From the NCBI GenBank assembly GCA_024742735.1, contig JANSXV010000002.1:248001-312000 (forward strand): a DNA stretch of 64,000 nucleotides, in the 5' to 3' direction. A model generated the notes under the pieces. It had not been told where the DNA came from. It did no database searches and saw nothing but the letters and a program-made list of their open reading frames with translations. Position numbers and translations under genes: made by a program. Below, one piece after another: positions 1 through 64,000 of this stretch. This DNA is from Alphaproteobacteria bacterium (GTDB lineage: Bacteria; Pseudomonadota; Alphaproteobacteria; Caulobacterales; Maricaulaceae). Position 1 is the stretch's first letter. Every line of letters starts with the position of its first letter.

Positions 1-249
1 GGCGTCGAGATCGGGGCTGTCCGGCTCGGCGATACGCAGCACCGCAAGCGCGCCGGACTGCCTGAACGCTGCGATCGCTTCGTGCGCGGCGGCGCGGGCG
101 GCCGTCTTGTTCTGCGGCGCGACGGCGTCTTCCAGGTCCAGCATCAACACGTCCGCGCCCAGCCCCGGCGTCTTTTCAAGGGCGCGCGGCTTGTCGCCGG
201 GCACGAACAGGGCGGACCGCATCGGTCGCAGGAACGGCTCGTCAGTCAT
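1..249 (-). CDS. CitE / HpcH-HpaI-type CoA-ester lyase, N-terminal part
   Basis: Only the first 83 codons are inside the window; the gene runs off the left edge. The reading frame starts at an ATG and shows the family signature of citrate lyase beta subunit-like enzymes: RSALFVPGD near residues 11-19, then LMLDLEDAVAP near residues 40-50, followed by K-x3-AR. In this TIM-barrel family these segments form the first beta strands and supply substrate and Mg contacts. Known members cleave or form C-C bonds in malyl-, citramalyl- or citryl-CoA; which substrate applies here cannot be decided from the fragment. It is divergent from the kinase gene that starts 24 bases away, so the two probably share a short promoter region. 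Confidence 0.85.
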   Translation of the reverse strand, partial: MTDEPFLRPMRSALFVPGDKPRALEKTPGLGADVLMLDLEDAVAPQNKTAARAAAHEAIAAFRQSGALAVLRIAEPDSPDLDA

Positions 250-273
250 GGATTGAAGGATTACAAGACCGCC

Positions 274-1860
274 ATGAGCGAGGCCACACCCCAGAGCGCT
301 TTCACGCCGCCGCGCCCGGTGATCGCCATCACCTCGCAGGTGGCGGGTAATCCCGTGGGCGGGGCGGTGACGAGCGCGGTGCTGTTCAACGCCGGCTTCC
401 GGCCCGTGCTGGTTTCGACCGTCGTGATGGGCCGCCATCCCGGACGCGGCGCGCCGGGCGGCTCCATGCTGTCCGGGGGTGAACTGTCCAGCGCGCTGGA
501 GGCGATTATAGGTGAAGGCCTGGTCGAGCAGGCGGCGGCGATCTTCACCGGCTATGCAGCGCGGCCGGACCAGGTCGAGGCGATTGCGGCGTTTCTGGCC
601 GAAGCCCGGCGCCGCCGCCCGGATCTGCCGGTCTGGGTCGATCCGATTCTGGGCGACGGGCCGGGCGCGCCGGAGGATGGGCGGCTCTATGTCCGGCCTG
701 AAACCGCCGCGGCCGTTCGCGATCAGCTGGTCCCGTGCGCGACGGTCATCACACCGAACCTGTTCGAGCTGGCCTGGCTTTCGGCCCGCCAGCTTGAGGA
801 TGAGGCCGCCGTCATCGAGGCGGCCCGCACGCTGGCGCCGGCGGCGCTGGTGACGTCTGCTCCGGCCCCGGAGGGCCGGGTCGGCGTGCTCGCGGTCACG
901 CAGGATGACGCGCAGGCCGCCGACACCGCCCATATCGCCGGTGCGCCGAACGGGGCGGGCGACCTGTTCGCGGCGCTGGCGCTGACCGAGGTCCTGACGG
1001 GCGCCGCGCTGCCCCAGGGGGCGGCGAGCGCTGCTGGAACCGTCGGCGCGGTGTTTCGCGCCAGCGCCGAGGCCGGGTCGGGCGAGCTGATCCTGACGCC
1101 GGCGCTCCTCAATGCTCCGGCCCCGCGTCCTCATCTGCGACGCCCCGGCGCCAAGCGGCCCGCCTGGGCGCTGGGGGTGGACGGGTGTCCCGGCGGATGG
1201 ATCGGGGTCTACGCCGATATGAACGGGATCGAGCCGCCCGGCTGCCGCGTCTTCGCCGACTTCCAGGCTGTGCTGGATTTCGGCGCCCAGATCACCGCCG
1301 TGGACATGCCCATCGGCTTTCTCGACGCGCCGGACGGAACTGGCATGCGCGCCTGCGAGCGCGAGGCGCGGGCGCTGCTGGGCCCGCGCCGCTCCAGCGT
1401 GTTCCCCAGCCCCCTCAGGCCCGCCCTGTATGCGGACAGCTATGAGGCGGCCAACGCCGCCAACCGCGCCGCCGGCGGCAAGGGCCTGTCGAAGCAGAGC
1501 TTCAACATCATGGGCAAGATGGCCGAGATCGACGCGCTGATGAGCCCGGACATGGAAGGGTTCGTGTTCGAAACCCACCCTGAAACCAGCTTTGCAGCCC
1601 TCACCGGGGCGCCGGCCGCCCACGCCAAGAAAACAAGGGACGGACGGGCCGAGCGGCTGGCGGTGTTAACCAGGAACGGCCTGCCTGAATCCTTGTTTCA
1701 CCCTCACCCCTATGCGCGAAAGACCGCCGCGCCGGATGATCTGATCGACGCAGGGCTGTGCCTGCTGACTGCGCTGCGCATCGCCGACGGGACGGCCATG
1801 AGCCTGCCCGCTGATCCGCCGCGTGACGGCGAGGGCCTGCGCATGGCGATCTTCGCCTGA
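274..1860 (+). CDS. pyridoxal kinase (PdxY-like) fused to a DUF429 domain
   Basis: A 528-residue protein with two halves in one uninterrupted frame. Residues 1 to about 290 look like a PdxY/PdxK-type pyridoxal kinase of the ribokinase fold: the early strand VIAITSQVAGNPVGG, the SGY-like loop FTGYAARPDQ, and the catalytic NGAGDLFAA motif with Asp about residue 230. Residues from about 300 match DUF429, a predicted RNase H-like fold: GVDGCPGGW (301-309), a VDMPIGF strand, SVFPSP, and ETHPETSF. Stand-alone pyridoxal kinases are about 290 residues, so the second half is a true extra domain. The start ATG was chosen because the kinase begins there; a GAAGGA lies upstream, rather distant. Kinase role (phosphorylating B6 vitamers) is known for the family; the DUF429 role is unknown. 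Confidence 0.8.
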   Translation: MSEATPQSAFTPPRPVIAITSQVAGNPVGGAVTSAVLFNAGFRPVLVSTVVMGRHPGRGAPGGSMLSGGELSSALEAIIGEGLVEQAAAIFTGYAARPDQVEAIAAFLAEARRRRPDLPVWVDPILGDGPGAPEDGRLYVRPETAAAVRDQLVPCATVITPNLFELAWLSARQLEDEAAVIEAARTLAPAALVTSAPAPEGRVGVLAVTQDDAQAADTAHIAGAPNGAGDLFAALALTEVLTGAALPQGAASAAGTVGAVFRASAEAGSGELILTPALLNAPAPRPHLRRPGAKRPAWALGVDGCPGGWIGVYADMNGIEPPGCRVFADFQAVLDFGAQITAVDMPIGFLDAPDGTGMRACEREARALLGPRRSSVFPSPLRPALYADSYEAANAANRAAGGKGLSKQSFNIMGKMAEIDALMSPDMEGFVFETHPETSFAALTGAPAAHAKKTRDGRAERLAVLTRNGLPESLFHPHPYARKTAAPDDLIDAGLCLLTALRIADGTAMSLPADPPRDGEGLRMAIFA

Positions 1861-1901
1861 GCGGTTGCGTGAAGCGGTGCGCGGCGCTACCTCGCAGCGC
1901 C

Positions 1902-3035
1902 ATGAGCATCGAGATTCACGGACATGTCGCCCCCGGCTTCGAGCCGGTGCGCGACGCCTTCGAGGCCAATTTCGCCGAGCGCGGCGAGATCGGCGCGGCC
2001 TTCTGCTTCATTCAGGACGGCGAGACGCTGGTCGACATCCACGCCGGCCATGCCGACCGCAAACAGACCGCCCCCTGGACCGAACAGACCATCGTGCCGG
2101 TCTTCTCCACCGGCAAGGCGATCACGGCGCTGACCGTCGCCTGGCTCGTCGATCAGGGCCGCCTTGATTACGACGCGCCGGTCGCCGACGTCTGGCCGGA
2201 GTTTGCGCAAGCGGGAAAGGGCGCGGTGACGCTCGCCCAGATGCTGTCCCATCAGGCGGGCCTTCCCGGCTACCCCGAAGAGATGGAGCCCTCGGACTGG
2301 TTTGATCGAGAGCTGATGGAAGAGCGCTTCGCGGCCATGGCGCCGATGTGGCCCCTGGGCGAGGGGACCGGCTATCACCCGATCAGCTTCGGCGTGCTGG
2401 CCGATGCGGTGGTGCGCCGGGCCGACGAACACGGCCGTACGGTGGGCCGGATTCTGAAGCACGTCATCGCCGGGCCGCGCGGGATCGACTTCCAGATCGG
2501 CGTGCCTGAAAGCGATCACGCCCGCGCCGCCGAGCATGTCCTGCCGCCGCGCGCGCCGAACCTTGGAACGATGAATGCGCAGAAGGAGGCGGCCTTCCTG
2601 AAGCCCTGGTCCTCGCCGGGCCGGCGCGGGACCGCGGCCTGGCGCTCGGCGGAGCTGCCCGCCGCCAACGGCCACGGCACAGCGAAGGCGCTGGCCCGGC
2701 TCATGGCGGTGTTCGCGACCGGGGGATTGCTGGACGGCGAACGGCTTGTTTCCCGTGAAACGGTGGCGGCGGCGCTGAGGCTGCGGGCGTCAGGGCCGGA
2801 CCGGGTCCTTCCCTTTGATCTGGCCTATGCGGCCGGCGTGATGATCAATCGCGACAGCGGTCATTACGGACCGGAACCTGAAACCGTCGGCCATTACGGC
2901 TTCGGCGGATCGTGCGCCTTCGCCGACCCGGAGCGGGCGATCTCCGGGTCCTATGTCATGAACCGGCAGATGGATGTTCTGGTCGGCGATGAGCGCGCCA
3001 CCGCGCTGATCAATGCCGCCTATGGATGTTTGTGA
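1902..3035 (+). CDS. beta-lactamase-family serine hydrolase (EstB/PBP4-like)
   Basis: A 377-residue protein of the class C beta-lactamase/esterase fold. The nucleophile motif S-x-x-K is present as STGK with Ser about residue 69, the second catalytic tyrosine is likely in GYHPISFG, and a C-terminal HYGFGGS segment replaces the KTG box, as in EstB-type esterases. No signal peptide is evident, so it is probably cytoplasmic; family members act as esterases, amidases or peptidases and the substrate here is not predictable. An ATG 33 bases upstream is in frame, but the sequence aligning to the family begins at the chosen Met (MSIEIHG). It follows the kinase-DUF429 gene in the same direction after 41 bases. 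Confidence 0.8.
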   Translation: MSIEIHGHVAPGFEPVRDAFEANFAERGEIGAAFCFIQDGETLVDIHAGHADRKQTAPWTEQTIVPVFSTGKAITALTVAWLVDQGRLDYDAPVADVWPEFAQAGKGAVTLAQMLSHQAGLPGYPEEMEPSDWFDRELMEERFAAMAPMWPLGEGTGYHPISFGVLADAVVRRADEHGRTVGRILKHVIAGPRGIDFQIGVPESDHARAAEHVLPPRAPNLGTMNAQKEAAFLKPWSSPGRRGTAAWRSAELPAANGHGTAKALARLMAVFATGGLLDGERLVSRETVAAALRLRASGPDRVLPFDLAYAAGVMINRDSGHYGPEPETVGHYGFGGSCAFADPERAISGSYVMNRQMDVLVGDERATALINAAYGCL

Positions 3036-3055
3036 AACGGCGCTCTCATTCAATT

Positions 3056-3130
3056 CGTCATCCCGGACTTGATCCGGGACCCAGTTTCAACCCTCTCTCC
3101 GCTGGGTCCTGAATCAAGTTCAGGATGACG
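3056..3130. repeat. alphaproteobacterial intergenic palindrome (GTCATCCCGG type)
   Basis: Two 29-base arms (3056-3084 and 3102-3130) form an imperfect inverted repeat beginning CGTCATCCCGGACTTGATCC and ending in its complement, with a 17-base loop. This resembles palindromic repeats common between genes of many alphaproteobacteria. A shorter degenerate relative lies at 3166-3192. It sits between convergent genes. Confidence 0.8.
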
Positions 3131-3215
3131 AGGCGAAAAGATGGGAAACAGACCAGGCAGGCCTGTCATCCCCGGATAAACCGGGCCCTGACAACGGGTT
3201 ACAATTTCACGAGAC

Positions 3216-3247
3216 AAAAAAGGCCGGGCGTCGCCGCCCGGCCTTTT
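3216..3247 (-). terminator. intrinsic terminator of ffh-rpsP
   Basis: A 9-bp GC stem (3222-3230 with 3235-3243) closed by a TCGC loop, followed on the minus strand by six T residues. It lies 25 bases past the rpsP stop. The flanking A and T runs make it potentially bidirectional. Confidence 0.9.
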
Positions 3248-3271
3248 CCATGACGGTTCAGATCGGCCGGA

Positions 3272-3742
3272 TTATTCCGACTTTTCTTCTTCCGACTTCT
3301 CTTCGGCGGCGGCTTCGGCCGGAGCCTCTTCCGCAGCGGCCTCTTCAGCCGGAGCTTCCTCTTCGGCCGGCGCGGCGGCGGCTTCTTCTTCAGCGGCCTT
3401 CTTGGCGGCTTCCTTTTCAGCCTTCTCTTCGGCGCGTTCCTTGGCCTTCTCGCCCGGCTCGCCCTTCTTCGGGTTGTTGCCCGGGGTCCATTCATAGACG
3501 CCGGCGTCCTTCAGGAAGCGCGCGACGCGGTCGGACGGCTTGGCGCCCTTCTTGATCCACTCGGCGGCCTTCTCCACGTCGACCTTCACGCGGTCCTCGT
3601 GGTCCTTGGGCAGCATCGGGTTATAGGCGCCGATCTTCTCGATGAAGCGGCCATCGCGCGGCATGCGGCTGTCGGCCACGACGATGCGGTAGTAGGGACG
3701 CTTCTTGGCGCCGCCACGGGCGAGACGGATTTTCACAGACAT
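3272..3742 (-). CDS. rpsP: 30S ribosomal protein S16 with long Ala/Glu tail
   Basis: Residues 1 to about 85 are a standard S16: [19 protein letters not shown], the IEKIGAYNP segment, and [11 protein letters not shown]16 binds 16S rRNA in the 30S subunit body during assembly. The protein then continues with about 70 residues made almost only of Glu, Ala, Lys and Pro (from [10 protein letters not shown] to the end). Extended S16 tails are known in alphaproteobacteria; this one is very low in complexity and probably disordered. The gene follows ffh in the same direction after 12 bases and ends at a strong terminator; rimM, trmD and rplS, the usual next genes, are not downstream. Confidence 0.97.
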
Positions 3743-3754
3743 GGTTCAGTCCTT

Positions 3755-5266
3755 CTATTTTTTGGGTTTTCCGCCGGGCAGACCGGGCAGTCCGCCCGCA
3801 GATCCGCTTCCGGAGCCCGGCAGGCCCGGAAGGGATGCGCCCTTGGGCGCGTTTCCTTTGAGAAGATCGCCGGCGGCCTGATCGAGGCCCGGAGGCATGC
3901 CCCCGGGCGGCATGCCGCCGCCCATTCCAGGCATGCCGGGGAAGCCCCCTTTGCCGCCCTTCTTGCCCATCTTCTTCATCATGTCCGCCATCTGGCGGTG
4001 CATTTTCAAAAGCTTGTTCACGTCCGGCACGTCCACGCCGGCGCCGGCGGCGATGCGGCGCTTGCGGCTGGCTTTCAGGATGTCCGGCTTGGCGCGTTCC
4101 TCGCGCGTCATGGAGGAGATGATCGCGGCCTGGCGCTTGAGCATCCTGTCGTCCATGCCCGCGGCCGCCATCTGCGCCTTGGCCTGTTTGTTCATGCCGG
4201 GCAGGAAGCCCATGATGCCGCCGAGCCCGCCCATCTTCTGCAGCTGGCCCAGCTGATCGGCCAGATCGTCCAGGTCGAACTTGCCCTTGGCCATTTTCCT
4301 GGCCAGGCGTTCAGCCTTCTCCTGATCGACGTCCTGGGCCGCGCGCTCCACCAGGGAGACGATGTCGCCGCGCCCGAGGATCCGGCCGGCCAGGCGCCTG
4401 GCGTCGAAGGCGTCGAGCCCGTCGACCTTTTCCGAAACGCCCAGAAACTTGATCGGCAGGCCGGTGACCCAGCGCATGGACAGGGCCGCGCCGCCCCTGC
4501 TGTCGCCGTCCATGCGGGTCAGGATCAGGCCGGTCAGCTTCAGCCGCTCGTCAAAGCGCCGCGCGGTCTCCACCGCGTCCTGACCGGTCAGCGCGTCGGC
4601 GACCAGCAGGGTTTCGCGGGGCCGCGCCACGTCCGCGATCTTCGCGGCCTCGGCCATCATGTCTTCGTCGATGGAGGTGCGCCCGGCGGTGTCCAGGATC
4701 ACCACGTCATAGCCCTGAAGCCGGCCCGCGCTCATGGCGCGCTTGGCGATCTCCACCGCGGACTGGCCGGTGACGATGGGCAGGCAGTTGACGCCCGCCT
4801 TCTCCGCCATCTGGGCCAGCTGCTCCATGGCCGCCGGGCGGCGCGTGTCGAGGCTGGCGACCAGCACCTTCTTCTTCTCGCGCTCGGAGATGCGCTTGGC
4901 GAGCTTGGCGGTGGTGGTGGTCTTGCCCGAGCCCTGAAGGCCGGCCATGAGGATCGCCACCGGCGGTTCGCCCGCCAGGGACAGGCCCTCCGGCTCGCCA
5001 TCACCGCCCAGAAGATCGACCAGCGCGTCATGGACGATCTTGATGACCTGCTGGCCGGGGCTGACCGAGCGGATGACGTCCTCGCCGACGGCCTTTTCGC
5101 GCACCCGTTTGGTGAAGTCCTTCACCGCAGGCAGGGCGACATCGGCCTCCAGCAGCGCTACGCGGATTTCACGCAGGGCCGCATCGACATCCTTCTCCGA
5201 CAGCGCGCCGCGCCCGGTCAGGGAGTCGAATATGCCTGTGAGCCGTTCGCTGAGAGAGTCGAACAT
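3755..5266 (-). CDS. ffh: signal recognition particle protein Ffh (SRP54)
   Basis: A 503-residue SRP GTPase. The N domain occupies about residues 1-90. The G domain shows the P-loop GLQGSGKTT at 109-117, DTRRPAA at 140-146 and DTAGR at 192-196. The Met-rich M domain, which binds 4.5S RNA and signal sequences, runs from about residue 300, and the last 60 residues are Gly/Pro/Met-rich. Ffh with FtsY delivers nascent inner-membrane proteins to SecYEG. It is the first gene of a two-gene unit with rpsP, a pairing common in alphaproteobacteria. The 260 bases upstream hold no gene or SRP RNA that I recognise. Confidence 0.98.
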   Translation of the reverse strand: MFDSLSERLTGIFDSLTGRGALSEKDVDAALREIRVALLEADVALPAVKDFTKRVREKAVGEDVIRSVSPGQQVIKIVHDALVDLLGGDGEPEGLSLAGEPPVAILMAGLQGSGKTTTTAKLAKRISEREKKKVLVASLDTRRPAAMEQLAQMAEKAGVNCLPIVTGQSAVEIAKRAMSAGRLQGYDVVILDTAGRTSIDEDMMAEAAKIADVARPRETLLVADALTGQDAVETARRFDERLKLTGLILTRMDGDSRGGAALSMRWVTGLPIKFLGVSEKVDGLDAFDARRLAGRILGRGDIVSLVERAAQDVDQEKAERLARKMAKGKFDLDDLADQLGQLQKMGGLGGIMGFLPGMNKQAKAQMAAAGMDDRMLKRQAAIISSMTREERAKPDILKASRKRRIAAGAGVDVPDVNKLLKMHRQMADMMKKMGKKGGKGGFPGMPGMGGGMPPGGMPPGLDQAAGDLLKGNAPKGASLPGLPGSGSGSAGGLPGLPGGKPKK

Positions 5267-5526
5267 ACGCCCTGCTTCTTATCCGCTTCGTTCCGCCATC
5301 GAGATGGCTCTGGAGCGCGCACGCCGCAACCGTCCCGCTGGACGAGCCTTCGTCGAGCGGGAGACCTCGCCGGCCTCCGGGCGTGTGTTCCGCTTCAGGA
5401 GCGGACGCCGTGTGCCGGTAAGGCAAGCGGTAAGACGCTTGCACTGAAGCGTGGGCGTGTACGCGGGGGGCGGGGGAGAGTCAAGGCGGGGGGGATAGCC
5501 AGCTTGGTCTTGGGATGCGGCTGAAC

Positions 5527-5829
5527 CTAAGCCGGAGGAAGGATGCACTCCTGATGAAAAGGTGTTCCGGCCCCTGTGAACATGTCCAGCCAATCCCCGC
5601 CGCGACCAACGCATTCCGCACCGGCTTCAAGGCGCGGGTTCGATCCGGCTGAATAAACACAGACAAAGCTGGTGGACTGACCGATCGCCGACCACGACCC
5701 GCCGCCATCACGGCATTGCTGGGAGCGCTCCTCGACGGTCAGTGCGATCATATCGGGAACTTGTCCGCTCGGTTGAATGCAGGCCGTCGCAGCGAAACAC
5801 CAGACGGCGATAAAGCAGGCTCTGAGCAT
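5527..5829 (-). CDS. small putative lipoprotein with duplicated Cys motif
   Basis: A 100-residue protein beginning with a short basic and hydrophobic signal sequence that ends in the lipobox-like ATAC, with the acylated Cys about residue 17. The mature part contains the pattern C-x3-G-G-x-W twice (CRDGGGSW and CVGRGGDW), each followed 13 to 18 residues later by another Cys (FVC and QEC), so it looks like two copies of a small disulfide-bonded unit. I do not recognise a characterised family. It is divergent from gshB with an AT-rich intergenic stretch between them. The signal peptide and internal repeat argue for a real gene; the ribosome binding site is weak. Confidence 0.65.
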   Translation of the reverse strand: MLRACFIAVWCFAATACIQPSGQVPDMIALTVEERSQQCRDGGGSWSAIGQSTSFVCVYSAGSNPRLEAGAECVGRGGDWLDMFTGAGTPFHQECILPPA

Positions 5830-6045
5830 GATAGTTCCCGCACATCAATTTCTACTTTAAATATTCCTATATCGACTTATCGGAGACTATCAAGCCTTGC
5901 TCACAAGGCGACGCGCCTGACGAACAAGCCGAATGTCTTTCAGCAAGGCCCTGCCCCGGCTGTCTCCAGCAGCCCACCTTCCCTTTGCACGTCTGTTCCC
6001 CTACCTGTTGTCGCGCCCGTCGCGCCTAGAGGAAAGCCTCGCCCC

Positions 6046-6990
6046 ATGCTCAACATCGCCTTCCAGATGGATCCCATCCAGCACGTCAACGTGAATGCGG
6101 ATTCCACGTTCGACATTGCGCTGGAGTGCTTCTCGCGCGGCCATTCGATCTGGGTGTATGAGCCCCGGCACTTGAGCCTGGAGGACGGCAAGGTGCGCGC
6201 CACGGTCCAGCATGTTCAGAAGCTGGAGCGGGTGCAGGGTCATCATGTGACGCTGTCGACCCCCAAGGTGATGGATCTGGCGGAGATGGACGTGATCTTC
6301 CTGCGCCAGGATCCGCCGTTCGACATGAGCTACATCACCTCGACCCATATTCTGGAGCATCTCCAGCCCGAGGTGCTGATCGTCAACGATCCCCGCCACG
6401 TGCGCGATGCGCCGGAAAAGCTGTTCGTCACCCATTTTGAAGGCGTGATGCCGCCCACGCTGATCACCTCGTCTGAGAAGGAAATCCGCGCCTTCTTCGA
6501 GCGCCACGGCCGCGACGTCGTGGTCAAGCCGCTGTTCGGCAATGGCGGGGCGGGCGTGTTCCGCATTCGCGACAGTGCGGAGAATATCGCGAGCCTGGTG
6601 GAGCTGTTCCAGCAGGTCAGCCGCGATCCGCTCATGGCCCAGGCCTTCGTGCCGGACGTCAGCAACGGCGACAAGCGCATCATCCTGGTGGACGGCGAAC
6701 CGGCCGGCGCCATCAATCGCGTGCCTGCTGAAGGCGAAGTGCGCGCCAACATGCATGTGGGCGGCAAGGCGGTCGCGAGCGATCTCACCGAGCGCGACCG
6801 GGAGATCTGCGCCCTGATCGGGCCGGAGCTGAAGCGCCGGGGCCTGGTCTTCACCGGCATCGACGTGATCGGGGACTATCTGACCGAGATCAACGTCACC
6901 TCGCCCACCGGCATTCAGGAGCTGCGCCGCTTCTCCGGGATCGACGTGTCGAAGATGCTCGCCGACTGGGTGGAGGCGAAGCGGGGGTGA
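6046..6990 (+). CDS. gshB: glutathione synthetase
   Basis: A 314-residue ATP-grasp enzyme that joins gamma-glutamylcysteine and glycine. The N-terminal domain starts MLNIAFQMDPIQHVNVNADS, typical of GshB, and the FLRQDPPFDM loop contacts substrate. The ATP-grasp core has DVVVKPLFGNGGAGVFRI (phosphate-binding strand and loop), the QAFVPDV hinge, GDKRIILVDGEP, and EINVTSPTGIQEL, which supplies Mg ligands. The start was set at this Met because it has an AGAGGAAA site 10 bases upstream and matches family length; the frame stays open further upstream without resembling the family. The next gene downstream is a GCS2-family ligase, which fits thiol or peptide metabolism. Confidence 0.97.
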   Translation: MLNIAFQMDPIQHVNVNADSTFDIALECFSRGHSIWVYEPRHLSLEDGKVRATVQHVQKLERVQGHHVTLSTPKVMDLAEMDVIFLRQDPPFDMSYITSTHILEHLQPEVLIVNDPRHVRDAPEKLFVTHFEGVMPPTLITSSEKEIRAFFERHGRDVVVKPLFGNGGAGVFRIRDSAENIASLVELFQQVSRDPLMAQAFVPDVSNGDKRIILVDGEPAGAINRVPAEGEVRANMHVGGKAVASDLTERDREICALIGPELKRRGLVFTGIDVIGDYLTEINVTSPTGIQELRRFSGIDVSKMLADWVEAKRG

Positions 6991-7433
6991 TGAATGAACC
7001 CGCCGCCTCTGGTTTTCCCTCCCCCGAGGGGGGAGGGGGCGGCCTGTCCGGATCGGGATATCCAAGACGTCGCCCGGCCACAGACGGGTCGATCATACTG
7101 GTGGGCTGGGAGGACGCGCGCCGGTTGTAAGCGCGGCGCCGAATGAGGAGGCGGTCGCTGAGCCCTCCCTCCCCTTGAGGGGAGGGTCAGGGTGGGGTGC
7201 AGCACGGCGCCGCTTGGGCAGGGTCCTGCGGGCTCGCGCCCCCCACCCCGGCCCTCCCCCGAGGGGGAGGGGGCGCCTGTCCGGACCAGGGCTCCCATGA
7301 CGGCCCCTGGTTGCACGGGCCGCGCTCACACCCCTCACCCAACCCTCTCCCCTCAGGGAGGGGAGAGGGCGGAGCGGGCCTCCTGCGCACCGCCGCGCTT
7401 GCCGCCCCGTCCCGGCCCGGCCAAACTCGTCCC
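6991..7433. repeat. 443-base gene-free field of G/C palindromes (BIME-like)
   Basis: No gene is seen. At least four C-run/G-run palindromes are present: near 7017-7037, 7167-7186, 7252-7272 and 7341-7368. The second is followed by TCAGGGTGGGGTG and the third is preceded by its near complement CCCCACCCCGGC, so together they form a composite inverted element of about 110 bases. A related composite lies at 54296-54401. The first and third units also share the flanking CCTGTCCGGA. Confidence 0.75.
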
Positions 7434-8864
7434 ATGGGACAGGAAATCGCCTCCGACGACACGTTTGACGAAGAAGGCTTCCTTGAACGCCTGCGCGACG
7501 AAACGCGGCTGGTCATGGGCTGGTTCAAGGCGGGCGCGTTCGAGCGGGCCGATCCGCCGCTGATCGGGGCGGAGGTGGAGGGCTGGCTGCTGGACGGGGA
7601 CCTGATGCCCAGCCCCAGCAATCTGGCCTTCCTGTCGACTGCCGACCGGACCGGCCTCGATGCGGAGCTGAGCCAGTATAATTTCGAGCTCAATCTCGAT
7701 CCGGTCAGCCTTGCCGGGGACGGGCTGAAGCGGCTGGAAGACTCCATGGCCGAGCTGTGGAACCATTCCTGCGCGGCGGCGACGGCCATGGGCCTGCACG
7801 CGGCGGTCGTGGGCATGCCGCCCACCCTGCGCGAAGGCATGCTGGATCTGGACGCCATGACGCCGTCCAACCGCTATCGCGCGCTCAATGACCGGGTCAT
7901 GCATCTGCGCGGCGGGGCGCCGCTCTCCTACGACATCAAGGGCCGCGAGCATCTGGAGCTGGTGGAGAACCATCTGATGATGGAGGCGGCCTGCACCTCG
8001 CTGCAGACCCATCTGATGATCGATCCGGATCGCCAGGCCCGTCAGTTCAACGCCGCCCTGATCGCCAGCGCACCGGTGCTCGCGGTCTCGGCGAACTCGC
8101 CTTACCTCTATGGCCGCCGCCTGTGGGAGGAGACGCGCATCCCTGCCTTCGAGCAGGCGATCCGCATCCTCAGCTTCAAGGACAAGGCCGGGCGCAAGGT
8201 CGGGCGGGTGGATTTCGGCACGGGCTATGTGCGCAGCTCGCTCATGGAGCTGTTCCTGGAAAACCTGGACGGCCACGCCCCGCTCCTGCCGGTGATCGAG
8301 GACGCGCCGCGCGAGCGCCTGCGCCATTTCAAGCTCCAGAACGGCACGCTCTGGCGCTGGAACCGGCCCATCGTGGACACCAACGCGGACGGCGTTCCCC
8401 ATCTACGCATCGAGAACCGGATCACGCCGGCCGGGCCCACCGTGGTGGACATGACCGCCAACGCCGCCTTCTTCATCGGTCTGGTCCTGCATCTGGACGG
8501 TCAGGAGACCCCGCCGGAGAGCCAGCTGCCGTTCGAGACCGCCCGGGCGAATTTCTACGCCGCCGCGCGCAAGGGCTTCGGCGCGCGCGTGACCTGGCTG
8601 GACGGGGAGGCTGGCGACATTCAGGCCCTGATCGCCGGACGCCTGGCCGATCAGGCTGAAGCGGCCCTGCTGAAGGCGGACGTGGATCCGCGCACGGCGA
8701 AGCGCCTAATCGACATCATCCGCCAGCGCGCCCGCATCGGCCAGAACGGCTCGGCCTGGCAGCGCGCCTGGGTGAACTGCAACGGGCGGGACTTCCAGGG
8801 CCTGATGGAGGCGTATCTGGGGTTCCAGACCAAGGGGGCGCCGGTCCATACATGGACGGTATGA
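7434..8864 (+). CDS. glutamate-cysteine ligase family 2 (GCS2-like) amidoligase
   Basis: A 476-residue protein resembling the GCS2/YbdK branch of the glutamine-synthetase-fold carboxylate-amine ligases. Visible hallmarks are IGAEVEGWLLD (first metal/ATP strand), QYNFELNLDP, HAAVVGMPPTL, the ENHLMMEAACTSLQTHLMID region, and ANSPYLYGRRLWEETR, followed by a charged basic C-terminal half. It is longer than YbdK (about 370 residues). Known relatives ligate glutamate to cysteine or other amines using ATP. Position next to gshB suggests it may supply gamma-glutamylcysteine, but the adjacent AstE-type deacylase also fits a separate peptide or acyl-amino-acid pathway. The start ATG lies just after the palindrome field; no clear ribosome site is seen. 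Confidence 0.75.
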   Translation: MGQEIASDDTFDEEGFLERLRDETRLVMGWFKAGAFERADPPLIGAEVEGWLLDGDLMPSPSNLAFLSTADRTGLDAELSQYNFELNLDPVSLAGDGLKRLEDSMAELWNHSCAAATAMGLHAAVVGMPPTLREGMLDLDAMTPSNRYRALNDRVMHLRGGAPLSYDIKGREHLELVENHLMMEAACTSLQTHLMIDPDRQARQFNAALIASAPVLAVSANSPYLYGRRLWEETRIPAFEQAIRILSFKDKAGRKVGRVDFGTGYVRSSLMELFLENLDGHAPLLPVIEDAPRERLRHFKLQNGTLWRWNRPIVDTNADGVPHLRIENRITPAGPTVVDMTANAAFFIGLVLHLDGQETPPESQLPFETARANFYAAARKGFGARVTWLDGEAGDIQALIAGRLADQAEAALLKADVDPRTAKRLIDIIRQRARIGQNGSAWQRAWVNCNGRDFQGLMEAYLGFQTKGAPVHTWTV

Positions 8865-8895
8865 CCCACGACCCTGCCCCGATGACGCACGCCCC

Positions 8896-9891
8896 ATGAC
8901 CTTGCCCCTGGATGAGTTCGACGCGCTTCCCGACGGCCTGGCCGGCGTGGACCCCCGTTCGGTCCGGTCGGTCTTCCCCAACTCCGCCCTGATCCGGCTG
9001 GAGGGCCGGCGCAAGGCCCCGCTGGCGCTCAGCGTGCTGCTGCACGGAAACGAGCCGGTGGGGCTTTCCGTGCTCCAGCGCCTGCAGGTCTGGATGAAGA
9101 CCCATCCCTTGCCGCGCAGCCTGATCGTCTTCGTGGGCAATGTGCACGCCGCCGAGGCCGGGGTGCGAAAGCTGCCGGGGCGGCCGGACTATAACCGCAT
9201 CTGGAAGGGCGGGGCGGAGCCGGAGCATGATCTGGCCGCCCGCGTGCTGGCCGCCTTCGATGCGGCCGCGCCCTTCGCCCATATCGATCTGCACAACAAT
9301 ACCGGCGCGAACCCGCATTATTCCTGCGTCCACAACGACCGGGAGGACACCCGCCAGCTTGCCAGCTTCTTCAGCCCGCTGGCCATGTACACCCACAACC
9401 CGCCCTCCATGTTCTCCAACAGCCGGGCCGACGTGATCCCGGCCATCACGGCTGAATGCGGTCAGGCCGGAGAGGCCGCCGGCGAGGATGCGGCGTTCGA
9501 GGCGGTCATGGCCGCCCTGCATCTCGATCATTTTCGCGGCGCGGCGGACCGGGAGCTCACCGTCTATGACGTCACCGGCCGCATCGAGGTCGCCGACGAC
9601 GCCTCACTGGCGTTCGAACATGGCGTTAAGGCCGATCTGGAACTGCCCGCGAAGCTGGAAAGCTGGAACTTCTTCGACCGTCCGGAAGGCTCCACCTTCG
9701 CCCGCCGCCTCTCGGGCCGTCAGGTCCTGACCGTCTATGACGACGCCCGCAACGACGTCACCGACCGCTTCTTCAAGGTCGAGGGCGACAGGGTGATTCT
9801 CACGCGCACCGCAACGCCGGCCATGCTGACGGTGGATGAGGCCGCGATCAGGAATGATTGTTTGGGGTATTTGATGGAGCGAAGGGGTTAG
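8896..9891 (+). CDS. succinylglutamate desuccinylase / aspartoacylase family protein
   Basis: A 331-residue zinc-dependent deacylase of the M14-like AstE/AspA family. The zinc ligands are recognisable as H-x-x-E in LLHGNEPVG (His50, Glu53) and His133 in HIDLHNNTG; the YNRIW segment around residues 100-104 supplies the substrate arginine. Family members remove acyl groups from amino acids (N-acetylaspartate, N-succinylglutamate) or trim gamma-linked amides. The gene lies 31 bases after the GCS2-like ligase and probably shares its transcript; ligase and deacylase together suggest making and breaking of the same kind of amide bond. The exact substrate is not deducible. The arginine-catabolic ast genes that usually accompany AstE are absent. 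Confidence 0.8.
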   Translation: MTLPLDEFDALPDGLAGVDPRSVRSVFPNSALIRLEGRRKAPLALSVLLHGNEPVGLSVLQRLQVWMKTHPLPRSLIVFVGNVHAAEAGVRKLPGRPDYNRIWKGGAEPEHDLAARVLAAFDAAAPFAHIDLHNNTGANPHYSCVHNDREDTRQLASFFSPLAMYTHNPPSMFSNSRADVIPAITAECGQAGEAAGEDAAFEAVMAALHLDHFRGAADRELTVYDVTGRIEVADDASLAFEHGVKADLELPAKLESWNFFDRPEGSTFARRLSGRQVLTVYDDARNDVTDRFFKVEGDRVILTRTATPAMLTVDEAAIRNDCLGYLMERRG

Positions 9892-9899
9892 GGGCGAAA

Positions 9900-9990
9900 C
9901 CCCGGCCAAGCCGCGCGAGCGGCGCAGAGCCGGGGCCTCGTGCAGGATGATGAAACAGGTCCTGGCTCTGCGCTACGCTTCGGCCGGGAA
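9900..9990. repeat. long inverted repeat between convergent genes (copy A)
   Basis: Left arm about 9900-9938 (starts CCCGGCCAAGC) and right arm about 9958-9989 (ends CTTCGGCCGGG) are imperfect complements around a loop containing GGATGATG. It resembles elements at 32366-32467 and 51651-51737. It may also end transcription from both sides. Confidence 0.7.
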
Positions 9991-10015
9991 TTCAAAGGTG
10001 TGTCGATGGGGAGGG

Positions 10016-11035
10016 TTACACCCAGCCCGCGTTGACGCACCCTTCCGCGATCTGGACGGCGTTGAGCGCGGCGCCCTTGCGCAGATTGTCCGAGACGATC
10101 CACATCGCCAGGCCGTTCTCCACGGTGGGGTCGGAGCGTACGCGGCTGACGAAGGTCGCGAATTCGCCGACGCTTTCCACCGGCGTGACGAAGGCGGGAT
10201 CGTCCTCGTCCGCGCGGTCCACCAGCATCAGGCCCGGCGCCTCGCGCAGAATGTTGCGGGCGTCTTCCGGGCTCAGCTCGCGCTCCAGGTCCAGATGGGC
10301 GGCGACGCAGTGGCCGACGAAAACCGGCACGCGGGCGCAGGTGGCGAAGAGCTTGATTTTCGGATCGAGGATCTTCTTGGTCTCCACCGTCATCTTCCAC
10401 TCTTCCTTGGTGGACCCGTCCTCCATGAAGACGTCGATCTTGGGAATGACGTTGAAGGCGATCTGCTTGGGGAAGTGCTGCGGCTCGATGGGATCGTTGA
10501 CGTAGATGGCCCGGGTCTGGGTCCACAGCTCGTCCATGGCGTCCTTGCCGCCGCCGGAGGTGGACTGATAGGTCGCCACGCTCGCGCGCACGATCCCCGC
10601 CGCGTCATGGATGGGCTTCAGCGCCACAACGGTCTGGATGGTGGAGCAGTTGGGATTGGCGATGATGTTCTTCTTCGGCCTAGCATTCAGCTGATCGGCG
10701 TTCACCTCCGGCACCACCAGCGGGACGTCCGGGTCCATGCGCCAGGCGCTGGAATTGTCGATCACCAGCGCGCCGGCCTTGGCGATCTTCGGCGCCATGG
10801 CTTTCGACAGGTCCCCGCCCGCACTCATCAGCACGATGTCGACGGTGGAATAGTCGAAGGTGTCGGCGTCCTTCACCTTCAGAGTCCTGTCGCCATAGGA
10901 GAGCTCGCGGCCCATGGACTGCCGGCTGGCAAGGGCATGGACGGTGTCGGCGGGAAACAGGCGCTCGGCCAGAATGGTCAGCATTTCAGCGCCGACCGCG
11001 CCGGTTGCGCCAAGAACAGCGATGTTACGGGGCAT
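10016..11035 (-). CDS. asd: aspartate-semialdehyde dehydrogenase
   Basis: A 339-residue NADPH enzyme that converts aspartyl phosphate to the semialdehyde for lysine, threonine, methionine and diaminopimelate synthesis. The Rossmann motif GATGAVG is at residues 9-15, the catalytic cysteine is Cys130 in NPNCSTIQ, and the STSGGGKDA segment and C-terminal GAALNAVQIAE are typical. The start was placed at MPRNIAVLG, which has an AAGGAA site seven bases upstream; an upstream in-frame ATG would add 17 residues that do not fit. It follows mdh in the same direction but is separated from it by a terminator, so it is transcribed on its own. Confidence 0.97.
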   Translation of the reverse strand: MPRNIAVLGATGAVGAEMLTILAERLFPADTVHALASRQSMGRELSYGDRTLKVKDADTFDYSTVDIVLMSAGGDLSKAMAPKIAKAGALVIDNSSAWRMDPDVPLVVPEVNADQLNARPKKNIIANPNCSTIQTVVALKPIHDAAGIVRASVATYQSTSGGGKDAMDELWTQTRAIYVNDPIEPQHFPKQIAFNVIPKIDVFMEDGSTKEEWKMTVETKKILDPKIKLFATCARVPVFVGHCVAAHLDLERELSPEDARNILREAPGLMLVDRADEDDPAFVTPVESVGEFATFVSRVRSDPTVENGLAMWIVSDNLRKGAALNAVQIAEGCVNAGWV

Positions 11036-11085
11036 GGGGAGTTCCTTGGAAAAACGCTCCGGGAACATGGAGCGAAACAGGATCA

Positions 11086-11118
11086 AGAAAAACCCCCGGA
11101 CCGTGAGGCCCGGGGGTT
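11086..11118 (-). terminator. intrinsic terminator of mdh
   Basis: A 9-bp stem (11091-11099 with 11110-11118) and 10-base loop, followed on the minus strand by TTTTTCTT. It lies 25 bases past the mdh stop codon and before the asd start. Confidence 0.9.
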
Positions 11119-11142
11119 CTCCAATTCAGAACCGGTCGGGCT

Positions 11143-12126
<984 letters not shown>

Positions 12127-12235
12127 TCAGAGACGAGCGCGCGTTCGCACGCGCAAAACAACATGCGCGCTGTCTAGCGCTCCGGCTCGCGAAGGGCAAT
12201 CGGTCGAAGGTCGCAGGGGGCGAAGGAAAACTAGA

Positions 12236-12490
12236 TCACCCGTGGTTATCGCCCCAGCCTTCTTCACGAGCCTCAGCGATACGCTTTTCAACCAGCTTCA
12301 ACGATGGCAACCGAGCCTGGCCGCGTGCAGGCTGCAGATGTCCAGTCTCCGGCCGACGCCAAATGAAACGGTATCCGTCTTCACTCTCCGCGTCATCGTA
12401 GTGATACGTACACCATTGAAGACAAAGGACCCATTCACTAGCGTCCGGATCGCGAGGAGTTTGTTCGTGAATCTCGACCCATGTCGCCAT
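12236..12490 (-). CDS. small hypothetical protein
   Basis: An 84-residue protein of unknown function. It contains WVLCLQWCTYHYDD, then EDGYRFIWRRPETGHLQPAR, and an alpha-helical, charged C-terminal end with WGDNHG. The ARGQARLPS stretch resembles, from memory, small uncharacterised proteins of alphaproteobacteria. An AAGGAG site sits seven bases before the ATG, which supports expression. Base composition is lower in G+C than the neighbours, so it may be a recent arrival. It is in the same direction as mdh and zapE, 124 bases upstream of mdh and 40 bases after zapE. Confidence 0.6.
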   Translation of the reverse strand: MATWVEIHEQTPRDPDASEWVLCLQWCTYHYDDAESEDGYRFIWRRPETGHLQPARGQARLPSLKLVEKRIAEAREEGWGDNHG

Positions 12491-12530
12491 GCGCGCTCTC
12501 CTTGCTACTGCTAAAACTAGAAAACGGTAC

Positions 12531-13613
12531 CTATCCTGCCTTCCGCTCCGCCGCCAGATAGTCGTGGCTGCGCATCTCCATGAGGCGGCTGGCGGTGCGC
12601 TGGAATTCGAAGGCGTAGTCGCCGTCGGGGTAGAGATCGGCCGGTTCGGCGGCGGCGCTCATGACCAGCTTGGTCTTCACCTCGTACAGCGCGTCGATCA
12701 GCGTGGCGAAGCGCTTGGCCTGATCGCGGCGGGCCGGTGTCAGGATCGGGACGTGATCGATCATCACGGTATGGCAGTGCTCGGCCAGGGCCAGATAGTC
12801 CGCCGGGCCCAGGGGCCGGTCGCACAGCTCGGCGAAGCTGAAGCGCGCCACGCCGGCCGCTTCACGCGGGACGGTCAGGGTCCGTCCGCCCACGGCGATC
12901 TCGCACGGGCGGGCTTTCGCGCCCAGGGTCAGGCGGTCGAAGGCGTCCGCCATGGCCCGATCCGCACCCTCGTCCAGAGGCGTGTAATAGACCGGGGCCG
13001 CCTCAAGGCGCTCAAGCCGGTAATCGCGTCCGGAATCGAGCCTCAGGATATCCAGGCGGTCCTTGATGAGGTCGATGAAGGGCTCGAAGAGCTGGCGGTT
13101 GAGGCCATTCTTGTAGAGTTCGTCCGGATGACGGTTGGAGGTGGCCACGATCACCGCACCTTCTTCCAGCAGGGTCTGGAAGAAGCGCCCAAGGATCATG
13201 GCGTCGCCCACATCGGTGACCTGCAGCTCGTCAAAGCACAGAAGCCGGGTTTCTTTCGCGATGGCTTTGGCCACCTTCGGCGCGGGATCGCGATCCTTGC
13301 GCGCGCGCTCGGCGGTGAGCCGGCGCTGCAGCTCCTGCAGGAATTGATGGAAATGAACCCGCCGCCGTGCCTCGATGGGCGCGGTCTCGAAGAACAGGTC
13401 CATCATCAGGGACTTGCCGGTCCCCACCCCGCCCCACAGATACACGCCGCGCGGCGCCGGTCCGGAGCGGGTGAACAGGCCTGACCGGCCGCCTTTCCAG
13501 TCTGCGATGGCGGCGGACAGGGCGGTCAAATGCTCGGCGGCCTCGGCCTGGGCCTCGTCGGCCTGCAGCCGCCCGGCTTCAACGGCCTCTGCCAGCGCCC
13601 GCGCCGGGGTCAC
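12531..13613 (-). CDS. zapE: cell division ATPase ZapE (AFG1/LACE1-like)
   Basis: A 360-residue AAA-type ATPase. Walker A is GGVGTGKS (61-68), Walker B is LLCFDE with Asp127 and Glu128, and ATSNRHPDELYKNGL is the sensor-like segment characteristic of ZapE/AFG1. In E. coli ZapE associates with the Z ring, while the mitochondrial homologue aids protein quality control at the inner membrane. I chose the GTG that overlaps the stop of an upstream 31-codon ORF (GTGA), because GGAG stands six bases before it; another GTG four codons upstream is possible and would give 364 residues. Its position near mdh and sdh is typical for alphaproteobacteria. Confidence 0.93.
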   Translation of the reverse strand: MTPARALAEAVEAGRLQADEAQAEAAEHLTALSAAIADWKGGRSGLFTRSGPAPRGVYLWGGVGTGKSLMMDLFFETAPIEARRRVHFHQFLQELQRRLTAERARKDRDPAPKVAKAIAKETRLLCFDELQVTDVGDAMILGRFFQTLLEEGAVIVATSNRHPDELYKNGLNRQLFEPFIDLIKDRLDILRLDSGRDYRLERLEAAPVYYTPLDEGADRAMADAFDRLTLGAKARPCEIAVGGRTLTVPREAAGVARFSFAELCDRPLGPADYLALAEHCHTVMIDHVPILTPARRDQAKRFATLIDALYEVKTKLVMSAAAEPADLYPDGDYAFEFQRTASRLMEMRSHDYLAAERKAG

Positions 13614-13705
13614 GCCCCGCTCCACGCAAGGACCGCCGCGCCCAGCAACACGAAGGCGATGAGGACGGCGAGGATCAGGAAGGCAGGGCGTTCAACGCGG
13701 CGCAT
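13610..13705 (-). CDS. candidate 31-residue membrane micro-protein upstream of zapE
   Basis: An ATG-started frame encodes a short basic head (MRRVERP), one hydrophobic segment of about 20 residues (LILAVLIAFVLLGAAVLA) and a WSGA end. Its TGA overlaps the proposed zapE GTG as GTGA, the same coupling used by several other junctions in this window. No convincing ribosome binding site precedes it, so this is a suggestion rather than a firm gene. Confidence 0.4.
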   Translation of the reverse strand: MRRVERPAFLILAVLIAFVLLGAAVLAWSGA

Positions 13706-13801
13706 GGCGCAAGGGTCTAGTCCAGTCCGGCCCGCTTCGCCAAGGCCTCAGCGGTGTCCGCGCGGCCCCGGGGCCTGAAGCGGGCCACGAACGGGCCCGG
13801 G

Positions 13802-15862
13802 CTAGAGCGGACCCAGATCGTAGGTGATGGCGAACGCCGCCAGCGCCAGTCCCGACAGGCCGGTCAGGGCGAGGCCGGTCAGCGAACCGAACCGCACCGG
13901 CCCGTCGGCCATGCGCCGGCGGACCAGCGTCACAAGGACCAGAACCCCCAGAACCCCCGCCCCCAGCGCCAGCCAGGGTGCAGCGGCCGCCGCCGGGTGC
14001 AGTCCGGCGATCACCGCCAGCATGGACACCTCGCTGGCCGCATAAGCTCCATAGCCGGTCAGGGCTGCGAAGCCGACGCCGGTCCCCGCCGTCAGGAAGG
14101 CGAGCAGGCGCGGCAGGGCCAGGTCCGCCTTCAGGTCTGTCGCAGGCTGGCGATCGACGAGGCGCGCCAGGAAGCCGAACGGAATCAGCACAAGGCTCAG
14201 CATCAGGATCAGAAGCGGCGCTCCGGCCCAGGCTCCGGGGACGATGAGTGTCTTGGGATCAGAGTCGGCGGCCGCGCCCAGAATGACCGGCGCGCGTGTC
14301 GGCGTGAAGGCCAGATAGTCCGGCGCGGGCACGCCCTCCTCCAGGCACGAAGCCTCCAGCGCCTGCGGATCGCGATCATCAAAGAAGGCGTTCAGCACCG
14401 GACCGGCGCAGTCCGCCATCGACCGCGTGGGTCCGTGGCCGGCATAGGGAACCTCGATATAGCGCCCGTTGGAGAAGCCTGGCGCAATGTAGCGCGCCAG
14501 GGCGGGCGGCGTGACCGGGTCCCACCCGCCATTGATGATCAGGGTCGGGATGGCGGTCTCCACGAAGCGGTAATCGGACCGGTCGCGCGGCCCCACGCCC
14601 TGATCCACGCACATCTGCGCTTCAAAGGCGGCGCCGTCGGGGGTCATCATGAGGCCGGCGAAGCGCGGATTCTCCGCCAGATCCTCTGCGGCCACGTCGG
14701 CGGCGGCCTGGGTGTAGCCGTCATTGCAGCGGATGGCCGCGCTCATGCCCTGACTGATCGTGATCCCGCCGGGCCCGCCGGTCATGTCGGACACCAGCTG
14801 GAAGAAATCCGGGTCGCGGGTCTCGTAATATCCGATCAGCGTGCCCAGGACCGCCGGGATGGCGGGATGCTCATCCTGCTCATAGGCCATGGAGAAGGGC
14901 GCGAAGGCCAGGATCAGGCCGCCGACCTCGACCTCGCCGTCCGGGTACAGCTCGGTGTCTTCGACCTCCACGGTGACGGGATCGTTGCGGACCGCGTCGA
15001 TGGCGGCGTCCAGCCGGGTTTCCAGATCCTCGCAGAGCGCCAAGTCGGTGCAGGTGGAGAAGACATTATCCAGCGTCAGGTTCGCCCAGCGGCCGATGCG
15101 CATCAAATCGGTCAGATCGTTGGGCACGATGGCGTCGATCACCAGAGCGCGGATCCCGTCAGGGTCCTGCAGGGCCAGCATCTGGCCCAGATGGGAGCCA
15201 TAGGAGATGCCCCACACATTCCATTGCTCGAAGCCCAGCGCCTCGCGCAGAGCCTTCACGTCGCGGGCGTTCTCCACCGTGTTGTAGCCGGACAGATCGA
15301 CCCCGGCGGCTTCGGCCTGCTCAAAGCAGTTGCGCGTCACTTCCGCGGCGTTGCGCTGGGCTTCCTCGATATCAACGGCATGGACCAGAGCGCGTTCGGT
15401 CTGGCCGTAATGGGGGCAGAAATCCCCGCTGGCGCCGATGCCGCGCTGTTCGAGAATGTACAGGTCGCGCTGTTCCAGGATCGCATGTTCGCGCAGGCGG
15501 CTCACATACCCGTCCACGCCCACGCCCGGCCCGCCGGTCAGATAGATGACCGGGTCTTCGCGATAGTCTTCTTCCTCGCCGGTCGCCGCGATCTTCACGA
15601 AATGCAGCCGGATCATGCGGCTGTCGGCGCGCTCCCGGTTCTCCGGAACGGTGATGAAACCGCAGCTGATCTCGCCGGGCTCGTAGTCGACCTCATTCTT
15701 GAACGGGCAGACGAAATCGACGGGCTCAGGCGTCGGCCAGTCGAGGAGCGTCGGTTCGGTTTGCGGGGCGTCCTGAACCGGTGCGTCCACCGGCTCATCC
15801 TGAGCGGCGGCGGGTGAAACCCAAATCGCCGCCGAAGCGATCAATGCAGACATCCGGATCAT
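13802..15862 (-). CDS. exported alpha/beta-hydrolase (TAP/proline iminopeptidase type) with C-terminal membrane domain
   Basis: A 686-residue protein. A signal peptide ends near residue 20 (SPAAA-Q). The alpha/beta-hydrolase core has the oxyanion segment LTGGPGVG (108-115), EQRGIGAS, the nucleophile elbow GISYGS with Ser220, a late acid in NGGWDPVTPP, and the histidine in YAGHGPTRS. This matches tripeptidyl aminopeptidase/prolyl aminopeptidase-like exported peptidases. Unusually, the last 130 residues hold about four hydrophobic segments (starting near APLLILMLSLVLIPFGFL), so the enzyme is probably tethered in the inner membrane with the catalytic part in the periplasm. The start has GGGGGAGG six bases upstream; 34 extra upstream codons are open but do not look like a signal peptide. 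Confidence 0.82.
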   Translation of the reverse strand: MIRMSALIASAAIWVSPAAAQDEPVDAPVQDAPQTEPTLLDWPTPEPVDFVCPFKNEVDYEPGEISCGFITVPENRERADSRMIRLHFVKIAATGEEEDYREDPVIYLTGGPGVGVDGYVSRLREHAILEQRDLYILEQRGIGASGDFCPHYGQTERALVHAVDIEEAQRNAAEVTRNCFEQAEAAGVDLSGYNTVENARDVKALREALGFEQWNVWGISYGSHLGQMLALQDPDGIRALVIDAIVPNDLTDLMRIGRWANLTLDNVFSTCTDLALCEDLETRLDAAIDAVRNDPVTVEVEDTELYPDGEVEVGGLILAFAPFSMAYEQDEHPAIPAVLGTLIGYYETRDPDFFQLVSDMTGGPGGITISQGMSAAIRCNDGYTQAAADVAAEDLAENPRFAGLMMTPDGAAFEAQMCVDQGVGPRDRSDYRFVETAIPTLIINGGWDPVTPPALARYIAPGFSNGRYIEVPYAGHGPTRSMADCAGPVLNAFFDDRDPQALEASCLEEGVPAPDYLAFTPTRAPVILGAAADSDPKTLIVPGAWAGAPLLILMLSLVLIPFGFLARLVDRQPATDLKADLALPRLLAFLTAGTGVGFAALTGYGAYAASEVSMLAVIAGLHPAAAAAPWLALGAGVLGVLVLVTLVRRRMADGPVRFGSLTGLALTGLSGLALAAFAITYDLGPL

Positions 15863-15984
15863 GTGCGCCTCCCCCTCAAGCAAACGCCACCATGGCCCCT
15901 CAAGCGCACGCGAGGCAAGCGCGGACACGAAAACGCCGACCGCGAGCAGGGCCGGCGCTTCCACGGCGCCGAGGTTGGCGCGGT

Positions 15985-17490
<1,506 letters not shown>

Positions 17491-17591
17491 GGGGTGTCCT
17501 CCGCTGAAGGGTGAGGCGGCGCGGACATGGCGCGCCGCTCGTCATGCGCGCGTGGTTTAGCGCCCCTGCGCCCTTGGCGCCAAGCGCTGTT

Positions 17592-17942
17592 CTAGCGCGG
17601 ACGCAGCGTCAGCGCGTCGCCCCGGGGCGTGCGCCCGGTCCAGTCCGGCCCGTTCGCGCGGCCTTGAAACAGAACCTCACCCGACCCGTCCGCCAGGATC
17701 AGCACGCCGTCTGCAAGCGAAAGGCGCCAGAGCGACGCCTCGGACAGGCCGGCGGGACAGCCCGGCGCGCTGAAGGCGAAGCCCGACGCGGTCTCGCCCT
17801 GCAGATTGCTCTCCGGCAGCTGGGCGGCCGCGGGGCGCAGCGTGATGGGGCAGGCGCCGTCGCCGGATTGGGCGATATAGCGGCCCGGCACGTCATCGGC
17901 GCTCTGGGCGAGCAGGACAGCCAGGATTGAAGCGGCAAACAT
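17592..17942 (-). CDS. exported protein resembling AprI/Inh protease inhibitors
   Basis: A 116-residue protein with a short N-terminal hydrophobic signal (MFAASILAVLLAQSA). The rest follows the pattern of the AprI/Inh beta-barrel fold: GACPITL, later APGCPAG, then SLWRLSLADGVLILADGSG and a closing FQGRANGPDWTGRT. Two cysteines about 30 residues apart could form the single disulfide of the family. Known members sit in the periplasm and inhibit secreted serralysin-type metalloproteases; no such protease is in the window, so the role is uncertain. It lies between mmsA and the ars operon in its own transcription unit. Confidence 0.55.
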   Translation of the reverse strand: MFAASILAVLLAQSADDVPGRYIAQSGDGACPITLRPAAAQLPESNLQGETASGFAFSAPGCPAGLSEASLWRLSLADGVLILADGSGEVLFQGRANGPDWTGRTPRGDALTLRPR

Positions 17943-18006
17943 GACGTGTCTCCAGTAACAGCGGGTCTGATCGATTAACCCTGCAGCGCTGCAGTGTCGA
18001 CCGCCG

Positions 18007-18735
18007 TCAGATCGAGCGTTGATTGACCCGCGCGCTCAGCTGCTCGGCGCTTTCCTTGCGTTCCGAGTAGCGGTCCACAAGATAACCGGCCCGGTCGCGG
18101 GTCAGCAGGGTGAATTTCACCAGCTCCTCCATGACGTCCACGACCCGGTCATAGAGGGCGGAGGGCTTCATGCGATCGTCCTCGTCGAACTCCAGAAACG
18201 CCTTGGGGATGGAGGACTGGTTGGGGATGGTGATCATGCGCATCCAGCGGCCCAGCACGCGCAGCTGATTGACGGCGTTGAAGCTCTGGGACCCGCCGCA
18301 GACCTGCATCACCGCCAGCGTCTTGCCTTGCGTGGGCCGCACTGCGCCCAGCGACAGCGGGATCCAGTCGATCTGAGCCTTCATGATCCCGGTCATGGCG
18401 CCGTGGCGCTCCGGGGAACACCAGACCATGCCTTCCGCCCAGGCGGCCAGATCCCTCAGCTCGGCGACCTTGGGGTGGTCCGCGCCGGCTTCGTTGGCCG
18501 GATCGTCGGGCAGGGGCAGGCCGGTGGGATTATACATCCGCGTCTCACAGCCCAGCCGGCGAAGGATACGTGCGGCTTCCTCGGCCGCCAGCCGGCTGAA
18601 GGACCGTTCGCGCAAGGATCCGTACAGCAGGAGGATGCGGGGTGGGTGATCGCTGTGGTGCGGCGACAGCAGCGCTTCTGCGTCGATGGTGCGGAAGCTG
18701 TCTTCGTCGAGGGCGGGGAAGGTGTCTTCGGTCAT
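18007..18735 (-). CDS. arsH: arsenical resistance flavoprotein ArsH
   Basis: A 242-residue NADPH-dependent FMN reductase. The FMN-phosphate loop is [12 protein letters not shown], followed by the flavin-contacting [20 protein letters not shown] segment and [13 protein letters not shown], all typical of ArsH. In characterised bacteria ArsH oxidises trivalent methyl- and aryl-arsenicals and has quinone or azo reductase side activity. It is the last gene of the arsC-acr3-porin-arsH series, 18 bases after the porin gene, which supports the assignment and an arsenic-induced expression. Confidence 0.95.
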
Positions 18736-18753
18736 GGGCTCGCCGTGTGCGGT

Positions 18754-20067
18754 CTAGAATTGCTGGGCGACCTGGATATAGGCGAACAGGGTGCGGTCTG
18801 CATCCGGCCCTCCGGGAACCGTGCGCGCGAACCCGTCCATGAACAGCGCGGAGGCGCCGAGTTCGAACTCCAGACCCTCAGGGCCGGGCCGCCAGCGCAT
18901 GCGCCCGTCCAGCGCATAGCCGAGGAACGAGCCGGATTGGCCCGATGGATCGCGCAGCCGGGCGATGACCCAGCTGTCGGTCTCGCTGGCCAGACTCGGC
19001 GCGGAGACCTTAACCCAGAAATCGGTCCCGGCGCTCGGCCGTCCTGACAGGCGCACGCCCGGCGCCGACAGGTTCGCCGGCGTCAGCGGGCCGTGCAGGC
19101 TGGTGTTGTTCAGATCGGTGCGCCGGCCGCCGAACAGGCGCTCGTACTGGTCGAAAGCGCCGTCATCGGGATCATCATCGCCGCTGGCGTAATAGTATTC
19201 GCCCGACAGCCGCAGCCGCCAGGGCGTGTCGAAGGTGTAGCCGATCTGGGCCAGCGCCATGGCGGCGGCCACGTCCAGGTCCTCGGTGTCCGAAGCGGCG
19301 CTGGTCGCCCGGCGCGAGCCGAACCTCAGGGCGGCCTCGATGTCGAAATCCCACATGCCGACCGACGGGGCGCGAAAGGCGCGCGCGCCCGGCGTCACAT
19401 AGCGCCGGTTCGGCGTCGGATAGGCGCTGGAATCAGTTTCATGCAGGCCGTAGACGAAGCCTTCCCACCAGGTCCCCGAGATCCGGCGCCGGTAATGTCC
19501 GCCCCAGATCAGCCGGTTCCACTGCTCCTGATCAAATACGGCTGCGTTGTCATCCACGCCCGACCGCGAACCGGGCCGCCGGTCGATGGGAACCACCGCG
19601 ATGAGGTGGAGTTCCCCGGTTCCGGACCGCGCCTCGTAGTGCGCCCCGGTATAGGACTTGATGACGTTCGCGTAGCTGACCCGCTCGATCTGGCGCTTTG
19701 ATCCGATGGACACGGTCTGGCGGCCCAGCGTCAACGACGCTGCGCCATCCTCGAAAGGCGAGGGCGCATCGATCCGGGCGTAAGCCTGCAACAGGTTGAA
19801 GGCGTTGACATAGCTGTTCGAAAGCGGCGTGCCGGAATCATCAAGATAGGTCCGGCTGTCCTGCAGCTCCGCGCCCAGCGTCACGGCGCCGAGATCGGCC
19901 CGCCCGTGAAGCAGGGTGCGGAAAGCGAGCAGCTGATCGCTTCCCGAGCGCCCGGCGCGGAACTGGCCGTCCAGCGTCTCGTATCGCGCGCGCACTTCGC
20001 CGGACAGCGTGAAGCGCGAGGCGGGCTCGGCGGTCTGAAGGCTGAGAAGGGCGGCGGCGAGGAGCAT
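18754..20067 (-). CDS. outer-membrane beta-barrel protein (alginate-export/porin type) in the ars operon
   Basis: A 437-residue protein with a short signal peptide (MLLAAALLSLQTAEP) followed by alternating hydrophobic and polar strands ending in an aromatic residue (AYIQVAQQF), the mark of an outer-membrane barrel. Segments such as LGRQTVSIGSKRQIE, RLIWGGHYRRR and GEYYYASGDDDPDD resemble the alginate-export family of 18-stranded porins. It stands between acr3 and arsH, 10 bases after acr3, so it is almost certainly cotranscribed with the arsenic genes. A role in passage of arsenicals or phosphate-like anions across the outer membrane is inference; the family normally moves sugars or organic acids. 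Confidence 0.75.
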   Translation of the reverse strand: MLLAAALLSLQTAEPASRFTLSGEVRARYETLDGQFRAGRSGSDQLLAFRTLLHGRADLGAVTLGAELQDSRTYLDDSGTPLSNSYVNAFNLLQAYARIDAPSPFEDGAASLTLGRQTVSIGSKRQIERVSYANVIKSYTGAHYEARSGTGELHLIAVVPIDRRPGSRSGVDDNAAVFDQEQWNRLIWGGHYRRRISGTWWEGFVYGLHETDSSAYPTPNRRYVTPGARAFRAPSVGMWDFDIEAALRFGSRRATSAASDTEDLDVAAAMALAQIGYTFDTPWRLRLSGEYYYASGDDDPDDGAFDQYERLFGGRRTDLNNTSLHGPLTPANLSAPGVRLSGRPSAGTDFWVKVSAPSLASETDSWVIARLRDPSGQSGSFLGYALDGRMRWRPGPEGLEFELGASALFMDGFARTVPGGPDADRTLFAYIQVAQQF

Positions 20068-20077
20068 GGCGCTCGCC

Positions 20078-21148
20078 CTAACTCTGCGGGAAGAAGCGGC
20101 GGGTGCGGTTGGCCAGGGCCACGAGCGAGAGCATGACCGGCACTTCCACCAGCACGCCGACCACCGTGGCGAGCGCGGCGCCGGAGTTCAGGCCGAACAG
20201 GCTGATCGCCACCGCCACGGCCAGCTCGAAGAAGTTCGAGGTGCCGATCAGCGCGCAGGGCGCGGCGATGGCGAAGGGCGTGCGCCAGGCCCAGGCGGCG
20301 AAGTAGGCGATGAGGAAAATGCCGTAGGACTGCACCAGAAGCGGGACTGCGATCAGGGCGATCACCAAGGGGCGCTCCAGGATCACCTGGCCCTGAAAGC
20401 CGAACAGGATGACCACCGTCGCGATGAGGCCGATCACAGAGACCGGCTTGATGCGGGCGGTGAAGGCCTCGACCCGCGCCGCCGCCGCGCCGCCGGTCAG
20501 GCCCTTCGCGATCCATGTGCGGGTCAGCGCCCCGGCGGCGAGCGGCAGGACCACGTAGAGCCCAACCGAAAGCAGAAGGGTTTCCCACGGTACGGTGATG
20601 TCGGTGACGCCGAGCAGGACCGCGACGATCGGCGCGAAGGCGAACACCATGATCACGTCATTGGCCGCCACCTGGACCAGCGTGTAGTTCGGATCGCCGC
20701 GGGTCAGCTGGGACCAGACGAAGACCATGGCCGTACACGGCGCCGCGCCGAGAATGATCAGGCCGGCGATGTATTGCGCGGCGTCGTCAGGCTGGATGAA
20801 GGGCGCGAAAATCACCTCGAAGAACAGGACGGCGAGGGCCGCCATGGTGAAGGGCTTGATCAGCCAGTTCACGAGAATCGTGATGACAAGGCCCTTGGGC
20901 TGGGATCCGATCCGGCCCAGGCTTCCGAAGTCCACGCTGACCATCATGGGATAGACCATGGCCCAGATCAGCACCGCCACGACCAGATTGACCGAGGCGA
21001 TCTCGAACCGGGCGAGCAGGGCGAACAGGTCCGGCGCCAGCGCGCCCAGCGTCACGCCCGCCGCGATGGCGAGCGCCACCCAGACCGAGAGCCATTTTTC
21101 GAAAAAGCCGATTCCGGCCGGCGCGGGGGCGTCGTGTCCCTCAGTCAT
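20078..21148 (-). CDS. acr3: arsenite efflux transporter, ACR3 family
   Basis: A 356-residue inner-membrane protein with about ten hydrophobic segments. The family-defining cysteine is Cys138 in [13 protein letters not shown] in the fourth membrane segment; other ACR3 hallmarks are [11 protein letters not shown] (around 64-74), VNWLIKPF (93-100) and [13 protein letters not shown]3 permeases expel arsenite driven by the proton gradient and need no ATPase. Such genes are often also labelled arsB. It begins two bases after arsC ends, so translation is probably coupled, consistent with a pathway in which ArsC makes arsenite and Acr3 exports it. Confidence 0.96.
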
Positions 21149-21150
21149 GA

Positions 21151-21630
21151 TCAGCCCTCAGCGTGAGCGTTGTTCAGAGCCGCCTGCAGGCGGGCCGGGT
21201 CGTCCAGCCGCCCTTCGGCCAGGACCGCGCGCACACGCCGCTGGAGCGCCGCGAACGTCGCCTCAAAGGCGGCGCGGGCGTCGTCGTCCGGTTCCACCCC
21301 GGCGGGATCGGGAAGCCCCCAATGGGCGCGCACCGGGGCGCCGGGCCAGACCGGGCAGGCTTCGCTGGCCGCTGAATCGCAGACGGTGATGACCGCATCC
21401 ATGACCGGCGCGTCGGGGCCTTCGAATTCGTCCCAGCTCTTGGACCGGAAGCTGGAGGTGTCGAAGCCCTTCGCCGCAAGCAGGGAGAGCGCATGGCGGT
21501 TCACTGCGCCGGCGGGCTTTGAGCCCGCCGACCAGGCGCGAACCCGGCCTTCGCCTTCAAAATTGAACAACGCTTCGGCCAGGATCGAGCGGGCGGAATT
21601 ACCGGTGCACAGGATGAGGATGTTGAGCAT
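21151..21630 (-). CDS. arsC: arsenate reductase, low-molecular-weight phosphatase type
   Basis: A 159-residue protein of the low-molecular-weight protein tyrosine phosphatase fold. The catalytic P-loop is CTGNSAR with Cys8, and the [10 protein letters not shown] segment carries the general-acid region. Thioredoxin-coupled ArsC enzymes of this fold also use a cysteine pair later in the chain; here cysteines occur in [11 protein letters not shown], an arrangement seen in arsenate reductases rather than pure phosphatases. It is the first gene of the leftward arsenic operon, divergent from arsR, and would reduce arsenate to arsenite for Acr3. Confidence 0.93.
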
Positions 21631-21795
21631 GGGTTCCAGATTCGGGCGTTGCGGATCACCGGCCCAATATTTTAGAAATAAGTGAATTATGCCACTAGGC
21701 GTTTATTAAATTTCTGTGACATTGCATTTCGGCTGGGACAATCGCGACCGCGTTATTATATTGCAATCCACACGCAATTCGATCCGCATACGGTC
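21631..21795. promoter_or_regulatory. divergent ars control region
   Basis: This 165-base gap between arsC and arsR is strikingly AT-rich compared with its flanks. A dyad ATTGC-N9-GCAAT lies at 21760-21778, and a TATATT hexamer at 21757-21762, a possible arsR -10 element with a weak TGGGAC 17 bases upstream, overlaps it. An ArsR operator here is expected; the exact site is inference. Confidence 0.5.
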
Positions 21796-22143
21796 ATGTC
21801 CGACACCAAGCTTGAGTCCTCAGAACTGCGCAAGTTCGCGGCCCTGTCTCATCCGACACGCCTGGTCGTCTTCCGGCGTGTCATGCGCGCGGGACCGCCG
21901 GGCGTTACGGCCGGCGCCCTGGCCGAGGCGGCGGGCGTTTCGCCCAGCAACCTGTCCGCGCACCTGTCCATCCTCACGGACGCAGGCCTGATTTCGGTCC
22001 GGGCGGAGGGCCGCAAGCGCATCTTCGCGCCCGCGCTGGACGGCGTCGCGGGGCTGGTGAGCTTCCTCGTGGATGATTGCTGCGACGGACACCCGGAAGT
22101 GTGTGCAGCCCTGCCCTCATCAGACGGGCGCGCGACCGGCTAG
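21796..22143 (+). CDS. arsR: ArsR-type arsenic-responsive repressor
   Basis: A 115-residue winged-helix repressor. The DNA-reading helix lies in AEAAGVSPSNLSAHLSILTDAGL (residues 44-66), preceded by the family opening FAALSHPTRLVVFRR. Near the C terminus Cys95, Cys96 and Cys103 (CCDGHPEVC) form a likely As(III) site, an arrangement resembling the C-terminal site of the Acidithiobacillus-type ArsR rather than the CVC site in the DNA-binding helix of plasmid ArsR. The start was placed at MSDTKLE; 38 more upstream codons are open but are AT-rich promoter sequence. It is divergent from arsC and presumably represses both directions. Confidence 0.92.
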   Translation: MSDTKLESSELRKFAALSHPTRLVVFRRVMRAGPPGVTAGALAEAAGVSPSNLSAHLSILTDAGLISVRAEGRKRIFAPALDGVAGLVSFLVDDCCDGHPEVCAALPSSDGRATG

Positions 22144-22194
22144 GCTGTCGACAAAGGCTTGCAAGCACAGCCGGGTTCGGCGTTTTCTGCATTG

Positions 22195-23037
22195 ATGACC
22201 GACGCGCCGACCGATCCATCTTCCGCGCACATCGTGGACCAGCTCATCGAGGAGCGGGCCGTCAAGCTGCGCGCCGGGCCCTTGTGGTCTCTTGTGCGCG
22301 CGATCTTCTATCCCCTGCTGGGTTATGGCCGGGCGGTCGAGGTCGCCGACCAGCTCGCCGGCCGGCCCGGCCCGGGCGCCATGGACTGGTCGGAGGCGTT
22401 CCTGTCCATGCCGGTCAACGTCCAGGGCCTCGCCCATGTGCCTCAGACCGGGCCATGCGTGATCACCGCGAACCATCCCGGCGGGATCGCGGACGGGATC
22501 GCCCTGTGGTCGGCCCTGAAGGCGCGGCGCCCCGACATGGTCTTCTTCGCCAACCGCGACGCGATCCGGGTCTGCGCCGGGCTCTCTGATCTTGTGATCC
22601 CGGTGGAATGGCGCGCCGGCGCGCGCTCGCGGGACAAGACGCGCGAGACCCTGCGCCAGTCGGTGGAGGCGTTCCGGGCCGGGCGCTGCGTCGTGATCTT
22701 TCCCGCCGGGCGCATGGCGCGCTGGGACTGGCGGGCGTTCCGCCTGGTGGAGCAGGACTGGGCGCCGACGGCCGTTTCCCTGGCGCGCAAGTTCGCCGCC
22801 CCGGTGATCCCGCTGGGCATGAAGCAGCGCATGAGCGTGATGTTCTATGCCCTGGGCCAGATTCATGAAGAGCTCAAGCATATGACCGTGTTCCACGAGC
22901 TGCTGGCCAAGCGCGGCGCGCGCTACCGGCTGACCTTCGCTCCGCCCGTGGCGCCGGAGGATCTGCCCGGCGATGACGCGGCGGCGAGCGAAGCGTTGCG
23001 CGCCATGACCGAGACGCTGGCCCGGGACGCCCGATGA
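22195..23037 (+). CDS. PlsC-like acyltransferase, first of a tandem pair
   Basis: A 280-residue protein of the glycerolipid acyltransferase type. The block I motif is NHPGGIADG, in which His and Asp would form the catalytic dyad (H-x5-D rather than the usual H-x4-D, as in lyso-ornithine-lipid acyltransferase relatives). Block II/III-like segments are VFFANRDAIRVC, VIPVEWR and VVIFPAGRMARW. These enzymes move acyl chains to phospholipid or aminolipid acceptors at the inner membrane; the acceptor is not predictable. The stop overlaps the start of the next gene, a paralogue. The start follows family length; no strong ribosome site is visible. Confidence 0.78.
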   Translation: MTDAPTDPSSAHIVDQLIEERAVKLRAGPLWSLVRAIFYPLLGYGRAVEVADQLAGRPGPGAMDWSEAFLSMPVNVQGLAHVPQTGPCVITANHPGGIADGIALWSALKARRPDMVFFANRDAIRVCAGLSDLVIPVEWRAGARSRDKTRETLRQSVEAFRAGRCVVIFPAGRMARWDWRAFRLVEQDWAPTAVSLARKFAAPVIPLGMKQRMSVMFYALGQIHEELKHMTVFHELLAKRGARYRLTFAPPVAPEDLPGDDAAASEALRAMTETLARDAR

Positions 23038-23891
23038 GCCTGTCCGTTCTGGAAGACCCGGTCCGCGCTGATGACGCTCGCGCCCTGGTGGACGCCATGA
23101 TCGAGGAGCGTGCGCCGACGCTGAGCCGTAACGCCTGGCTCTGGCCGATCCTGCGCCGCACGGTTCTGCCCTTGCTGGGCTATCGCGAGGCGGTCCGGCT
23201 TGTTGAGGCGGTGCGCGACCTCGACGCTGACGGCTGCTTTGAGTGGGGCGACCGCTTCCTCGACCTTACGGTCGCCGCCGACGGTCTTGAGCGCGTGCCG
23301 CAAAGCGGGCCGGCCCTGATCATCGCCAACCATCCCGGCGGCATTCCCGACGGCAACGCCCTTTACAAGGCGATCAAGCCGATCCGGGACGATCTTGTCT
23401 TCTTCGCCAACCGCGACGCCCTGCGCATCTGTCCCGGCCTTGAGGACCGGATCATTCCGGTGGAATGGCGCAAGCATGCGCTGTCCCGTCAGCGTGCGCG
23501 CGAAACCCTGAAAAGCGCCATGGAGGCGTTCAACGCCGGGCGCTGCGTCGCAATCTTCCCGGCCGGCCGCATGGCGGACTGGAGCTGGAAAGAGCGGCGC
23601 ATCATGGAGCCGGACTGGTCCCCGGCCGGCGTCTCCATCGCCCGGCGTTTCAACGCGCCCATCGTGCCCATGGGCGTCACGCAAGCCATGCCGCTGGCCT
23701 ATTACATACTCGCCCATATCCACGAGGAGCTGCGCGACATCACGCTCTTCCATGGGCTGTTGAACCAGCGCGGCAAGCATTACCGGCTCAGCTTCGGCGA
23801 GCCGGTGCAGGCGCGGGATTTGCCCGGCAGCGAGGCCGAAGCGACGCTGGCGCTGAAGGAGCGGTGTGAGAAGCTCGCGTGGGGCGATTAG
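23034..23891 (+). CDS. PlsC-like acyltransferase, second of a tandem pair
   Basis: A 285-residue paralogue of the preceding protein with the same layout: ANHPGGIPDG (block I, His and Asp), VFFANRDALRIC, IIPVEWRKHALSR, and AIFPAGRMADW. The two align from DAMIEERAPTLSRN to the LPG-S/D-E-A tail, so they arose by duplication. The ATG overlaps the previous stop (ATGA), which points to translational coupling and perhaps a heteromeric or sequential function such as two acylations of one lipid. It ends convergently to sdhB. Confidence 0.78.
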   Translation: MSLSVLEDPVRADDARALVDAMIEERAPTLSRNAWLWPILRRTVLPLLGYREAVRLVEAVRDLDADGCFEWGDRFLDLTVAADGLERVPQSGPALIIANHPGGIPDGNALYKAIKPIRDDLVFFANRDALRICPGLEDRIIPVEWRKHALSRQRARETLKSAMEAFNAGRCVAIFPAGRMADWSWKERRIMEPDWSPAGVSIARRFNAPIVPMGVTQAMPLAYYILAHIHEELRDITLFHGLLNQRGKHYRLSFGEPVQARDLPGSEAEATLALKERCEKLAWGD

Positions 23892-24006
23892 GCGCTGCGG
23901 ACCATCTCAGTGTCATGGCGCGGGCAAGCTGGGGGATGACACCGGATGGTAAAGCGCCCCAGCCATAAGGCCGGGACACTTGAGAAATGGACAGACGCCT
24001 TCACCC

Positions 24007-24792
24007 CTAGGCCTGACGCTCGACCATCAATTCCTTGATCTTGCCGATGGCTTTGGCCGGGTTCAGGCCCTTCGGGCAGACCTGGGCGCAGTTCATGATG
24101 GTGTGGCAGCGATAGAGCTTGAAGGGATCCTCCAGCTCATCCAGGCGCTCGCCCGTGGCTTCGTCGCGGCTGTCGGCGATCCAGCGATAGGCCTGCAGCA
24201 GGGCGGCGGGGCCCAGATACTTGTCGGAATTCCACCAGTAGGACGGGCAGGCCGTGGAGCAGGAGGCGCACAGGATGCACTCATACAGCCCGTCCAGCTC
24301 CTCGCGGTCTTCCGGGCTCTGCTTCCACTCCTTCTCCGGCGTGGGAGAGGTGGTCTGCAGGAAGGGCTTGATGCTGGCCAGCTGGGCGTAGAACTGGGTC
24401 AGGTCCGGGATGAGGTCCTTGACCACCGGCTGGTGGGGCAGCGGGCTGATCGTGATCGCGCCCTTGAATTCGTCGATGCCCTTGGTGCAGGCGATGGTGT
24501 TGCGCCCGCCGATATTCATGGAGCACGACCCGCAAATGCCTTCCCGGCAGGAGCGGCGGAAAGCCAGCGTGGTGTCGATCTCGTTCTTGATGAAGAACAG
24601 CGCGTCCAGAACCATGGGCCCGCAACGGTCCATGTCGACGTAATACGTATCCCAGCGCGGGTTCTCGCCGCTGTCGGGATCATAACGGTAGACCTTGAAC
24701 TCGCGCAGATTCTTGGCGTCCGCGCCCTCAGGCTTCGGCCAGACCTTGCCTTTTTGAACCTGAGAGCCTTTCGGCAGCGTCAGTGCGACCAT
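24007..24792 (-). CDS. sdhB: succinate dehydrogenase iron-sulfur subunit
   Basis: A 261-residue protein of complex II, carrying electrons from FAD to ubiquinone. The N-terminal ferredoxin half has the [2Fe-2S] motif [15 protein letters not shown] with the last cysteine supplied by the [12 protein letters not shown] region. The C-terminal half has [12 protein letters not shown] for the [4Fe-4S] cluster and [17 protein letters not shown] for the [3Fe-4S] cluster. It is the last gene of sdhCDAB, 29 bases after sdhA. Length and motif spacing match alphaproteobacterial and mitochondrial SdhB. Confidence 0.98.
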
Positions 24793-24821
24793 GTTCGTTC
24801 TCTAACTTCTCGCTGCGTTGA

Positions 24822-26606
24822 TCAGTAAACCCGCGCCTTGGGCTCGATATACCCGATATCGTTCGACAGGGTGTATTCGTGCACCGGGCGGTCATCGAGC
24901 TTGACCTTGCCGTCTTCGAACCAGGCCAGCGTGTGCTTCATCCAGTTCTTGTCGTCGCGGTCGGGGTAGTCTTCGCGGGCGTGGGCGCCGCGGCTTTCGG
25001 GGCGCGCGGCGGCCGATCCCACCGTCACCGCGGCCTGGGCGATGAGATTGTCGAACTCGATCGCTTCAACGAGGTCGGTGTTCCAGATCATGGAGCGGTC
25101 ATTGACCTGGATGTCGCTGGCGTCGCCATAGACCTTGGCGATGCGCTCCACGCCCTCGTCCAGGATCTCCTGGGTGCGGAACACCGCGCAGTTCTCCTGC
25201 ATGGCCCGCTGCATGGCCAGGCGCAGCTTCGCCGTGGTCGTGCCGCCGGAGGCATGGCGCAGACGGTCCAGACGCTCGAGGGCGTTGTCGCCGGCGGTTT
25301 TCGGCAGTTCAGGCTGGTTCGCCCCGGCTTCGGTGGTCTCCGCCGCGCGCAGGCCCGCAGCCCGGCCGAACACCACAAGGTCGATCAGGGAGTTCGAGCC
25401 GAGGCGGTTGGCGCCGTGGACCGACACGCAGGCCGCCTCGCCCACCGCCATCAGGCCGGGCACGACCGTGTCGGCGTCGCCGCCCACCTTGGTCAGCACC
25501 TCGCCGTGATAATTCGTCGGGATGCCACCCATATTGTAGTGGACGGTCGGGATCACCGGGATCGGTTCCTTGGTGACGTCGACGCCGGCGAAGATTTTCG
25601 CGCTTTCCGAAATCCCCGGCAGGCGCTCGGCCAGCACGGCCGGGTCCAGGTGATCGAGGTGCAGATGGATGTGGTCGCCGTTCGGACCCACGCCCCGGCC
25701 TTCACGGATCTCCATGGTCATGGAGCGCGAGACCACGTCGCGGCTCGCCAGATCCTTGGCGTTGGGGGCGTAGCGCTCCATGAAGCGCTCGCCCTCGGAA
25801 TTGGTCAGATAGCCGCCCTCGCCGCGCGCGCCTTCCGTGATCAGGCAGCCTGCGCCGTAAATGCCGGTGGGGTGGAACTGGACGAACTCCATGTCCTGCA
25901 GCGGCAGGCCGGCGCGCAGCACCATGGCGTTGCCGTCACCGGTGCAGGTGTGGGCCGAGGTGGCGGAGAAATAGGCCCGGCCGTAACCGCCCGTGGCCAG
26001 AATGACCTTCTGGGCGCGGAAGCGGTGCAGCGTGCCGTCATCGAGCTTCCAGGCCGTCACGCCCCGGCAGACCCCGTCCTCGTCCATGATCAGGTCCAGG
26101 GCGAAATACTCGATGAAGAACTCCGTCGCGTTCTTCAGGGACTGGCCGTAGAGCGTGTGCAGGATGGCGTGACCGGTGCGGTCGGCCGCCGCGCAGGTGC
26201 GCTGGACCGGCCCTTCGCCGAAATTGCGGGTCATGCCGCCGAAGGCGCGCTGATAGATCTTGCCGTCCTCGGTGCGCGAGAAGGGCACGCCCCAGTGCTC
26301 CAGCTCATAGACCGCCTGCGGCGCTTCGCGGCACAGATATTCGATGGCGTCCTGATCACCCAGCCAGTCCGACCCCTTCACGGTGTCGTACATGTGCCAG
26401 CGCCAGTCATCCTCGCCCATATTGCCCAGCGAAGCCGAGATGCCGCCCTGCGCCGCCACGGTGTGGGAGCGGGTGGGGAAGACCTTGGAGATGCAGGCGG
26501 TGCGAAGGCCGGCTTGCGCCGCGCCCAGCGCCGCGCGCAGGCCGGAGCCGCCGGCGCCGACAACCACCACATCAAACGTATGGTCGATCCACTCGTATGA
26601 AGCCAT
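24822..26606 (-). CDS. sdhA: succinate dehydrogenase flavoprotein subunit
   Basis: A 594-residue catalytic subunit that oxidises succinate to fumarate. The FAD-binding [10 protein letters not shown] is at residues 17-26, and the histidine that covalently binds FAD is His48 in [13 protein letters not shown]. The active-site region shows [32 protein letters not shown] and [13 protein letters not shown]. Length is standard. It lies between sdhD and sdhB in a single leftward transcript. Confidence 0.99.
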
Positions 26607-26621
26607 GTCTGCCTGACCCTC

Positions 26622-27011
26622 CTAGGCGGCCGCGCGTGCGGCGATCGAAATGACGGCGTAGAGCGCCGCGATCCACAGCCCGGCTGCGACCAGCGTGTTC
26701 GCGATCAGCAGCACGTGCTTGGTCATCGGCTTATGGATGTAGTCCTCCACGACGACCTGTAGACCCAGACGCATGTGATAAAACGCCGCGCTCAAGGTCA
26801 GCAGCATCACCAGAGCGCCCAGCGGCGAGCCGATCCAGGCCCGCGCGGCCTCATAACCGCCGCTTGGAAGAGCGACGACCGACCACAGGAAGATCGGGAT
26901 CAGGATCAGCAGCGCGATGGCGCTGACGCGCTGGGCGATGAAGTGGCCGACGCCGGACTTGGCGGCGCCCAGACCCCGGGCGCGGGCGAGGGGTGTGCGG
27001 AAATCGCTCAT
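26622..27011 (-). CDS. sdhD: succinate dehydrogenase membrane anchor subunit
   Basis: A 129-residue hydrophobic protein with three membrane helices. The opening RTPLARARGLGAAKSGVGHF and the AFYHMRLGLQVVVEDYIH stretch (with the heme/quinone-site histidine and tyrosine) are typical of alphaproteobacterial SdhD. It anchors SdhAB to the inner membrane with SdhC. Its ATG overlaps the sdhC stop (TGATG). Confidence 0.95.
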   Translation of the reverse strand: MSDFRTPLARARGLGAAKSGVGHFIAQRVSAIALLILIPIFLWSVVALPSGGYEAARAWIGSPLGALVMLLTLSAAFYHMRLGLQVVVEDYIHKPMTKHVLLIANTLVAAGLWIAALYAVISIAARAAA

Positions 27012-27421
27012 CAGATCAGCCCTCCGGCGAACACCCAGATCCCCGCGGTGACGAGGATCGAGGCGGCGAAAATGATCATGGAGCGCGTGTTTGATCCGGC
27101 CGGATCAAACCCCGCGCCGGCGTCCCAGGCCAGGTGCCGCAGCCCGTTGAGCAGATGGTAGGTCAGCGACAGGGTGAAGGCGATCAGCGCCAGGGTGACC
27201 AGAATGCCCACGGGTCCGGTGCGCAGGCCTTCCCAGACCGCGTAGGCTTCAGGTCCGGACGCCACCAGCAGCAGCCAGACGGTCGCCAGCATCGCCCCGA
27301 TGGCGTTCACGACGCCGCTCGCGCGGTGCAGGATCGAGGACAGCATGGTGGCGTGGAACTTCCACACCTGAAGGTGCGGCGAAAGCGGCCGGGCCGCGTT
27401 CGACTTGCTGGATGAGGCCAT
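27011..27421 (-). CDS. sdhC: succinate dehydrogenase cytochrome b556 subunit
   Basis: A 136-residue three-helix membrane protein. The signature RPLSPHLQVWKFHATMLSSI begins near residue 12, SILHRASG carries quinone-site residues, and the heme-ligand histidine lies in HLLNGLRHLAWD. It is the first gene of sdhCDAB. A Fur-like palindrome is centred about 126 bases upstream of the start, and the region between holds the promoter; iron control of complex II would be consistent with other alphaproteobacteria. Confidence 0.96.
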   Translation of the reverse strand: MASSSKSNAARPLSPHLQVWKFHATMLSSILHRASGVVNAIGAMLATVWLLLVASGPEAYAVWEGLRTGPVGILVTLALIAFTLSLTYHLLNGLRHLAWDAGAGFDPAGSNTRSMIIFAASILVTAGIWVFAGGLI

Positions 27422-27539
27422 GATCTCGTCTTCCGGTCGAAAAGCGTTCCATCCGGCGATCAGCGCCGGGTTGCGGCGGACAATAATCCGGGTCCGCTCA
27501 AGGTCAACGCAGACGAACGGCGCACAGCGCCCTCTATTT

Positions 27540-27554
27540 GCAAATGATTTGCAT
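27540..27554. promoter_or_regulatory. Fur-box-like 7-1-7 palindrome before sdhC
   Basis: TGCAAATGATTTGCA is a perfect 7-1-7 palindrome sharing the TG-x2-AAT-N-ATT-x2-CA frame of a Fur box. It lies between divergent sdhC and an SDR gene, 118 bases from the former start and 61 from the latter. A fur gene is present at 49348. Binding is inferred. Confidence 0.5.
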
Positions 27555-27615
27555 TTGACCGGGTTTGGCGGGCGGGCCCATGCTGCTGAAGCGTCATTCA
27601 GGGGAGGATGAACTC

Positions 27616-28482
27616 ATGGCGGCTTCCAGATCGGTGATGATCACCGGCGCTTCGACCGGGATCGGCTACGCCACGGCGAAATACCTCATCGACAAGGGCT
27701 GGCGGGTCTTCGCCGGCGTGCGCAAGACGGCCGACGCCGACCGGCTGAGCGCGGAGCTCGGCGATTCGGTCACGCCGGTGATGTGCGATGTGACTGACGA
27801 CGCCTCGGTGAAGGCCGCCGGCGAGACGGTGCGGGCGGCGCTGGGCGATCGGGCGCTGTCCGGGCTGGTCAACAATGCCGGCGTCGCCGTGGCCGGGCCA
27901 TTGCTGCACCTGCCGGTCGAGGACATGCAGCGCCAGCTGGAGATCAACGTCACCGGTCAGCTGCGCGCGACACAGGCTTTCGCGCCGCTTCTGGGCGCGG
28001 GCGAGGAGCGCGACGGCCCGCCGGGGCGCATCGTCAACATGTCCTCGGTCGCCGGGCTCAACGCCACGCCGCTGGTCACGCCCTACGCCTGCTCGAAGTT
28101 CGCGCTGGAGGCCTTCACGCAGGGGCTGCGGCGGGAAATGTTGCTCTATGGGATCGACGTGGTCGCCATCAATCCCGGCCCCATCGCCACGCCGATCTGG
28201 GACAAGGCCGAGGAAATCGATCCCGAGCAATACGCCGGGACCGACTATGACGGTCCGATCCGGCGGATCCTGGGCTATATGCTGGAGCGCGGGCGAACCG
28301 GCCTGCCGCCGGACCGCGTGGCGAAAGCCGTCCACCGCGCCCTCACCGACGCGAAGCCGAAGCTCAACACCATCATCACGCCCGAGCCCTTCCAGCACTG
28401 GCTGCTCGGCGTGCTGCCCTCGCGCATGGCCGACCGGCTCATCGCGAAGCGGCTGGGCCTCATGCCGGAAAACCGGGGCTGA
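27616..28482 (+). CDS. short-chain dehydrogenase/reductase
   Basis: A 288-residue Rossmann-fold oxidoreductase. The cofactor motif TGASTGIG is at residues 10-17, NNAG follows the fourth strand, the catalytic serine is in MSSVAG and the Tyr/Lys pair in YACSKFALE. The first strand is followed by VRK rather than an acidic residue, hinting at NADP(H). The C-terminal part (PEPFQHWLLGVLPSRMADRL) resembles retinol/17-beta-hydroxysteroid dehydrogenase-like SDRs; substrate unknown. GGAGG about nine bases upstream supports this ATG over an earlier in-frame one. It is divergent from sdhC across the Fur-like palindrome. Confidence 0.88.
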   Translation: MAASRSVMITGASTGIGYATAKYLIDKGWRVFAGVRKTADADRLSAELGDSVTPVMCDVTDDASVKAAGETVRAALGDRALSGLVNNAGVAVAGPLLHLPVEDMQRQLEINVTGQLRATQAFAPLLGAGEERDGPPGRIVNMSSVAGLNATPLVTPYACSKFALEAFTQGLRREMLLYGIDVVAINPGPIATPIWDKAEEIDPEQYAGTDYDGPIRRILGYMLERGRTGLPPDRVAKAVHRALTDAKPKLNTIITPEPFQHWLLGVLPSRMADRLIAKRLGLMPENRG

Positions 28483-28556
28483 AGCGATCGACCGGGTGGC
28501 GTTGGGGTCTGGAACGGCTAGTCTCGTGGCATTCGTTCGCCGCCGGAGACCCTCCC

Positions 28557-30311
28557 ATGCGCCTGTTCGCCGCCATTCTGTCGTGTCTGTCGATCCTTCT
28601 GCCGGCTTCGGCTTTTGCAGACCCCGCCGAGGACTTCGCTGCGCTGATCGCCGACTTTGAGGCCCATGAGGCTGAGCGCGATGTCATCACGCGCGGCCGG
28701 CGCGGGGATCTGGAGGCGGCGTCTCGCTGGCCGGACGCCAGTTTCGACGCGGTCGCAGCCCACGATCAGGCCATGGCGGGCTTCCTTGAGCGGCTGGAAG
28801 GCATCGACCCTGAAGCGCTGCCGGACGATCAGGCCGCCAATTACGCCGTGCTCGCCTACCTGCTGGAGAGCGCGGCGGCGATTCCGGCGACACGCACGGC
28901 GCTGACGCCCTTCACCAATGACAGCGGCTTTCATACCCGCCCGGGCTTCGTCGCCATGGGCACGCGCCTGCGCACCGTAGAGGACGCCGAGGCCTGGATC
29001 GCCCGCCTGGAGGCGCTGCCGGAATATTACGCCCAGCACCGCGCCTGGCTGGAGCGGGGTCTGGAGCGGGGGATCACCCAGCCGCGCGAGATCCTGTCCG
29101 GCGTCGCCGACCAGATCGAGGCCCAGATCACGGCGCCGCAGGACAGCACGCTGTTCATGCCGCTGGCGGCCTTGCCGGGCACGATCTCTGACGCCGATCA
29201 GGCGCGCCTGCGCGCTGAAGGACTCGCCGCGATCGAGAATGAGGTCCTGCCGGCCCTCATCGACCTGCGCGCCTTCTTTGCCGACACCTACATGCCCGGC
29301 GCCAGAGAGACGCTCGGCGCGCGGTCCCTGCCGGGCGGAGCGGCCTTCTACGCGGACCTTGTGCGCTATCACACCACGCTCGACACGACGCCGGAGGCGG
29401 TTCACGAGCGCGGGCTCGCCGAAGTCGCCCGCATCCGCGCGGAGATGGAGACCGTGATCGCTGCGACCGGCTTTGACGGCACGTTCGCGGAGTTCCTGCA
29501 GTTTCTGCGCACCGATGACCGCTTCTACGCGGACACGGAAATGGAGCTCATGATGCGGGCCTCATACCTGTCCAAGCAGGCCGACGACGCCATGCCCGCC
29601 TTCTTCAACCGGCTGCCGCGCCTGCCCTATGGCGTGCGGGCCGTGCCCGCCTCTCTGGCGCCGAACTACACCACGGCGCGCTACTGGCCGGGCGACGCCG
29701 AGAACGGCGAGGCGGGCGGCTATATGGTCAACACCTACCGTCTGGACCAGCGCCCGCTCTACGAGCTGCCGGCCCTGACCCTGCACGAGGCGGTGCCTGG
29801 CCATCACCACCAGATCGCGCTCGCCCAGGAGATGGAGGATGTCCCCGATTTTCGCCGGGAGACCTACATCACCGCCTTCGGCGAGGGCTGGGGGCTGTAC
29901 GCAGAATTCCTCGGCTACGACATGGGGTTCTACGAGGACCCCTATGACCGGTTCGGCGCGCTGACCTATGAGATGTGGCGGGCCTGCCGCCTGGTCGCGG
30001 ACACCGGTATCCACTGGTATGGCTGGAGCCGGGAGGAGGCCGAGGCCTGCTTCCTGGAGAACTCCGCGCTCGCGCCGCTGAACATCACCAACGAGGTCAG
30101 CCGCTATATCGCCTGGCCGGGTCAGGCGCTGGCCTACAAGACCGGCGAGCTGTTGATGCGGGAGCTGCGCGCTGACGGCGAGGCGCGCCTGGGCGCGGAC
30201 TTTGACCTCGCCGCGTTCCATGACACGCTGTTGGAGGAGGGCGGGGTCCCGCTCGGCTATCTGGAGACGCGCATGCGCGGCTGGATCGAGGATCAGGAGG
30301 CCGGCCGATGA
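28557..30311 (+). CDS. exported DUF885 metallopeptidase-like protein
   Basis: A 584-residue protein with a clean signal peptide (MRLFAAILSCLSILLPASAFA). The DUF885 core is recognisable from LHEAVPGHHHQIALAQE, which contains the HE-x-x-x-x-HH zinc-type pattern of this family, followed by AFGEGWGLYAEFLG with a further glutamate, and the late SRYIAWPGQALAYKTGELL. DUF885 proteins are distant relatives of thermolysin-like gluzincins and are presumed periplasmic peptidases or esterases; few have been tested. The stop overlaps the next gene start (ATGA), so the two form an operon. Confidence 0.85.
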   Translation: MRLFAAILSCLSILLPASAFADPAEDFAALIADFEAHEAERDVITRGRRGDLEAASRWPDASFDAVAAHDQAMAGFLERLEGIDPEALPDDQAANYAVLAYLLESAAAIPATRTALTPFTNDSGFHTRPGFVAMGTRLRTVEDAEAWIARLEALPEYYAQHRAWLERGLERGITQPREILSGVADQIEAQITAPQDSTLFMPLAALPGTISDADQARLRAEGLAAIENEVLPALIDLRAFFADTYMPGARETLGARSLPGGAAFYADLVRYHTTLDTTPEAVHERGLAEVARIRAEMETVIAATGFDGTFAEFLQFLRTDDRFYADTEMELMMRASYLSKQADDAMPAFFNRLPRLPYGVRAVPASLAPNYTTARYWPGDAENGEAGGYMVNTYRLDQRPLYELPALTLHEAVPGHHHQIALAQEMEDVPDFRRETYITAFGEGWGLYAEFLGYDMGFYEDPYDRFGALTYEMWRACRLVADTGIHWYGWSREEAEACFLENSALAPLNITNEVSRYIAWPGQALAYKTGELLMRELRADGEARLGADFDLAAFHDTLLEEGGVPLGYLETRMRGWIEDQEAGR

Positions 30312-30853
30312 TCGGGGCCTGGATGATCGGGGCTGCAGCCCTGCTTGCAGCGCAGGACGGCGGTCGGCCGGTTTCGGACCTGAGCCCGGCCGAGGCCGCG
30401 CTTCAGCTTCAGGGCTATCTCGCCCAGGGCATGGCGGCGACCTATGGAGACGGCGAGACCAGTGAAGGACGCTATGTCAGCTTCACAGAAAACAGCCTGA
30501 CGCTGACGCGCCGCGGCTATCGCCATCCCGGCGCCGGGTCAGCCGGCGGCTGGTACATGACCCAGCTGCACATCCACCGGTTTGATCTGGAGCCGGTCAC
30601 GGTGAGCTATGACGCCAGGTCCGAGCACGTCATCGTGACGCTGCGCTGTGAAGCCCGCGCCGGGTCGTGCATCATGGCCGCGTCGGCCAATCCGGGATCG
30701 CCTGTGCCAGCTGAAGAGCGCGACTACGCCACGCTCTCGCTGGGCTTCGCCATGCCGATCTACGAGGACAGCTACGCTGAAGAGATGGAACAGCTGTTCG
30801 AGATCTGGCGCAGCGCGCCGGAGGTGGCGCTAGCTCCCGTCATTTACGATTAG
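30308..30853 (+). CDS. hypothetical exported protein
   Basis: A 181-residue protein whose start overlaps the DUF885 stop. The first 15 residues (MIGAWMIGAAALLAA) look like a minimal signal peptide. The remainder has beta-rich stretches (GYRHPGAGSAGGWYMTQLHI, ARSEHVIVTLRCEARAGSCI) with two nearby cysteines and an acidic C-terminal helix. No known domain is recognised. Coupled translation suggests it works with or assists the DUF885 protein in the periplasm. Its last 24 bases overlap the end of the convergent exporter gene. Confidence 0.65.
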   Translation: MIGAWMIGAAALLAAQDGGRPVSDLSPAEAALQLQGYLAQGMAATYGDGETSEGRYVSFTENSLTLTRRGYRHPGAGSAGGWYMTQLHIHRFDLEPVTVSYDARSEHVIVTLRCEARAGSCIMAASANPGSPVPAEERDYATLSLGFAMPIYEDSYAEEMEQLFEIWRSAPEVALAPVIYD

Positions 30854-31297
30854 CCAGGCGCCGGCGAGCAGCAGCGGAACGCCCAGAAGCCGCATGAGGG
30901 TCGCCGGCTTCTGCTCCAGGCCCAGCAGCCCGAAATGATCGAGCGCCAGCGCCATGATGAGCTGGCCAGCATAGAGCGCGGCGAAGAACGCGCCCGCGCC
31001 GATCTTGGGCGTCGCCCAGGTGGCGGTCGTCACGAACATGGCGCCCAGCGCCCCGCCCACGACCCACAGGTGCCAGGGAACCTGGGCGACCCGCTCCGGG
31101 CTGATCCCGCCGGCGCGCAGGGCGAACAGCGTCACCACGCTCAGCATGATCAGGGCGCCGGCGGTGAAATTCACCAGGGCGGCTTTCAGCGGCGAACCGA
31201 GTATCCCCGACAGCTGCCCGTTGAACGCCGGCTGCATGGACGACAGCGCCCCGGCGGTCAGCGTGAGGGCGAGCGGCAGCAGGATCGAGGCGTTCAT
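30830..31297 (-). CDS. small DMT-superfamily membrane protein (YdcZ/DUF606 type)
   Basis: A 155-residue protein with five hydrophobic segments, the layout of the DUF606/YdcZ half-size members of the drug/metabolite transporter superfamily. Typical features are MQPAFNGQLSGILGSPLKAA near the start and FVTTATWATPKIGAGAF and LYAGQLIMALALDHFG in the middle. Such proteins probably dimerise; substrates are unknown. The start was placed at MNASILLPLALTL, a membrane segment with GGAG nine bases upstream, rather than at an earlier Met that adds 34 basic residues. It is convergent with the preceding gene and overlaps it slightly. The divergent TetR regulator may control it. Confidence 0.8.
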   Translation of the reverse strand: MNASILLPLALTLTAGALSSMQPAFNGQLSGILGSPLKAALVNFTAGALIMLSVVTLFALRAGGISPERVAQVPWHLWVVGGALGAMFVTTATWATPKIGAGAFFAALYAGQLIMALALDHFGLLGLEQKPATLMRLLGVPLLLAGAWLIVNDGS

Positions 31298-31548
31298 GGC
31301 GGAGCTCCGGAGCGGGTGTGACGACGCTCTTGAGCTAACGCGCCGGGGCGAGAATGCAAAACGCGGCATCGTCCGGGCGGGCGCGACCCGCGGTACCACG
31401 GGCTGGCCGCACCCTGCTGGTCAGGCCGGCCGTCGGCGCTGGTTCGCCTGGCGACGACTGCGTCGCCGCCAGCTTGCCTAGCCGTTTCACCGCCGCCAGT
31501 ACGGCCCTTCCTCCCAGCCCTACGCCTTCAAAAGCCAAGGCTCGATGC

Positions 31549-31572
31549 ATTTGAATTGAATTCAGTTCAAAT
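31549..31572. promoter_or_regulatory. 24-bp palindromic operator upstream of tetR-type gene
   Basis: Two 12-base arms meet between 31560 and 31561 with the core TTGAATTGAATTCAGTTCAA and only one mismatched pair. AT-rich sequence in a G+C-rich setting, ending 17 bases before the TetR-family start, strongly suggests the regulator's own operator. It lies between divergent genes. Confidence 0.75.
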
Positions 31573-31589
31573 CTGACTAGGGTCAGGGC

Positions 31590-32234
31590 ATGATCGAAAC
31601 GCTCAAGCCAAGTGGCGGCGCGCCCGCCAAGCCATCCACGCCAGCGTCCGGCCGCAGCGTGCGGACGCGTCAACGCCTCATGGAGGCGGCCCGCGCGGAG
31701 CTGATCGAGAGCGCCGGGGCGGCCGAGATCAGCGCGATCGCGAAGCGTGCGGGCGTTTCGGCGGGTCTCGCCTATCACCATTTCGGCTCCAAGGAGGGCC
31801 TGGTCGCCGCCGTGGTGGAGGATTTCTACGCGCGCTACGCCGCAGTGGCGAACGCGCGCTATGACGGCGCCGGCTGGGCCGAGAGGGAGATCCAGCGCAC
31901 CCGCGAGACGGTGCTGTTTCTGGTGCGCGACCCCTTCACCGCGACCCTGTTCGGACCGCTCAGCCGCTCCGGCGCCGTGGTGCAGGCGGAAGCGGCCTGC
32001 CTGGCGGGCCTTGTCGAGCTGGGCGCGCGCAACATCGCTCAGGGTCAGGCGGACGGCGACCTGCCGCGCCAGGTCGACGCGGACATGGCCGCCGCCTTCG
32101 TGCTCGGCGGCCTGCGCCAGGCCGTGACAGCCGCCCTGCTGGCCGATCCCCATCCCGACCCCATGCAGCTCGCCCGCACCATCTGGATCCTCACCGCCCA
32201 GAGTCTGGGCCTCAGACCGGCAAGCCGCTCATGA
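31590..32234 (+). CDS. TetR/AcrR-family transcriptional regulator
   Basis: A 214-residue regulator. The helix-turn-helix lies at about residues 30-70: RQRLMEAARAELIE, then ISAIAKRAGVSAGLAYHHFGSKEGL, a textbook TetR recognition segment with the YHHF signature. The ligand-binding half is helical and ends DPMQLARTIWILTAQSLGL. A near-perfect 24-bp palindrome just upstream suggests autoregulation, and the divergent small exporter 292 bases away is the natural second target. The ligand is unknown. Confidence 0.92.
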   Translation: MIETLKPSGGAPAKPSTPASGRSVRTRQRLMEAARAELIESAGAAEISAIAKRAGVSAGLAYHHFGSKEGLVAAVVEDFYARYAAVANARYDGAGWAEREIQRTRETVLFLVRDPFTATLFGPLSRSGAVVQAEAACLAGLVELGARNIAQGQADGDLPRQVDADMAAAFVLGGLRQAVTAALLADPHPDPMQLARTIWILTAQSLGLRPASRS

Positions 32235-32365
32235 TGGTGATCCGCCTTTCCCTGCCGGCTTCTGGCGCGCCGGCGGAAACAGCACGGCCGTGAGACCAGA
32301 TCCGCTCTCCCTTCATGGGCCATGTGAACGGGCTGCATCCCAAACGGCTTCTGAAAGCGTGAAGT

Positions 32366-32467
32366 CACCTATCCCGGACGCCCGCACGGCGCTCCGGGAC
32401 CTGGCTCAGAATCATCGCCGGGAGGTCCCGGCTCGGCGCCGCCGGCGCGGCTTGGCCGGGATAGGTG
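32366..32467. repeat. long inverted repeat (copy B)
   Basis: Perfect 12-base arms CACCTATCCCGG (32366-32377) and its complement (32456-32467) enclose further imperfect complementary blocks around a CAGAATCATC loop. It resembles the elements at 9900-9990 and 51651-51737. Confidence 0.7.
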
Positions 32468-32472
32468 AAACG

Positions 32473-32504
32473 AAAAAAGGCGGCCCCGTCTGGGACCGCC
32501 TTTT
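32473..32504 (-). terminator. intrinsic terminator of the infB operon
   Basis: A 9-bp stem (32475-32483 with 32496-32504) continues through one mismatch to three more G-C pairs and a GTCT loop; six T residues follow on the minus strand. It is 23 bases past the infB stop, so rbfA and truB are not cotranscribed with infB here. Confidence 0.9.
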
Positions 32505-32527
32505 CCTTGGGCTTGTAACCGTCAGGC

Positions 32528-35122
32528 TTACAGCTTGCGCTCGACCTCTTCGACTTCGAAGCACTCGATCTGGTCGCCGACCTGGATGTCCTGATAGTTC
32601 ACGAAGGCCATGCCGCATTCGGTGCCGGCGCGCACTTCGGGGACTTCGTCCTTGAAGCGCTTCAGCGTGGACAGCTCGCCCTCGTGGATCACCGTGTCGT
32701 CGCGCAGCAGGCGCACGCCGCAGCCGCGCTTGACCACGCCTTCGGTGACGCGGCACCCGGCCACCTTGCCGACCTTGGTGATGGAGAAGACCTCCAGGAT
32801 TTCGGCGTAACCGATGAAGCTTTCCCGCTTCTCCGGCGCCAGCATGCCCTGGAGCGTGGATTTCACGTCGTCGATCAGGTCGTAGATCACCGAGTAGTAG
32901 CGGATCTCCACGCCCTCGCGCTCGGCCAGGTCACGGGCCTGCTTGTTGGCGCGGACGTTGAAGGCGAAGATCGGCGCGTTGGAGGCCTGGGCCAGCAGCA
33001 CGTCGCTTTCCGAAACGCCGCCTGGGGCGGAATGGATGACGCGTGCAGCGACTTCCTCGTTCCCGGCCTTCTCCAGGGCGCCGACAATGGCTTCGGCCGA
33101 CCCTTGAACGTCGGCCTTGACCAGGATGGGCAGCTCGGCGACCTCGTTGGACTTGAGCTTGGCCATCATCTGTTCCAGCGAGGCGCCGCCGGAGCGGGCC
33201 GCTGCGGCCTTGTCGCGGTTCTTGCGCTCACGATACTCCACCAGCTCGCGGGCGCGCGCTTCGCTTTCGACCACGGCGAAGACTTCGCCCGGATCGGGCG
33301 CGCCATCGAGGCCCAGGATCTCCGCCGGCATGGACGGACCGGCTTCTTTCAGCTGCTGGCCCCGCTCGTTGACCAGGGCCCGCACCTTGCCCCACTGGGC
33401 GCCGGCCACGACGATGTCGCCGCGCTTCAGCGTGCCGCGCTTGACCAGAGCCGTGGCGACCGGGCCGCGGCCCTTGTCGATCTGGCTCTCGATCACGACG
33501 CCTTCAGCTGACCGGTCCGGATTGGCCTTCAGCTCCAGAAGTTCGGCCTGCAGCGTGATGGCGTCGGTCAGATCATCCAGGCCCTGCTTCTTCAGGGCGG
33601 AGACCGCGACGGACTGGACGTCGCCGCCCATGTCCTCGACGAAGACCTCGTGCTGGAGCAGTTCCTGCAGCACCTTGTTGGGATCGGCGCCCGGCTTGTC
33701 GATCTTGTTGACCGCCACGATCATCGGGACTTCAGCGGCCTTGGCGTGGCTGATCGCCTCGATGGTCTGGGGCATCACGCCGTCATCGGCCGCCACGACC
33801 AGGACCACGATGTCGGTCGCCTGGGCGCCGCGCGAGCGCATGGACGAGAAGGCCGCGTGGCCCGGCGTGTCCAGGAAGGTGATCTTGTCGCCGCTCTTCA
33901 GCTCAACCTGATAGGCGCCGATATGCTGGGTGATGCCGCCGGCTTCGCCCGCAGCCACGTCGGTCTGGCGCAGAGCGTCCAGAAGGCTGGTCTTGCCGTG
34001 GTCGACATGGCCCATGATCGTGACCACCGGCGAGCGCGGCGTCTTGGTCTCTTCCGGGTCGTCGTCGGCGATGAAGCCGGTCTCCACGTCGGAATCAGAG
34101 ACCCGTTTCACCGTGTGGCCGAATTCTTCCACGATCAGCTCGGCGTCATCGGCGTCCAGCGTGTCGGTTGCGCGGACCATCTGGCCCTGCTGCATCAGGA
34201 ATTTCACGACGTCCGCGGCGCGTTCAGCCATGCGCTGGGCGAGATCCTGGACCGAAATCACTTCCGGCACGATCACTTCGCGGCTCACCTTCTCACGGCC
34301 GCCGGACTGGCGCTGGCGGCGCATCTTCTCACGCTCGCGGGCCCGCTTCATGGAGGCGAGCGAACGCTGACGATCCTCGTCGTCCTCGACCAGGTTCTGG
34401 ATGGTCAGCTTGCCCTGCCGGCGCTTGGGTTCCTTGGCGCGCGAGGCGGCGGGCTTCTCTTCAGCCGCCTTCTTGGATTTGACGCGTCCGCCCATCTCTT
34501 CAAGCAGGTTGCGCGGCTCATCGTCCTTCTTGTCGCGCGCCTTGTCGGCCTTGCGGTTCGGCTTCGCGTCCGGATCGGGCGGCGGCGCGGTGGGATCGAC
34601 CACGTCATCGACTTTGGGCTTGCCTTTCGGCTTTTCACGCGCAGCCGGCTTCTCGGCCTGCAGGCGCTCAAGCTCGGCTTCCTCGGCGGCCCGGCGCGCT
34701 TCGTCTTCCTTGCGCTGGCGCTCTTCTTCCTCGCGCTTGCGGCGCTCTTCAAGCGCCTTGCGATCATCTTCCTCGCGCTTGCGCCGTTCCTCTTCCTCTT
34801 CGCGCTTCTTCGCTTCGCGCGCTTCGGCTTCGGATTTGGCGCGCAGGATGGCGGCCTGCCGGCGCTTCAGCTCCTCTTCGGACAGGCCCAGCTGCTTGGC
34901 CTTGGCGGCCAGCGCGGCGCGCGCCTTGTCCTTGTCGGAGACTGGAGCGGCCTCTTTCGCCGACTCTTTTCCAGGCGCCGCACCAGCGCGCTTGCGCTTT
35001 TTCTCGACCACGACGGCCTTTTGCCGGCCGCGCGCAAAGCTTTGCTGCACGGTGCCCGACGATCTGCCGCCGAGGGAGAGGGGCTTGCGGCCCGAGGAGT
35101 TGCGTTCGTCAGCGTCGCTCAT
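32528..35122 (-). CDS. infB: translation initiation factor IF-2
   Basis: An 864-residue GTPase that brings fMet-tRNA to the 30S subunit. The first 280 residues are very charged, with a long Glu/Arg/Lys coiled-coil stretch at about 95-160. The IF2_N helical domain is at about 283-333. The G domain starts with GHVDHGKT at 371-378, followed by [12 protein letters not shown] and the downstream beta-barrel, IF2-specific and C2 domains. Size and order are normal for alphaproteobacteria. It is the last gene of rimP-nusA-ylxR-infB and ends at a terminator. Confidence 0.99.
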
Positions 35123-35283
35123 GTAAGTCCTTGCGCGGCTTTACGTTTGACCGGCGGGCCGCCGCCGCGTGCGGGTTCGCCGTCGTCTTCCAAGGGCCCG
35201 GTCACCGATCAGGCGCGCGATGTCGCTCACGCAGCGCCCGAGCCCCGTGAAGGCCCGCTAAACTACTCGCCTCGATTGGCGAT

Positions 35284-35925
35284 TCAACCATCCTCTGCGT
35301 CTGACCGGGCCGGATCGATGATCCGGAAACCGGCCAGCCGGGCCATGACGCCCGAAAACGACACCGCTTCCGGGCCCTGGCCCAATACCGCGTGGACCAC
35401 CGCGCTGCGCCCAAGCGCCGCGCCCAAGTCTTCCGCGGCAAAGCATCCCGCCACCGGCAGGTCGCGCTCAGCGCCGCGTTCGGCCCGGTCCAGCTTGGCC
35501 CGCCCGTCGCGCGCCGCGTCGCTGGCTTCGATTCGCCAGGCCGGATCCGGCCCGCCGGACAGCGCGATCTTCGCCGCGTCGAAACCGGCCGCCAGGCGCC
35601 CGGCGCGCCGGGCCAGACCCAGCATGGACAGCGCCCGCTCGGCCAGCAGGGCCTCGAACCGGTCGGCCAGATCGTCCGGCGCTTTGACCTCCTGCCCGAA
35701 CGCCCTGTTGAACAGGCGTTTCTTCACCGCCTGATCGACCAGTGTCCGATCGGCCCGCACCCAGGCGCCGCGGCCGGGAAGCCTGGCGGCGAGGTCCGGG
35801 ACCAGGGTCCCGTCCGGCGCCAGGGCCACCCGCAGCAGCTCGCCCTCCGTCGCGGTATCGCCCGTGGCGACGCAGCGCCGCTCGCGCACCGGCTTCACCC
35901 GGCCCTTGCGCGCGCCCCGGCTCAC
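35284..35925 (-). CDS. YlxR-family RNA-binding protein with L7Ae-like C-terminal part
   Basis: A 213-residue protein between nusA and infB. The N-terminal YlxR/DUF448 domain shows RRCVATGDT, LLRVALAPDG and LPGRGAWV, an arrangement that binds RNA. From about residue 95 (LLAERALSMLGLARRAGRLAAGFD) the chain resembles the ribosomal L7Ae/YlxQ fold, a fusion often seen in alphaproteobacteria. YlxR homologues have been linked to ribosome-associated and gene-expression roles. The GTG start overlaps the nusA stop (GTGA), so it is translationally coupled. Confidence 0.9.
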   Translation of the reverse strand: MSRGARKGRVKPVRERRCVATGDTATEGELLRVALAPDGTLVPDLAARLPGRGAWVRADRTLVDQAVKKRLFNRAFGQEVKAPDDLADRFEALLAERALSMLGLARRAGRLAAGFDAAKIALSGGPDPAWRIEASDAARDGRAKLDRAERGAERDLPVAGCFAAEDLGAALGRSAVVHAVLGQGPEAVSFSGVMARLAGFRIIDPARSDAEDG

Positions 35926-37682
35926 CGCTCGTCTTCGCCGTCCTCGTCCGCGGCGTCGGCAGCCTCATCGTCCGAGCCGAGCAGTTCGGCCAGATCCACG
36001 CCCAGGCGTTCGGCTTCGGCCTCCAGATCGGCCAGGTCCAGATCCTCCAGATCGGCTTCACCGTCTCCGGTTTCAACGGCGCCGTCTTCCCCGGCGTCTT
36101 CGCCCTCTTCGACTTCAGGCTCCAGATCGGCTTCCTCGATCCAGCCGGCGGCCACACGGGCGCGCATGATCAGGCGCTCGGCCGTCTCCGCGTCCATGTC
36201 CATGCCTTCCAGAATGCCCGGCTCGCGGATGCGCTCGCCGTCGCGGGTCTCGTACCAGCCCCGCAGATCGTCCGGCGTCAGCCCGGCCACGTCCTCGACA
36301 GTGAAGACCTCGTTCTCGCCGAAGCGGACCGCCATGGGCAGGTCCACGCCGTCGAGCTCGAGCACGCCGTCCTCCACGCCCAGCTCCTTGCGCTTGGCGT
36401 CCTGCTCGGCGGCCTGCTTGTCCAGGAACTCCCTGGCGCGGGTCTGGATCTCAGCGGCGGTGTCGTCGTCGAAGCCTTCGATGATCGCGATCTCATCGAG
36501 ATCGACATAGGCGATGTCTTCGATATCCGCGAAGCCCTCAGTGGCCAGCAGCTGGGCGATGACCTCGTCCACGTCCAGGGCGTCCTGGAACAGAGCCGTG
36601 CGCTCGGCGAACTCTTTCTGGCGGCGCTCGGATTCCTCGACCTCGGTCAGGATATCGATGGCCCAGCCGGTCAGCTGGCTGGCCAGGCGCACGTTCTGGC
36701 CGCGCCGGCCGATGGCGAGCGAGAGCTGCTCGTCAGGCACCACGACCTCGATGCGCTGGTCATCATCGTCCAGCACGACCTTGGCGACTTCGGCCGGCTG
36801 CAAGGCGTTGACGATGAAGGTCGCCGGATCGGGGTTCCACGGAATGATGTCGATCTTTTCACCGGCCAGCTCGTTGACGACGGCCTGCACGCGGCTGCCG
36901 CGCATGCCCACGCACGCGCCCACGGGATCGATGGAGCTGTCGTTGGAGATGACGGCGATCTTCGCCCGGCTGCCCGGATCGCGGGCCACGCGCGGAATCT
37001 CGATGACGCCTTCGTAGACCTCCGGCACCTCCTGGGCGAACAGGGCGGCCATGAAGTCGGGATGGGCGCGCGACAGGAAGATCTGCGGGCCGCGCACTTC
37101 CTGGCGGACATCATAGATATAGGCGCGCACCCGGTCGTTCAGCTGCAGGCTTTCGCGCGGAATGCCGTCATTGCGCCGGATGATGCCCTCGGCCTTGCCC
37201 AGGTCGACGATGACATTGCCGTACTCCACGCGCTTGACGATGCCGTTGACGATCTCGCCCACGCGGTCCTTGTACTCTTCGTACTGGCGCTCGCGCTCGG
37301 CTTCGCGGACCTTCTGGGTGATCACCTGCTTGGCGGTCTGGGAGGCGACGCGGCCGAACTCGATCGGCGGCAGCTCTTCTTCATAGACCGTGCCGATTTC
37401 CGCTTCCGGATCGCGCTTGCGGGCCTGTTCCAGCGTCAGCTCGTGGGAGTCGTTCTCGACCTCCTCGACCACGGTGGTGCGGCTCGTCAGGCGCATTTCG
37501 CCGGTCCTGGGATCGATGGCGCAATGGATGTCCAGCTCGGCGCCATAGCGTGAGCGGGCGGCCTTCTGGATCGCCTCTTCAATGGCTTCCAGAACAATCG
37601 ACTCGTCGATGAGTTTTTCCTGGGCGACCGCCTTCGCGATCTGCAGGATTTCCAGCTTGTTGGCGCTGACCCCGATGGCCAT
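35922..37682 (-). CDS. nusA: transcription termination/antitermination factor NusA
   Basis: A 586-residue RNA-polymerase-binding factor. The N-terminal domain opens [22 protein letters not shown]; the S1 domain includes [20 protein letters not shown]; the KH domains include [25 protein letters not shown] (split here by sense) and [16 protein letters not shown]. The C-terminal third carries helix-hairpin-helix-like acidic repeats and ends in a run of Glu/Asp/Ala, longer than in enterobacteria but typical of alphaproteobacteria. It controls pausing and intrinsic termination, relevant because the operon leader contains an intrinsic terminator. Confidence 0.98.
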
Positions 37683-37685
37683 GAC

Positions 37686-38231
37686 TTAAGCGTCCTTCTC
37701 GTTGTTCGCGCCGCTTTCGCGGCCGGTTTGCTTGCGCGCGTTCAGGCTCGCCCGGATCAGGGCGTCGGTCAGAACGAGCTTGGCGTCGGCGATCCATTCA
37801 AACGGGATCAGGGCGGTGTCTTCCTCCCCGTCCAGCTCGATCGCCACGGATTGATCCTCAATGCCGGCGAGCAGGCCGCGGAAACGCTTGCGGCCCTCCA
37901 CCAGGCGGTCCAGTTCGATTTTGGCGTCAAAGCCTTCCCAGCGGGAAAAATGCTCCAGCGCGGTGAGCGGCCGGTCGATGCCCGGCGAGGAGACCTCAAG
38001 ATCATAGGCGCCGCTGACGGGATCGGCCTCGTCCAGAACATCCAGAAGGGCCCGGGACAGCTTCGCGCAGTCATCGGCTTCCATGGTTCCGTCGGCGCGC
38101 TCGGCCATGATCTGCATCAGCGTCTTCTTGCCGCCCATGACGCGCACGCGCACGATTTCCATGCCGAGGGTCTCGGCGATGGGCTCGGCCAGCGCGAGCA
38201 CGCGTTCGTCCTGGGGGCTCTTGGCCTTCAT
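37686..38231 (-). CDS. rimP: ribosome maturation factor RimP
   Basis: A 181-residue 30S assembly factor. The first domain has AEPIAETLGMEIVRVRV, followed by DDCAKLSRALLDVLD, and YDLEVSSPGIDRPL, the strongest RimP signature. The SH3-like C-terminal domain follows, with a short basic tail. It is the first gene of the operon, three bases before nusA; GGAG lies nine bases before the ATG. Confidence 0.96.
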   Translation of the reverse strand: MKAKSPQDERVLALAEPIAETLGMEIVRVRVMGGKKTLMQIMAERADGTMEADDCAKLSRALLDVLDEADPVSGAYDLEVSSPGIDRPLTALEHFSRWEGFDAKIELDRLVEGRKRFRGLLAGIEDQSVAIELDGEEDTALIPFEWIADAKLVLTDALIRASLNARKQTGRESGANNEKDA

Positions 38232-38264
38232 GCAGGGTCTCCGGACCCGCCGGCGGGGCTAACG

Positions 38265-38293
38265 AAAAAGGCGGCTCGGTTTCCCGAGCCGCC
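38265..38293 (-). terminator. leader terminator/attenuator before rimP-nusA-infB
   Basis: A perfect 10-bp GC-rich stem (38270-38279 with 38284-38293), TTTC loop, and five T residues on the minus strand. It sits between the likely promoter and rimP (start 38231); no minus-strand gene lies immediately upstream, so it would act on the operon's own leader. Confidence 0.75.
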
Positions 38294-38331
38294 CGATCGC
38301 GCCATCCGGCGTATCGAACTTGTTGAGGGGG

Positions 38332-38360
38332 TGTATACGCGCTGAAGGGTGATTGCGCAA
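38332..38360 (-). promoter_or_regulatory. sigma70-like promoter of the rimP-nusA-infB operon
   Basis: Read on the minus strand: TTGCGC (38355-38360), a 17-base spacer, then TATACA (38332-38337). Transcription would start near 38325, about 30 bases before the leader terminator. Confidence 0.55.
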
Positions 38361-38442
38361 TGGGCGGGAGCCGGTGAGATTCTTCCCCACCTGTCGCGGC
38401 GCGGTCTATGGTCGTGCCTCCAAGATATTGAAAGAGGCGCTG

Positions 38443-39147
38443 ATGACCCTGATCCGAACCCTGGCCGCGGCTGCGATCGTCTGTACTGCAGGCTGCGCGC
38501 AGGCTGAGCCGGCGCCTTCAGCGGCGGCGGGTCCGCTTTCTGCGCGGCCTGTCATCCAGATGTCCCTGGCGGACGCGGCCTGTCTGTTCGCGCAGGACCG
38601 GTTCGCCGGCTTCATTCGAGAGACCCCGCCCGGAGAGGTGCGCAACGCAATCTCGGCCCAGTGGCTGACGCTTCAGGAGTCCCGTTCCGGGCTGGCGGCG
38701 CTGCTCGCCCAGCAGGACCGCGACCAGGGCCCGGATGCACCCTTCGCCATGGGTTACCGGCCGGACTTCGCCCGGGCGATCGACGCGCTGAGAGACGCAC
38801 ATATCGACCGCTTCCATGCCGGCCTGACCCGGCCGGGGCCCATCGCCTGCCGCCGGATCGACACCGCCGCGGACCCGTTCACCGAGGATCTGCGCGGGTT
38901 TCTGGACTGGGCCGAGGCCCAGATGATGAATCCCGATCCCGGCGCGCCGGACGGCGCCCAGACCCTGGCGATTTCCAGGCCTGTGTATTTCGACGGCGAC
39001 ACACGGGTGCTGGTGGCGGAAAGCTACACCTACACTCCGATTCCGCTGTCACGCCCGCCTTCGGCGACCCTGGCCTTCGTGGTCTATGTCCGCGAGGACG
39101 GTGACTGGATGCACGAGGCCTCCATGATCCTCGCGCGCGGCGGTTAG
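38443..39147 (+). CDS. hypothetical lipoprotein
   Basis: A 234-residue protein with a lipoprotein signal: MTLIRTLAAAAIVCTAGC, where the last Cys would be lipidated. The mature chain begins with an Ala/Pro/Ser-rich linker and continues with helical stretches (ACLFAQDRFAGFIRETPPGE, YRPDFARAIDALRDAHIDR) and a beta-rich end (LAFVVYVREDGDW). I do not recognise a family. An upstream in-frame Met is open but would bury the signal peptide. It is divergent from rimP and convergent with trmB, overlapping it by four bases. Confidence 0.7.
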   Translation: MTLIRTLAAAAIVCTAGCAQAEPAPSAAAGPLSARPVIQMSLADAACLFAQDRFAGFIRETPPGEVRNAISAQWLTLQESRSGLAALLAQQDRDQGPDAPFAMGYRPDFARAIDALRDAHIDRFHAGLTRPGPIACRRIDTAADPFTEDLRGFLDWAEAQMMNPDPGAPDGAQTLAISRPVYFDGDTRVLVAESYTYTPIPLSRPPSATLAFVVYVREDGDWMHEASMILARGG

Positions 39148-39818
39148 TCCTTCACGAAGTCAAAAAACACCGGGTTGATATCGCCCAGGTGTTTGGACTG
39201 ATAGCGCGTGACGATGTGATCGGCCGGGTTGTTGCGCCAGTCGCTCGCTTGGCGCGCTGTCCAGCTCAGGCCCGGCGTCTCCAGGAGGATCGGCAAAGCG
39301 TGGTCGGCGTAAACCCGCACGTCCGTGGCCATGCGCAGGCGCCCGCCCGGTTTCAGCAGCCGGGCGAACTCCGCCGCCGTCTCTGTCTGGACGAAGCGGC
39401 GCTTGGCGTGGCGTCGCTTCGGCCAGGGGTCGGGGAAGAGCAGGTATATCTGATCAAACGCGCCGTCGGGCATGCGGGCGATCTCGTCGCGCGCGTCGGC
39501 GCGCTTGACGCGCACGTTCGTCAGCCCGTGCGCCTCGATCCCCGTCAGCGCCTTGGCGACGCCGTTCAGGAACGGCTCGATGCCCAGATAGCCGGTCTCA
39601 GAGTTCCGTTGCGCCTGACCGATCAGATGCTCGGCCGCGCCGAAGCCGATCTCCAATACGCAAGACTCGAAGCCGGGCAGCAGAGCGGCCGGGTCGAGCG
39701 CGCCGTCATCGGGCCAGCTTGAGGTTTCTCCCAGCGTCTCCACCAGCTGCTGCTGGCGCGGGGACAGCTTGTGGCCCTGGGAGCGGCCGTACAGGCGTTT
39801 GCGCGGTTGGTCGGTCAT
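39144..39818 (-). CDS. trmB: tRNA (guanine-N7-)-methyltransferase
   Basis: A 224-residue SAM-dependent enzyme that makes m7G46 in the tRNA variable loop. The SAM-binding segment is VLEIGFGAAEHL, followed by YLGIEPFLNGVAKAL; the family signature LLFPDPWPKRRHAKRRF, with catalytic and tRNA-contact residues, is intact. It follows metK in the same direction, separated by a terminator-like hairpin, an order frequent in alphaproteobacteria. Confidence 0.97.
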   Translation of the reverse strand: MTDQPRKRLYGRSQGHKLSPRQQQLVETLGETSSWPDDGALDPAALLPGFESCVLEIGFGAAEHLIGQAQRNSETGYLGIEPFLNGVAKALTGIEAHGLTNVRVKRADARDEIARMPDGAFDQIYLLFPDPWPKRRHAKRRFVQTETAAEFARLLKPGGRLRMATDVRVYADHALPILLETPGLSWTARQASDWRNNPADHIVTRYQSKHLGDINPVFFDFVKD

Positions 39819-39850
39819 GGCGGGTCGAATAGGTCAGGGCGGCCGATATG

Positions 39851-39880
39851 AAAAGGGCCGGGCGTCGCCGCCCGGCCCTT
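39851..39880 (-). terminator. hairpin terminator downstream of metK
   Basis: A 12-bp stem (39853-39864 with 39869-39880), TCGC loop, then TTTT on the minus strand, 23 bases past the metK stop. The central 22 bases are identical to those of the rpsP terminator. It would reduce read-through into trmB. Confidence 0.85.
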
Positions 39881-39902
39881 TGTATCAGCGGGTCGCCTTG
39901 AT

Positions 39903-41075
39903 CTAGAAGCGGCCCTTGAGTTCCTCGACCAGATCGGTCTTCTCCCAGGAGAAGCCGCCATCGTCCGTGGGCGTGCGGCCGAAATGGCCGTAGGCCGCCG
40001 AGCGCTCATAGATCGGGCGGTTGAGCTGGAGATGGGTGCGGATGCCCTTGGGGCGCAGGTCCACCAGCTCGCGCAAAGTCAGCTCCAGCCTCGCTTCGTC
40101 CACCTCGCCGGTGCCGTGGGTGTCCACGTAGACCGAAAGCGGCTTGGCCACGCCGATCGCATAGGACAGCTGGATGGTGCACTTCTTCGCCAGGCCCGCC
40201 GCAACGACGTTCTTGGCGAGATAACGCGCCACATAGGCCGCCGAGCGGTCCACCTTCGTGGGGTCCTTGCCGGAGAAGGCGCCGCCGCCATGGGGCGCCG
40301 CGCCGCCATAGGTGTCCACGATGATCTTGCGGCCGGTCAGGCCGGCGTCGCCGTCCGGACCGCCGATCACGAACTTGCCGGTCGGGTTCACATAGAACTC
40401 GTCTTCCGGCGGGAACCAGCCATTCGGCAGGACTTTCTGGACCACCGGACGCACCAGCTCGCGCACATCATCCAGGCTCACGCCATCCTTGTGCTGGGTG
40501 GAGACCACCACGCTCGTCACTTCAGCCGGCTTGCCGTTCTCGTAGCGCAAGGTCACCTGGCTCTTGGCGTCCGGTTCGAATTCCGGGCGCTCGCCGGATT
40601 TGCGCAGGCGGGCCATCTCCTGAAGGATCTGGTGGGCGTAGGTTATCGGCGCGGGCATCAGCTCCGGCGTCTCATCGCAGGCGAAGCCGAACATGATGCC
40701 CTGGTCGCCGGCGCCTTCCTCTTCGAAGGAGCCCGTGCCCTCGTCCACGCCCTGGGCGATGTCGGCGGACTGCTCATGCAGATAGTTCTGGAACTCGGCC
40801 GTCTCCCAGTGGAAGCCGTCCTGCTCGTAGCCGATATCCTTCACGGCTCTGCGCGCGGCTTCTTCGATCTCGGCGTCGTTGATCTCGCTGGCGCAGCGCA
40901 CCTCCCCGGCCAGCACGATCCGGTTGGTCGTGGTCAGGGTTTCGCAAGCGACCCGGGCGACCGGATCCTTGGCCAGGAACAGGTCGACGACGGCGTCGGA
41001 AATCCGGTCGCACACCTTGTCGGGGTGGCCTTCGGAGACGCTTTCGCTGGTGAAAAGATAAGAGGTGCGGGCCAA
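39903..41075 (-). CDS. metK: S-adenosylmethionine synthetase
   Basis: A 390-residue enzyme forming SAM from methionine and ATP. Diagnostic segments are [20 protein letters not shown] near the start, [10 protein letters not shown] in the middle (here [15 protein letters not shown]), and the C-terminal [19 protein letters not shown]. The start codon is TTG (the frame reads TTG GCC CGC ACC), with GGAG eight bases upstream; the next residues match the family start. A 24-bp palindrome lies immediately upstream and overlaps that ribosome site, suggesting control at this point. The rare TTG may also keep translation low. Confidence 0.98.
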
Positions 41076-41084
41076 GCTTCTGCT

Positions 41085-41108
41085 CCATATAAAGCGATCT
41101 TTATATGG
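41085..41108. promoter_or_regulatory. palindrome at the metK start (operator or RNA hairpin)
   Basis: Perfect 10-base arms CCATATAAAG (41085-41094) and CTTTATATGG (41099-41108) flank CGAT. It ends nine bases before the metK TTG, and the minus-strand 3' arm contains the GG of the GGAG ribosome site. From memory it resembles sites of ArsR-family SAH/SAM-responsive regulators of methionine-cycle genes in alphaproteobacteria. Confidence 0.65.
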
Positions 41109-41122
41109 CGGGCATAAAGCCT

Positions 41123-41154
41123 ATCGCGCCGCCGAAAGCAAGGGGCGGCGCGAT
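41123..41154 (-). terminator. strong hairpin after the XRE regulator, possible terminator
   Basis: Perfect 11-bp arms ATCGCGCCGCC (41123-41133) and complement (41144-41154) with a 10-base loop. Only a weak T-rich stretch follows, so termination efficiency is doubtful. It separates the regulator from metK. Confidence 0.5.
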
Positions 41155-41197
41155 CTTTGGCGGCGCAGCATGCAGCCGCGCCGCCGAACCTTGCGGT

Positions 41198-41629
41198 CTA
41201 TTCCTGCGCGGCCGCTTCGGCTTCTTCCGCCGCCAGCGTGCGGACCAGCTCAAGAATACGGCGGCGAACCTTGGAGTCCTTGATGCGGGCGAAGGCCTGA
41301 GCCAGCGCGACACCGTCCGCGGACTGGATGAAGTCGTCGACGATCGGGGTCTGGTCGTTATCGGCGAAGCCGGGCTGGCCCATGGTCTCGGAGACGCCTT
41401 CATAGAAGAAGGACACCGGAACATCGAGCACGCGGCCCATGACCCAGAGCCGTCCCGCGCCAACCCGGTTGGTGCCGCGCTCGTACTTCTGGACCTGCTG
41501 GAAAGTCACGCCGAGTTCTTCGCCAAGTTTTTCCTGGCTCATGTTGAGCAGCTGGCGGCGCAGACGAATGCGCGACCCGACATGGCGGTCGACGGCGTTG
41601 GGGCCGCGGGGGTTGGGAGAATTGGCCAT
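41198..41629 (-). CDS. XRE/Cro-CI helix-turn-helix regulator upstream of metK
   Basis: A 143-residue protein. The DNA-binding domain spans about residues 15-70, with LRRQLLNMSQEKLGEELGVTFQQVQKYERG as the helix-turn-helix (described here in two parts, the recognition helix being TFQQVQKYE). The C-terminal half is helical and acidic (RRRILELVRTLAAEEAE). Orthologues in this exact position between lnt and metK are common in alphaproteobacteria; rhizobial relatives have been called PhrR-like. The start was set at MANSPNPRGPNAVDRHVG, the usual family opening. The targets are unknown; metK is a natural candidate. Confidence 0.9.
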   Translation of the reverse strand: MANSPNPRGPNAVDRHVGSRIRLRRQLLNMSQEKLGEELGVTFQQVQKYERGTNRVGAGRLWVMGRVLDVPVSFFYEGVSETMGQPGFADNDQTPIVDDFIQSADGVALAQAFARIKDSKVRRRILELVRTLAAEEAEAAAQE

Positions 41630-41706
41630 TGGCGTAAAGTCCCTATCGGTAAATCGATCCAGATCGTGTCCGCCTGGATGATTATTGCTTGGATCATCCG
41701 CCGCCC

Positions 41707-43332
41707 TCACCGGCGCCGGTCAACGCGGGGTTTTAGGCGCGAATTGAACGCGGTCAAGGTGATCAACAGCACAAACGCAATCACCCATACCCAATTTCCG
41801 TACTTTAGGTAGGCGGTTGCGTCCAGTCCCCTAGTCAAAACAAGATCAAAGGCCTCATTATCTTCAACTCTTGAAAGAACTGATGGGCGTCCATACGCGT
41901 CAATCTGGCCGGACGCGCCCGCAGAGGCTGCGCGAACCATGGGAAGTCCGGTCTCGATCGAGCGGTAGGCGGCCTGATTGACCAGCTGGGCCGGGCCGGC
42001 CGTATCGCCGAACCAGGCGTCATTTGAGATATTCAGGAACCATTCCGGACGCGGGGCCGGAGCGGCGGTGAAGCCAGCATAGACCACCTCATAGCAGATC
42101 AGCGGAGCGAAGGCGGGCAATTCGTCCAGGACGAGCGTCCGGGCGCCGGGTCCGGCGTCGAATCCGACGCCGTATTGCGACAATGTGTCCAGCCCCAGGG
42201 GCCGGGTCAGCGCCGCAATGGTGTTGGCTTCGCCGAAAGGAACCAGCCGCGCCTTGTCATAGCGCGCCAGCGTCGCAAGCTCGGTCTCGCCGCGGATCTC
42301 CAGCACATGAAGGCTGTTGTAATACCGGTCCGGTTCGGGAAAATCGCCAAAGACCACATGGGGCGCTCCGGCGATCAGCCGTGTCCCGGCCGGCAGCCGC
42401 CCGGCGATCTCGGCCAGCAGCTCAGGCTCGTTCATCAGCCAGGCCGGGACCGAGCCCTCCGGCCAGACCACGGCGTCAACATCGTCGAGGCCAGGCTGCA
42501 GAGTCAGGTCCAGATAGGCGGCGAGCACCTGATCGACATTCTCAGGGCGCAGTTCGCTCTGGGGCAGGTCCAGCCGCACCAGCCGCAGGCGCGTCTCGGT
42601 GTTCTCAACCTCGGCGTCCGCCAGCCGCAGCGCGCCATAAACCCAGCCAGAGCCTAGCAGGACAAGGCTGATCGCCAGCGGCGCCGCACGCCCGGTCCAG
42701 CCGCCGCGCCCGAACAGGGCCGCCGGCGCCGCGAAGGCGTAGAGGGTCAGGGCGCTGAGCCCGGCCGCACCGATCAGGGCGGCGGTCTGGCTGACCGCGC
42801 CGCCGGCTTCGAAGACATGGCCGGGCAGGTTCCAGGGAAAACCGGACAGGACCGTGGCGCGGATCATCTCGGCGGCCAGGAAGACGCCCGCGAACACGCC
42901 GACCCGGCCTGGTCCGCGCGGCGCCAGGCGCACATAGATCGCGCCCGCCGCGCCCCAGAACAGGGCCAGCCCGCCCGGCAGCAGGGTCACCGGGGCCCAG
43001 ACCAGCCAGACATACTCGTCACCGCCGACCAGAAACGCGCTCGCGACCCACCACAGGCCGCCCAGGAACAGCCCCGCTGCGAAGGCCCAGGCCCGTGCGA
43101 AGCCTGAGCGCAGGGGCCGCAGGCTCCGGCGTGCGTCGTCCAGGCTGAGGACGAGCAGCGTGAGGCCGAGCACGAACAGCGGCTGGAGGAAGAACGGAGC
43201 GTGGGCGAAGGCGCTGGCGAGCCCGGCGAGAAACAGGGCGGTCAGCCGCCAGCGCGGGGCCATCGCTCGCCAGAGCGCCCGCAACCGTCGGCCGGCCCGA
43301 ACGGCGGTCCGGGCCCCGGACGCCGCGTTCAC
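41707..43332 (-). CDS. lnt: apolipoprotein N-acyltransferase
   Basis: A 541-residue inner-membrane enzyme that adds the third acyl chain to lipoproteins. The N-terminal half has about seven membrane segments and the FPWNLPGHV motif near 165-172. The C-terminal half is a periplasmic nitrilase domain whose catalytic triad is visible: Glu292 in WPEGSVPAWL, Lys360 in YDKARLVPFGE and Cys413 in APLICYEVVY. The final membrane helix anchors the C terminus. The GTG start overlaps the corC stop (GTGA), so it is coupled to corC. At least two lipoproteins are encoded in this window. Confidence 0.97.
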   Translation of the reverse strand: MNAASGARTAVRAGRRLRALWRAMAPRWRLTALFLAGLASAFAHAPFFLQPLFVLGLTLLVLSLDDARRSLRPLRSGFARAWAFAAGLFLGGLWWVASAFLVGGDEYVWLVWAPVTLLPGGLALFWGAAGAIYVRLAPRGPGRVGVFAGVFLAAEMIRATVLSGFPWNLPGHVFEAGGAVSQTAALIGAAGLSALTLYAFAAPAALFGRGGWTGRAAPLAISLVLLGSGWVYGALRLADAEVENTETRLRLVRLDLPQSELRPENVDQVLAAYLDLTLQPGLDDVDAVVWPEGSVPAWLMNEPELLAEIAGRLPAGTRLIAGAPHVVFGDFPEPDRYYNSLHVLEIRGETELATLARYDKARLVPFGEANTIAALTRPLGLDTLSQYGVGFDAGPGARTLVLDELPAFAPLICYEVVYAGFTAAPAPRPEWFLNISNDAWFGDTAGPAQLVNQAAYRSIETGLPMVRAASAGASGQIDAYGRPSVLSRVEDNEAFDLVLTRGLDATAYLKYGNWVWVIAFVLLITLTAFNSRLKPRVDRRR

Positions 43333-44276
43333 GCCTGGTCGGCCCTGGATCCGGCAGCCGCACTGCGGCTCTGCGCCGTATCTCCGTCCTCTTGCCGGCG
43401 CGCAGCCTCGCCGTTGCCGGCCTCACGCACGCGCAGGCGCTTGATCCGCCGCGGGTCGGAATCCAGCACCTCGAACTCGAAGCCCGAGGGGTGGACGATC
43501 ACTTCACCGCGCTCGGGGACCCGGCCCGCCAGCCGGAAGACCAGACCGCCGAGCGTGTCGACATCGGCCTCTTCCTCCTCGGTGGCGATCTCCCTGCCGA
43601 GCGCTTCCTCCAGCTCGAGGATCTCCGCGCGGGCGTCGGCCTCCCACAGGCCCGGGCCCTTGGCGCGGACTGAAACCGTGTCGGCGATGTCGTGCTCGTC
43701 CTCGATATCGCCCACGATGGGCTCCAGAAGGTCCTCCAGAGTCACCAGACCGTCAGTGCCGCCGAACTCGTCGACCACCAGCGCCATGTGCATGCGCCGC
43801 GACTGCATCTTCAAGAGAAGGTCCAGCGCGCGCATGGAAGCGGGCACGTAAAGCAGCGGCCGCTTGATGTCCGGCAGGATGCGCGCCTCGCTCCAGTCTT
43901 CGGACGCTTCGCCGGCGGATTCGGCATAGCGCGCCAGATGGCTGACCACATCCTTGATGTGCGCCACGCCGACGGGATCATCCAGCGTCTCGCGGAAGAC
44001 CGGCAGGCGCGAATGGGCGGCCTCGCCGAAGATCGCGGTCAGCTCCTTGAGCGGCGTGGTGATATCCACCGCCGTGATGTCGGCGCGCGGGACCATGACG
44101 TCCTCCACGCGTTTCAGCTGGAATTCCTGGACATTCAGGATGAGGTCGCCGCCGGCTGATCCGGCGGTCGAGCCGTTTCGTTCCGGGGCGGGCAGGGCTG
44201 TCCGGTCAGCATCGGCGCCGGAAAAGGCGCCCAGAATCTGGGACAGCAAACTTCGAGACGACGGGTCTTCGCTCAT
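43329..44276 (-). CDS. corC: CorC/HlyC-family CBS-domain protein
   Basis: A 315-residue soluble protein. A pair of CBS domains occupies about residues 60-200 (VEDVMVPRADITAVD, HSRLPVFRETLDDPVGVAHIKD, and RRMHMALVVDEFGGTDGLVT), followed by the CorC_HlyC domain at about 215-295. In enterobacteria CorC affects magnesium and cobalt export; homologues of this short form often accompany lnt and ybeY. Its ATG overlaps the ybeY stop. Confidence 0.93.
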   Translation of the reverse strand: MSEDPSSRSLLSQILGAFSGADADRTALPAPERNGSTAGSAGGDLILNVQEFQLKRVEDVMVPRADITAVDITTPLKELTAIFGEAAHSRLPVFRETLDDPVGVAHIKDVVSHLARYAESAGEASEDWSEARILPDIKRPLLYVPASMRALDLLLKMQSRRMHMALVVDEFGGTDGLVTLEDLLEPIVGDIEDEHDIADTVSVRAKGPGLWEADARAEILELEEALGREIATEEEEADVDTLGGLVFRLAGRVPERGEVIVHPSGFEFEVLDSDPRRIKRLRVREAGNGEAARRQEDGDTAQSRSAAAGSRADQA

Positions 44277-44737
44277 GGCTCCGTTCTGACGAGATAGGGA
44301 TCGGCGATCCCGGCCGCTTCAAGGGCGGCGCGTTCCAGCGCCTCCATCTCTTCGGCCTCGTCCTCCTTGATATGGTCCAGTCCATTCAAATGCAGAACGC
44401 CATGCAGGACCAGATGCACGGCGTGATCTTCCAGCGCCTTGCCGTCACGTTCGGCTTCACGGGCGCAGGTTTCAAAGCTCAGCGCGCAGTCGCCGGGATA
44501 GCCTTCGCTGTCGGGCGCGGGGAAGGACAGCACGTTGGTCGGCCGGTCCTTGCCGCGAAACTTCGCATTCAGCGCCTGCAACGCCTCATCGCCGGTCAGC
44601 AGCACCACGGCCTGACCGTCGCGGGGATGATCCAGGCGCGCCAGCGCAGCCTCGACCACAGCTTCAGCGCGGGCCTCAAGCCCGGTCAGCTGCGCCCAGC
44701 CCTCGTGCTCGGCGACGAATTCCAGCCGCTGGCTCAC
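44273..44737 (-). CDS. ybeY: endoribonuclease YbeY
   Basis: A 154-residue zinc-dependent enzyme for 16S rRNA 3' end maturation and ribosome quality control. The zinc motif H-x3-H-x5-H is intact in HGVLHLNGLDH, and LNAKFRGKDRPTNVLSFP is the other invariant segment. The frame begins with GTG overlapping the phoH stop. Part of the miaB-phoH-ybeY-corC-lnt operon. Confidence 0.97.
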   Translation of the reverse strand: MSQRLEFVAEHEGWAQLTGLEARAEAVVEAALARLDHPRDGQAVVLLTGDEALQALNAKFRGKDRPTNVLSFPAPDSEGYPGDCALSFETCAREAERDGKALEDHAVHLVLHGVLHLNGLDHIKEDEAEEMEALERAALEAAGIADPYLVRTEP

Positions 44738-45743
44738 CGCTGCAGCCCCTCCCGGCGTGCGTCATCGACCTCGTAGGCGTCCACGATCCGGGCCACCAGC
44801 CCGTGGCGGACCACGTCGGTCCGGTCGAAGCGGCGTACCGCGATGCGCTCAACATCCGACAGGATGGACAGGGCGTGGGGCAGGCCGGAGGGCTCGCCGC
44901 GGCGCAGATCGGTCTGGGTGGGATCGCCGGTCACCGCCATGCGCGAGCCTTCGCCCAGGCGCGTCAGCACCATGCGCATTTGCGGCACGGTGGCGTTCTG
45001 GGCTTCATCCACGATGACGAAGGCCTTGTTCAGGGTCCGGCCGCGCATGAAGGCCAGCGGGGCGACTTCGACCCGGCCCTCCTCGCGCATCTTTTCTGAC
45101 AGCCGCTGGCCCAGCGCATCGCGCAGGGCGTCCCAGATGGGCAGCAGATAGGGGTCGATCTTTTCGGTCAGGTCGCCGGGCAGGAAGCCCAGACGCTCGC
45201 CGGCTTCCACGGCCGGGCGCGTGATGATCAGCCGGTCGATAGCGCCTTGCGCCAGCTGGGCGGCGCCATGGGCGACGGCCAGCAGCGTCTTGCCGGTGCC
45301 GGCGGGCCCCACGCCGAAGATCATGTCGTAGCTCGCCTCATCCTTCAGCGCGCGCACATAGGCCTTCTGGCCTTCGGTGCGCGCGGCGAAGCTGGCCTTG
45401 CTGCGCGGAATGCGGATCACCGTGTCCAGCACGTCGTGGGGGCCGTCATCGGCCATGAGGCAGGCCGCCTTCGCCGCGCCGGGATCGATGGGCAGGCCTT
45501 CGCCGGCGCGGGCGTAAAGCGCGTTCAGCACACGCACGGCGTCGCGGCGGGCTGTCCCGTCCTCGGCGATCACCACGACCTGACCGCCGCCGGGGGCTTC
45601 CAGGCGGACCTCCAGTTCCGATTCCAGAACGGCGAAGTTTTCATGGCCGGGCCCGGCGAGCACGCGCACGCGCTCGGCGTCATCGAAATGCAGGGTCTCT
45701 GCAGGTTCGCGGCGGGGGCGGCGCGGTTTGGCGGAACGGCTGC

Positions 45744-45747
<4 letters not shown>
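44734..45747 (-). CDS. PhoH-like ATPase (YbeZ)
   Basis: A 337-residue P-loop protein. Walker A is [13 protein letters not shown], Walker B is [10 protein letters not shown], and [10 protein letters not shown] is the conserved arginine-finger region of the PhoH family. The first 60 residues include a KH-like segment. It is usually encoded beside ybeY and is thought to act with it on RNA. The GTG start overlaps the miaB stop (GTGA). Confidence 0.95.
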
Positions 45748-47162
<1,415 letters not shown>

Positions 47163-47296
47163 GAACCCGCCCGGCCTCCTCGCCGGAATTCGCGTCATCA
47201 AAAGGTATCGCGCGCTCAAGGCCCCTCGAGCGCGTCGGAGAGGGGGTTATGGGGATGATGAGCCTTGCTGGCAAGGGGAAGGGGGGAGACAATCGG

Positions 47297-48436
47297 CTAT
47301 TGGTTCGGACAGATGACACAATCATCTGGCGGCACCTGTTTCCGTCGATTGCCCTCCTTCCAGTTCTCCGCAATTACGCCAGCCTTTCCCAGCTCATTGA
47401 TGATTTTGTTTATCTCGGTTCTTCGAATGGGAAATTGTTGGAGCAATTCCGCTTTGTGTTCTGCATAAATAAGCGTCGGGTTTTCGACAACGCGCTTCGT
47501 CACCGCCTCTTTCACCTCTTTACGGATCGCCGCGCGACCCATATTCCACTCAGTCTCGGCAACACCTTTCGAGAATCCGGGAAAACTTACTTGTCGGGAC
47601 CTCTCTTCCTCTGCACGTTCCTTCGCCTTCGCGCGGACATAGGCATAGTTTAATTGGGCTTTCTCTTCCGCATCGCGAAAAACCTCGAGTCCAGACAAAG
47701 AATTTGTTCCAAAGAATAATATGAATTGCGTACGATCCGCTAGTGGTCGACTTACGCGGCTATGCGCTACATATTTGTACCCAGTGATATTCTTGAGCTT
47801 GTTGTCAAATATTTGGATCGCCTTGGATTCGCGATTTTCAGAAGCTGCGATTAAAGAAAGCTCTGAATCGTCAAATACATCGTAAAATGAGTTCTTTGTA
47901 GATTCCCTAGCATCGCCGAAGAATCGGTTGCTGTGATCATACATAAAGTTAATTAAAACCTCGGAATTACGACCCCCAAGTTTTGATAGGCCTTCGAACC
48001 CGAAACCCGTCCAGCCCTTAGGGTCCACGAACGTCAGGCGGAATGAATCAGCTGTGGTATCTGCAGCTTCTTGAATTATATTCTCAAACCGATCATTGAG
48101 CGCCAAGATTTTGAAGTCTTCAGACGCAAACCCTGTGACGAAGCGCTCCAATTCCAGAAAGGCGCGCCGATTTTTCTCGCAAAAAATCGCTCTTACCAAC
48201 GGCTTCTTTCGATGAGCGGCCAGTGCGGCCTGGGATTCTTTTAAGCACCTCAAAGCGATCCCGAACGAGGTATCGCGATAGGATTGAGCCCGGCTCTCCC
48301 AAGGTCCAGAGAAGCCGTCGATATAGGAGATAGGTATAGACTTATGAGAGACTTTGAATATTAGCGACTGAAGGTACGCTTGAAGTATCAAGTGCTTTGT
48401 TTCGGTCTGCTCCCGACCCTCATATGACTCGGTCAA
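47297..48436 (-). CDS. tcmP: three-Cys-motif partner protein TcmP
   Basis: A 379-residue protein matching the TcmP family, named for its constant neighbour, a three-cysteine protein. The first 180 residues look like a Rossmann-type methyltransferase-like fold: KHLILQAYL (14-22), the glycine-turn motif YIDGFSGP (38-45), FCEKN (85-89), FVDPKGWTG (136-144) and INFMYDH (162-168). The C-terminal end contains a helix-turn-helix-like stretch (RRTEINKIINELGKAGVI). Translation starts at TTG with AGGGGG before it, nine bases after the partner gene. Base composition is far AT-richer than the genome (26 G+C of 60 at 47881-47940). Function is unknown. Confidence 0.85.
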   Translation of the reverse strand: MTESYEGREQTETKHLILQAYLQSLIFKVSHKSIPISYIDGFSGPWESRAQSYRDTSFGIALRCLKESQAALAAHRKKPLVRAIFCEKNRRAFLELERFVTGFASEDFKILALNDRFENIIQEAADTTADSFRLTFVDPKGWTGFGFEGLSKLGGRNSEVLINFMYDHSNRFFGDARESTKNSFYDVFDDSELSLIAASENRESKAIQIFDNKLKNITGYKYVAHSRVSRPLADRTQFILFFGTNSLSGLEVFRDAEEKAQLNYAYVRAKAKERAEEERSRQVSFPGFSKGVAETEWNMGRAAIRKEVKEAVTKRVVENPTLIYAEHKAELLQQFPIRRTEINKIINELGKAGVIAENWKEGNRRKQVPPDDCVICPNQ

Positions 48437-48445
48437 ATCGGCCCC

Positions 48446-49204
48446 CTATTCGGCGGCCACACCTCGAGCGTTAGCCGCTTGCATCTCCTGAGGGTATTCG
48501 TTCCATTCGCGGCCTTCAAGTAACCGGCCGCCGGATTTGGGACGGATGCCGCCCCATTGCTTGAAGAAGAAGGGAACGCCCTGGTTCACGCATTGGTCGC
48601 GCACTGCAACGGCCCAGGCTTCTTCCATCGGTCGGGCGCCAGGACCGCTCTCTCCACCGACGATCACCCAGTGAATGCCCACTAGATTGATTGCGCCGAG
48701 TGGGCCGAGCAGGGGTTCGACCGAAAGAAAGCGAACGGCGGCATGTGTCGCCCTGAGGTGATCGATCCGCTTGGCCTTGTCGCGGTTCTCGACGGACACG
48801 CCGAGCCAGATGTGCTCCGGGCAGCCGCTCGGTCCATATCGGCGATTTATATAGTTGCGCATGAGTGAGCTGCGCTTGGTCAGCAGTTGGAACTGATGCC
48901 AGTCCGCCCGTTCCATCGTGTCGAAGACCTGATCGATCAGGCTAACCGGCACATTCTTGTGAAACAGGTCGCCCATAGAATTCACAAAAACGCGTTTCGG
49001 CCTTCGCCAGGTCAGCGGCTGTCCGATGCGTTCGGGTCTAAGCACGAGATCGAAACCGAACTCAAACGGGTGGTTCTTCACGCCACGGAACCGTTCAGAG
49101 AAGCGTTCTGCGTAGCAATTGTCACAGCCAGGTCCGACCTTCGTGCACCCAGTTACTGGATTCCACGTGGCGTTCGTCCATTCGATTGCAGATTGAAGGG
49201 CCAT
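48446..49204 (-). CDS. three-Cys-motif protein (phage Gp37/Gp68, DUF5131 family)
   Basis: A 252-residue protein of the Gp37/Gp68 or DUF5131 family. Cys20, Cys27 and Cys30 (GCTKVGPGCDNCYAERF) form a C-x6-C-x2-C motif resembling a widened radical-SAM cluster site. Other family blocks are VFVNSMGDLFHKNV (72-85), FQLLTKR, WLGVSVEN, LSVEPLLGP, WVIVGGESGPGARPM and PFFFKQWGG; together they suggest a TIM-barrel. It precedes tcmP by nine bases and shares its transcript. No phage structural genes are nearby, so the phage label is historical. The two proteins are expected to work together; the substrate is unknown. Confidence 0.88.
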   Translation of the reverse strand: MALQSAIEWTNATWNPVTGCTKVGPGCDNCYAERFSERFRGVKNHPFEFGFDLVLRPERIGQPLTWRRPKRVFVNSMGDLFHKNVPVSLIDQVFDTMERADWHQFQLLTKRSSLMRNYINRRYGPSGCPEHIWLGVSVENRDKAKRIDHLRATHAAVRFLSVEPLLGPLGAINLVGIHWVIVGGESGPGARPMEEAWAVAVRDQCVNQGVPFFFKQWGGIRPKSGGRLLEGREWNEYPQEMQAANARGVAAE

Positions 49205-49312
49205 CGCGCATTTGTAGCACAGCGGCTGAAAAGAGGGTTAATGGTGGTGTCGGTAGCCACACTCGCCCGCCTCGCCGGTTGAGGTCGGAACTCAGTTAGA
49301 AGAAGTTTACCC

Positions 49313-49337
49313 AAGTTTATGCGCTCCGCATAAACTT
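49313..49337. repeat. perfect AT-rich hairpin at the fur-side edge of the tcmP cassette
   Basis: Arms AAGTTTATGCG (49313-49323) and complement (49327-49337) around CTC. A partial copy GAAGTTTACCC lies just left at 49302. There is no T run, so it is not a standard terminator. It may mark an insertion boundary or a recombination or regulatory site. Confidence 0.6.
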
Positions 49338-49347
49338 CCCTGACCCC

Positions 49348-49764
49348 CTACTCCCCGTCCTTCAGCTTCGTGCCGTACAGCTCCAGGCGGTGGTCGACGA
49401 GCTTGTAGCCGAGCTTGCGGGCGATGGCTTCCTGGAGTTGTTCGATCTCTTCGTCGAAGAACTCGATCACCTCGCCGGAATTCATGTCGATCAGGTGGTC
49501 GTGGTGCTCGTCGGGGGCTTCTTCATAGCGCGAGCGGCCGTCGCGGAAGTCGTGGCGCTCGATGATGCCGGCGTCTTCAAACAGGCGCACCGTGCGATAG
49601 ACCGTGGCCAGCGAGATGCGGTTGTCCTGGGCGCTGGCGCGGCGGTGCAGCTCCTCGGCGTCGGGATGGTCTTCGGCTTCGGACAGAACCCGCGCGATGA
49701 CGCGGCGCTGTTCAGTCATGCGCAGGCCTTTCTCCACGCAGAGCTTTTCGATGCGGTCGGGCAT
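49348..49764 (-). CDS. fur: ferric uptake regulator Fur
   Basis: A 138-residue metalloregulator. The winged helix is in the first 80 residues (GLRMTEQRRVIARVLSE, then ISLATVYRTVRLFEDAGII). The metal-binding part carries EEAPDEHHDHLID and the later DHRLELYG. As in most alphaproteobacterial Fur proteins there is no C-x2-C structural zinc site. The start has GGGAGG seven bases upstream; an earlier in-frame Met would add 26 atypical residues. It follows rimI in the same direction. A Fur-like box lies before sdhC in this window. Confidence 0.96.
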   Translation of the reverse strand: MPDRIEKLCVEKGLRMTEQRRVIARVLSEAEDHPDAEELHRRASAQDNRISLATVYRTVRLFEDAGIIERHDFRDGRSRYEEAPDEHHDHLIDMNSGEVIEFFDEEIEQLQEAIARKLGYKLVDHRLELYGTKLKDGE

Positions 49765-49863
49765 GGCCGGCCTCCCTGTAACCGTGGGCTGAGTCGCGCT
49801 GACCCCCTTGATACGCCTGCGTCCTTCGCCGTGTCCATACAAGGCCGGGCTTAATCCTGCCGC

Positions 49864-50298
49864 CTATAGAGATAAGGCCATCAGGCGCGCATCCGAACCG
49901 TCCCTGTAATAGCGCGCGCGCCGGCCGGTCTCGGTGAAGCCGGCCGCCTCATACAGGCGCACGGCGGGCGCATTGATATCTGACACCTCCAGAAACAGGC
50001 GCTCGCAGTCGGCCTTGCGCGCGGCCTCGATGCAGGCGGACAGCAGCTGCGCGCCGAGCCCCGATCCGCGCGCTTCAGGCAGGACGCCGATGGTCAGGAT
50101 CTCCGCCTCTCCGGCCACGGCGCGCACCAGCGCCAGTCCTGTCGGGCGGCCGCCAGCCTCCAGCGCCAGCCCGGTCACGCCCGGTGAGGACAGGAGCGCC
50201 ATCATGGCCGCCTCGTTCCAGGGATCAGTAAAGCAGCGCGCATGAAGCTCGGCGAAGAGACCCGCGGCTTCAGGCCCCAGCTCGGCGATGGTCTTCAT
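49864..50298 (-). CDS. rimI: ribosomal protein S18-alanine N-acetyltransferase RimI
   Basis: A 144-residue GNAT acetyltransferase. The acetyl-CoA loop is VLPEARGSGLGAQLL, preceded by ILTIGV, and the final strand region LFLEVSDINAPAVRLYEAAGF is typical of RimI. In E. coli it acetylates the N terminus of S18, but homologues can act on other proteins. It lies close to tsaB, as in many genomes, though here a HAD gene on the opposite strand stands between them. Confidence 0.9.
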   Translation of the reverse strand: MKTIAELGPEAAGLFAELHARCFTDPWNEAAMMALLSSPGVTGLALEAGGRPTGLALVRAVAGEAEILTIGVLPEARGSGLGAQLLSACIEAARKADCERLFLEVSDINAPAVRLYEAAGFTETGRRARYYRDGSDARLMALSL

Positions 50299-50348
50299 GG
50301 CGCGGCCCGGCGAGACTGGCGCAGCAAGCGGCGAGGGAGAGCGATTCG

Positions 50349-51041
50349 ATGGGTCATGGCGTCATCTTTGACTGCGACGGCGTTCTGGTGAACACCGAAG
50401 CGCTGGTGATCGATCTGGAGATCACCGCCATGGGCCGGCTCGGCGTCACCTATGACCGGGCTGAATTCATTGCAACATACATGGGCGCCAGCGAGCCGGA
50501 CTTCGAGCGCGGCCTCAACGCCGACCACCGGGCGGTTCATGGCGCCGGCCTGCCGGACGGCTTTTTTAAGCAGATGAAGGCGGAGAAATACGCCCATCTG
50601 GAGCGCCATGTCGAAGCCGTGCCGGGCGCCCACGCCTTCGCCGCCGCCCTGACCGCGCCGCGCGCCGTGGCCTCGTCATCAGAGCGCGAGGCCCTGGCCA
50701 TGAAGCTTGCGCGCACCGGCCTTGCGCAGCTGTTCGGCGATCAGGTCCACTCCGCAGAGGACGTGACCCGCGCCAAACCGGCGCCGGACCTGTATCTGCA
50801 CGCCGCCGCCCGTCTGGGCGTCGATCCGGCCATGAGCCTCGCCATTGAAGACAGCGCAGCTGGCGTGAAGGCGGCCGTGGCCGCGGGGATGACCTGCTGG
50901 GGCTTCACCGGGGGCGGACATTGCCCGCCTGGCCACGACCGTCTGTTGCAGGACGCCGGCGCCCAGGCGGTGTTCGCCACATTCGAGGAGATCGCCGCCG
51001 CCTATGACGCCGCCGGCTTCGCGTCAGGCGGGCGGGCGTAG
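50349..51041 (+). CDS. HAD-superfamily phosphatase (beta-phosphoglucomutase-like)
   Basis: A 230-residue haloacid-dehalogenase-fold hydrolase. Motif I is VIFDCDGVLVNTE with nucleophile Asp8 and acid/base Asp10; the helical cap follows; motif II is AVASSS; motif III/IV are AKPAPDLYLHAA and AIEDSAAGV. Members remove phosphate from sugars or small metabolites. It is read opposite to its neighbours rimI and tsaB, and its last 40 bases overlap the tsaB end, so it seems to have been inserted into an ancestral tsaB-rimI order. Confidence 0.88.
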   Translation: MGHGVIFDCDGVLVNTEALVIDLEITAMGRLGVTYDRAEFIATYMGASEPDFERGLNADHRAVHGAGLPDGFFKQMKAEKYAHLERHVEAVPGAHAFAAALTAPRAVASSSEREALAMKLARTGLAQLFGDQVHSAEDVTRAKPAPDLYLHAAARLGVDPAMSLAIEDSAAGVKAAVAAGMTCWGFTGGGHCPPGHDRLLQDAGAQAVFATFEEIAAAYDAAGFASGGRA

Positions 51042-51634
51042 AGCGGGGCGGGAAGCGGAGCGGAATCGGACGCTTCGGCGGTCAGGGCGATCAGCTCGGC
51101 GAGCGGCGGGCGGGGATCGAAATGGGCCGGGTCCGCGCCCAGCAGGACCGCGCCGGATCCGGTCAGATGCACGTCGCCATAGGATTCCAGCACGTCGAGC
51201 GCCTCCTCCAACACGCCGCGCTGCGGTTCAGACACAAGATGACCGTGGGTGAACACCGACCAGATCAGCTCGCCGCGCTTGGCGTCATGCACGGCCATGA
51301 CGGTGTGCTCGCCCGTCGGGTCGGCCCGGCGAGCCAGCGCCGGCAGGGCGCCGATCCCCACCGCCTGCGCACCCGTAGCCAGCGCCAGGCCGCGCGCGAA
51401 CGCCACGCCGACCCGTGTTCCCGCAAAGCTGCCCGGACCGGTGTTGACGCCGATCCGCGCGAGCTCGCCCGGCTTCACGCCGGCCTGGCCCAGAAGCGCC
51501 TCCACCATGGGCGCGAGCTGTTCGGCGTGGCCGCGCCCGATCTCGCGCGCGTCTTCATGCACGCTGTCGCCAGCCTGAACGGCGGCGGCGCACCACGGTC
51601 CGACCGTATCGAGGACAAGGATGGGGGCGGTCAT
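51002..51634 (-). CDS. tsaB: tRNA threonylcarbamoyladenosine biosynthesis protein TsaB
   Basis: A 210-residue ASKHA-fold protein that scaffolds TsaD and TsaE in making t6A37. The opening PILVLDTVGPWCAAAV, the GRGHAEQLAPMVEALL segment and GVNTGPGSFAGTRVGVAFARGLA are unmistakable. The C-terminal end lies over the 3' end of the convergent HAD gene (40 bases). Confidence 0.95.
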   Translation of the reverse strand: MTAPILVLDTVGPWCAAAVQAGDSVHEDAREIGRGHAEQLAPMVEALLGQAGVKPGELARIGVNTGPGSFAGTRVGVAFARGLALATGAQAVGIGALPALARRADPTGEHTVMAVHDAKRGELIWSVFTHGHLVSEPQRGVLEEALDVLESYGDVHLTGSGAVLLGADPAHFDPRPPLAELIALTAEASDSAPLPAPLYARPPDAKPAAS

Positions 51635-51650
51635 GGGTCTATCATACTGA

Positions 51651-51737
51651 AATCCCGGCCCAGCCCGATAGGGCGCCGAGCCGGGACCTCGCCATTCTTC
51701 CTGAATGAGGCCCCGGCGCCGCGCGGTCCGCCCGGGG
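51651..51737. repeat. long inverted repeat (copy C)
   Basis: Left part starts ATCCCGGCCCAGCCCGATAG and ends GAGCCGGGACCTC; right part GAGGCCCCGGCGCC to CCGCCCGGG, around CATTCTTCCTGAATG. Same layout as 9900-9990 and 32366-32467. It fills the gap between tsaB and the nitroreductase gene. Confidence 0.65.
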
Positions 51738-51749
51738 GGTGCATCAGGC

Positions 51750-52403
51750 CTATTTCAGGATCCGCGCCCCGTCCTCAAACGCGATTTTCGGCAGGCGCGG
51801 GAACAGCTTGTCGCTCGTGCCATAGCCGATATTGCACAGGAAGTTCGTGCGCCAGCTGGCCATCTCGGGGTCATTCTTGAAGAAGGTCTCGTCCACGCCC
51901 GCCTTGTCGAACCCGCTCATGGGCCCGCAGTCCAGACCCAGCGCCCGGGCCGCCAGGATCAGATAGGCGCCCTGGAGTGAGGAATTGCGGAAGCCGTTCT
52001 CGAACCGGGCGTCGTCGGAGGCGAACCACTCCTTCGCATCGGGATTATGGGGGAAGAGATCGGGGATCTTGTCGTGGAAGTTCCAGTCCCAGGCCACCAC
52101 GACGGTGAGCGGGGCGGTCAGCGTCTTTTCGATATTGGGCTCGATCAGATGGTCGCGCAGCTTCTCCTGGGCCTCGCCCTTGAGGAACAGGAAGCGCGCC
52201 GGGCTCTGATTGGCGCTGGTCGGGCCGTATTGCAGCAGCTCGTAGAGCGCCTGGATCTGCGTGTCGGAGACGTCCCGGTCCTGCCAGGAGTAGAAGGTGC
52301 GGGCGCCGCGGAACAGCTGGTTGAGGGCATGATCGTTCAGAACGTCGTGACGATCATCCAGCACCAGGTCGTCGCCCGGTCCGGGCTGATAGGTCTTCAC
52401 CAT
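51750..52403 (-). CDS. RutE-like malonic semialdehyde reductase (nitroreductase family)
   Basis: A 217-residue FMN protein. LNQLFRGARTFYSWQDRDVS near residue 28-47 and YGPTSANQSPARFLFL are the signature of the RutE/HadB subgroup; later LQGAYLILAARALGLDCGPM and FLCNIGYG are standard nitroreductase segments. RutE reduces malonic semialdehyde in uracil breakdown; homologues outside rut operons have varied or detoxifying roles, and no other rut gene is here. It stands alone between two gene-free stretches. Confidence 0.85.
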   Translation of the reverse strand: MVKTYQPGPGDDLVLDDRHDVLNDHALNQLFRGARTFYSWQDRDVSDTQIQALYELLQYGPTSANQSPARFLFLKGEAQEKLRDHLIEPNIEKTLTAPLTVVVAWDWNFHDKIPDLFPHNPDAKEWFASDDARFENGFRNSSLQGAYLILAARALGLDCGPMSGFDKAGVDETFFKNDPEMASWRTNFLCNIGYGTSDKLFPRLPKIAFEDGARILK

Positions 52404-52507
52404 GGGAGGGTCTCCGTTCGCGATAATGGCGTCGCCACAGACGATAGGGCGCGAACCGGACCGCTTAAAGGCGCTCAGCTGGAAAAAGGGCGTTTCCGGC
52501 GCGCGCC

Positions 52508-53062
52508 CTACGTCATCGCCTCCACGCCGGTCACTTCCGGCACGTAGTGACGCAGGAGATTCTCGATGCCCATTTTCAGGGTCATGGTCGAGGACGGGCA
52601 GCCTGCGCAGGCGCCGCGCATGTGCAGATAGACCCGGCCGGATTCCTCGTCATAGGAATGGAAGGTGATGTCCCCGCCGTCCTGGGCCACGTTGGGCCGC
52701 ACGCGGGTGTCCAGGATCTCCACGATCTCCTTGACGATCGGATGGTCGCTGTCGGCGTGGCCCGGGCCGGCGTCGGCTCCGCCGAACAGCGGCTCGCCGC
52801 TTTCCAGCACATCGGTGATGGCGCCCAGGACCTGGGGGCGGATATGGGCCCATTCCACGCCTTCCGCCTTGGTGACCGAGACGAAATCCATCCCGGCGAA
52901 GACCCGGATCACGCCTTCCACCGCGAACAATTCCCTGGCCAGGCGGGAGTCTTCAGCCTCTTCCGGCGTCGCGAATTCGCGCGGCTGGTCCGGAGCGATC
53001 TCGCGGCCCGGCAGGAATTTCAGGGTTTCCGGGTTCGGGGTCGGTTCGGTCTGGATGAACAT
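52508..53062 (-). CDS. nfuA: NfuA-type iron-sulfur cluster carrier
   Basis: A 184-residue protein. The N-terminal Nfu_N domain begins MFIQTEPTPNPETLKFLPG; the C-terminal NifU domain carries the cluster motif C-x2-C in ACAGCPSSTMTLKMGIE. It receives [4Fe-4S] clusters and passes them to enzymes such as aconitase, LipA or MiaB. The ATG chosen has AAGGA eight bases upstream; two upstream Met codons are less well placed. It is near tsaB as in related genomes. Confidence 0.95.
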   Translation of the reverse strand: MFIQTEPTPNPETLKFLPGREIAPDQPREFATPEEAEDSRLARELFAVEGVIRVFAGMDFVSVTKAEGVEWAHIRPQVLGAITDVLESGEPLFGGADAGPGHADSDHPIVKEIVEILDTRVRPNVAQDGGDITFHSYDEESGRVYLHMRGACAGCPSSTMTLKMGIENLLRHYVPEVTGVEAMT

Positions 53063-53145
53063 GGGCGACATCCTTGCTTGTTCTGTCACCCTGACAGATG
53101 GCCGAGACCGGGCCGGTGTTCAACCCTGAGCAAAATGTGGGGATA

Positions 53146-53619
53146 TTAGGCCAGCGCCTTGAGCTGGTCCTTGGACAGCCCGCCCGGCACGACAGTGACG
53201 GGGATGCGCCGGTCGCCGAACAGGCCCTTGCCCTTGGCCAGCGCGCCGACCAGAACGCCGGGCTCGCTCTCTTCCGAGGCGCCCAGAACCAGAATCGCGA
53301 TCTCCTCATCGCGTTCAACCAGCGCCTTGAGTTCGGTCAGCAGATCGCCCTCCTTCAGGATCAGCTCCGGGCGCACTTCCGTCACGCCTTCAACGTCCTC
53401 GGCCAGACTCTCCAGATCGGTTTCGGCCTGCTCGACGGCTTCGGCGCGCATGGTTTCGCCCACGCCCAGCCAGTGTTCGAACCCGCCCTGGGTCTGGGCC
53501 ACGGCGAGGATCGCAACGCGCGCGCCGGTATTGCGCGCGCGCCGCGCCGCGAAGTAAGCCGCCGTCCGGCTCTCTTCAGAACCGTCGGCGATGACGAGGA
53601 ATTTGCGGGCCGGGGCCAT
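53146..53619 (-). CDS. universal stress protein UspA family
   Basis: A 157-residue alpha/beta protein of the Usp fold. It opens with KFLVIADGSEESRTAAYFAA, has the ATP-contact-like ILVLGASEES and a C-terminal RIPVTVVPGG strand. The usual nucleotide motif G-x2-G-x9-G-S/T is only partly kept. Members help cells survive starvation and oxidative or membrane stress. It is divergent from the following membrane protein gene and follows nfuA by 83 bases on the same strand. Confidence 0.82.
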   Translation of the reverse strand: MAPARKFLVIADGSEESRTAAYFAARRARNTGARVAILAVAQTQGGFEHWLGVGETMRAEAVEQAETDLESLAEDVEGVTEVRPELILKEGDLLTELKALVERDEEIAILVLGASEESEPGVLVGALAKGKGLFGDRRIPVTVVPGGLSKDQLKALA

Positions 53620-53680
53620 GTGGGAGAAGCTGCCGTGTTCGCACGCGGCGGGCAAGCCGGTTTGAGGTTTGGGGGATCGT

Positions 53681-54286
53681 ATGAGCGAGGACGCGGCGCT
53701 GGCCGTCATGACCGACCGGAGAAATCCGTTGAGCCCGGAAAAGCGCCTGCAGCTCTTTGAAGACCGGCTGGAATGCTGGACCGGAGAAACGCTGGAGCGG
53801 CGCATCGCGCTGGACCAGGTCACCCAGGTCCGGCTGGCGGTCGAGATGGCCGGGACCCTTACCCAGGTGGTCTGCCGGGTGACCGGCCCGTCCGGCGAGA
53901 TCGTGTTTGGCAGCCGCAAGGCCAGCAACGGTGCGTTCGGCGATAATGCCGCGGAGTTCACGCCGTTTCTGGTGGCCGTTCACCGGGCGCTGGCGCCGCG
54001 GGCGGAGGCGGTCAGATTCGTGGAAGGCCAGTCCATGGGCTTCCGCCTGATCATGTCGGGGATGGGCCTGATCATGGCGCTGATCGCTGCTGCGATTATC
54101 GGCTATTTCCTCATTGAGGAGGAAAGCGCCATGCTCGCCTTCGCCGGCTTCCCCTTCCTTCTGATCGGGGGGTATCTGGCCTGGGTGTTCAGGCCCGCCG
54201 GACCGGTGAAGTACGATCCGGACGGGTTGATCGAGCGGTTCGCGGGCGCGGGCGCGGCTCAGATTAAACCGTCTACTGGGGATTAG
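53681..54286 (+). CDS. hypothetical membrane protein
   Basis: A 201-residue protein with a soluble N-terminal half (beta-strand-rich, RLQLFEDRLECWTGETLERR) and two adjacent membrane helices at about residues 117-138 and 145-163 (SGMGLIMALIAAAIIGYFL and AFAGFPFLLIGGYLAWVF). The short tail contains KYDPDGLIERF. No known domain is recognised. GGGGGA five bases before the ATG supports this start; a TTG four codons upstream is less likely. It is divergent from the stress protein gene and is followed by a BIME-like element. Confidence 0.7.
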   Translation: MSEDAALAVMTDRRNPLSPEKRLQLFEDRLECWTGETLERRIALDQVTQVRLAVEMAGTLTQVVCRVTGPSGEIVFGSRKASNGAFGDNAAEFTPFLVAVHRALAPRAEAVRFVEGQSMGFRLIMSGMGLIMALIAAAIIGYFLIEEESAMLAFAGFPFLLIGGYLAWVFRPAGPVKYDPDGLIERFAGAGAAQIKPSTGD

Positions 54287-54295
54287 GCTGCTTTC

Positions 54296-54401
54296 CCTCC
54301 CCTCGAGGGGAGGGTCAGGATGGGGTGGCGCGCACGTTGAAACCCCATGCTAGCGCCAGGCCGGCCCCACCCCAGCCCTCCCCCGGTGGGGGAGGGAGCG
54401 A
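54296..54401. repeat. BIME-like composite palindrome
   Basis: CCCTCCCCTCGAGGGGAGGG followed by TCAGGATGGGGTGG, a 38-base spacer, then the inverted unit CCCCACCCCAGCCCTCCCCC with its own palindrome. Same construction as 7167-7272. It lies between convergent genes. Confidence 0.75.
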
Positions 54402-54440
54402 GCGGCGGGCCGGTTCATTCAAATAGGGCCCGGATGAGGC

Positions 54441-55337
54441 TTAAAGCCTGTCCTTCAGCGCCGCTGCGAACACCGCGCCCATGTCCGGACCCTGCTCGGG
54501 GTAGAGATAGGGCTCGATGATCTCCAGCTCCATGACCGCCAGCTGGCCGTCGAGGCCGCGCACCATGTCCACGCGGGCATAGAGCAGGCCGGCTTCGCCG
54601 GTGATCTGTGCGGCGGCGTCCAGAACCGCGCGGCACTGGTCCAGCTCGCCCGGGCGGGGTTCGTGGACGATCTCGCGGGCGCCGAAGATCGACTGGACGC
54701 GGTAATCGCCGGACTTGGGCACTTTCTGAAGCGCGTGGGAGAATCGGCCGCCGAAGAACAGGAAGGAATACTCGCCCTCCTCCGGCACGCTGGGCAGGAA
54801 GGGCTGGATCAGGCAGGCGCCCGGCGGCAGATCCCCGGCCGGCGGCAGGGCCTCGCCTCGCTTCACGACCGCCTGACGCCAGGCCCCGCCGCCCACCAGC
54901 GGCTTGACCACGAGACTGTCGGCGTCGAGCGCCTCAAAAGCGGGCCGGATCGAGGGCTCGTCGGCGGCGCCGGCCCAGACCGTGGGAATCGAGGGCGCCC
55001 CGGCGTCAGCGAGATCGGCCAGATACCGCTTCTCGATGTTCCAGCGTACGACGTGGGGCGGATTGTACACCGGGGCGTGGGTGTTGAGGGTCTCGATCGT
55101 CTCCAGGAAGGCGGCCAGCTTGGGCGGGTAGTCCCAGACCGTCCCGATCATGAAGGCGTCAAAGCCGGACGGATCAAAGCCGGAATCCCAGATCCGGTGG
55201 TCCAGAGTCATGCCCTCAGCCTCGCATCCGCGCTTCAACGCGCCGAACTCCAGTTCGAACTCGATCCAGTCCTCCCGTGCGCCCGGGCGGTCCTTCATCA
55301 TGTCGGCGGACGTGAGGAAGCAGACGCGGGCGCTCAT
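54441..55337 (-). CDS. ATP-grasp protein (RimK/DcsG-like)
   Basis: A 298-residue ATP-grasp enzyme. After an N-terminal region with GTVWDYPPKLAAFLE, the ATP site shows NIEKRYLADLADAGAPSIPT, LVVKPLVGGGAWRQ, LIQPFLPSVPEEGEYS and, at the metal end, YARVDMVRG and AVMELEIIEPYLYPEQGPDM. The layout resembles glutathione-synthetase-like ATP-grasp proteins such as DcsG of cycloserine synthesis. It probably ligates a carboxylate to an amine; substrates unknown. It stands alone, so no pathway can be read from context. Confidence 0.82.
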   Translation of the reverse strand: MSARVCFLTSADMMKDRPGAREDWIEFELEFGALKRGCEAEGMTLDHRIWDSGFDPSGFDAFMIGTVWDYPPKLAAFLETIETLNTHAPVYNPPHVVRWNIEKRYLADLADAGAPSIPTVWAGAADEPSIRPAFEALDADSLVVKPLVGGGAWRQAVVKRGEALPPAGDLPPGACLIQPFLPSVPEEGEYSFLFFGGRFSHALQKVPKSGDYRVQSIFGAREIVHEPRPGELDQCRAVLDAAAQITGEAGLLYARVDMVRGLDGQLAVMELEIIEPYLYPEQGPDMGAVFAAALKDRL

Positions 55338-55511
55338 GGCGGACCTTTCAGGGCTTGGGAGAGAACAATGGGGCCATAGCGCGCTGCGCCGCGAGACGCC
55401 AGCGCTCCCGCCACGCCAGAGGCAAGCCGGGCGGCTTGAGAAAGCCGGGCGGGGGCGTTAAGCCTCCTCGCGCTTTCGTGACCATCACCCTTCGCAACAC
55501 CGGATCGTTTC

Positions 55512-56519
55512 ATGACCGAGACCCGCTACGACGTCCTGGGCGTCGGCAACGCCATCGTCGACGTGCTCGCCCAGGTGGATGAGGCCTTCATCACCACCCA
55601 TGAGCTGGCCAAGGACGCCATGCTGCTCATCGATGAAGAACGCGCGACCAGCCTCTACGCGGCCTTCCCGCCGTCTGAAGAGATTTCCGGCGGCTCAGCG
55701 GCCAACTCGCTGGCCGGCATCGCCAGCTTCGGCGCGCGCGGAGCCTATATCGGCAAGGTCGCAAACGATCAGCTCGGCGAGGTCTTCGCTCATGACCTGC
55801 GCGCGGCGGGCGTCGCCTACGACACCGCGCCGCTGGAGGGCGGGCCGGCCACCGCGCGCTGCCTGATCGCGGTGCCGCCCGATGCGCGCCGGGCCATGAA
55901 CACCTTCCTGGGCGCCTCGGCGCTCATGGATGAAGCCGATATCGACCAGGACTTGGTCAGGGCCTCAACGGTGACCTTCCTGGAGGGCTATCTGTTCGAC
56001 CGTGAGGAGGCCAAGCGCGCCTTCGTGCGCGCCGCCGAATACGCCCGCGCCGCCGACCGGCGGGTTGCGCTGACGCTTTCGGACATCTTCTGTGTGGAAC
56101 GTCACCGCGACAGCTTCCGCCAGCTGGTGAAGAACCATGTGGACGTGCTGTTCGCGAACGAAGCGGAGCTGAAATCGCTCTACGAGACCGAGGATTTCGA
56201 CGCGGCGCTGGCGTCGGTGCGGGCTGAAACCCGCGTGGCCGCCGTCACGCGCTCTGAAAAGGGCGCCGTGATCGTGTCCGGCGATGACGAGGCGCGTGTT
56301 CCTGCCACGCCGGTGGAGAAAGTGGTCGACACGACCGGCGCCGGCGACCTGTTCGCGGCGGGCTTCCTGACCGGGTATGCCCGCGGCGCCGGTCTGGAGA
56401 CCTGCGGCCGGCTGGGCGTGATCGCGGCCGGAGAGATCATCTCCCACATGGGCGCGCGCCCGCAGGTCAGTCTCGCCGATCTGGCGGCGAAGGCGGGGGT
56501 CGCGATCCCTGCTGCGTGA
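55512..56519 (+). CDS. PfkB-family sugar kinase (adenosine kinase-like)
   Basis: A 335-residue ribokinase-fold enzyme. GVGNAIVDVLAQVDE opens the chain, SGGSAANSLAGIASFG is the substrate-binding motif 1, and DTTGAGDLFAAGFLTG is motif 2 with the catalytic Asp. The sequence type is that annotated as adenosine kinase in alphaproteobacteria; fructokinase- or ribokinase-like specificity cannot be excluded. It is divergent from the ATP-grasp gene. Confidence 0.9.
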   Translation: MTETRYDVLGVGNAIVDVLAQVDEAFITTHELAKDAMLLIDEERATSLYAAFPPSEEISGGSAANSLAGIASFGARGAYIGKVANDQLGEVFAHDLRAAGVAYDTAPLEGGPATARCLIAVPPDARRAMNTFLGASALMDEADIDQDLVRASTVTFLEGYLFDREEAKRAFVRAAEYARAADRRVALTLSDIFCVERHRDSFRQLVKNHVDVLFANEAELKSLYETEDFDAALASVRAETRVAAVTRSEKGAVIVSGDDEARVPATPVEKVVDTTGAGDLFAAGFLTGYARGAGLETCGRLGVIAAGEIISHMGARPQVSLADLAAKAGVAIPAA

Positions 56520-56685
56520 ATGTCCCGGCGTTGCGCAGGCGTGGATAAATCGAAGCACGCAAGCCGCATCAAGTGTTTCACGCCGGTGACGTTTCACGCC
56601 TTAACCAGATTTTCAGCCTGAATGGTCCATTGTCGCCTCGACCCTGCGCAGTCCGTCTGCGCAAACGCCGACAGTTGGGGGCCTG

Positions 56686-58785
56686 ATGGCGCCGCTCAGA
56701 CATGCGATCTCCAGGGTGATGCGTTCGCTCGTGATGAAATTCACCCTGCTCAGCGGGTTGATGCTCATCGGGGCGACGGCCCTGCTCATGGGGATCGAGT
56801 TCAATCTCAAACGCGCCGAGAACACCGAGACCGGCCTGACGCGCGCCGAACTCATGACCGAGTTGTTCGCCGCGAATACGGCCGGATCCCTCGCTCAGAG
56901 CGATGTGCGCGCCCTGACACGCGCCGTGAATGACTTCCAGGCCCGGCCTGACGTCGCCTCGGTCACGGCGGTCGACGTCAACCGCCGCGTGCTCGCCTCC
57001 TGGGGCGAGGGCGTGCTCAATCCCGGCGAACGCGAGACCGATCAGCTGGTTCACGCCGCATTGGGCGCGGTCGACACCCGTATTGAGTCGCTCGGCCCGA
57101 CGATCCGGGTGGCCGAACCCGCCTTCGATGACGGCCGCCTGGTCGGCGCCGTGGTGGTCACAGTGCCCATGGCCGCCGTCGCAGAGCCCGCCATGAGCAT
57201 TCTGCGCCGCCAACTGCTGACGGCGTTCGGGGCGCTTCTGATCTTCCTGCCGATCATGGCGTTCGCAGTGCGCAAGGCGCTTGGGCCCATCGGCAAGCTG
57301 ACCGAGGCCGCGCGCCTGGCCAGCTCGCGCAAGCTGGATCTGCGCATCGAGGTGAACACCGGCGATGAGCTGGAGATGCTCGCCAACGCCTTCAATCGGA
57401 TGTTCGCGCGGCTGGACGCGTCCATGAAGCGGGTTCACCGCCTGGCCTATGTGGACATGGTCACCGAGCTGCCCAATCGCGAACGCTTCCGCAAGGAAGT
57501 CGAGCGCGTCAGCCGCGAGGCCGCCGAATCCGGCCATGAGGGCGCGATTCTGTTCCTGGATCTCGACCGGTTCAAGCGGGTCAACGATTCCCTTGGCATC
57601 GGCGAAGGCGACCGGTTGCTGGAAGCCGTCGGCCGGCGTCTGCGCGAAGCGGCGCGCGGCTGGGACCTGTCCAATGGCGCGGAGGGCGCGGAGCCGTCCA
57701 TGGTGGCGCGCCTGGGCGGGGACGAATTCACTGTGCTCATGCCGAAGCTGCGCGACGGGACGGACGCGGCGAGGCTGGCCCGTCGGATCATCGACGCGGT
57801 CCGGCGCCCGTTTGAAATCTCCGGCCATCAGGTCTTCCTGGGCATCTCGGCGGGCGCGGCGGTCTTCCCCCGCGACGGCGCCGATCCGGAAACCCTGTTG
57901 CGCCATGCCGACCTCGCCATGGCGGCGGCCAAGCGCAATGGCGGGAACGCCTGCGAATTCTTCGAAACCAGCATGAACCAGAGCGCCTTCGAGCGCCTGG
58001 TGCTGGAAAGCGAATTGCGCGAGGCCGTGCGAGAGGATCAGCTGGTGGTGTACTACCAGCCCAAGGTCGGCATGCATGGCGGCGCGATCGCCGGCGCCGA
58101 GGCGCTGGTGCGGTGGAACCATCCCACGGCCGGTCTTCTGTCGCCGGGCGCCTTCATCCAGGCGGCTGAGGAATGCGGCCTGATCGGTGAGATCGGCGAC
58201 TGGGTGCTGCGCCGGGCGTGCCGGGAGACCGCCGCGCTGGCCGCCCAGGGCCTGTCAGTCCCGGTCGCGGTCAATGTCTCTGCGATGCAGTTCGAAAGCG
58301 AAGGCTTCGCCCAGTCGGTCCTGGACGTCCTGGAGGAGACTGGTCTGCCGCCGGAAATGCTGGAGCTGGAGCTGACCGAGTCCACCGCCATGCGCGATCC
58401 CGAGCGGGTCATCGCCCAGATCGCCCCGCTGCGTGATATCGGCGTGACCTTCGCCATCGACGATTTCGGCACCGGCCATTCCAGCCTGTCCTATCTGACC
58501 CGCATGCCGTTTGACGTGTTCAAGATCGACCAGAGCTTCGTGCGCGACATGAGCAAGGACCATCACGCCCGCATCGTGGTCGAGACGATCCTGGCCATGG
58601 CCAGGTCGCTGAAGCTGAAGACCGTGGCGGAAGGGGTTGAAACCGCTGAACAATATGTCGCCTTGCGTGATCTCGGCGCCACCCTGGCCCAGGGCTATCT
58701 GTTCGGCCGGCCCATGCCCATGGACGATCTGGAAGAGTTCGCCCGGGCTGATGCCGGCGCCAAGGTGAGCGCGGCCGCGGGCTGA
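56686..58785 (+). CDS. membrane-bound GGDEF-EAL cyclic-di-GMP protein
   Basis: A 699-residue protein. Membrane helices at about 17-38 and 178-197 flank a periplasmic sensor region of about 140 residues; a HAMP linker follows (KALGPIGKLTEAARLASS). The diguanylate cyclase motif is intact (LGGDEF, 344-348), and the phosphodiesterase domain has an intact EAL motif (AEALVRW, 472-474) plus DDFGTGHSSLSYL and AEGVET. Both activities are therefore possible. A TTAACCAGATTTTCA sequence about 75 bases upstream resembles a CtrA site with one mismatch, which would suit cell-cycle-linked expression, but this is weak evidence. Confidence 0.95.
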   Translation: MAPLRHAISRVMRSLVMKFTLLSGLMLIGATALLMGIEFNLKRAENTETGLTRAELMTELFAANTAGSLAQSDVRALTRAVNDFQARPDVASVTAVDVNRRVLASWGEGVLNPGERETDQLVHAALGAVDTRIESLGPTIRVAEPAFDDGRLVGAVVVTVPMAAVAEPAMSILRRQLLTAFGALLIFLPIMAFAVRKALGPIGKLTEAARLASSRKLDLRIEVNTGDELEMLANAFNRMFARLDASMKRVHRLAYVDMVTELPNRERFRKEVERVSREAAESGHEGAILFLDLDRFKRVNDSLGIGEGDRLLEAVGRRLREAARGWDLSNGAEGAEPSMVARLGGDEFTVLMPKLRDGTDAARLARRIIDAVRRPFEISGHQVFLGISAGAAVFPRDGADPETLLRHADLAMAAAKRNGGNACEFFETSMNQSAFERLVLESELREAVREDQLVVYYQPKVGMHGGAIAGAEALVRWNHPTAGLLSPGAFIQAAEECGLIGEIGDWVLRRACRETAALAAQGLSVPVAVNVSAMQFESEGFAQSVLDVLEETGLPPEMLELELTESTAMRDPERVIAQIAPLRDIGVTFAIDDFGTGHSSLSYLTRMPFDVFKIDQSFVRDMSKDHHARIVVETILAMARSLKLKTVAEGVETAEQYVALRDLGATLAQGYLFGRPMPMDDLEEFARADAGAKVSAAAG

Positions 58786-59132
58786 GGCTTTCAAGCCAGG
58801 GTGCGTGGCAGAAATATCACGTGCAAATCCTTTCCGGAATTTAATTGCACAAGGCCCGCGTCTTGTGGCACAAATGCACCTGCAGGCGGTTTTCGCCGCC
58901 TGCTCCTGGATCAGCGCCGTCCCCCCGCGGCTTCCCAGGAACGACCAGCGCCGGCATCCCCATCCGGCGCGCCGCAGTGTCCTCACCCCGGGACCGAAGA
59001 GCGGCCACAAGACGCGCCCGGCGGTTCCCCCGACCGCCGGGCGCTATCCTTTCGGGTCCTACCCTCGCGTCCGCTCGGGTCTCGCTCACATCGCCGGATG
59101 CAAATCAGGGCGAGGCGCGCTAGACAGCGGCC
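58786..59132. other. 347-base gene-free region with stable hairpins
   Basis: No convincing protein is seen; open frames here have atypical composition. Structural elements are GTGCAA/TTGCAC arms around 58819-58852, GCAGGCGG-TTTTCG-CCGCCTGC near 58880-58903, and a perfect 12-bp stem GCGCCCGGCGGT (59014-59025) pairing with 59033-59044 over a 7-base loop. A small RNA or long leader of the next gene is possible. Confidence 0.4.
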
Positions 59133-59756
59133 ATGACGTTTTATGACGACGAGCCGACTCCGAGCGGGACCGAAGACGAAATCGCGCGCCTGCTGGATGA
59201 GATCCCGCTCTTGTACAAGGCCAAGGCGTTTGCGGAGTCCGTGACCGACCCGGCTTTCTTCTCGCGTCTGGGCGAGCCGCTGGATCGCCGCGAGCAGGCC
59301 CTGGCGCGCGCCTATCTGGACGGGCTGGGGTTTCCCGACGCGGAAGGCGCGTCCCTCGGCGACTGGTCGGACGCCGTGGCCGCGGCCGAGGCGCTGGACC
59401 GCGATCCCATGGCCTGGGAGGCCGAGGAGATGCTGCGGACCGGCCTTGTCGACCAGGTGCTCCAGCGCCTGGATGACGAGGCGCTGCAGATGGCGCTCTC
59501 CCTGGTCGCCTCCAAGATCGGGGACGCGGCCCGCGACGCCGCCGAAGCCAGCGCGGCGCTGGACGATGTCTATGACGAGGCGGTGGTCAACGCCGCCGCC
59601 GGCGGTCTCGTGCAGGCCGCCCACGGTGCGGCGCTGGTGATCCTGGCTGAAGCCGAGGACGATGATCCGCCCCATCCCTTTCTCGCGCGCGGGCGCCTGT
59701 TCGTGCGCGGGCGCTGGCCCGTGGGCGTGGCCGGCGCGACCTACAACATCCTTTAG
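59133..59756 (+). CDS. hypothetical protein, acidic
   Basis: A 207-residue acidic, mostly helical protein without signal peptide or membrane segment. Recognisable stretches are ARLLDEIPLLYKAKAFAESV, SLVASKIGDAARDAAEASAA and a C-terminal HPFLARGRLFVRGRWPVG that looks more conserved than the rest. I do not recognise a family. It ends 18 bases before xthA in the same direction, so the two may be cotranscribed, but nothing else links it to repair. Confidence 0.75.
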   Translation: MTFYDDEPTPSGTEDEIARLLDEIPLLYKAKAFAESVTDPAFFSRLGEPLDRREQALARAYLDGLGFPDAEGASLGDWSDAVAAAEALDRDPMAWEAEEMLRTGLVDQVLQRLDDEALQMALSLVASKIGDAARDAAEASAALDDVYDEAVVNAAAGGLVQAAHGAALVILAEAEDDDPPHPFLARGRLFVRGRWPVGVAGATYNIL

Positions 59757-59774
59757 GACAAGGAGGCGCGCGCC

Positions 59775-60587
59775 ATGGCCGGCCTGACCCTCGCCACGTG
59801 GAACATCAATTCAGTGCGCCTGCGCCATCCCCACATCGCGCGCTGGGCCGACGAAGCCCAACCCGACGTGATCTGCCTCCAGGAGATCAAGTGCCAGCCG
59901 GACCAGTTTCCGCGCAAGGAGTTCACGGCCATGGGCTATCCCCATGTCCATGTGCGCGGCCAGAAGGGCATGCATGGCGTGGCCATCGCCTCGCGCCTGC
60001 CCATCGAGGAGCTTGACGATCACAAGATCTGCCCCAGGGGCGAAGCGCGCTTCCAGCGCGTGAAGATCGAAGGGATCGAATTCCAGAATTTCTACATCCC
60101 CGCCGGCGGCGACGAGCCCGATCCGGAAACCAATCCGCGCTTCAAGCACAAGCTGGATTTCCTGGACGCGCTGGAAGCCTACGCCCGCAAGCGCTCCATG
60201 GAAGACGCCGACATCGTGCTCGTGGGCGATCTCAACATCGCCCCGCGCGAACATGACGTCTGGTCCCACAAGCAGCTTCTGAAAGTGGTCTCCCATACCC
60301 CGGTGGAGGTGGACGCGCTGGACCGGGTGCTGAGCGCGGGAGACTTCATCGATGTCGCCCGGGCGCTGATCCCGGAGCCGGAGAAGCTCTACACCTGGTG
60401 GAGCTATCGCAATCGCGACTGGCGCAAGTCCAATCGCGGCCGGCGCCTCGATCATATCTGGGTCAGCCCGAGCTTGCGCGGCCCCGCCCTCGCCGGCGGC
60501 CCCGGCGCCTTCGAGATCTGGGAGAACACCCGCGACTGGGAAAAACCCTCAGACCACGCGCCGGTGACGCTGCGATTGCGGGTGTAG
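59775..60587 (+). CDS. xthA: exodeoxyribonuclease III / AP endonuclease
   Basis: A 270-residue metal-dependent DNA-repair nuclease. The fold's catalytic elements are all present: LATWNINSVRLR, LQEIKCQ (metal glutamate), FYIPAGGDEPD, VGDLNIAPREHDVW (Asp/Asn pair), TWWSYR, RRLDHIWVS and the final KPSDHAPV with the catalytic His. It nicks DNA 5' to abasic sites and has 3' exonuclease activity. AAGGAGG lies before the ATG. Confidence 0.97.
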   Translation: MAGLTLATWNINSVRLRHPHIARWADEAQPDVICLQEIKCQPDQFPRKEFTAMGYPHVHVRGQKGMHGVAIASRLPIEELDDHKICPRGEARFQRVKIEGIEFQNFYIPAGGDEPDPETNPRFKHKLDFLDALEAYARKRSMEDADIVLVGDLNIAPREHDVWSHKQLLKVVSHTPVEVDALDRVLSAGDFIDVARALIPEPEKLYTWWSYRNRDWRKSNRGRRLDHIWVSPSLRGPALAGGPGAFEIWENTRDWEKPSDHAPVTLRLRV

Positions 60588-60590
60588 GGC

Positions 60591-61346
60591 TCAGCTGACC
60601 GCTTCGATCGCCTCCACCAGCCGCGCCAGATCCGCCTCGCTCGACAGGCTGTGATCGCCGCTCTTGCTCAGATGCAGCGTGACGTCGGCGCTTTGCAGGG
60701 CCTCCATCGTGCGTACGGCATGGGTCCAGGGCACATCGGGGTCGGCGTAGCCTTGAAGGATGCGCACGGGGCAGGTGACGGGGATGGGCGCGTTGAGGAT
60801 CGACCACTGGCGGCCGTCTTCGATCAGGCGCTTCGTGATGGCGTAGGGCGGGCCGTAGGCGCTGGGCGCCATCCACTTCCCCTCGGTTTGAATCGCTTCG
60901 CGGACATGCAGGGGGAAGGTCTCCCACATGAGCGCTTCGGTGAAGTCGGCGGCCGGCGCGATCAGGACCAGGGCCTTCACCCGATCCGGCCGCGCCATGG
61001 CCGCCAGCAGCGCCATCCAGCCGCCCATGGACGAGCCCACGAGGATTTGCGGGCCGTCCGTCGCCTCATCCAGCACCGCCAGGGCGTCCTCGCGCCAGCG
61101 GGTGATGGTGGCCTCCTCCCAGTCGCCGGATGAGGCGCCGTGGGCGAAATAGTCGAAGCGGGTGAAGGCGCGGCCGGTTTCGGCCGCCCACGCATCCAGA
61201 TGCGTCGCCTTGGTCCCGGTCATGTCCGACAGGAACCCGCCCAGAAACAGGACGCCCGTATCGGCCTTGTGACCAGCTCCGGCGCGCCGCCGGACGGCGA
61301 GCTCATGGCCGCCGTCGCGGGGCAGGGTCAGGGTCTGTTCGCTCAT
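60591..61346 (-). CDS. alpha/beta-hydrolase (ABHD10-like)
   Basis: A 251-residue cytoplasmic hydrolase. The nucleophile elbow is GSSMGGW, the oxyanion region is LFLGGFLSDMTGTKA, the acid is in GYADPDVPW and the histidine in SGDHSLSS. The sequence type, with FDYFAHGASSGDWEEATI, is close to the ABHD10/YcfP-like thioesterase or esterase group. Substrate unknown. It is convergent with xthA and divergent from the glycosyltransferase gene. Confidence 0.85.
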   Translation of the reverse strand: MSEQTLTLPRDGGHELAVRRRAGAGHKADTGVLFLGGFLSDMTGTKATHLDAWAAETGRAFTRFDYFAHGASSGDWEEATITRWREDALAVLDEATDGPQILVGSSMGGWMALLAAMARPDRVKALVLIAPAADFTEALMWETFPLHVREAIQTEGKWMAPSAYGPPYAITKRLIEDGRQWSILNAPIPVTCPVRILQGYADPDVPWTHAVRTMEALQSADVTLHLSKSGDHSLSSEADLARLVEAIEAVS

Positions 61347-61435
61347 GGCCGCCTCTCTACGATTGCGCGTCAGGCCTATCTGAACCCGCGCACGGGGCTG
61401 GACAAGGCGGGCCTGTGGTGGTCAGACGCGCGTCC

Positions 61436-62551
61436 ATGAATATTCTTCAGGTCATTCCCGAGCTCGACGCCGGCGGCGCGGAGCGCACCACGATCGAGGT
61501 CGCGCAAGCCGTGGTGAACGCGGGCGGGCGCTGTCTCGTCGCCAGCCGGGGCGGGCGCCTGGAGGCCGATCTCAAGGCTGCCGGGGGCGAGCTGGTGCGC
61601 CTCGACATGAAGACCAAGAACCCGCTGACGATCTGGCGCAACGCGGCGCGTCTGGCCGACGTGATTGGGGCCGAAGGCGTCGATCTGGTCCACGCCCGCT
61701 CGCGCGCGCCGGCCTGGAGCGCGAAATGGGCGGCGCAACGCACCGGCAAGCCCTTCGTGACGACCTATCACGGAACCTATAATGCGAAGACCGCGCTGAA
61801 GCGCGGCTACAACGCGGTGATGGCCTCCGGCGACCGGGTGATCGCCAACTCCCAATTCATCGCCGACCATGTCCGCGCCGAGCATGACGTGCGCGAAGAC
61901 CGGCTGCGCGTGATCCCGCGCGGGGTGGATGTCGGCCGGTTCGATCCTGTCGCCGTCTCGCCGGACCGGGTGCGCGCCCTGCGCCAGAGCTGGGGTGTGC
62001 GCGATTCAGAAACGCTGATCCTGCTGCCGGGCCGTCTGACCGAATGGAAGGGCCAGGCCTTCTTCATCAAGGTTCTCGAAGGGCTGGACCGGGAGACGAT
62101 CACGCTGGTCTGCCTGGGCGATGCGCAGGGCCGCCTCGATTATGCGCGCCATCTGGGCGAGGAGGCCCAGGCGATCGGGCTCGCCTTCGACATGCCCGGC
62201 CACGAAGCCGACATGCCCGCCGCCTACATGGCCGCCGACCTTGTGGTCTGCCCCTCGCTGGAACCTGAGGCCTTCGGGCGCACGGCCGCCGAGGCGCTGG
62301 CCATGGGCAAGCCGGTGATCGCCGCGGCCCACGGCGGCGCGCTGGAGGTGATCGATCCGTCCGTCGCCGGACAGCTGGCCGCGCCGGGCGATCTCGGCGC
62401 CTGGCGCGCCGCTGTCACCGAGGCGCTTGGCGAGGATGCGGCTGTTCGCGAGGCGCGCGGCGAGGCGGGGCGTTCGCGCATCACCTCGCAGTTTTCTGCT
62501 GCGGCGCTGCAAGAGGCCACCTTGCGGGTCTACCGCGAGCTTCTAGAGTAG
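61436..62551 (+). CDS. glycosyltransferase family 4
   Basis: A 371-residue GT-B enzyme. The N-terminal domain starts ILQVIPELDAGGAERTT, the acceptor-side loop includes VTTYHGTYNAKTALKRGYN, and the donor-binding E-x7-E motif is EAFGRTAAE within the C-terminal domain. It likely builds lipopolysaccharide or another cell-surface glycan. The start was set at MNILQ; an upstream in-frame GTG is open but unlikely. The next gene, four bases on, is a second glycosyltransferase. Confidence 0.93.
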   Translation: MNILQVIPELDAGGAERTTIEVAQAVVNAGGRCLVASRGGRLEADLKAAGGELVRLDMKTKNPLTIWRNAARLADVIGAEGVDLVHARSRAPAWSAKWAAQRTGKPFVTTYHGTYNAKTALKRGYNAVMASGDRVIANSQFIADHVRAEHDVREDRLRVIPRGVDVGRFDPVAVSPDRVRALRQSWGVRDSETLILLPGRLTEWKGQAFFIKVLEGLDRETITLVCLGDAQGRLDYARHLGEEAQAIGLAFDMPGHEADMPAAYMAADLVVCPSLEPEAFGRTAAEALAMGKPVIAAAHGGALEVIDPSVAGQLAAPGDLGAWRAAVTEALGEDAAVREARGEAGRSRITSQFSAAALQEATLRVYRELLE

Positions 62552-62555
62552 CGCC

Positions 62556-63545
62556 ATGCTCGGGTCCGACAGCCAGAAAGACCAGATCCTGGTCCTCCAT
62601 GACGGTGATCTCACCGAAACGGTGCGCATGCTTGCGCCGGCGCGCCGGATTCGCGAACACCACCGCAAGGCCCGGATCACGCTGCTGTGCGGCGAGGACT
62701 TCGAGAGCCTTCTCAAGCACTGCCCCTATTTCGACGCCGTCGAGCCGACGCTCGCCGAGGCCGCCGGGCGCAATTTCTTTGACCGGATCAAGGCCGCGCG
62801 AAATTCGCGCTTCTCGGTGATCTATGATCTCGGCGCCGGCGGCGCGGCGGGCAAGATCAAGCGCGCGGCGCGCTTTTCCGGCGGCAAGTGGATCGATGCG
62901 GCCAATCCCGGCAAGGCGCCGGGCCATCCGCTGGACGTCTATGCGGCCAATCTTGCTGCAGCCGGCCTGGGCGGCCCGGCTTCGATCCAGCTGGGCGCTG
63001 GGGATGCGCCGAGTGTGGACTGGGTGGATTTCGTGGCCAAGCAGTCACGCACGCTGGATCCGGCCTATTTCGGACTGCAGGGCGCCTTCGCCCTGTTCGC
63101 CCCGGCTGGTGATGACAGCCCGCCCGCCCAGCGCTGGCCCAAGGAACGCTGGGCCTCCCTGGCCGACCAGCTGCAGGAAAAGGGTCTGGAGCCGGTCATC
63201 GTCGGCGGGCCGTCGACCCGGGAGCTCGGGCGCTATGTCGCCCACATGGTGCCGGGCGCGCGCGACCTGACCGGCCGGGCGAACCTTGTTCAGCTCGCCG
63301 GACTTGGCCGGAACGCGTCAGGGGCCTTCGGTGAAGACGTGCCGCTCCTGCACCTGATCGTGGCCGCCGGCGCCCCGGCGGTGTTGTTCCACCCCGGCGA
63401 TACCGCGCCGGTGGAGCGCGCCCCGCGCGGGCCGGAGCCCACAGTGCTCATGCACGCGCCGACGCTGGCTCAGATCAGCGCCCCTGAGGCGGTGCAGGCC
63501 TTGCGCTGCGCGGGCGGCTTTGATCGCGGCGCGGCTGCGGCGTGA
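62556..63545 (+). CDS. glycosyltransferase family 9-like (heptosyltransferase type)
   Basis: A 329-residue protein of GT-B type. ILVLHDGDLTETVRMLAPARRI replaces the usual first strand of heptosyltransferases, PYFDAVEPTL and YDLGAGGAAGKIKRA follow, and the C-terminal donor domain shows FAPAGDDSPPAQRWPKERWASL, VIVGGPSTRELG and DLTGRANLVQLAGL. Family 9 enzymes add heptose or related sugars to the lipopolysaccharide core. It follows the family 4 enzyme by four bases, suggesting a shared surface-glycan step. Confidence 0.85.
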   Translation: MLGSDSQKDQILVLHDGDLTETVRMLAPARRIREHHRKARITLLCGEDFESLLKHCPYFDAVEPTLAEAAGRNFFDRIKAARNSRFSVIYDLGAGGAAGKIKRAARFSGGKWIDAANPGKAPGHPLDVYAANLAAAGLGGPASIQLGAGDAPSVDWVDFVAKQSRTLDPAYFGLQGAFALFAPAGDDSPPAQRWPKERWASLADQLQEKGLEPVIVGGPSTRELGRYVAHMVPGARDLTGRANLVQLAGLGRNASGAFGEDVPLLHLIVAAGAPAVLFHPGDTAPVERAPRGPEPTVLMHAPTLAQISAPEAVQALRCAGGFDRGAAAA

Positions 63546-63648
63546 GCGCCTTGATCGACCAGCCCTGTTTAAGATATTCGCTGTTTCCCGCGTTTCAGAT
63601 GAGCTATTCTGAGCGTTCAATCAACCGCAGTCGCCATGGAGAAGACGC

Positions 63649-64000
63649 ATAGCCCGACGTCCGCACGCCGCGCCGCCGCCCAAGAAGGAAGGCCCGCGCA
63701 TTAACCGGGAGATCCGCACCGCCCGGGTGCTCCTGATCGATGAAACTGGAGAAAAGCAGGGCGAGATGCCCATCGAGGCCGCGCTGGAAGCCGCGTCCGA
63801 GGCCGGGCTCGACCTGGTCGAAGTCTCGCCCAACGCCAATCCGCCCGTCTGCAAGATCGTCGATTACGGCAAGCTGAAGTATCAGGAGCAGAAGAAGAAG
63901 GCCGAGGCCAAGAAGAAGCAGAAGACCCAGGACGTCAAAGAGATCAAGATGCGTCCGAACATCGACATCCACGATTACCAGGTCAAAACCAAAGCCATGA
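63649..64000 (+). CDS. infC: translation initiation factor IF-3, 5' part, with likely AUA start
   Basis: The frame encodes the first 117 residues of IF-3 ([41 protein letters not shown], the lysine-rich linker, and [19 protein letters not shown]) and runs off the right edge. IF-3 polices start-codon choice on the 30S subunit. No ATG, GTG or TTG is in frame before the conserved domain; a GGAG seven bases upstream points to ATA, giving [15 protein letters not shown], which fits alphaproteobacterial IF-3. The frame is closed by TGA at 63610, just upstream. A non-AUG start fits the known autocontrol of infC. Confidence 0.9.

What the first reader, a model, noticed from the sequence alone, without database searches (positions are those of the whole stretch)
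47297..49204. TcmP plus three-Cys-motif cassette inserted between miaB and fur
Two adjacent leftward genes encode a TcmP-family protein (Rossmann/methyltransferase-like motifs YIDGFSGP and FVDPKGW plus a helix-turn-helix-like end) and its namesake three-Cys partner (C-x6-C-x2-C, radical-SAM-like). Base composition falls sharply (24 and 26 G+C of 60 in lines 47881-48000), unlike the rest of the window, so horizontal acquisition is likely. The cassette interrupts an order (fur next to miaB) frequent in related genomes. To my knowledge the pair has no established function; a nucleic-acid modification or defence role is a reasonable hypothesis, with the three-Cys protein as a possible Fe-S enzyme and TcmP as its DNA- or RNA-directed partner.
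Basis: partly seen in the sequence, partly recalled or inferred. Interest (0 to 1): 0.75.

Follow-up and report, generated by a model that had tools for sequence, protein, structure and literature searches.

The report
Mobile SOS-linked radical-SAM and methylase-like pair
A two-gene cassette slipped in between two housekeeping genes pairs an enzyme resembling a UV-damage repair enzyme with an exchangeable partner resembling an RNA methylase; many relatives carry the DNA-damage switch, so it may repair or mark damaged nucleic acid, which can now be tested.

Summary
DUF5131 (48446-49204) and TcmP (47297-48436) lie in a 2,057-bp insertion (47289-49345) between fur and miaB; none of 29 relatives' fur loci examined has it there. 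The pair is already catalogued (NCBIfam TcmP; PADLOC candidates PDC-M30/M41), but no paper seen gives a function. New here: (1) DUF5131 models like spore photoproduct lyase, and its Cys region shares NPxxGC...CxxCYA with PA0069, a radical-SAM family with a LexA box in 18 of 18 loci scored. (2) TcmP models like methyltransferases, RlmJ first on realignment, keeping the equivalents of RlmJ's catalytic Lys and Asp but with DPxG for DPPY. (3) TcmP is replaced wholesale beside near-identical DUF5131 (92% versus 16% identity). (4) In mostly alphaproteobacterial loci an exact LexA box (GTTC-N7-GTTC) lies within 100 bp upstream in 14 of 27 cassettes versus 5 of 290 neighbouring genes. Against: the window copy has only a one-mismatch box, elsewhere boxes are rare, and no interface was established. 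Best reading: a mobile, damage-inducible nucleic-acid repair or modification pair with a swappable targeting partner (0.45). Anti-phage defence is the main rival (0.3).

The parts
47289..49345 (.). Inserted segment (2,057 bp) between fur and miaB
   Evidence: Homology to the empty site of L012 ends at 49346 and resumes at 47288, with about 8 bp between in the relative; none of 29 relatives' fur loci shows the cassette.
48446..49204 (-). DUF5131 (phage Gp37/Gp68 family), radical-SAM-like enzyme
   Evidence: PF07505 E 4e-98; TIGR04471 radical-SAM family 70.5 bits, below its cut-off of 355; model like spore photoproduct lyase.
49115..49147 (-). C20-x6-C27-x2-C30, putative [4Fe-4S] site within NPxxGC...GCxxCYA
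   Evidence: All three Cys 50 of 50; shared signature with the PA0069 radical-SAM family.
48446..48448 (-). TAG stop of DUF5131; TcmP opens 9 bases further on in the same frame
   Evidence: Read-through translation shows one stop between the genes.
47297..48436 (-). TcmP, methyltransferase fold (RlmJ-like) with C-terminal winged-helix-like region
   Evidence: TIGR04474 99.2 bits; AlphaFold2 pLDDT 93.0, pTM 0.92; RlmJ Z 15.2.
48395..48397 (-). K14, conserved in 97 of 98 TcmPs; proposed equivalent of RlmJ K18
   Evidence: register taken from the aligned ends of the fold match (model 7 with chain 11), not read residue by residue.
48299..48325 (-). Methyltransferase motif I (YIDGFSGPW, residues 38-46)
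   Evidence: D40 96 of 98, G44 98 of 98; the profile aligns here with YLDTHAGAG of RlmJ.
48014..48025 (-). Motif IV DPKG (residues 138-141), in the place of DPPY of RlmJ
   Evidence: D138 98 of 98, P139 85 of 98, G141 85 of 98; DP aligns with D164-P165 of RlmJ.
47297..47575 (-). C-terminal winged-helix-like region (residues 288-379)
   Evidence: Helices and strands of the model; PF22560 GMT-wHTH in 30 of 75 TcmPs, not scored in the window copy.
49288..49302 (-). CTTCTAACTGAGTTC, one mismatch from the LexA box GTTC-N7-GTTC, 98 bp before DUF5131; not significant alone
   Evidence: 33 of 426 window tiles of 150 bp also hold a box with at most one mismatch.
49315..49335 (.). GTTTATGCG-N3-CGCATAAAC inverted repeat inside the insert; unknown role
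   Evidence: Only copy in the genome at up to 2 mismatches.
49348..49842 (-). fur, flanking gene
   Evidence: PF01475; matched in 36 of 37 genomes searched.
45744..47219 (-). miaB, flanking gene
   Evidence: TIGR01574 528.7 bits.

Best explanation
The cassette is a mobile, typically damage-inducible nucleic-acid repair or modification pair. DUF5131 is the constant catalytic subunit: a radical-SAM enzyme of spore-photoproduct-lyase-like build that would use [4Fe-4S]/SAM to make a 5'-deoxyadenosyl radical and act on a base or lesion. TcmP is the exchangeable partner: a methyltransferase fold closest to RlmJ, with a winged-helix-like end, that would bind the nucleic acid, hold a flipped base near K14/D138 and set the target, possibly also transferring a methyl group. 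Shown by calls: the pairing, the folds as predicted models, the conserved residues, the LexA boxes in relatives, the partner exchange, the insertion. Inferred: the cluster, the chemistry, the substrate (DNA more likely than RNA), physical contact, and SOS control of the window copy.
For: Pairing: TcmP lies next to DUF5131 in 65 of 80 genome loci, one of them a fusion; all 6 genomes of 61 (own included) with TcmP over the cut-off have DUF5131 beside it. DUF5131: spore photoproduct lyase 4fhg Foldseek E 9.6e-4 and 4fhf Z 12.8, 3.1 A over 194 residues, the only radical-SAM protein among the 50 rows shown; signature NPxxGC-(x3 or x6)-CxxCYA shared with PA0069, hhalign E 2e-4 over 19 columns, against 0.038 for LipA (away from the Cys) and 0.22 for MiaB (9 columns over two Cys). 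TcmP: RlmJ first when Foldseek's candidates are realigned (Z 15.2-15.7) and by profile (E 0.03); K14 97 of 98 and D138 98 of 98 correspond to RlmJ residues needed for activity (PMC3814359, abstract and passages). Damage: exact LexA box within 100 bp in 14 of 27 cassettes against 5 of 290 neighbours, Fisher 2e-13; the same dyad tops an unbiased scan, 13 of 22 with 0.08 expected; that motif is the alphaproteobacterial LexA site (PMC8565304, passages) and stands before recA and lexA of this genome. PA0069 has the box in 18 of 18 loci scored, LipA in 0 of 12. Comamonas plasmid: an S24-peptidase protein with a putative HTH heads the operon. M. tuberculosis: Rv2734, Rv2735c, recX and recA form one cluster of genes changed by mitomycin C (PMC5057432, one passage). 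Exchange: L075/L076 DUF5131 92%, TcmP 16%; L136/L007 DNA 90.7% up to 22 bp before the end of DUF5131, then no match.
Against: The window copy has no exact LexA box, and exact boxes are not rare in the genome (79, against 45 for the reversed control pattern). The dyad scan found nothing in 34 other-phylum or 35 viral loci; single exact boxes there number 2 each within 300 bp (L096, L110; L135, L140). 0 of 3 alphaproteobacterial plasmids had one, and no box stands before the Comamonas S24 gene. Of 5 relatives' cassettes in this order, 2 had an exact box (L002 at -18, L007 at -136), 1 more a one-mismatch box (L005) and 2 none. A TcmP so variable fits a conflict system better than housekeeping repair. 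TcmP lacks DPPY; Foldseek itself ranks Trm1 first for TcmP and shows no RlmJ in its 50 rows. DUF5131 reaches no SPL model at E 1e-3, its motif is C-x6-C-x2-C rather than C-x3-C-x2-C, and its profile finds no credible PDB relative. The pair model's pTM of 0.67 gives no interface. The loci were chosen by similarity to this DUF5131, and related loci are not independent.
Confidence: 0.45

Rival explanations
1. Anti-phage defence: TcmP senses or marks an invader's nucleic acid and DUF5131 damages or modifies it; SOS control would be a way to sense infection.
For: PADLOC lists both proteins as PDC-M30/M41 candidates; patchy, mobile distribution; partner exchange; neighbours include Abi proteins, GmrSD-like and EcoRI-like methylase genes, a type ISP R-M gene and, in L104, L105 and L116, type I R-M-like genes (named by eye from the sequences; MTase_I models match 3 of 114 nearest neighbours); PDC-M30 predicted in 32 P. 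aeruginosa strains, 68.8% of them resistant (PMC10855318, one passage); COG4422, by recall the COG of DUF5131, is enriched in sponge symbionts but not linked to the R-M network there (PMC5649159, one passage).
Against: No functional test found. The neighbour scans show scattered families, are capped at 25 rows and have no background control. Phages carry DUF5131 alone beside their own replication genes. The resistance figure has no baseline in the passage read.
Confidence: 0.3
2. Self-marking hypermodification: the pair adds a base modification to host or element DNA that protects it or sets its expression; phages use DUF5131 alone for the same end.
For: Two SAM-type folds side by side; in three phages DUF5131 lies among RecT, resolvase and replication-type genes, in two of them with a DNA methylase; exchangeable partner as in specificity subunits.
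Against: No neighbour family recurs in more than 6 of the pair loci, so no cognate nuclease goes with the pair as a rule; LexA control is unusual for a constitutive mark.
Confidence: 0.15
3. RNA-directed system: TcmP acts on rRNA or tRNA as RlmJ or Trm1 do, and DUF5131 repairs or modifies RNA.
For: The closest solved folds include rRNA and tRNA methyltransferases.
Against: The damage-type regulation is a DNA theme; motif IV differs from DPPY.
Confidence: 0.07
4. Selfish or degenerate cargo without function in this strain.
For: Patchy distribution; the window copy lacks an exact box; one relative's TcmP lies against a transposase-like gene.
Against: Both frames are intact with conserved motifs.
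Confidence: 0.03

Closest known systems
PADLOC candidates PDC-M30 and PDC-M41
   Same: Same two components (DUF5131 as B, TcmP as A).
   Different: PADLOC gives a candidate label only. The B models of both labels score this DUF5131 alike (335.9 and 337.4 bits), and TcmPs are exchanged between closely similar DUF5131s, so the two may be one system.
Spore photoproduct lyase / SplB (COG1533) and PA0069-family radical-SAM proteins
   Same: Fold match of the model; NPxxGC...CxxCYA signature; LexA box before PA0069 in this group; SplB is reported SOS-regulated in several species (PMC8565304, passages).
   Different: Three more residues between the first two Cys, a dedicated exchangeable partner, mobile; no hit to an SPL family model. 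That PA0069 belongs to COG1533 is recalled.
RlmJ, 23S rRNA m6A2030 methyltransferase
   Same: Best realigned fold match and best profile match; Lys and Asp equivalents conserved.
   Different: DPxG instead of DPPY; C-terminal winged-helix-like region; found beside DUF5131. Foldseek alone ranks Trm1 first.
Radical SAM mobile pair protein A (TIGR04471)
   Same: All 50 DUF5131s scanned match it at E 1e-5 or better.
   Different: Window protein 70.5 bits against an equivalog cut-off of 355; that family's own partner was not examined.

Membership tests
TcmP (TIGR04474) | Score over the curated cut-off (53 bits) | tested here: met
   99.2 bits.
DUF5131 (PF07505) | Score over the gathering score (28.9 bits) | tested here: met
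   328.2 bits over the whole profile.
PADLOC PDC-M30/M41 | Adjacent A and B components | tested here: met
   B 335.9-337.4 bits, A 56.5 bits (M30) and 27.8 bits (M41); no curated cut-offs are shown.
PADLOC PDC-M30/M41 | Anti-phage activity | not testable with these tools
   No assay; two papers mention PDC-M30, one read in a passage, the other seen in the listing only.
Radical SAM superfamily | Canonical C-x3-C-x2-C motif | tested here: not met
   C-x6-C-x2-C, invariant in 50 of 50.
Radical SAM superfamily | Radical-SAM fold | tested here: met
   Model residues 1-216 align with spore photoproduct lyase, Z 12.8, 3.1 A over 194; a predicted two-domain model only.
Radical SAM superfamily | [4Fe-4S] cluster and SAM cleavage | not testable with these tools
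   Needs anaerobic biochemistry.
Spore photoproduct lyase (TIGR03886) / PA0069 (NF033668) | Hit to a family model | tested here: not met
   NCBIfam scan at E 1e-3 gave only TIGR04471.
Spore photoproduct lyase (TIGR03886) / PA0069 (NF033668) | Cluster-site signature NPxxGC-C-xx-CYA | tested here: inconclusive
   Shared with PA0069 apart from three inserted residues; hhalign probability 45%, E 2e-4, 19 columns.
RlmJ | Rossmann methyltransferase fold of RlmJ type | tested here: inconclusive
   Rossmann methyltransferase fold clear; RlmJ Z 15.2, 3.4 A over 209, but the next family has 14.8 and Foldseek ranks Trm1 first.
RlmJ | Motif IV DPPY | tested here: not met
   DPKG here; G at that place in 85 of 98.
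RlmJ | Catalytic Lys (K18) and Asp (D164) | tested here: met
   D138 by profile alignment; K14 by register of the fold match, less direct.
SOS regulon (LexA box) | GTTC-N7-GTTC upstream of the window copy | tested here: not met
   Only CTTCTAACTGAGTTC at -98, one mismatch.
SOS regulon (LexA box) | GTTC-N7-GTTC upstream of relatives' cassettes | tested here: met
   14 of 27 loci L053-L082 within 100 bp; elsewhere rare: 4 of the other loci within 300 bp.

The most novel reading that the evidence does not exclude
A previously unrecognised class of SOS-inducible direct-reversal repair (or damage-directed modification) in which one constant spore-photoproduct-lyase-like radical-SAM enzyme works with interchangeable methyltransferase-fold partners that choose the lesion or target, traded between genomes on mobile elements.
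Probability: 0.25. Interest if true: 0.85.

Novelty: new variant of a known kind. Interest (0 to 1): 0.62.

Why it matters
The LexA boxes and the fold matches give the pair a concrete, cheaply testable role in the damage response. Partner exchange beside a constant radical-SAM enzyme would be a modular design, and it bears on whether PADLOC candidates M30 and M41 are one system.

Tried and rejected
LexA-type boxes of other groups (GAAC-N4-GTTC, CTGT-N8-ACAG) upstream of pairs: 1 and 0 of 89 loci, no enrichment. Among 12 plasmid loci one Arthrobacter cassette had GAACACGTGTTC at -41, the alphaproteobacterial box occurred in none, and two Pseudomonas loci had a looser CTG-N10-CAG match at -247.

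Unbiased dyads outside loci L053-L082: nothing clearly above shuffles.

A defence-island statistic: nearest-neighbour scans showed scattered R-M and other hits, but I had no matched control set and the lists are capped, so I make no enrichment claim.

Foldseek's first matches for the pair model were PRMT5 chains across both halves, with TM-scores below 0.2 and rmsd above 20 A; I take them as chance arrangement of a barrel and a methyltransferase. For TcmP alone Foldseek put Trm1 first and no RlmJ among the 50 rows; RlmJ came first only on realignment and by profile.

Alignment A3 (one fusion plus unpaired rows) put TcmP rows on the DUF5131 half and was dropped for A5. The spore photoproduct lyase model TIGR03886 found no member in 61 relatives, so PA0069 (NF033668) was used instead. 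Radical-SAM families other than spore photoproduct lyase are not excluded for DUF5131; its domain was not searched alone. TcmP as a plain m6A methyltransferase: set aside because DPPY is missing. PHROGs gave no function.

Rows dropped before counts: of 104 non-fused pair loci 103 could be turned into references and 92 were kept (TcmP at least 240 aa, not near-duplicates); 89 of those have 200 bp upstream. A2 uses 75 and A4 50 sequences. In one search I gave 22 of the 40 viral loci without adjacent TcmP. PA0069 was over its cut-off in 29 of 41 genomes; 20 loci were held and 18 scored, and for LipA 14 held and 12 scored.

Not verified: that Rv2734 is a DUF5131 protein, and that BCG_2748c (three-Cys-motif partner domain) is Rv2735c; both are from gene order and recall.
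Full report
What is there. Two leftward genes lie between fur and miaB at the stated coordinates: DUF5131 (48446-49204) and TcmP (47297-48436). Both are secure family members (PF07505 328 bits; TIGR04474 99.2 bits). They share a frame, with a single TAG and three codons between them. TcmP is AT-rich (G+C 0.477) and DUF5131 intermediate (0.586) against 0.667 for the window. TcmP is more AT-rich than its DUF5131 in 82 of 92 pairs from elsewhere (16 of 22 and 66 of 70), so the two genes may not share a history.

Insertion. In relative L012 the sequence runs straight from fur to miaB; homology to the window stops at 49346 and resumes at 47288, with about 8 bp between. fur was matched in 35 relatives, and the loci of 29 were held: 20 have miaB directly after fur, 4 have other sequence of about 1.1-1.3 kb there, 5 show no miaB in the piece held, and none shows the cassette. 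In the genus, TcmP scores over its cut-off in 3 of 15 genomes, own included, and the other two copies lie elsewhere. This is a patchily distributed mobile cassette at a spot that accepts other genes too.

The pair. In 80 genome loci found by DUF5131 (the best 80 of at least 585 matches), TcmP is adjacent in 65: 36 after, 26 before, 1 convergent, 1 divergent and 1 fused (L078). Of the 15 without it, 6 are near contig ends. In 80 viral loci it is adjacent in 40; of the other 40, 22 whole records were searched and none holds TcmP, though such records may be fragments and no completeness is given. Among 61 genomes (own included) all 6 with TcmP over the cut-off hold DUF5131 next to it, while 4 of the 10 with DUF5131 have no TcmP over the cut-off. 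PADLOC lists the two as candidates PDC-M30 and PDC-M41. Searches for the names gave 3, 0, 1, 2 and 8 papers; the ones I opened (passages only) give no function, and several were seen in the listing only.

DUF5131. C20, C27 and C30 are invariant in 50 of 50. In the modelled pair (pLDDT 88.7) the match of this half is spore photoproduct lyase: Foldseek 4fhg E 9.6e-4, 4fhf Z 12.8, 3.1 A over 194 residues. No other radical-SAM protein is among the 50 rows shown, but lower rows were not seen and the half was not searched alone. By sequence it matches a mobile radical-SAM family (TIGR04471, 50 of 50 members; the window protein is far below that model's cut-off). It shares NPxxGC...GCxxCYA with the PA0069 family, with three extra residues between the first two Cys: hhalign E 2e-4, probability 45%, 19 columns, against 0.038 for LipA (aligned away from the Cys) and 0.22 for MiaB (9 columns over two Cys). 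It is therefore SPL-like in build, not shown to be a spore photoproduct lyase; its profile finds no credible PDB relative.

TcmP. The model is confident (pLDDT 93.0, pTM 0.92) and is a Rossmann methyltransferase. When Foldseek's candidates are realigned RlmJ ranks first (Z 15.2, 3.4 A over 209), with other methyltransferases close behind at 14.8. A sequence profile of 75 TcmPs also puts RlmJ first, weakly (E 0.03). Foldseek alone puts Trm1 first and shows no RlmJ in 50 rows. RlmJ needs K18 and D164 (PMC3814359, abstract and passages); TcmP keeps K14 (97 of 98) and D138 (98 of 98) but has DPxG for DPPY. A winged-helix domain, PF22560, is recognised in 30 of 75 TcmPs, not in the window copy, whose model ends in a similar arrangement.

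Constant enzyme, exchangeable partner. Over 98 pairs the mean identity is 54.5% for DUF5131 and 21.3% for TcmP (sampling by DUF5131 inflates its figure). L075 and L076 share 92% of DUF5131 and 16% of TcmP. L136 and L007 are 90.7% identical in DNA from 397 bp before DUF5131 to 22 bp before its end, then no match; L136 and L075 match through both genes (85.1%), and L076 and L007 do too (81.8%), while TcmP of L007 and L075 is 16% identical. This is replacement of the partner, not drift. L058 and L068 carry two TcmPs in a row.

Damage regulation. Testing known LexA boxes upstream gave 16 of 89 loci with GTTC-N7-GTTC within 300 bp against 0.7 expected. An unbiased dyad scan ranks the same repeat first in loci L053-L082: 13 of 22, 0.08 expected, maximum 3 for any dyad in 60 shuffles. 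Within 100 bp the exact box is present in 14 of 27 cassettes there and before 5 of 290 neighbouring genes; with one mismatch allowed, 19 of 27 against 29 of 290. Two of the five background boxes are the cassette's own, read from a divergent neighbour (L055, L067). These loci are mostly Alphaproteobacteria, whose LexA motif this is (PMC8565304, passages); some are close relatives of each other (L053-L055), so they are not independent. In the window's genome the box stands before recA and lexA, though it occurs 79 times in all, against 45 for the reversed control pattern. PA0069 carries it in 18 of 18 loci scored, own included, and LipA in 0 of 12.

Limits of that signal. The window copy has only a one-mismatch box 98 bp upstream, which 33 of 426 window tiles of 150 bp also have, so SOS control of this copy is unproven. 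Of 5 cassettes in relatives, L002 and L007 have an exact box (-18, -136), L005 a one-mismatch box and L003 and L004 none. The dyad scan shows nothing in 34 other-phylum or 35 viral loci; exact boxes within 300 bp are L096, L110, L135 and L140. 0 of 3 alphaproteobacterial plasmids have one.

Independent hints. On a Comamonas plasmid an S24-peptidase protein with a putative HTH overlaps the start of the pair by 4 bp, but no known box stands before it. In M. tuberculosis Rv2734, Rv2735c, recX and recA form one cluster of genes changed by mitomycin C (PMC5057432, one passage), and Rv2735c is at least partly co-transcribed with recA-recX (PMC3062782, passages). That these are the DUF5131 and TcmP genes rests partly on recall.

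Reading. A radical-SAM enzyme built like a UV-lesion repair enzyme, a nucleic-acid methyltransferase-like fold beside it, and damage-type regulation in many relatives together favour a damage-induced repair or modification pair, with TcmP as the targeting part (0.45). Partner exchange, mobility and R-M or Abi neighbours in some loci keep anti-phage defence open (0.3). The pair model's pTM of 0.67 does not establish an interface.

Noticed in passing
L078:1383-3062: DUF5131 and TcmP fused in one 560-aa frame in a Latescibacterota assembly; the only fusion among 160 loci.
   Followed up: partly
L058:9998-12901 and L068:9992-12908: One DUF5131 followed by two different TcmPs in tandem.
   Followed up: no
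L007 (G011): TcmP of a genus relative ends near a transposase-like gene and looks truncated.
   Followed up: no
L244 (G000:C30:852366-853412): The resident PA0069-family radical-SAM gene has a LexA box, as in all 18 loci scored.
   Followed up: yes
L018, L025, L030, L040 between fur and miaB: Four relatives have other sequence of about 1.1-1.3 kb with long ORFs at the same spot, so fur-miaB is a recurrent insertion site.
   Followed up: partly
window 49315-49335: 21-base inverted repeat inside the insert, unique in the genome; operator, terminator or trace of insertion.
   Followed up: partly
L218, L224, L232 (Pseudomonas plasmids): A site-specific integrase gene lies directly before DUF5131-TcmP in the same direction, suggesting a mobile integrase-cassette unit.
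   Followed up: no
L226:4001-8302 and L229:1-4795: TcmP next to GmrSD-like and EcoRI-like methylase genes (Rhodococcus) and overlapping a type ISP R-M gene (Leptospira biflexa).
   Followed up: no
L214-L216 (phages): Phage DUF5131 with no annotated TcmP beside it lies among RecT, resolvase and, in two of three, DNA methylase and replication-initiation genes.
   Followed up: partly
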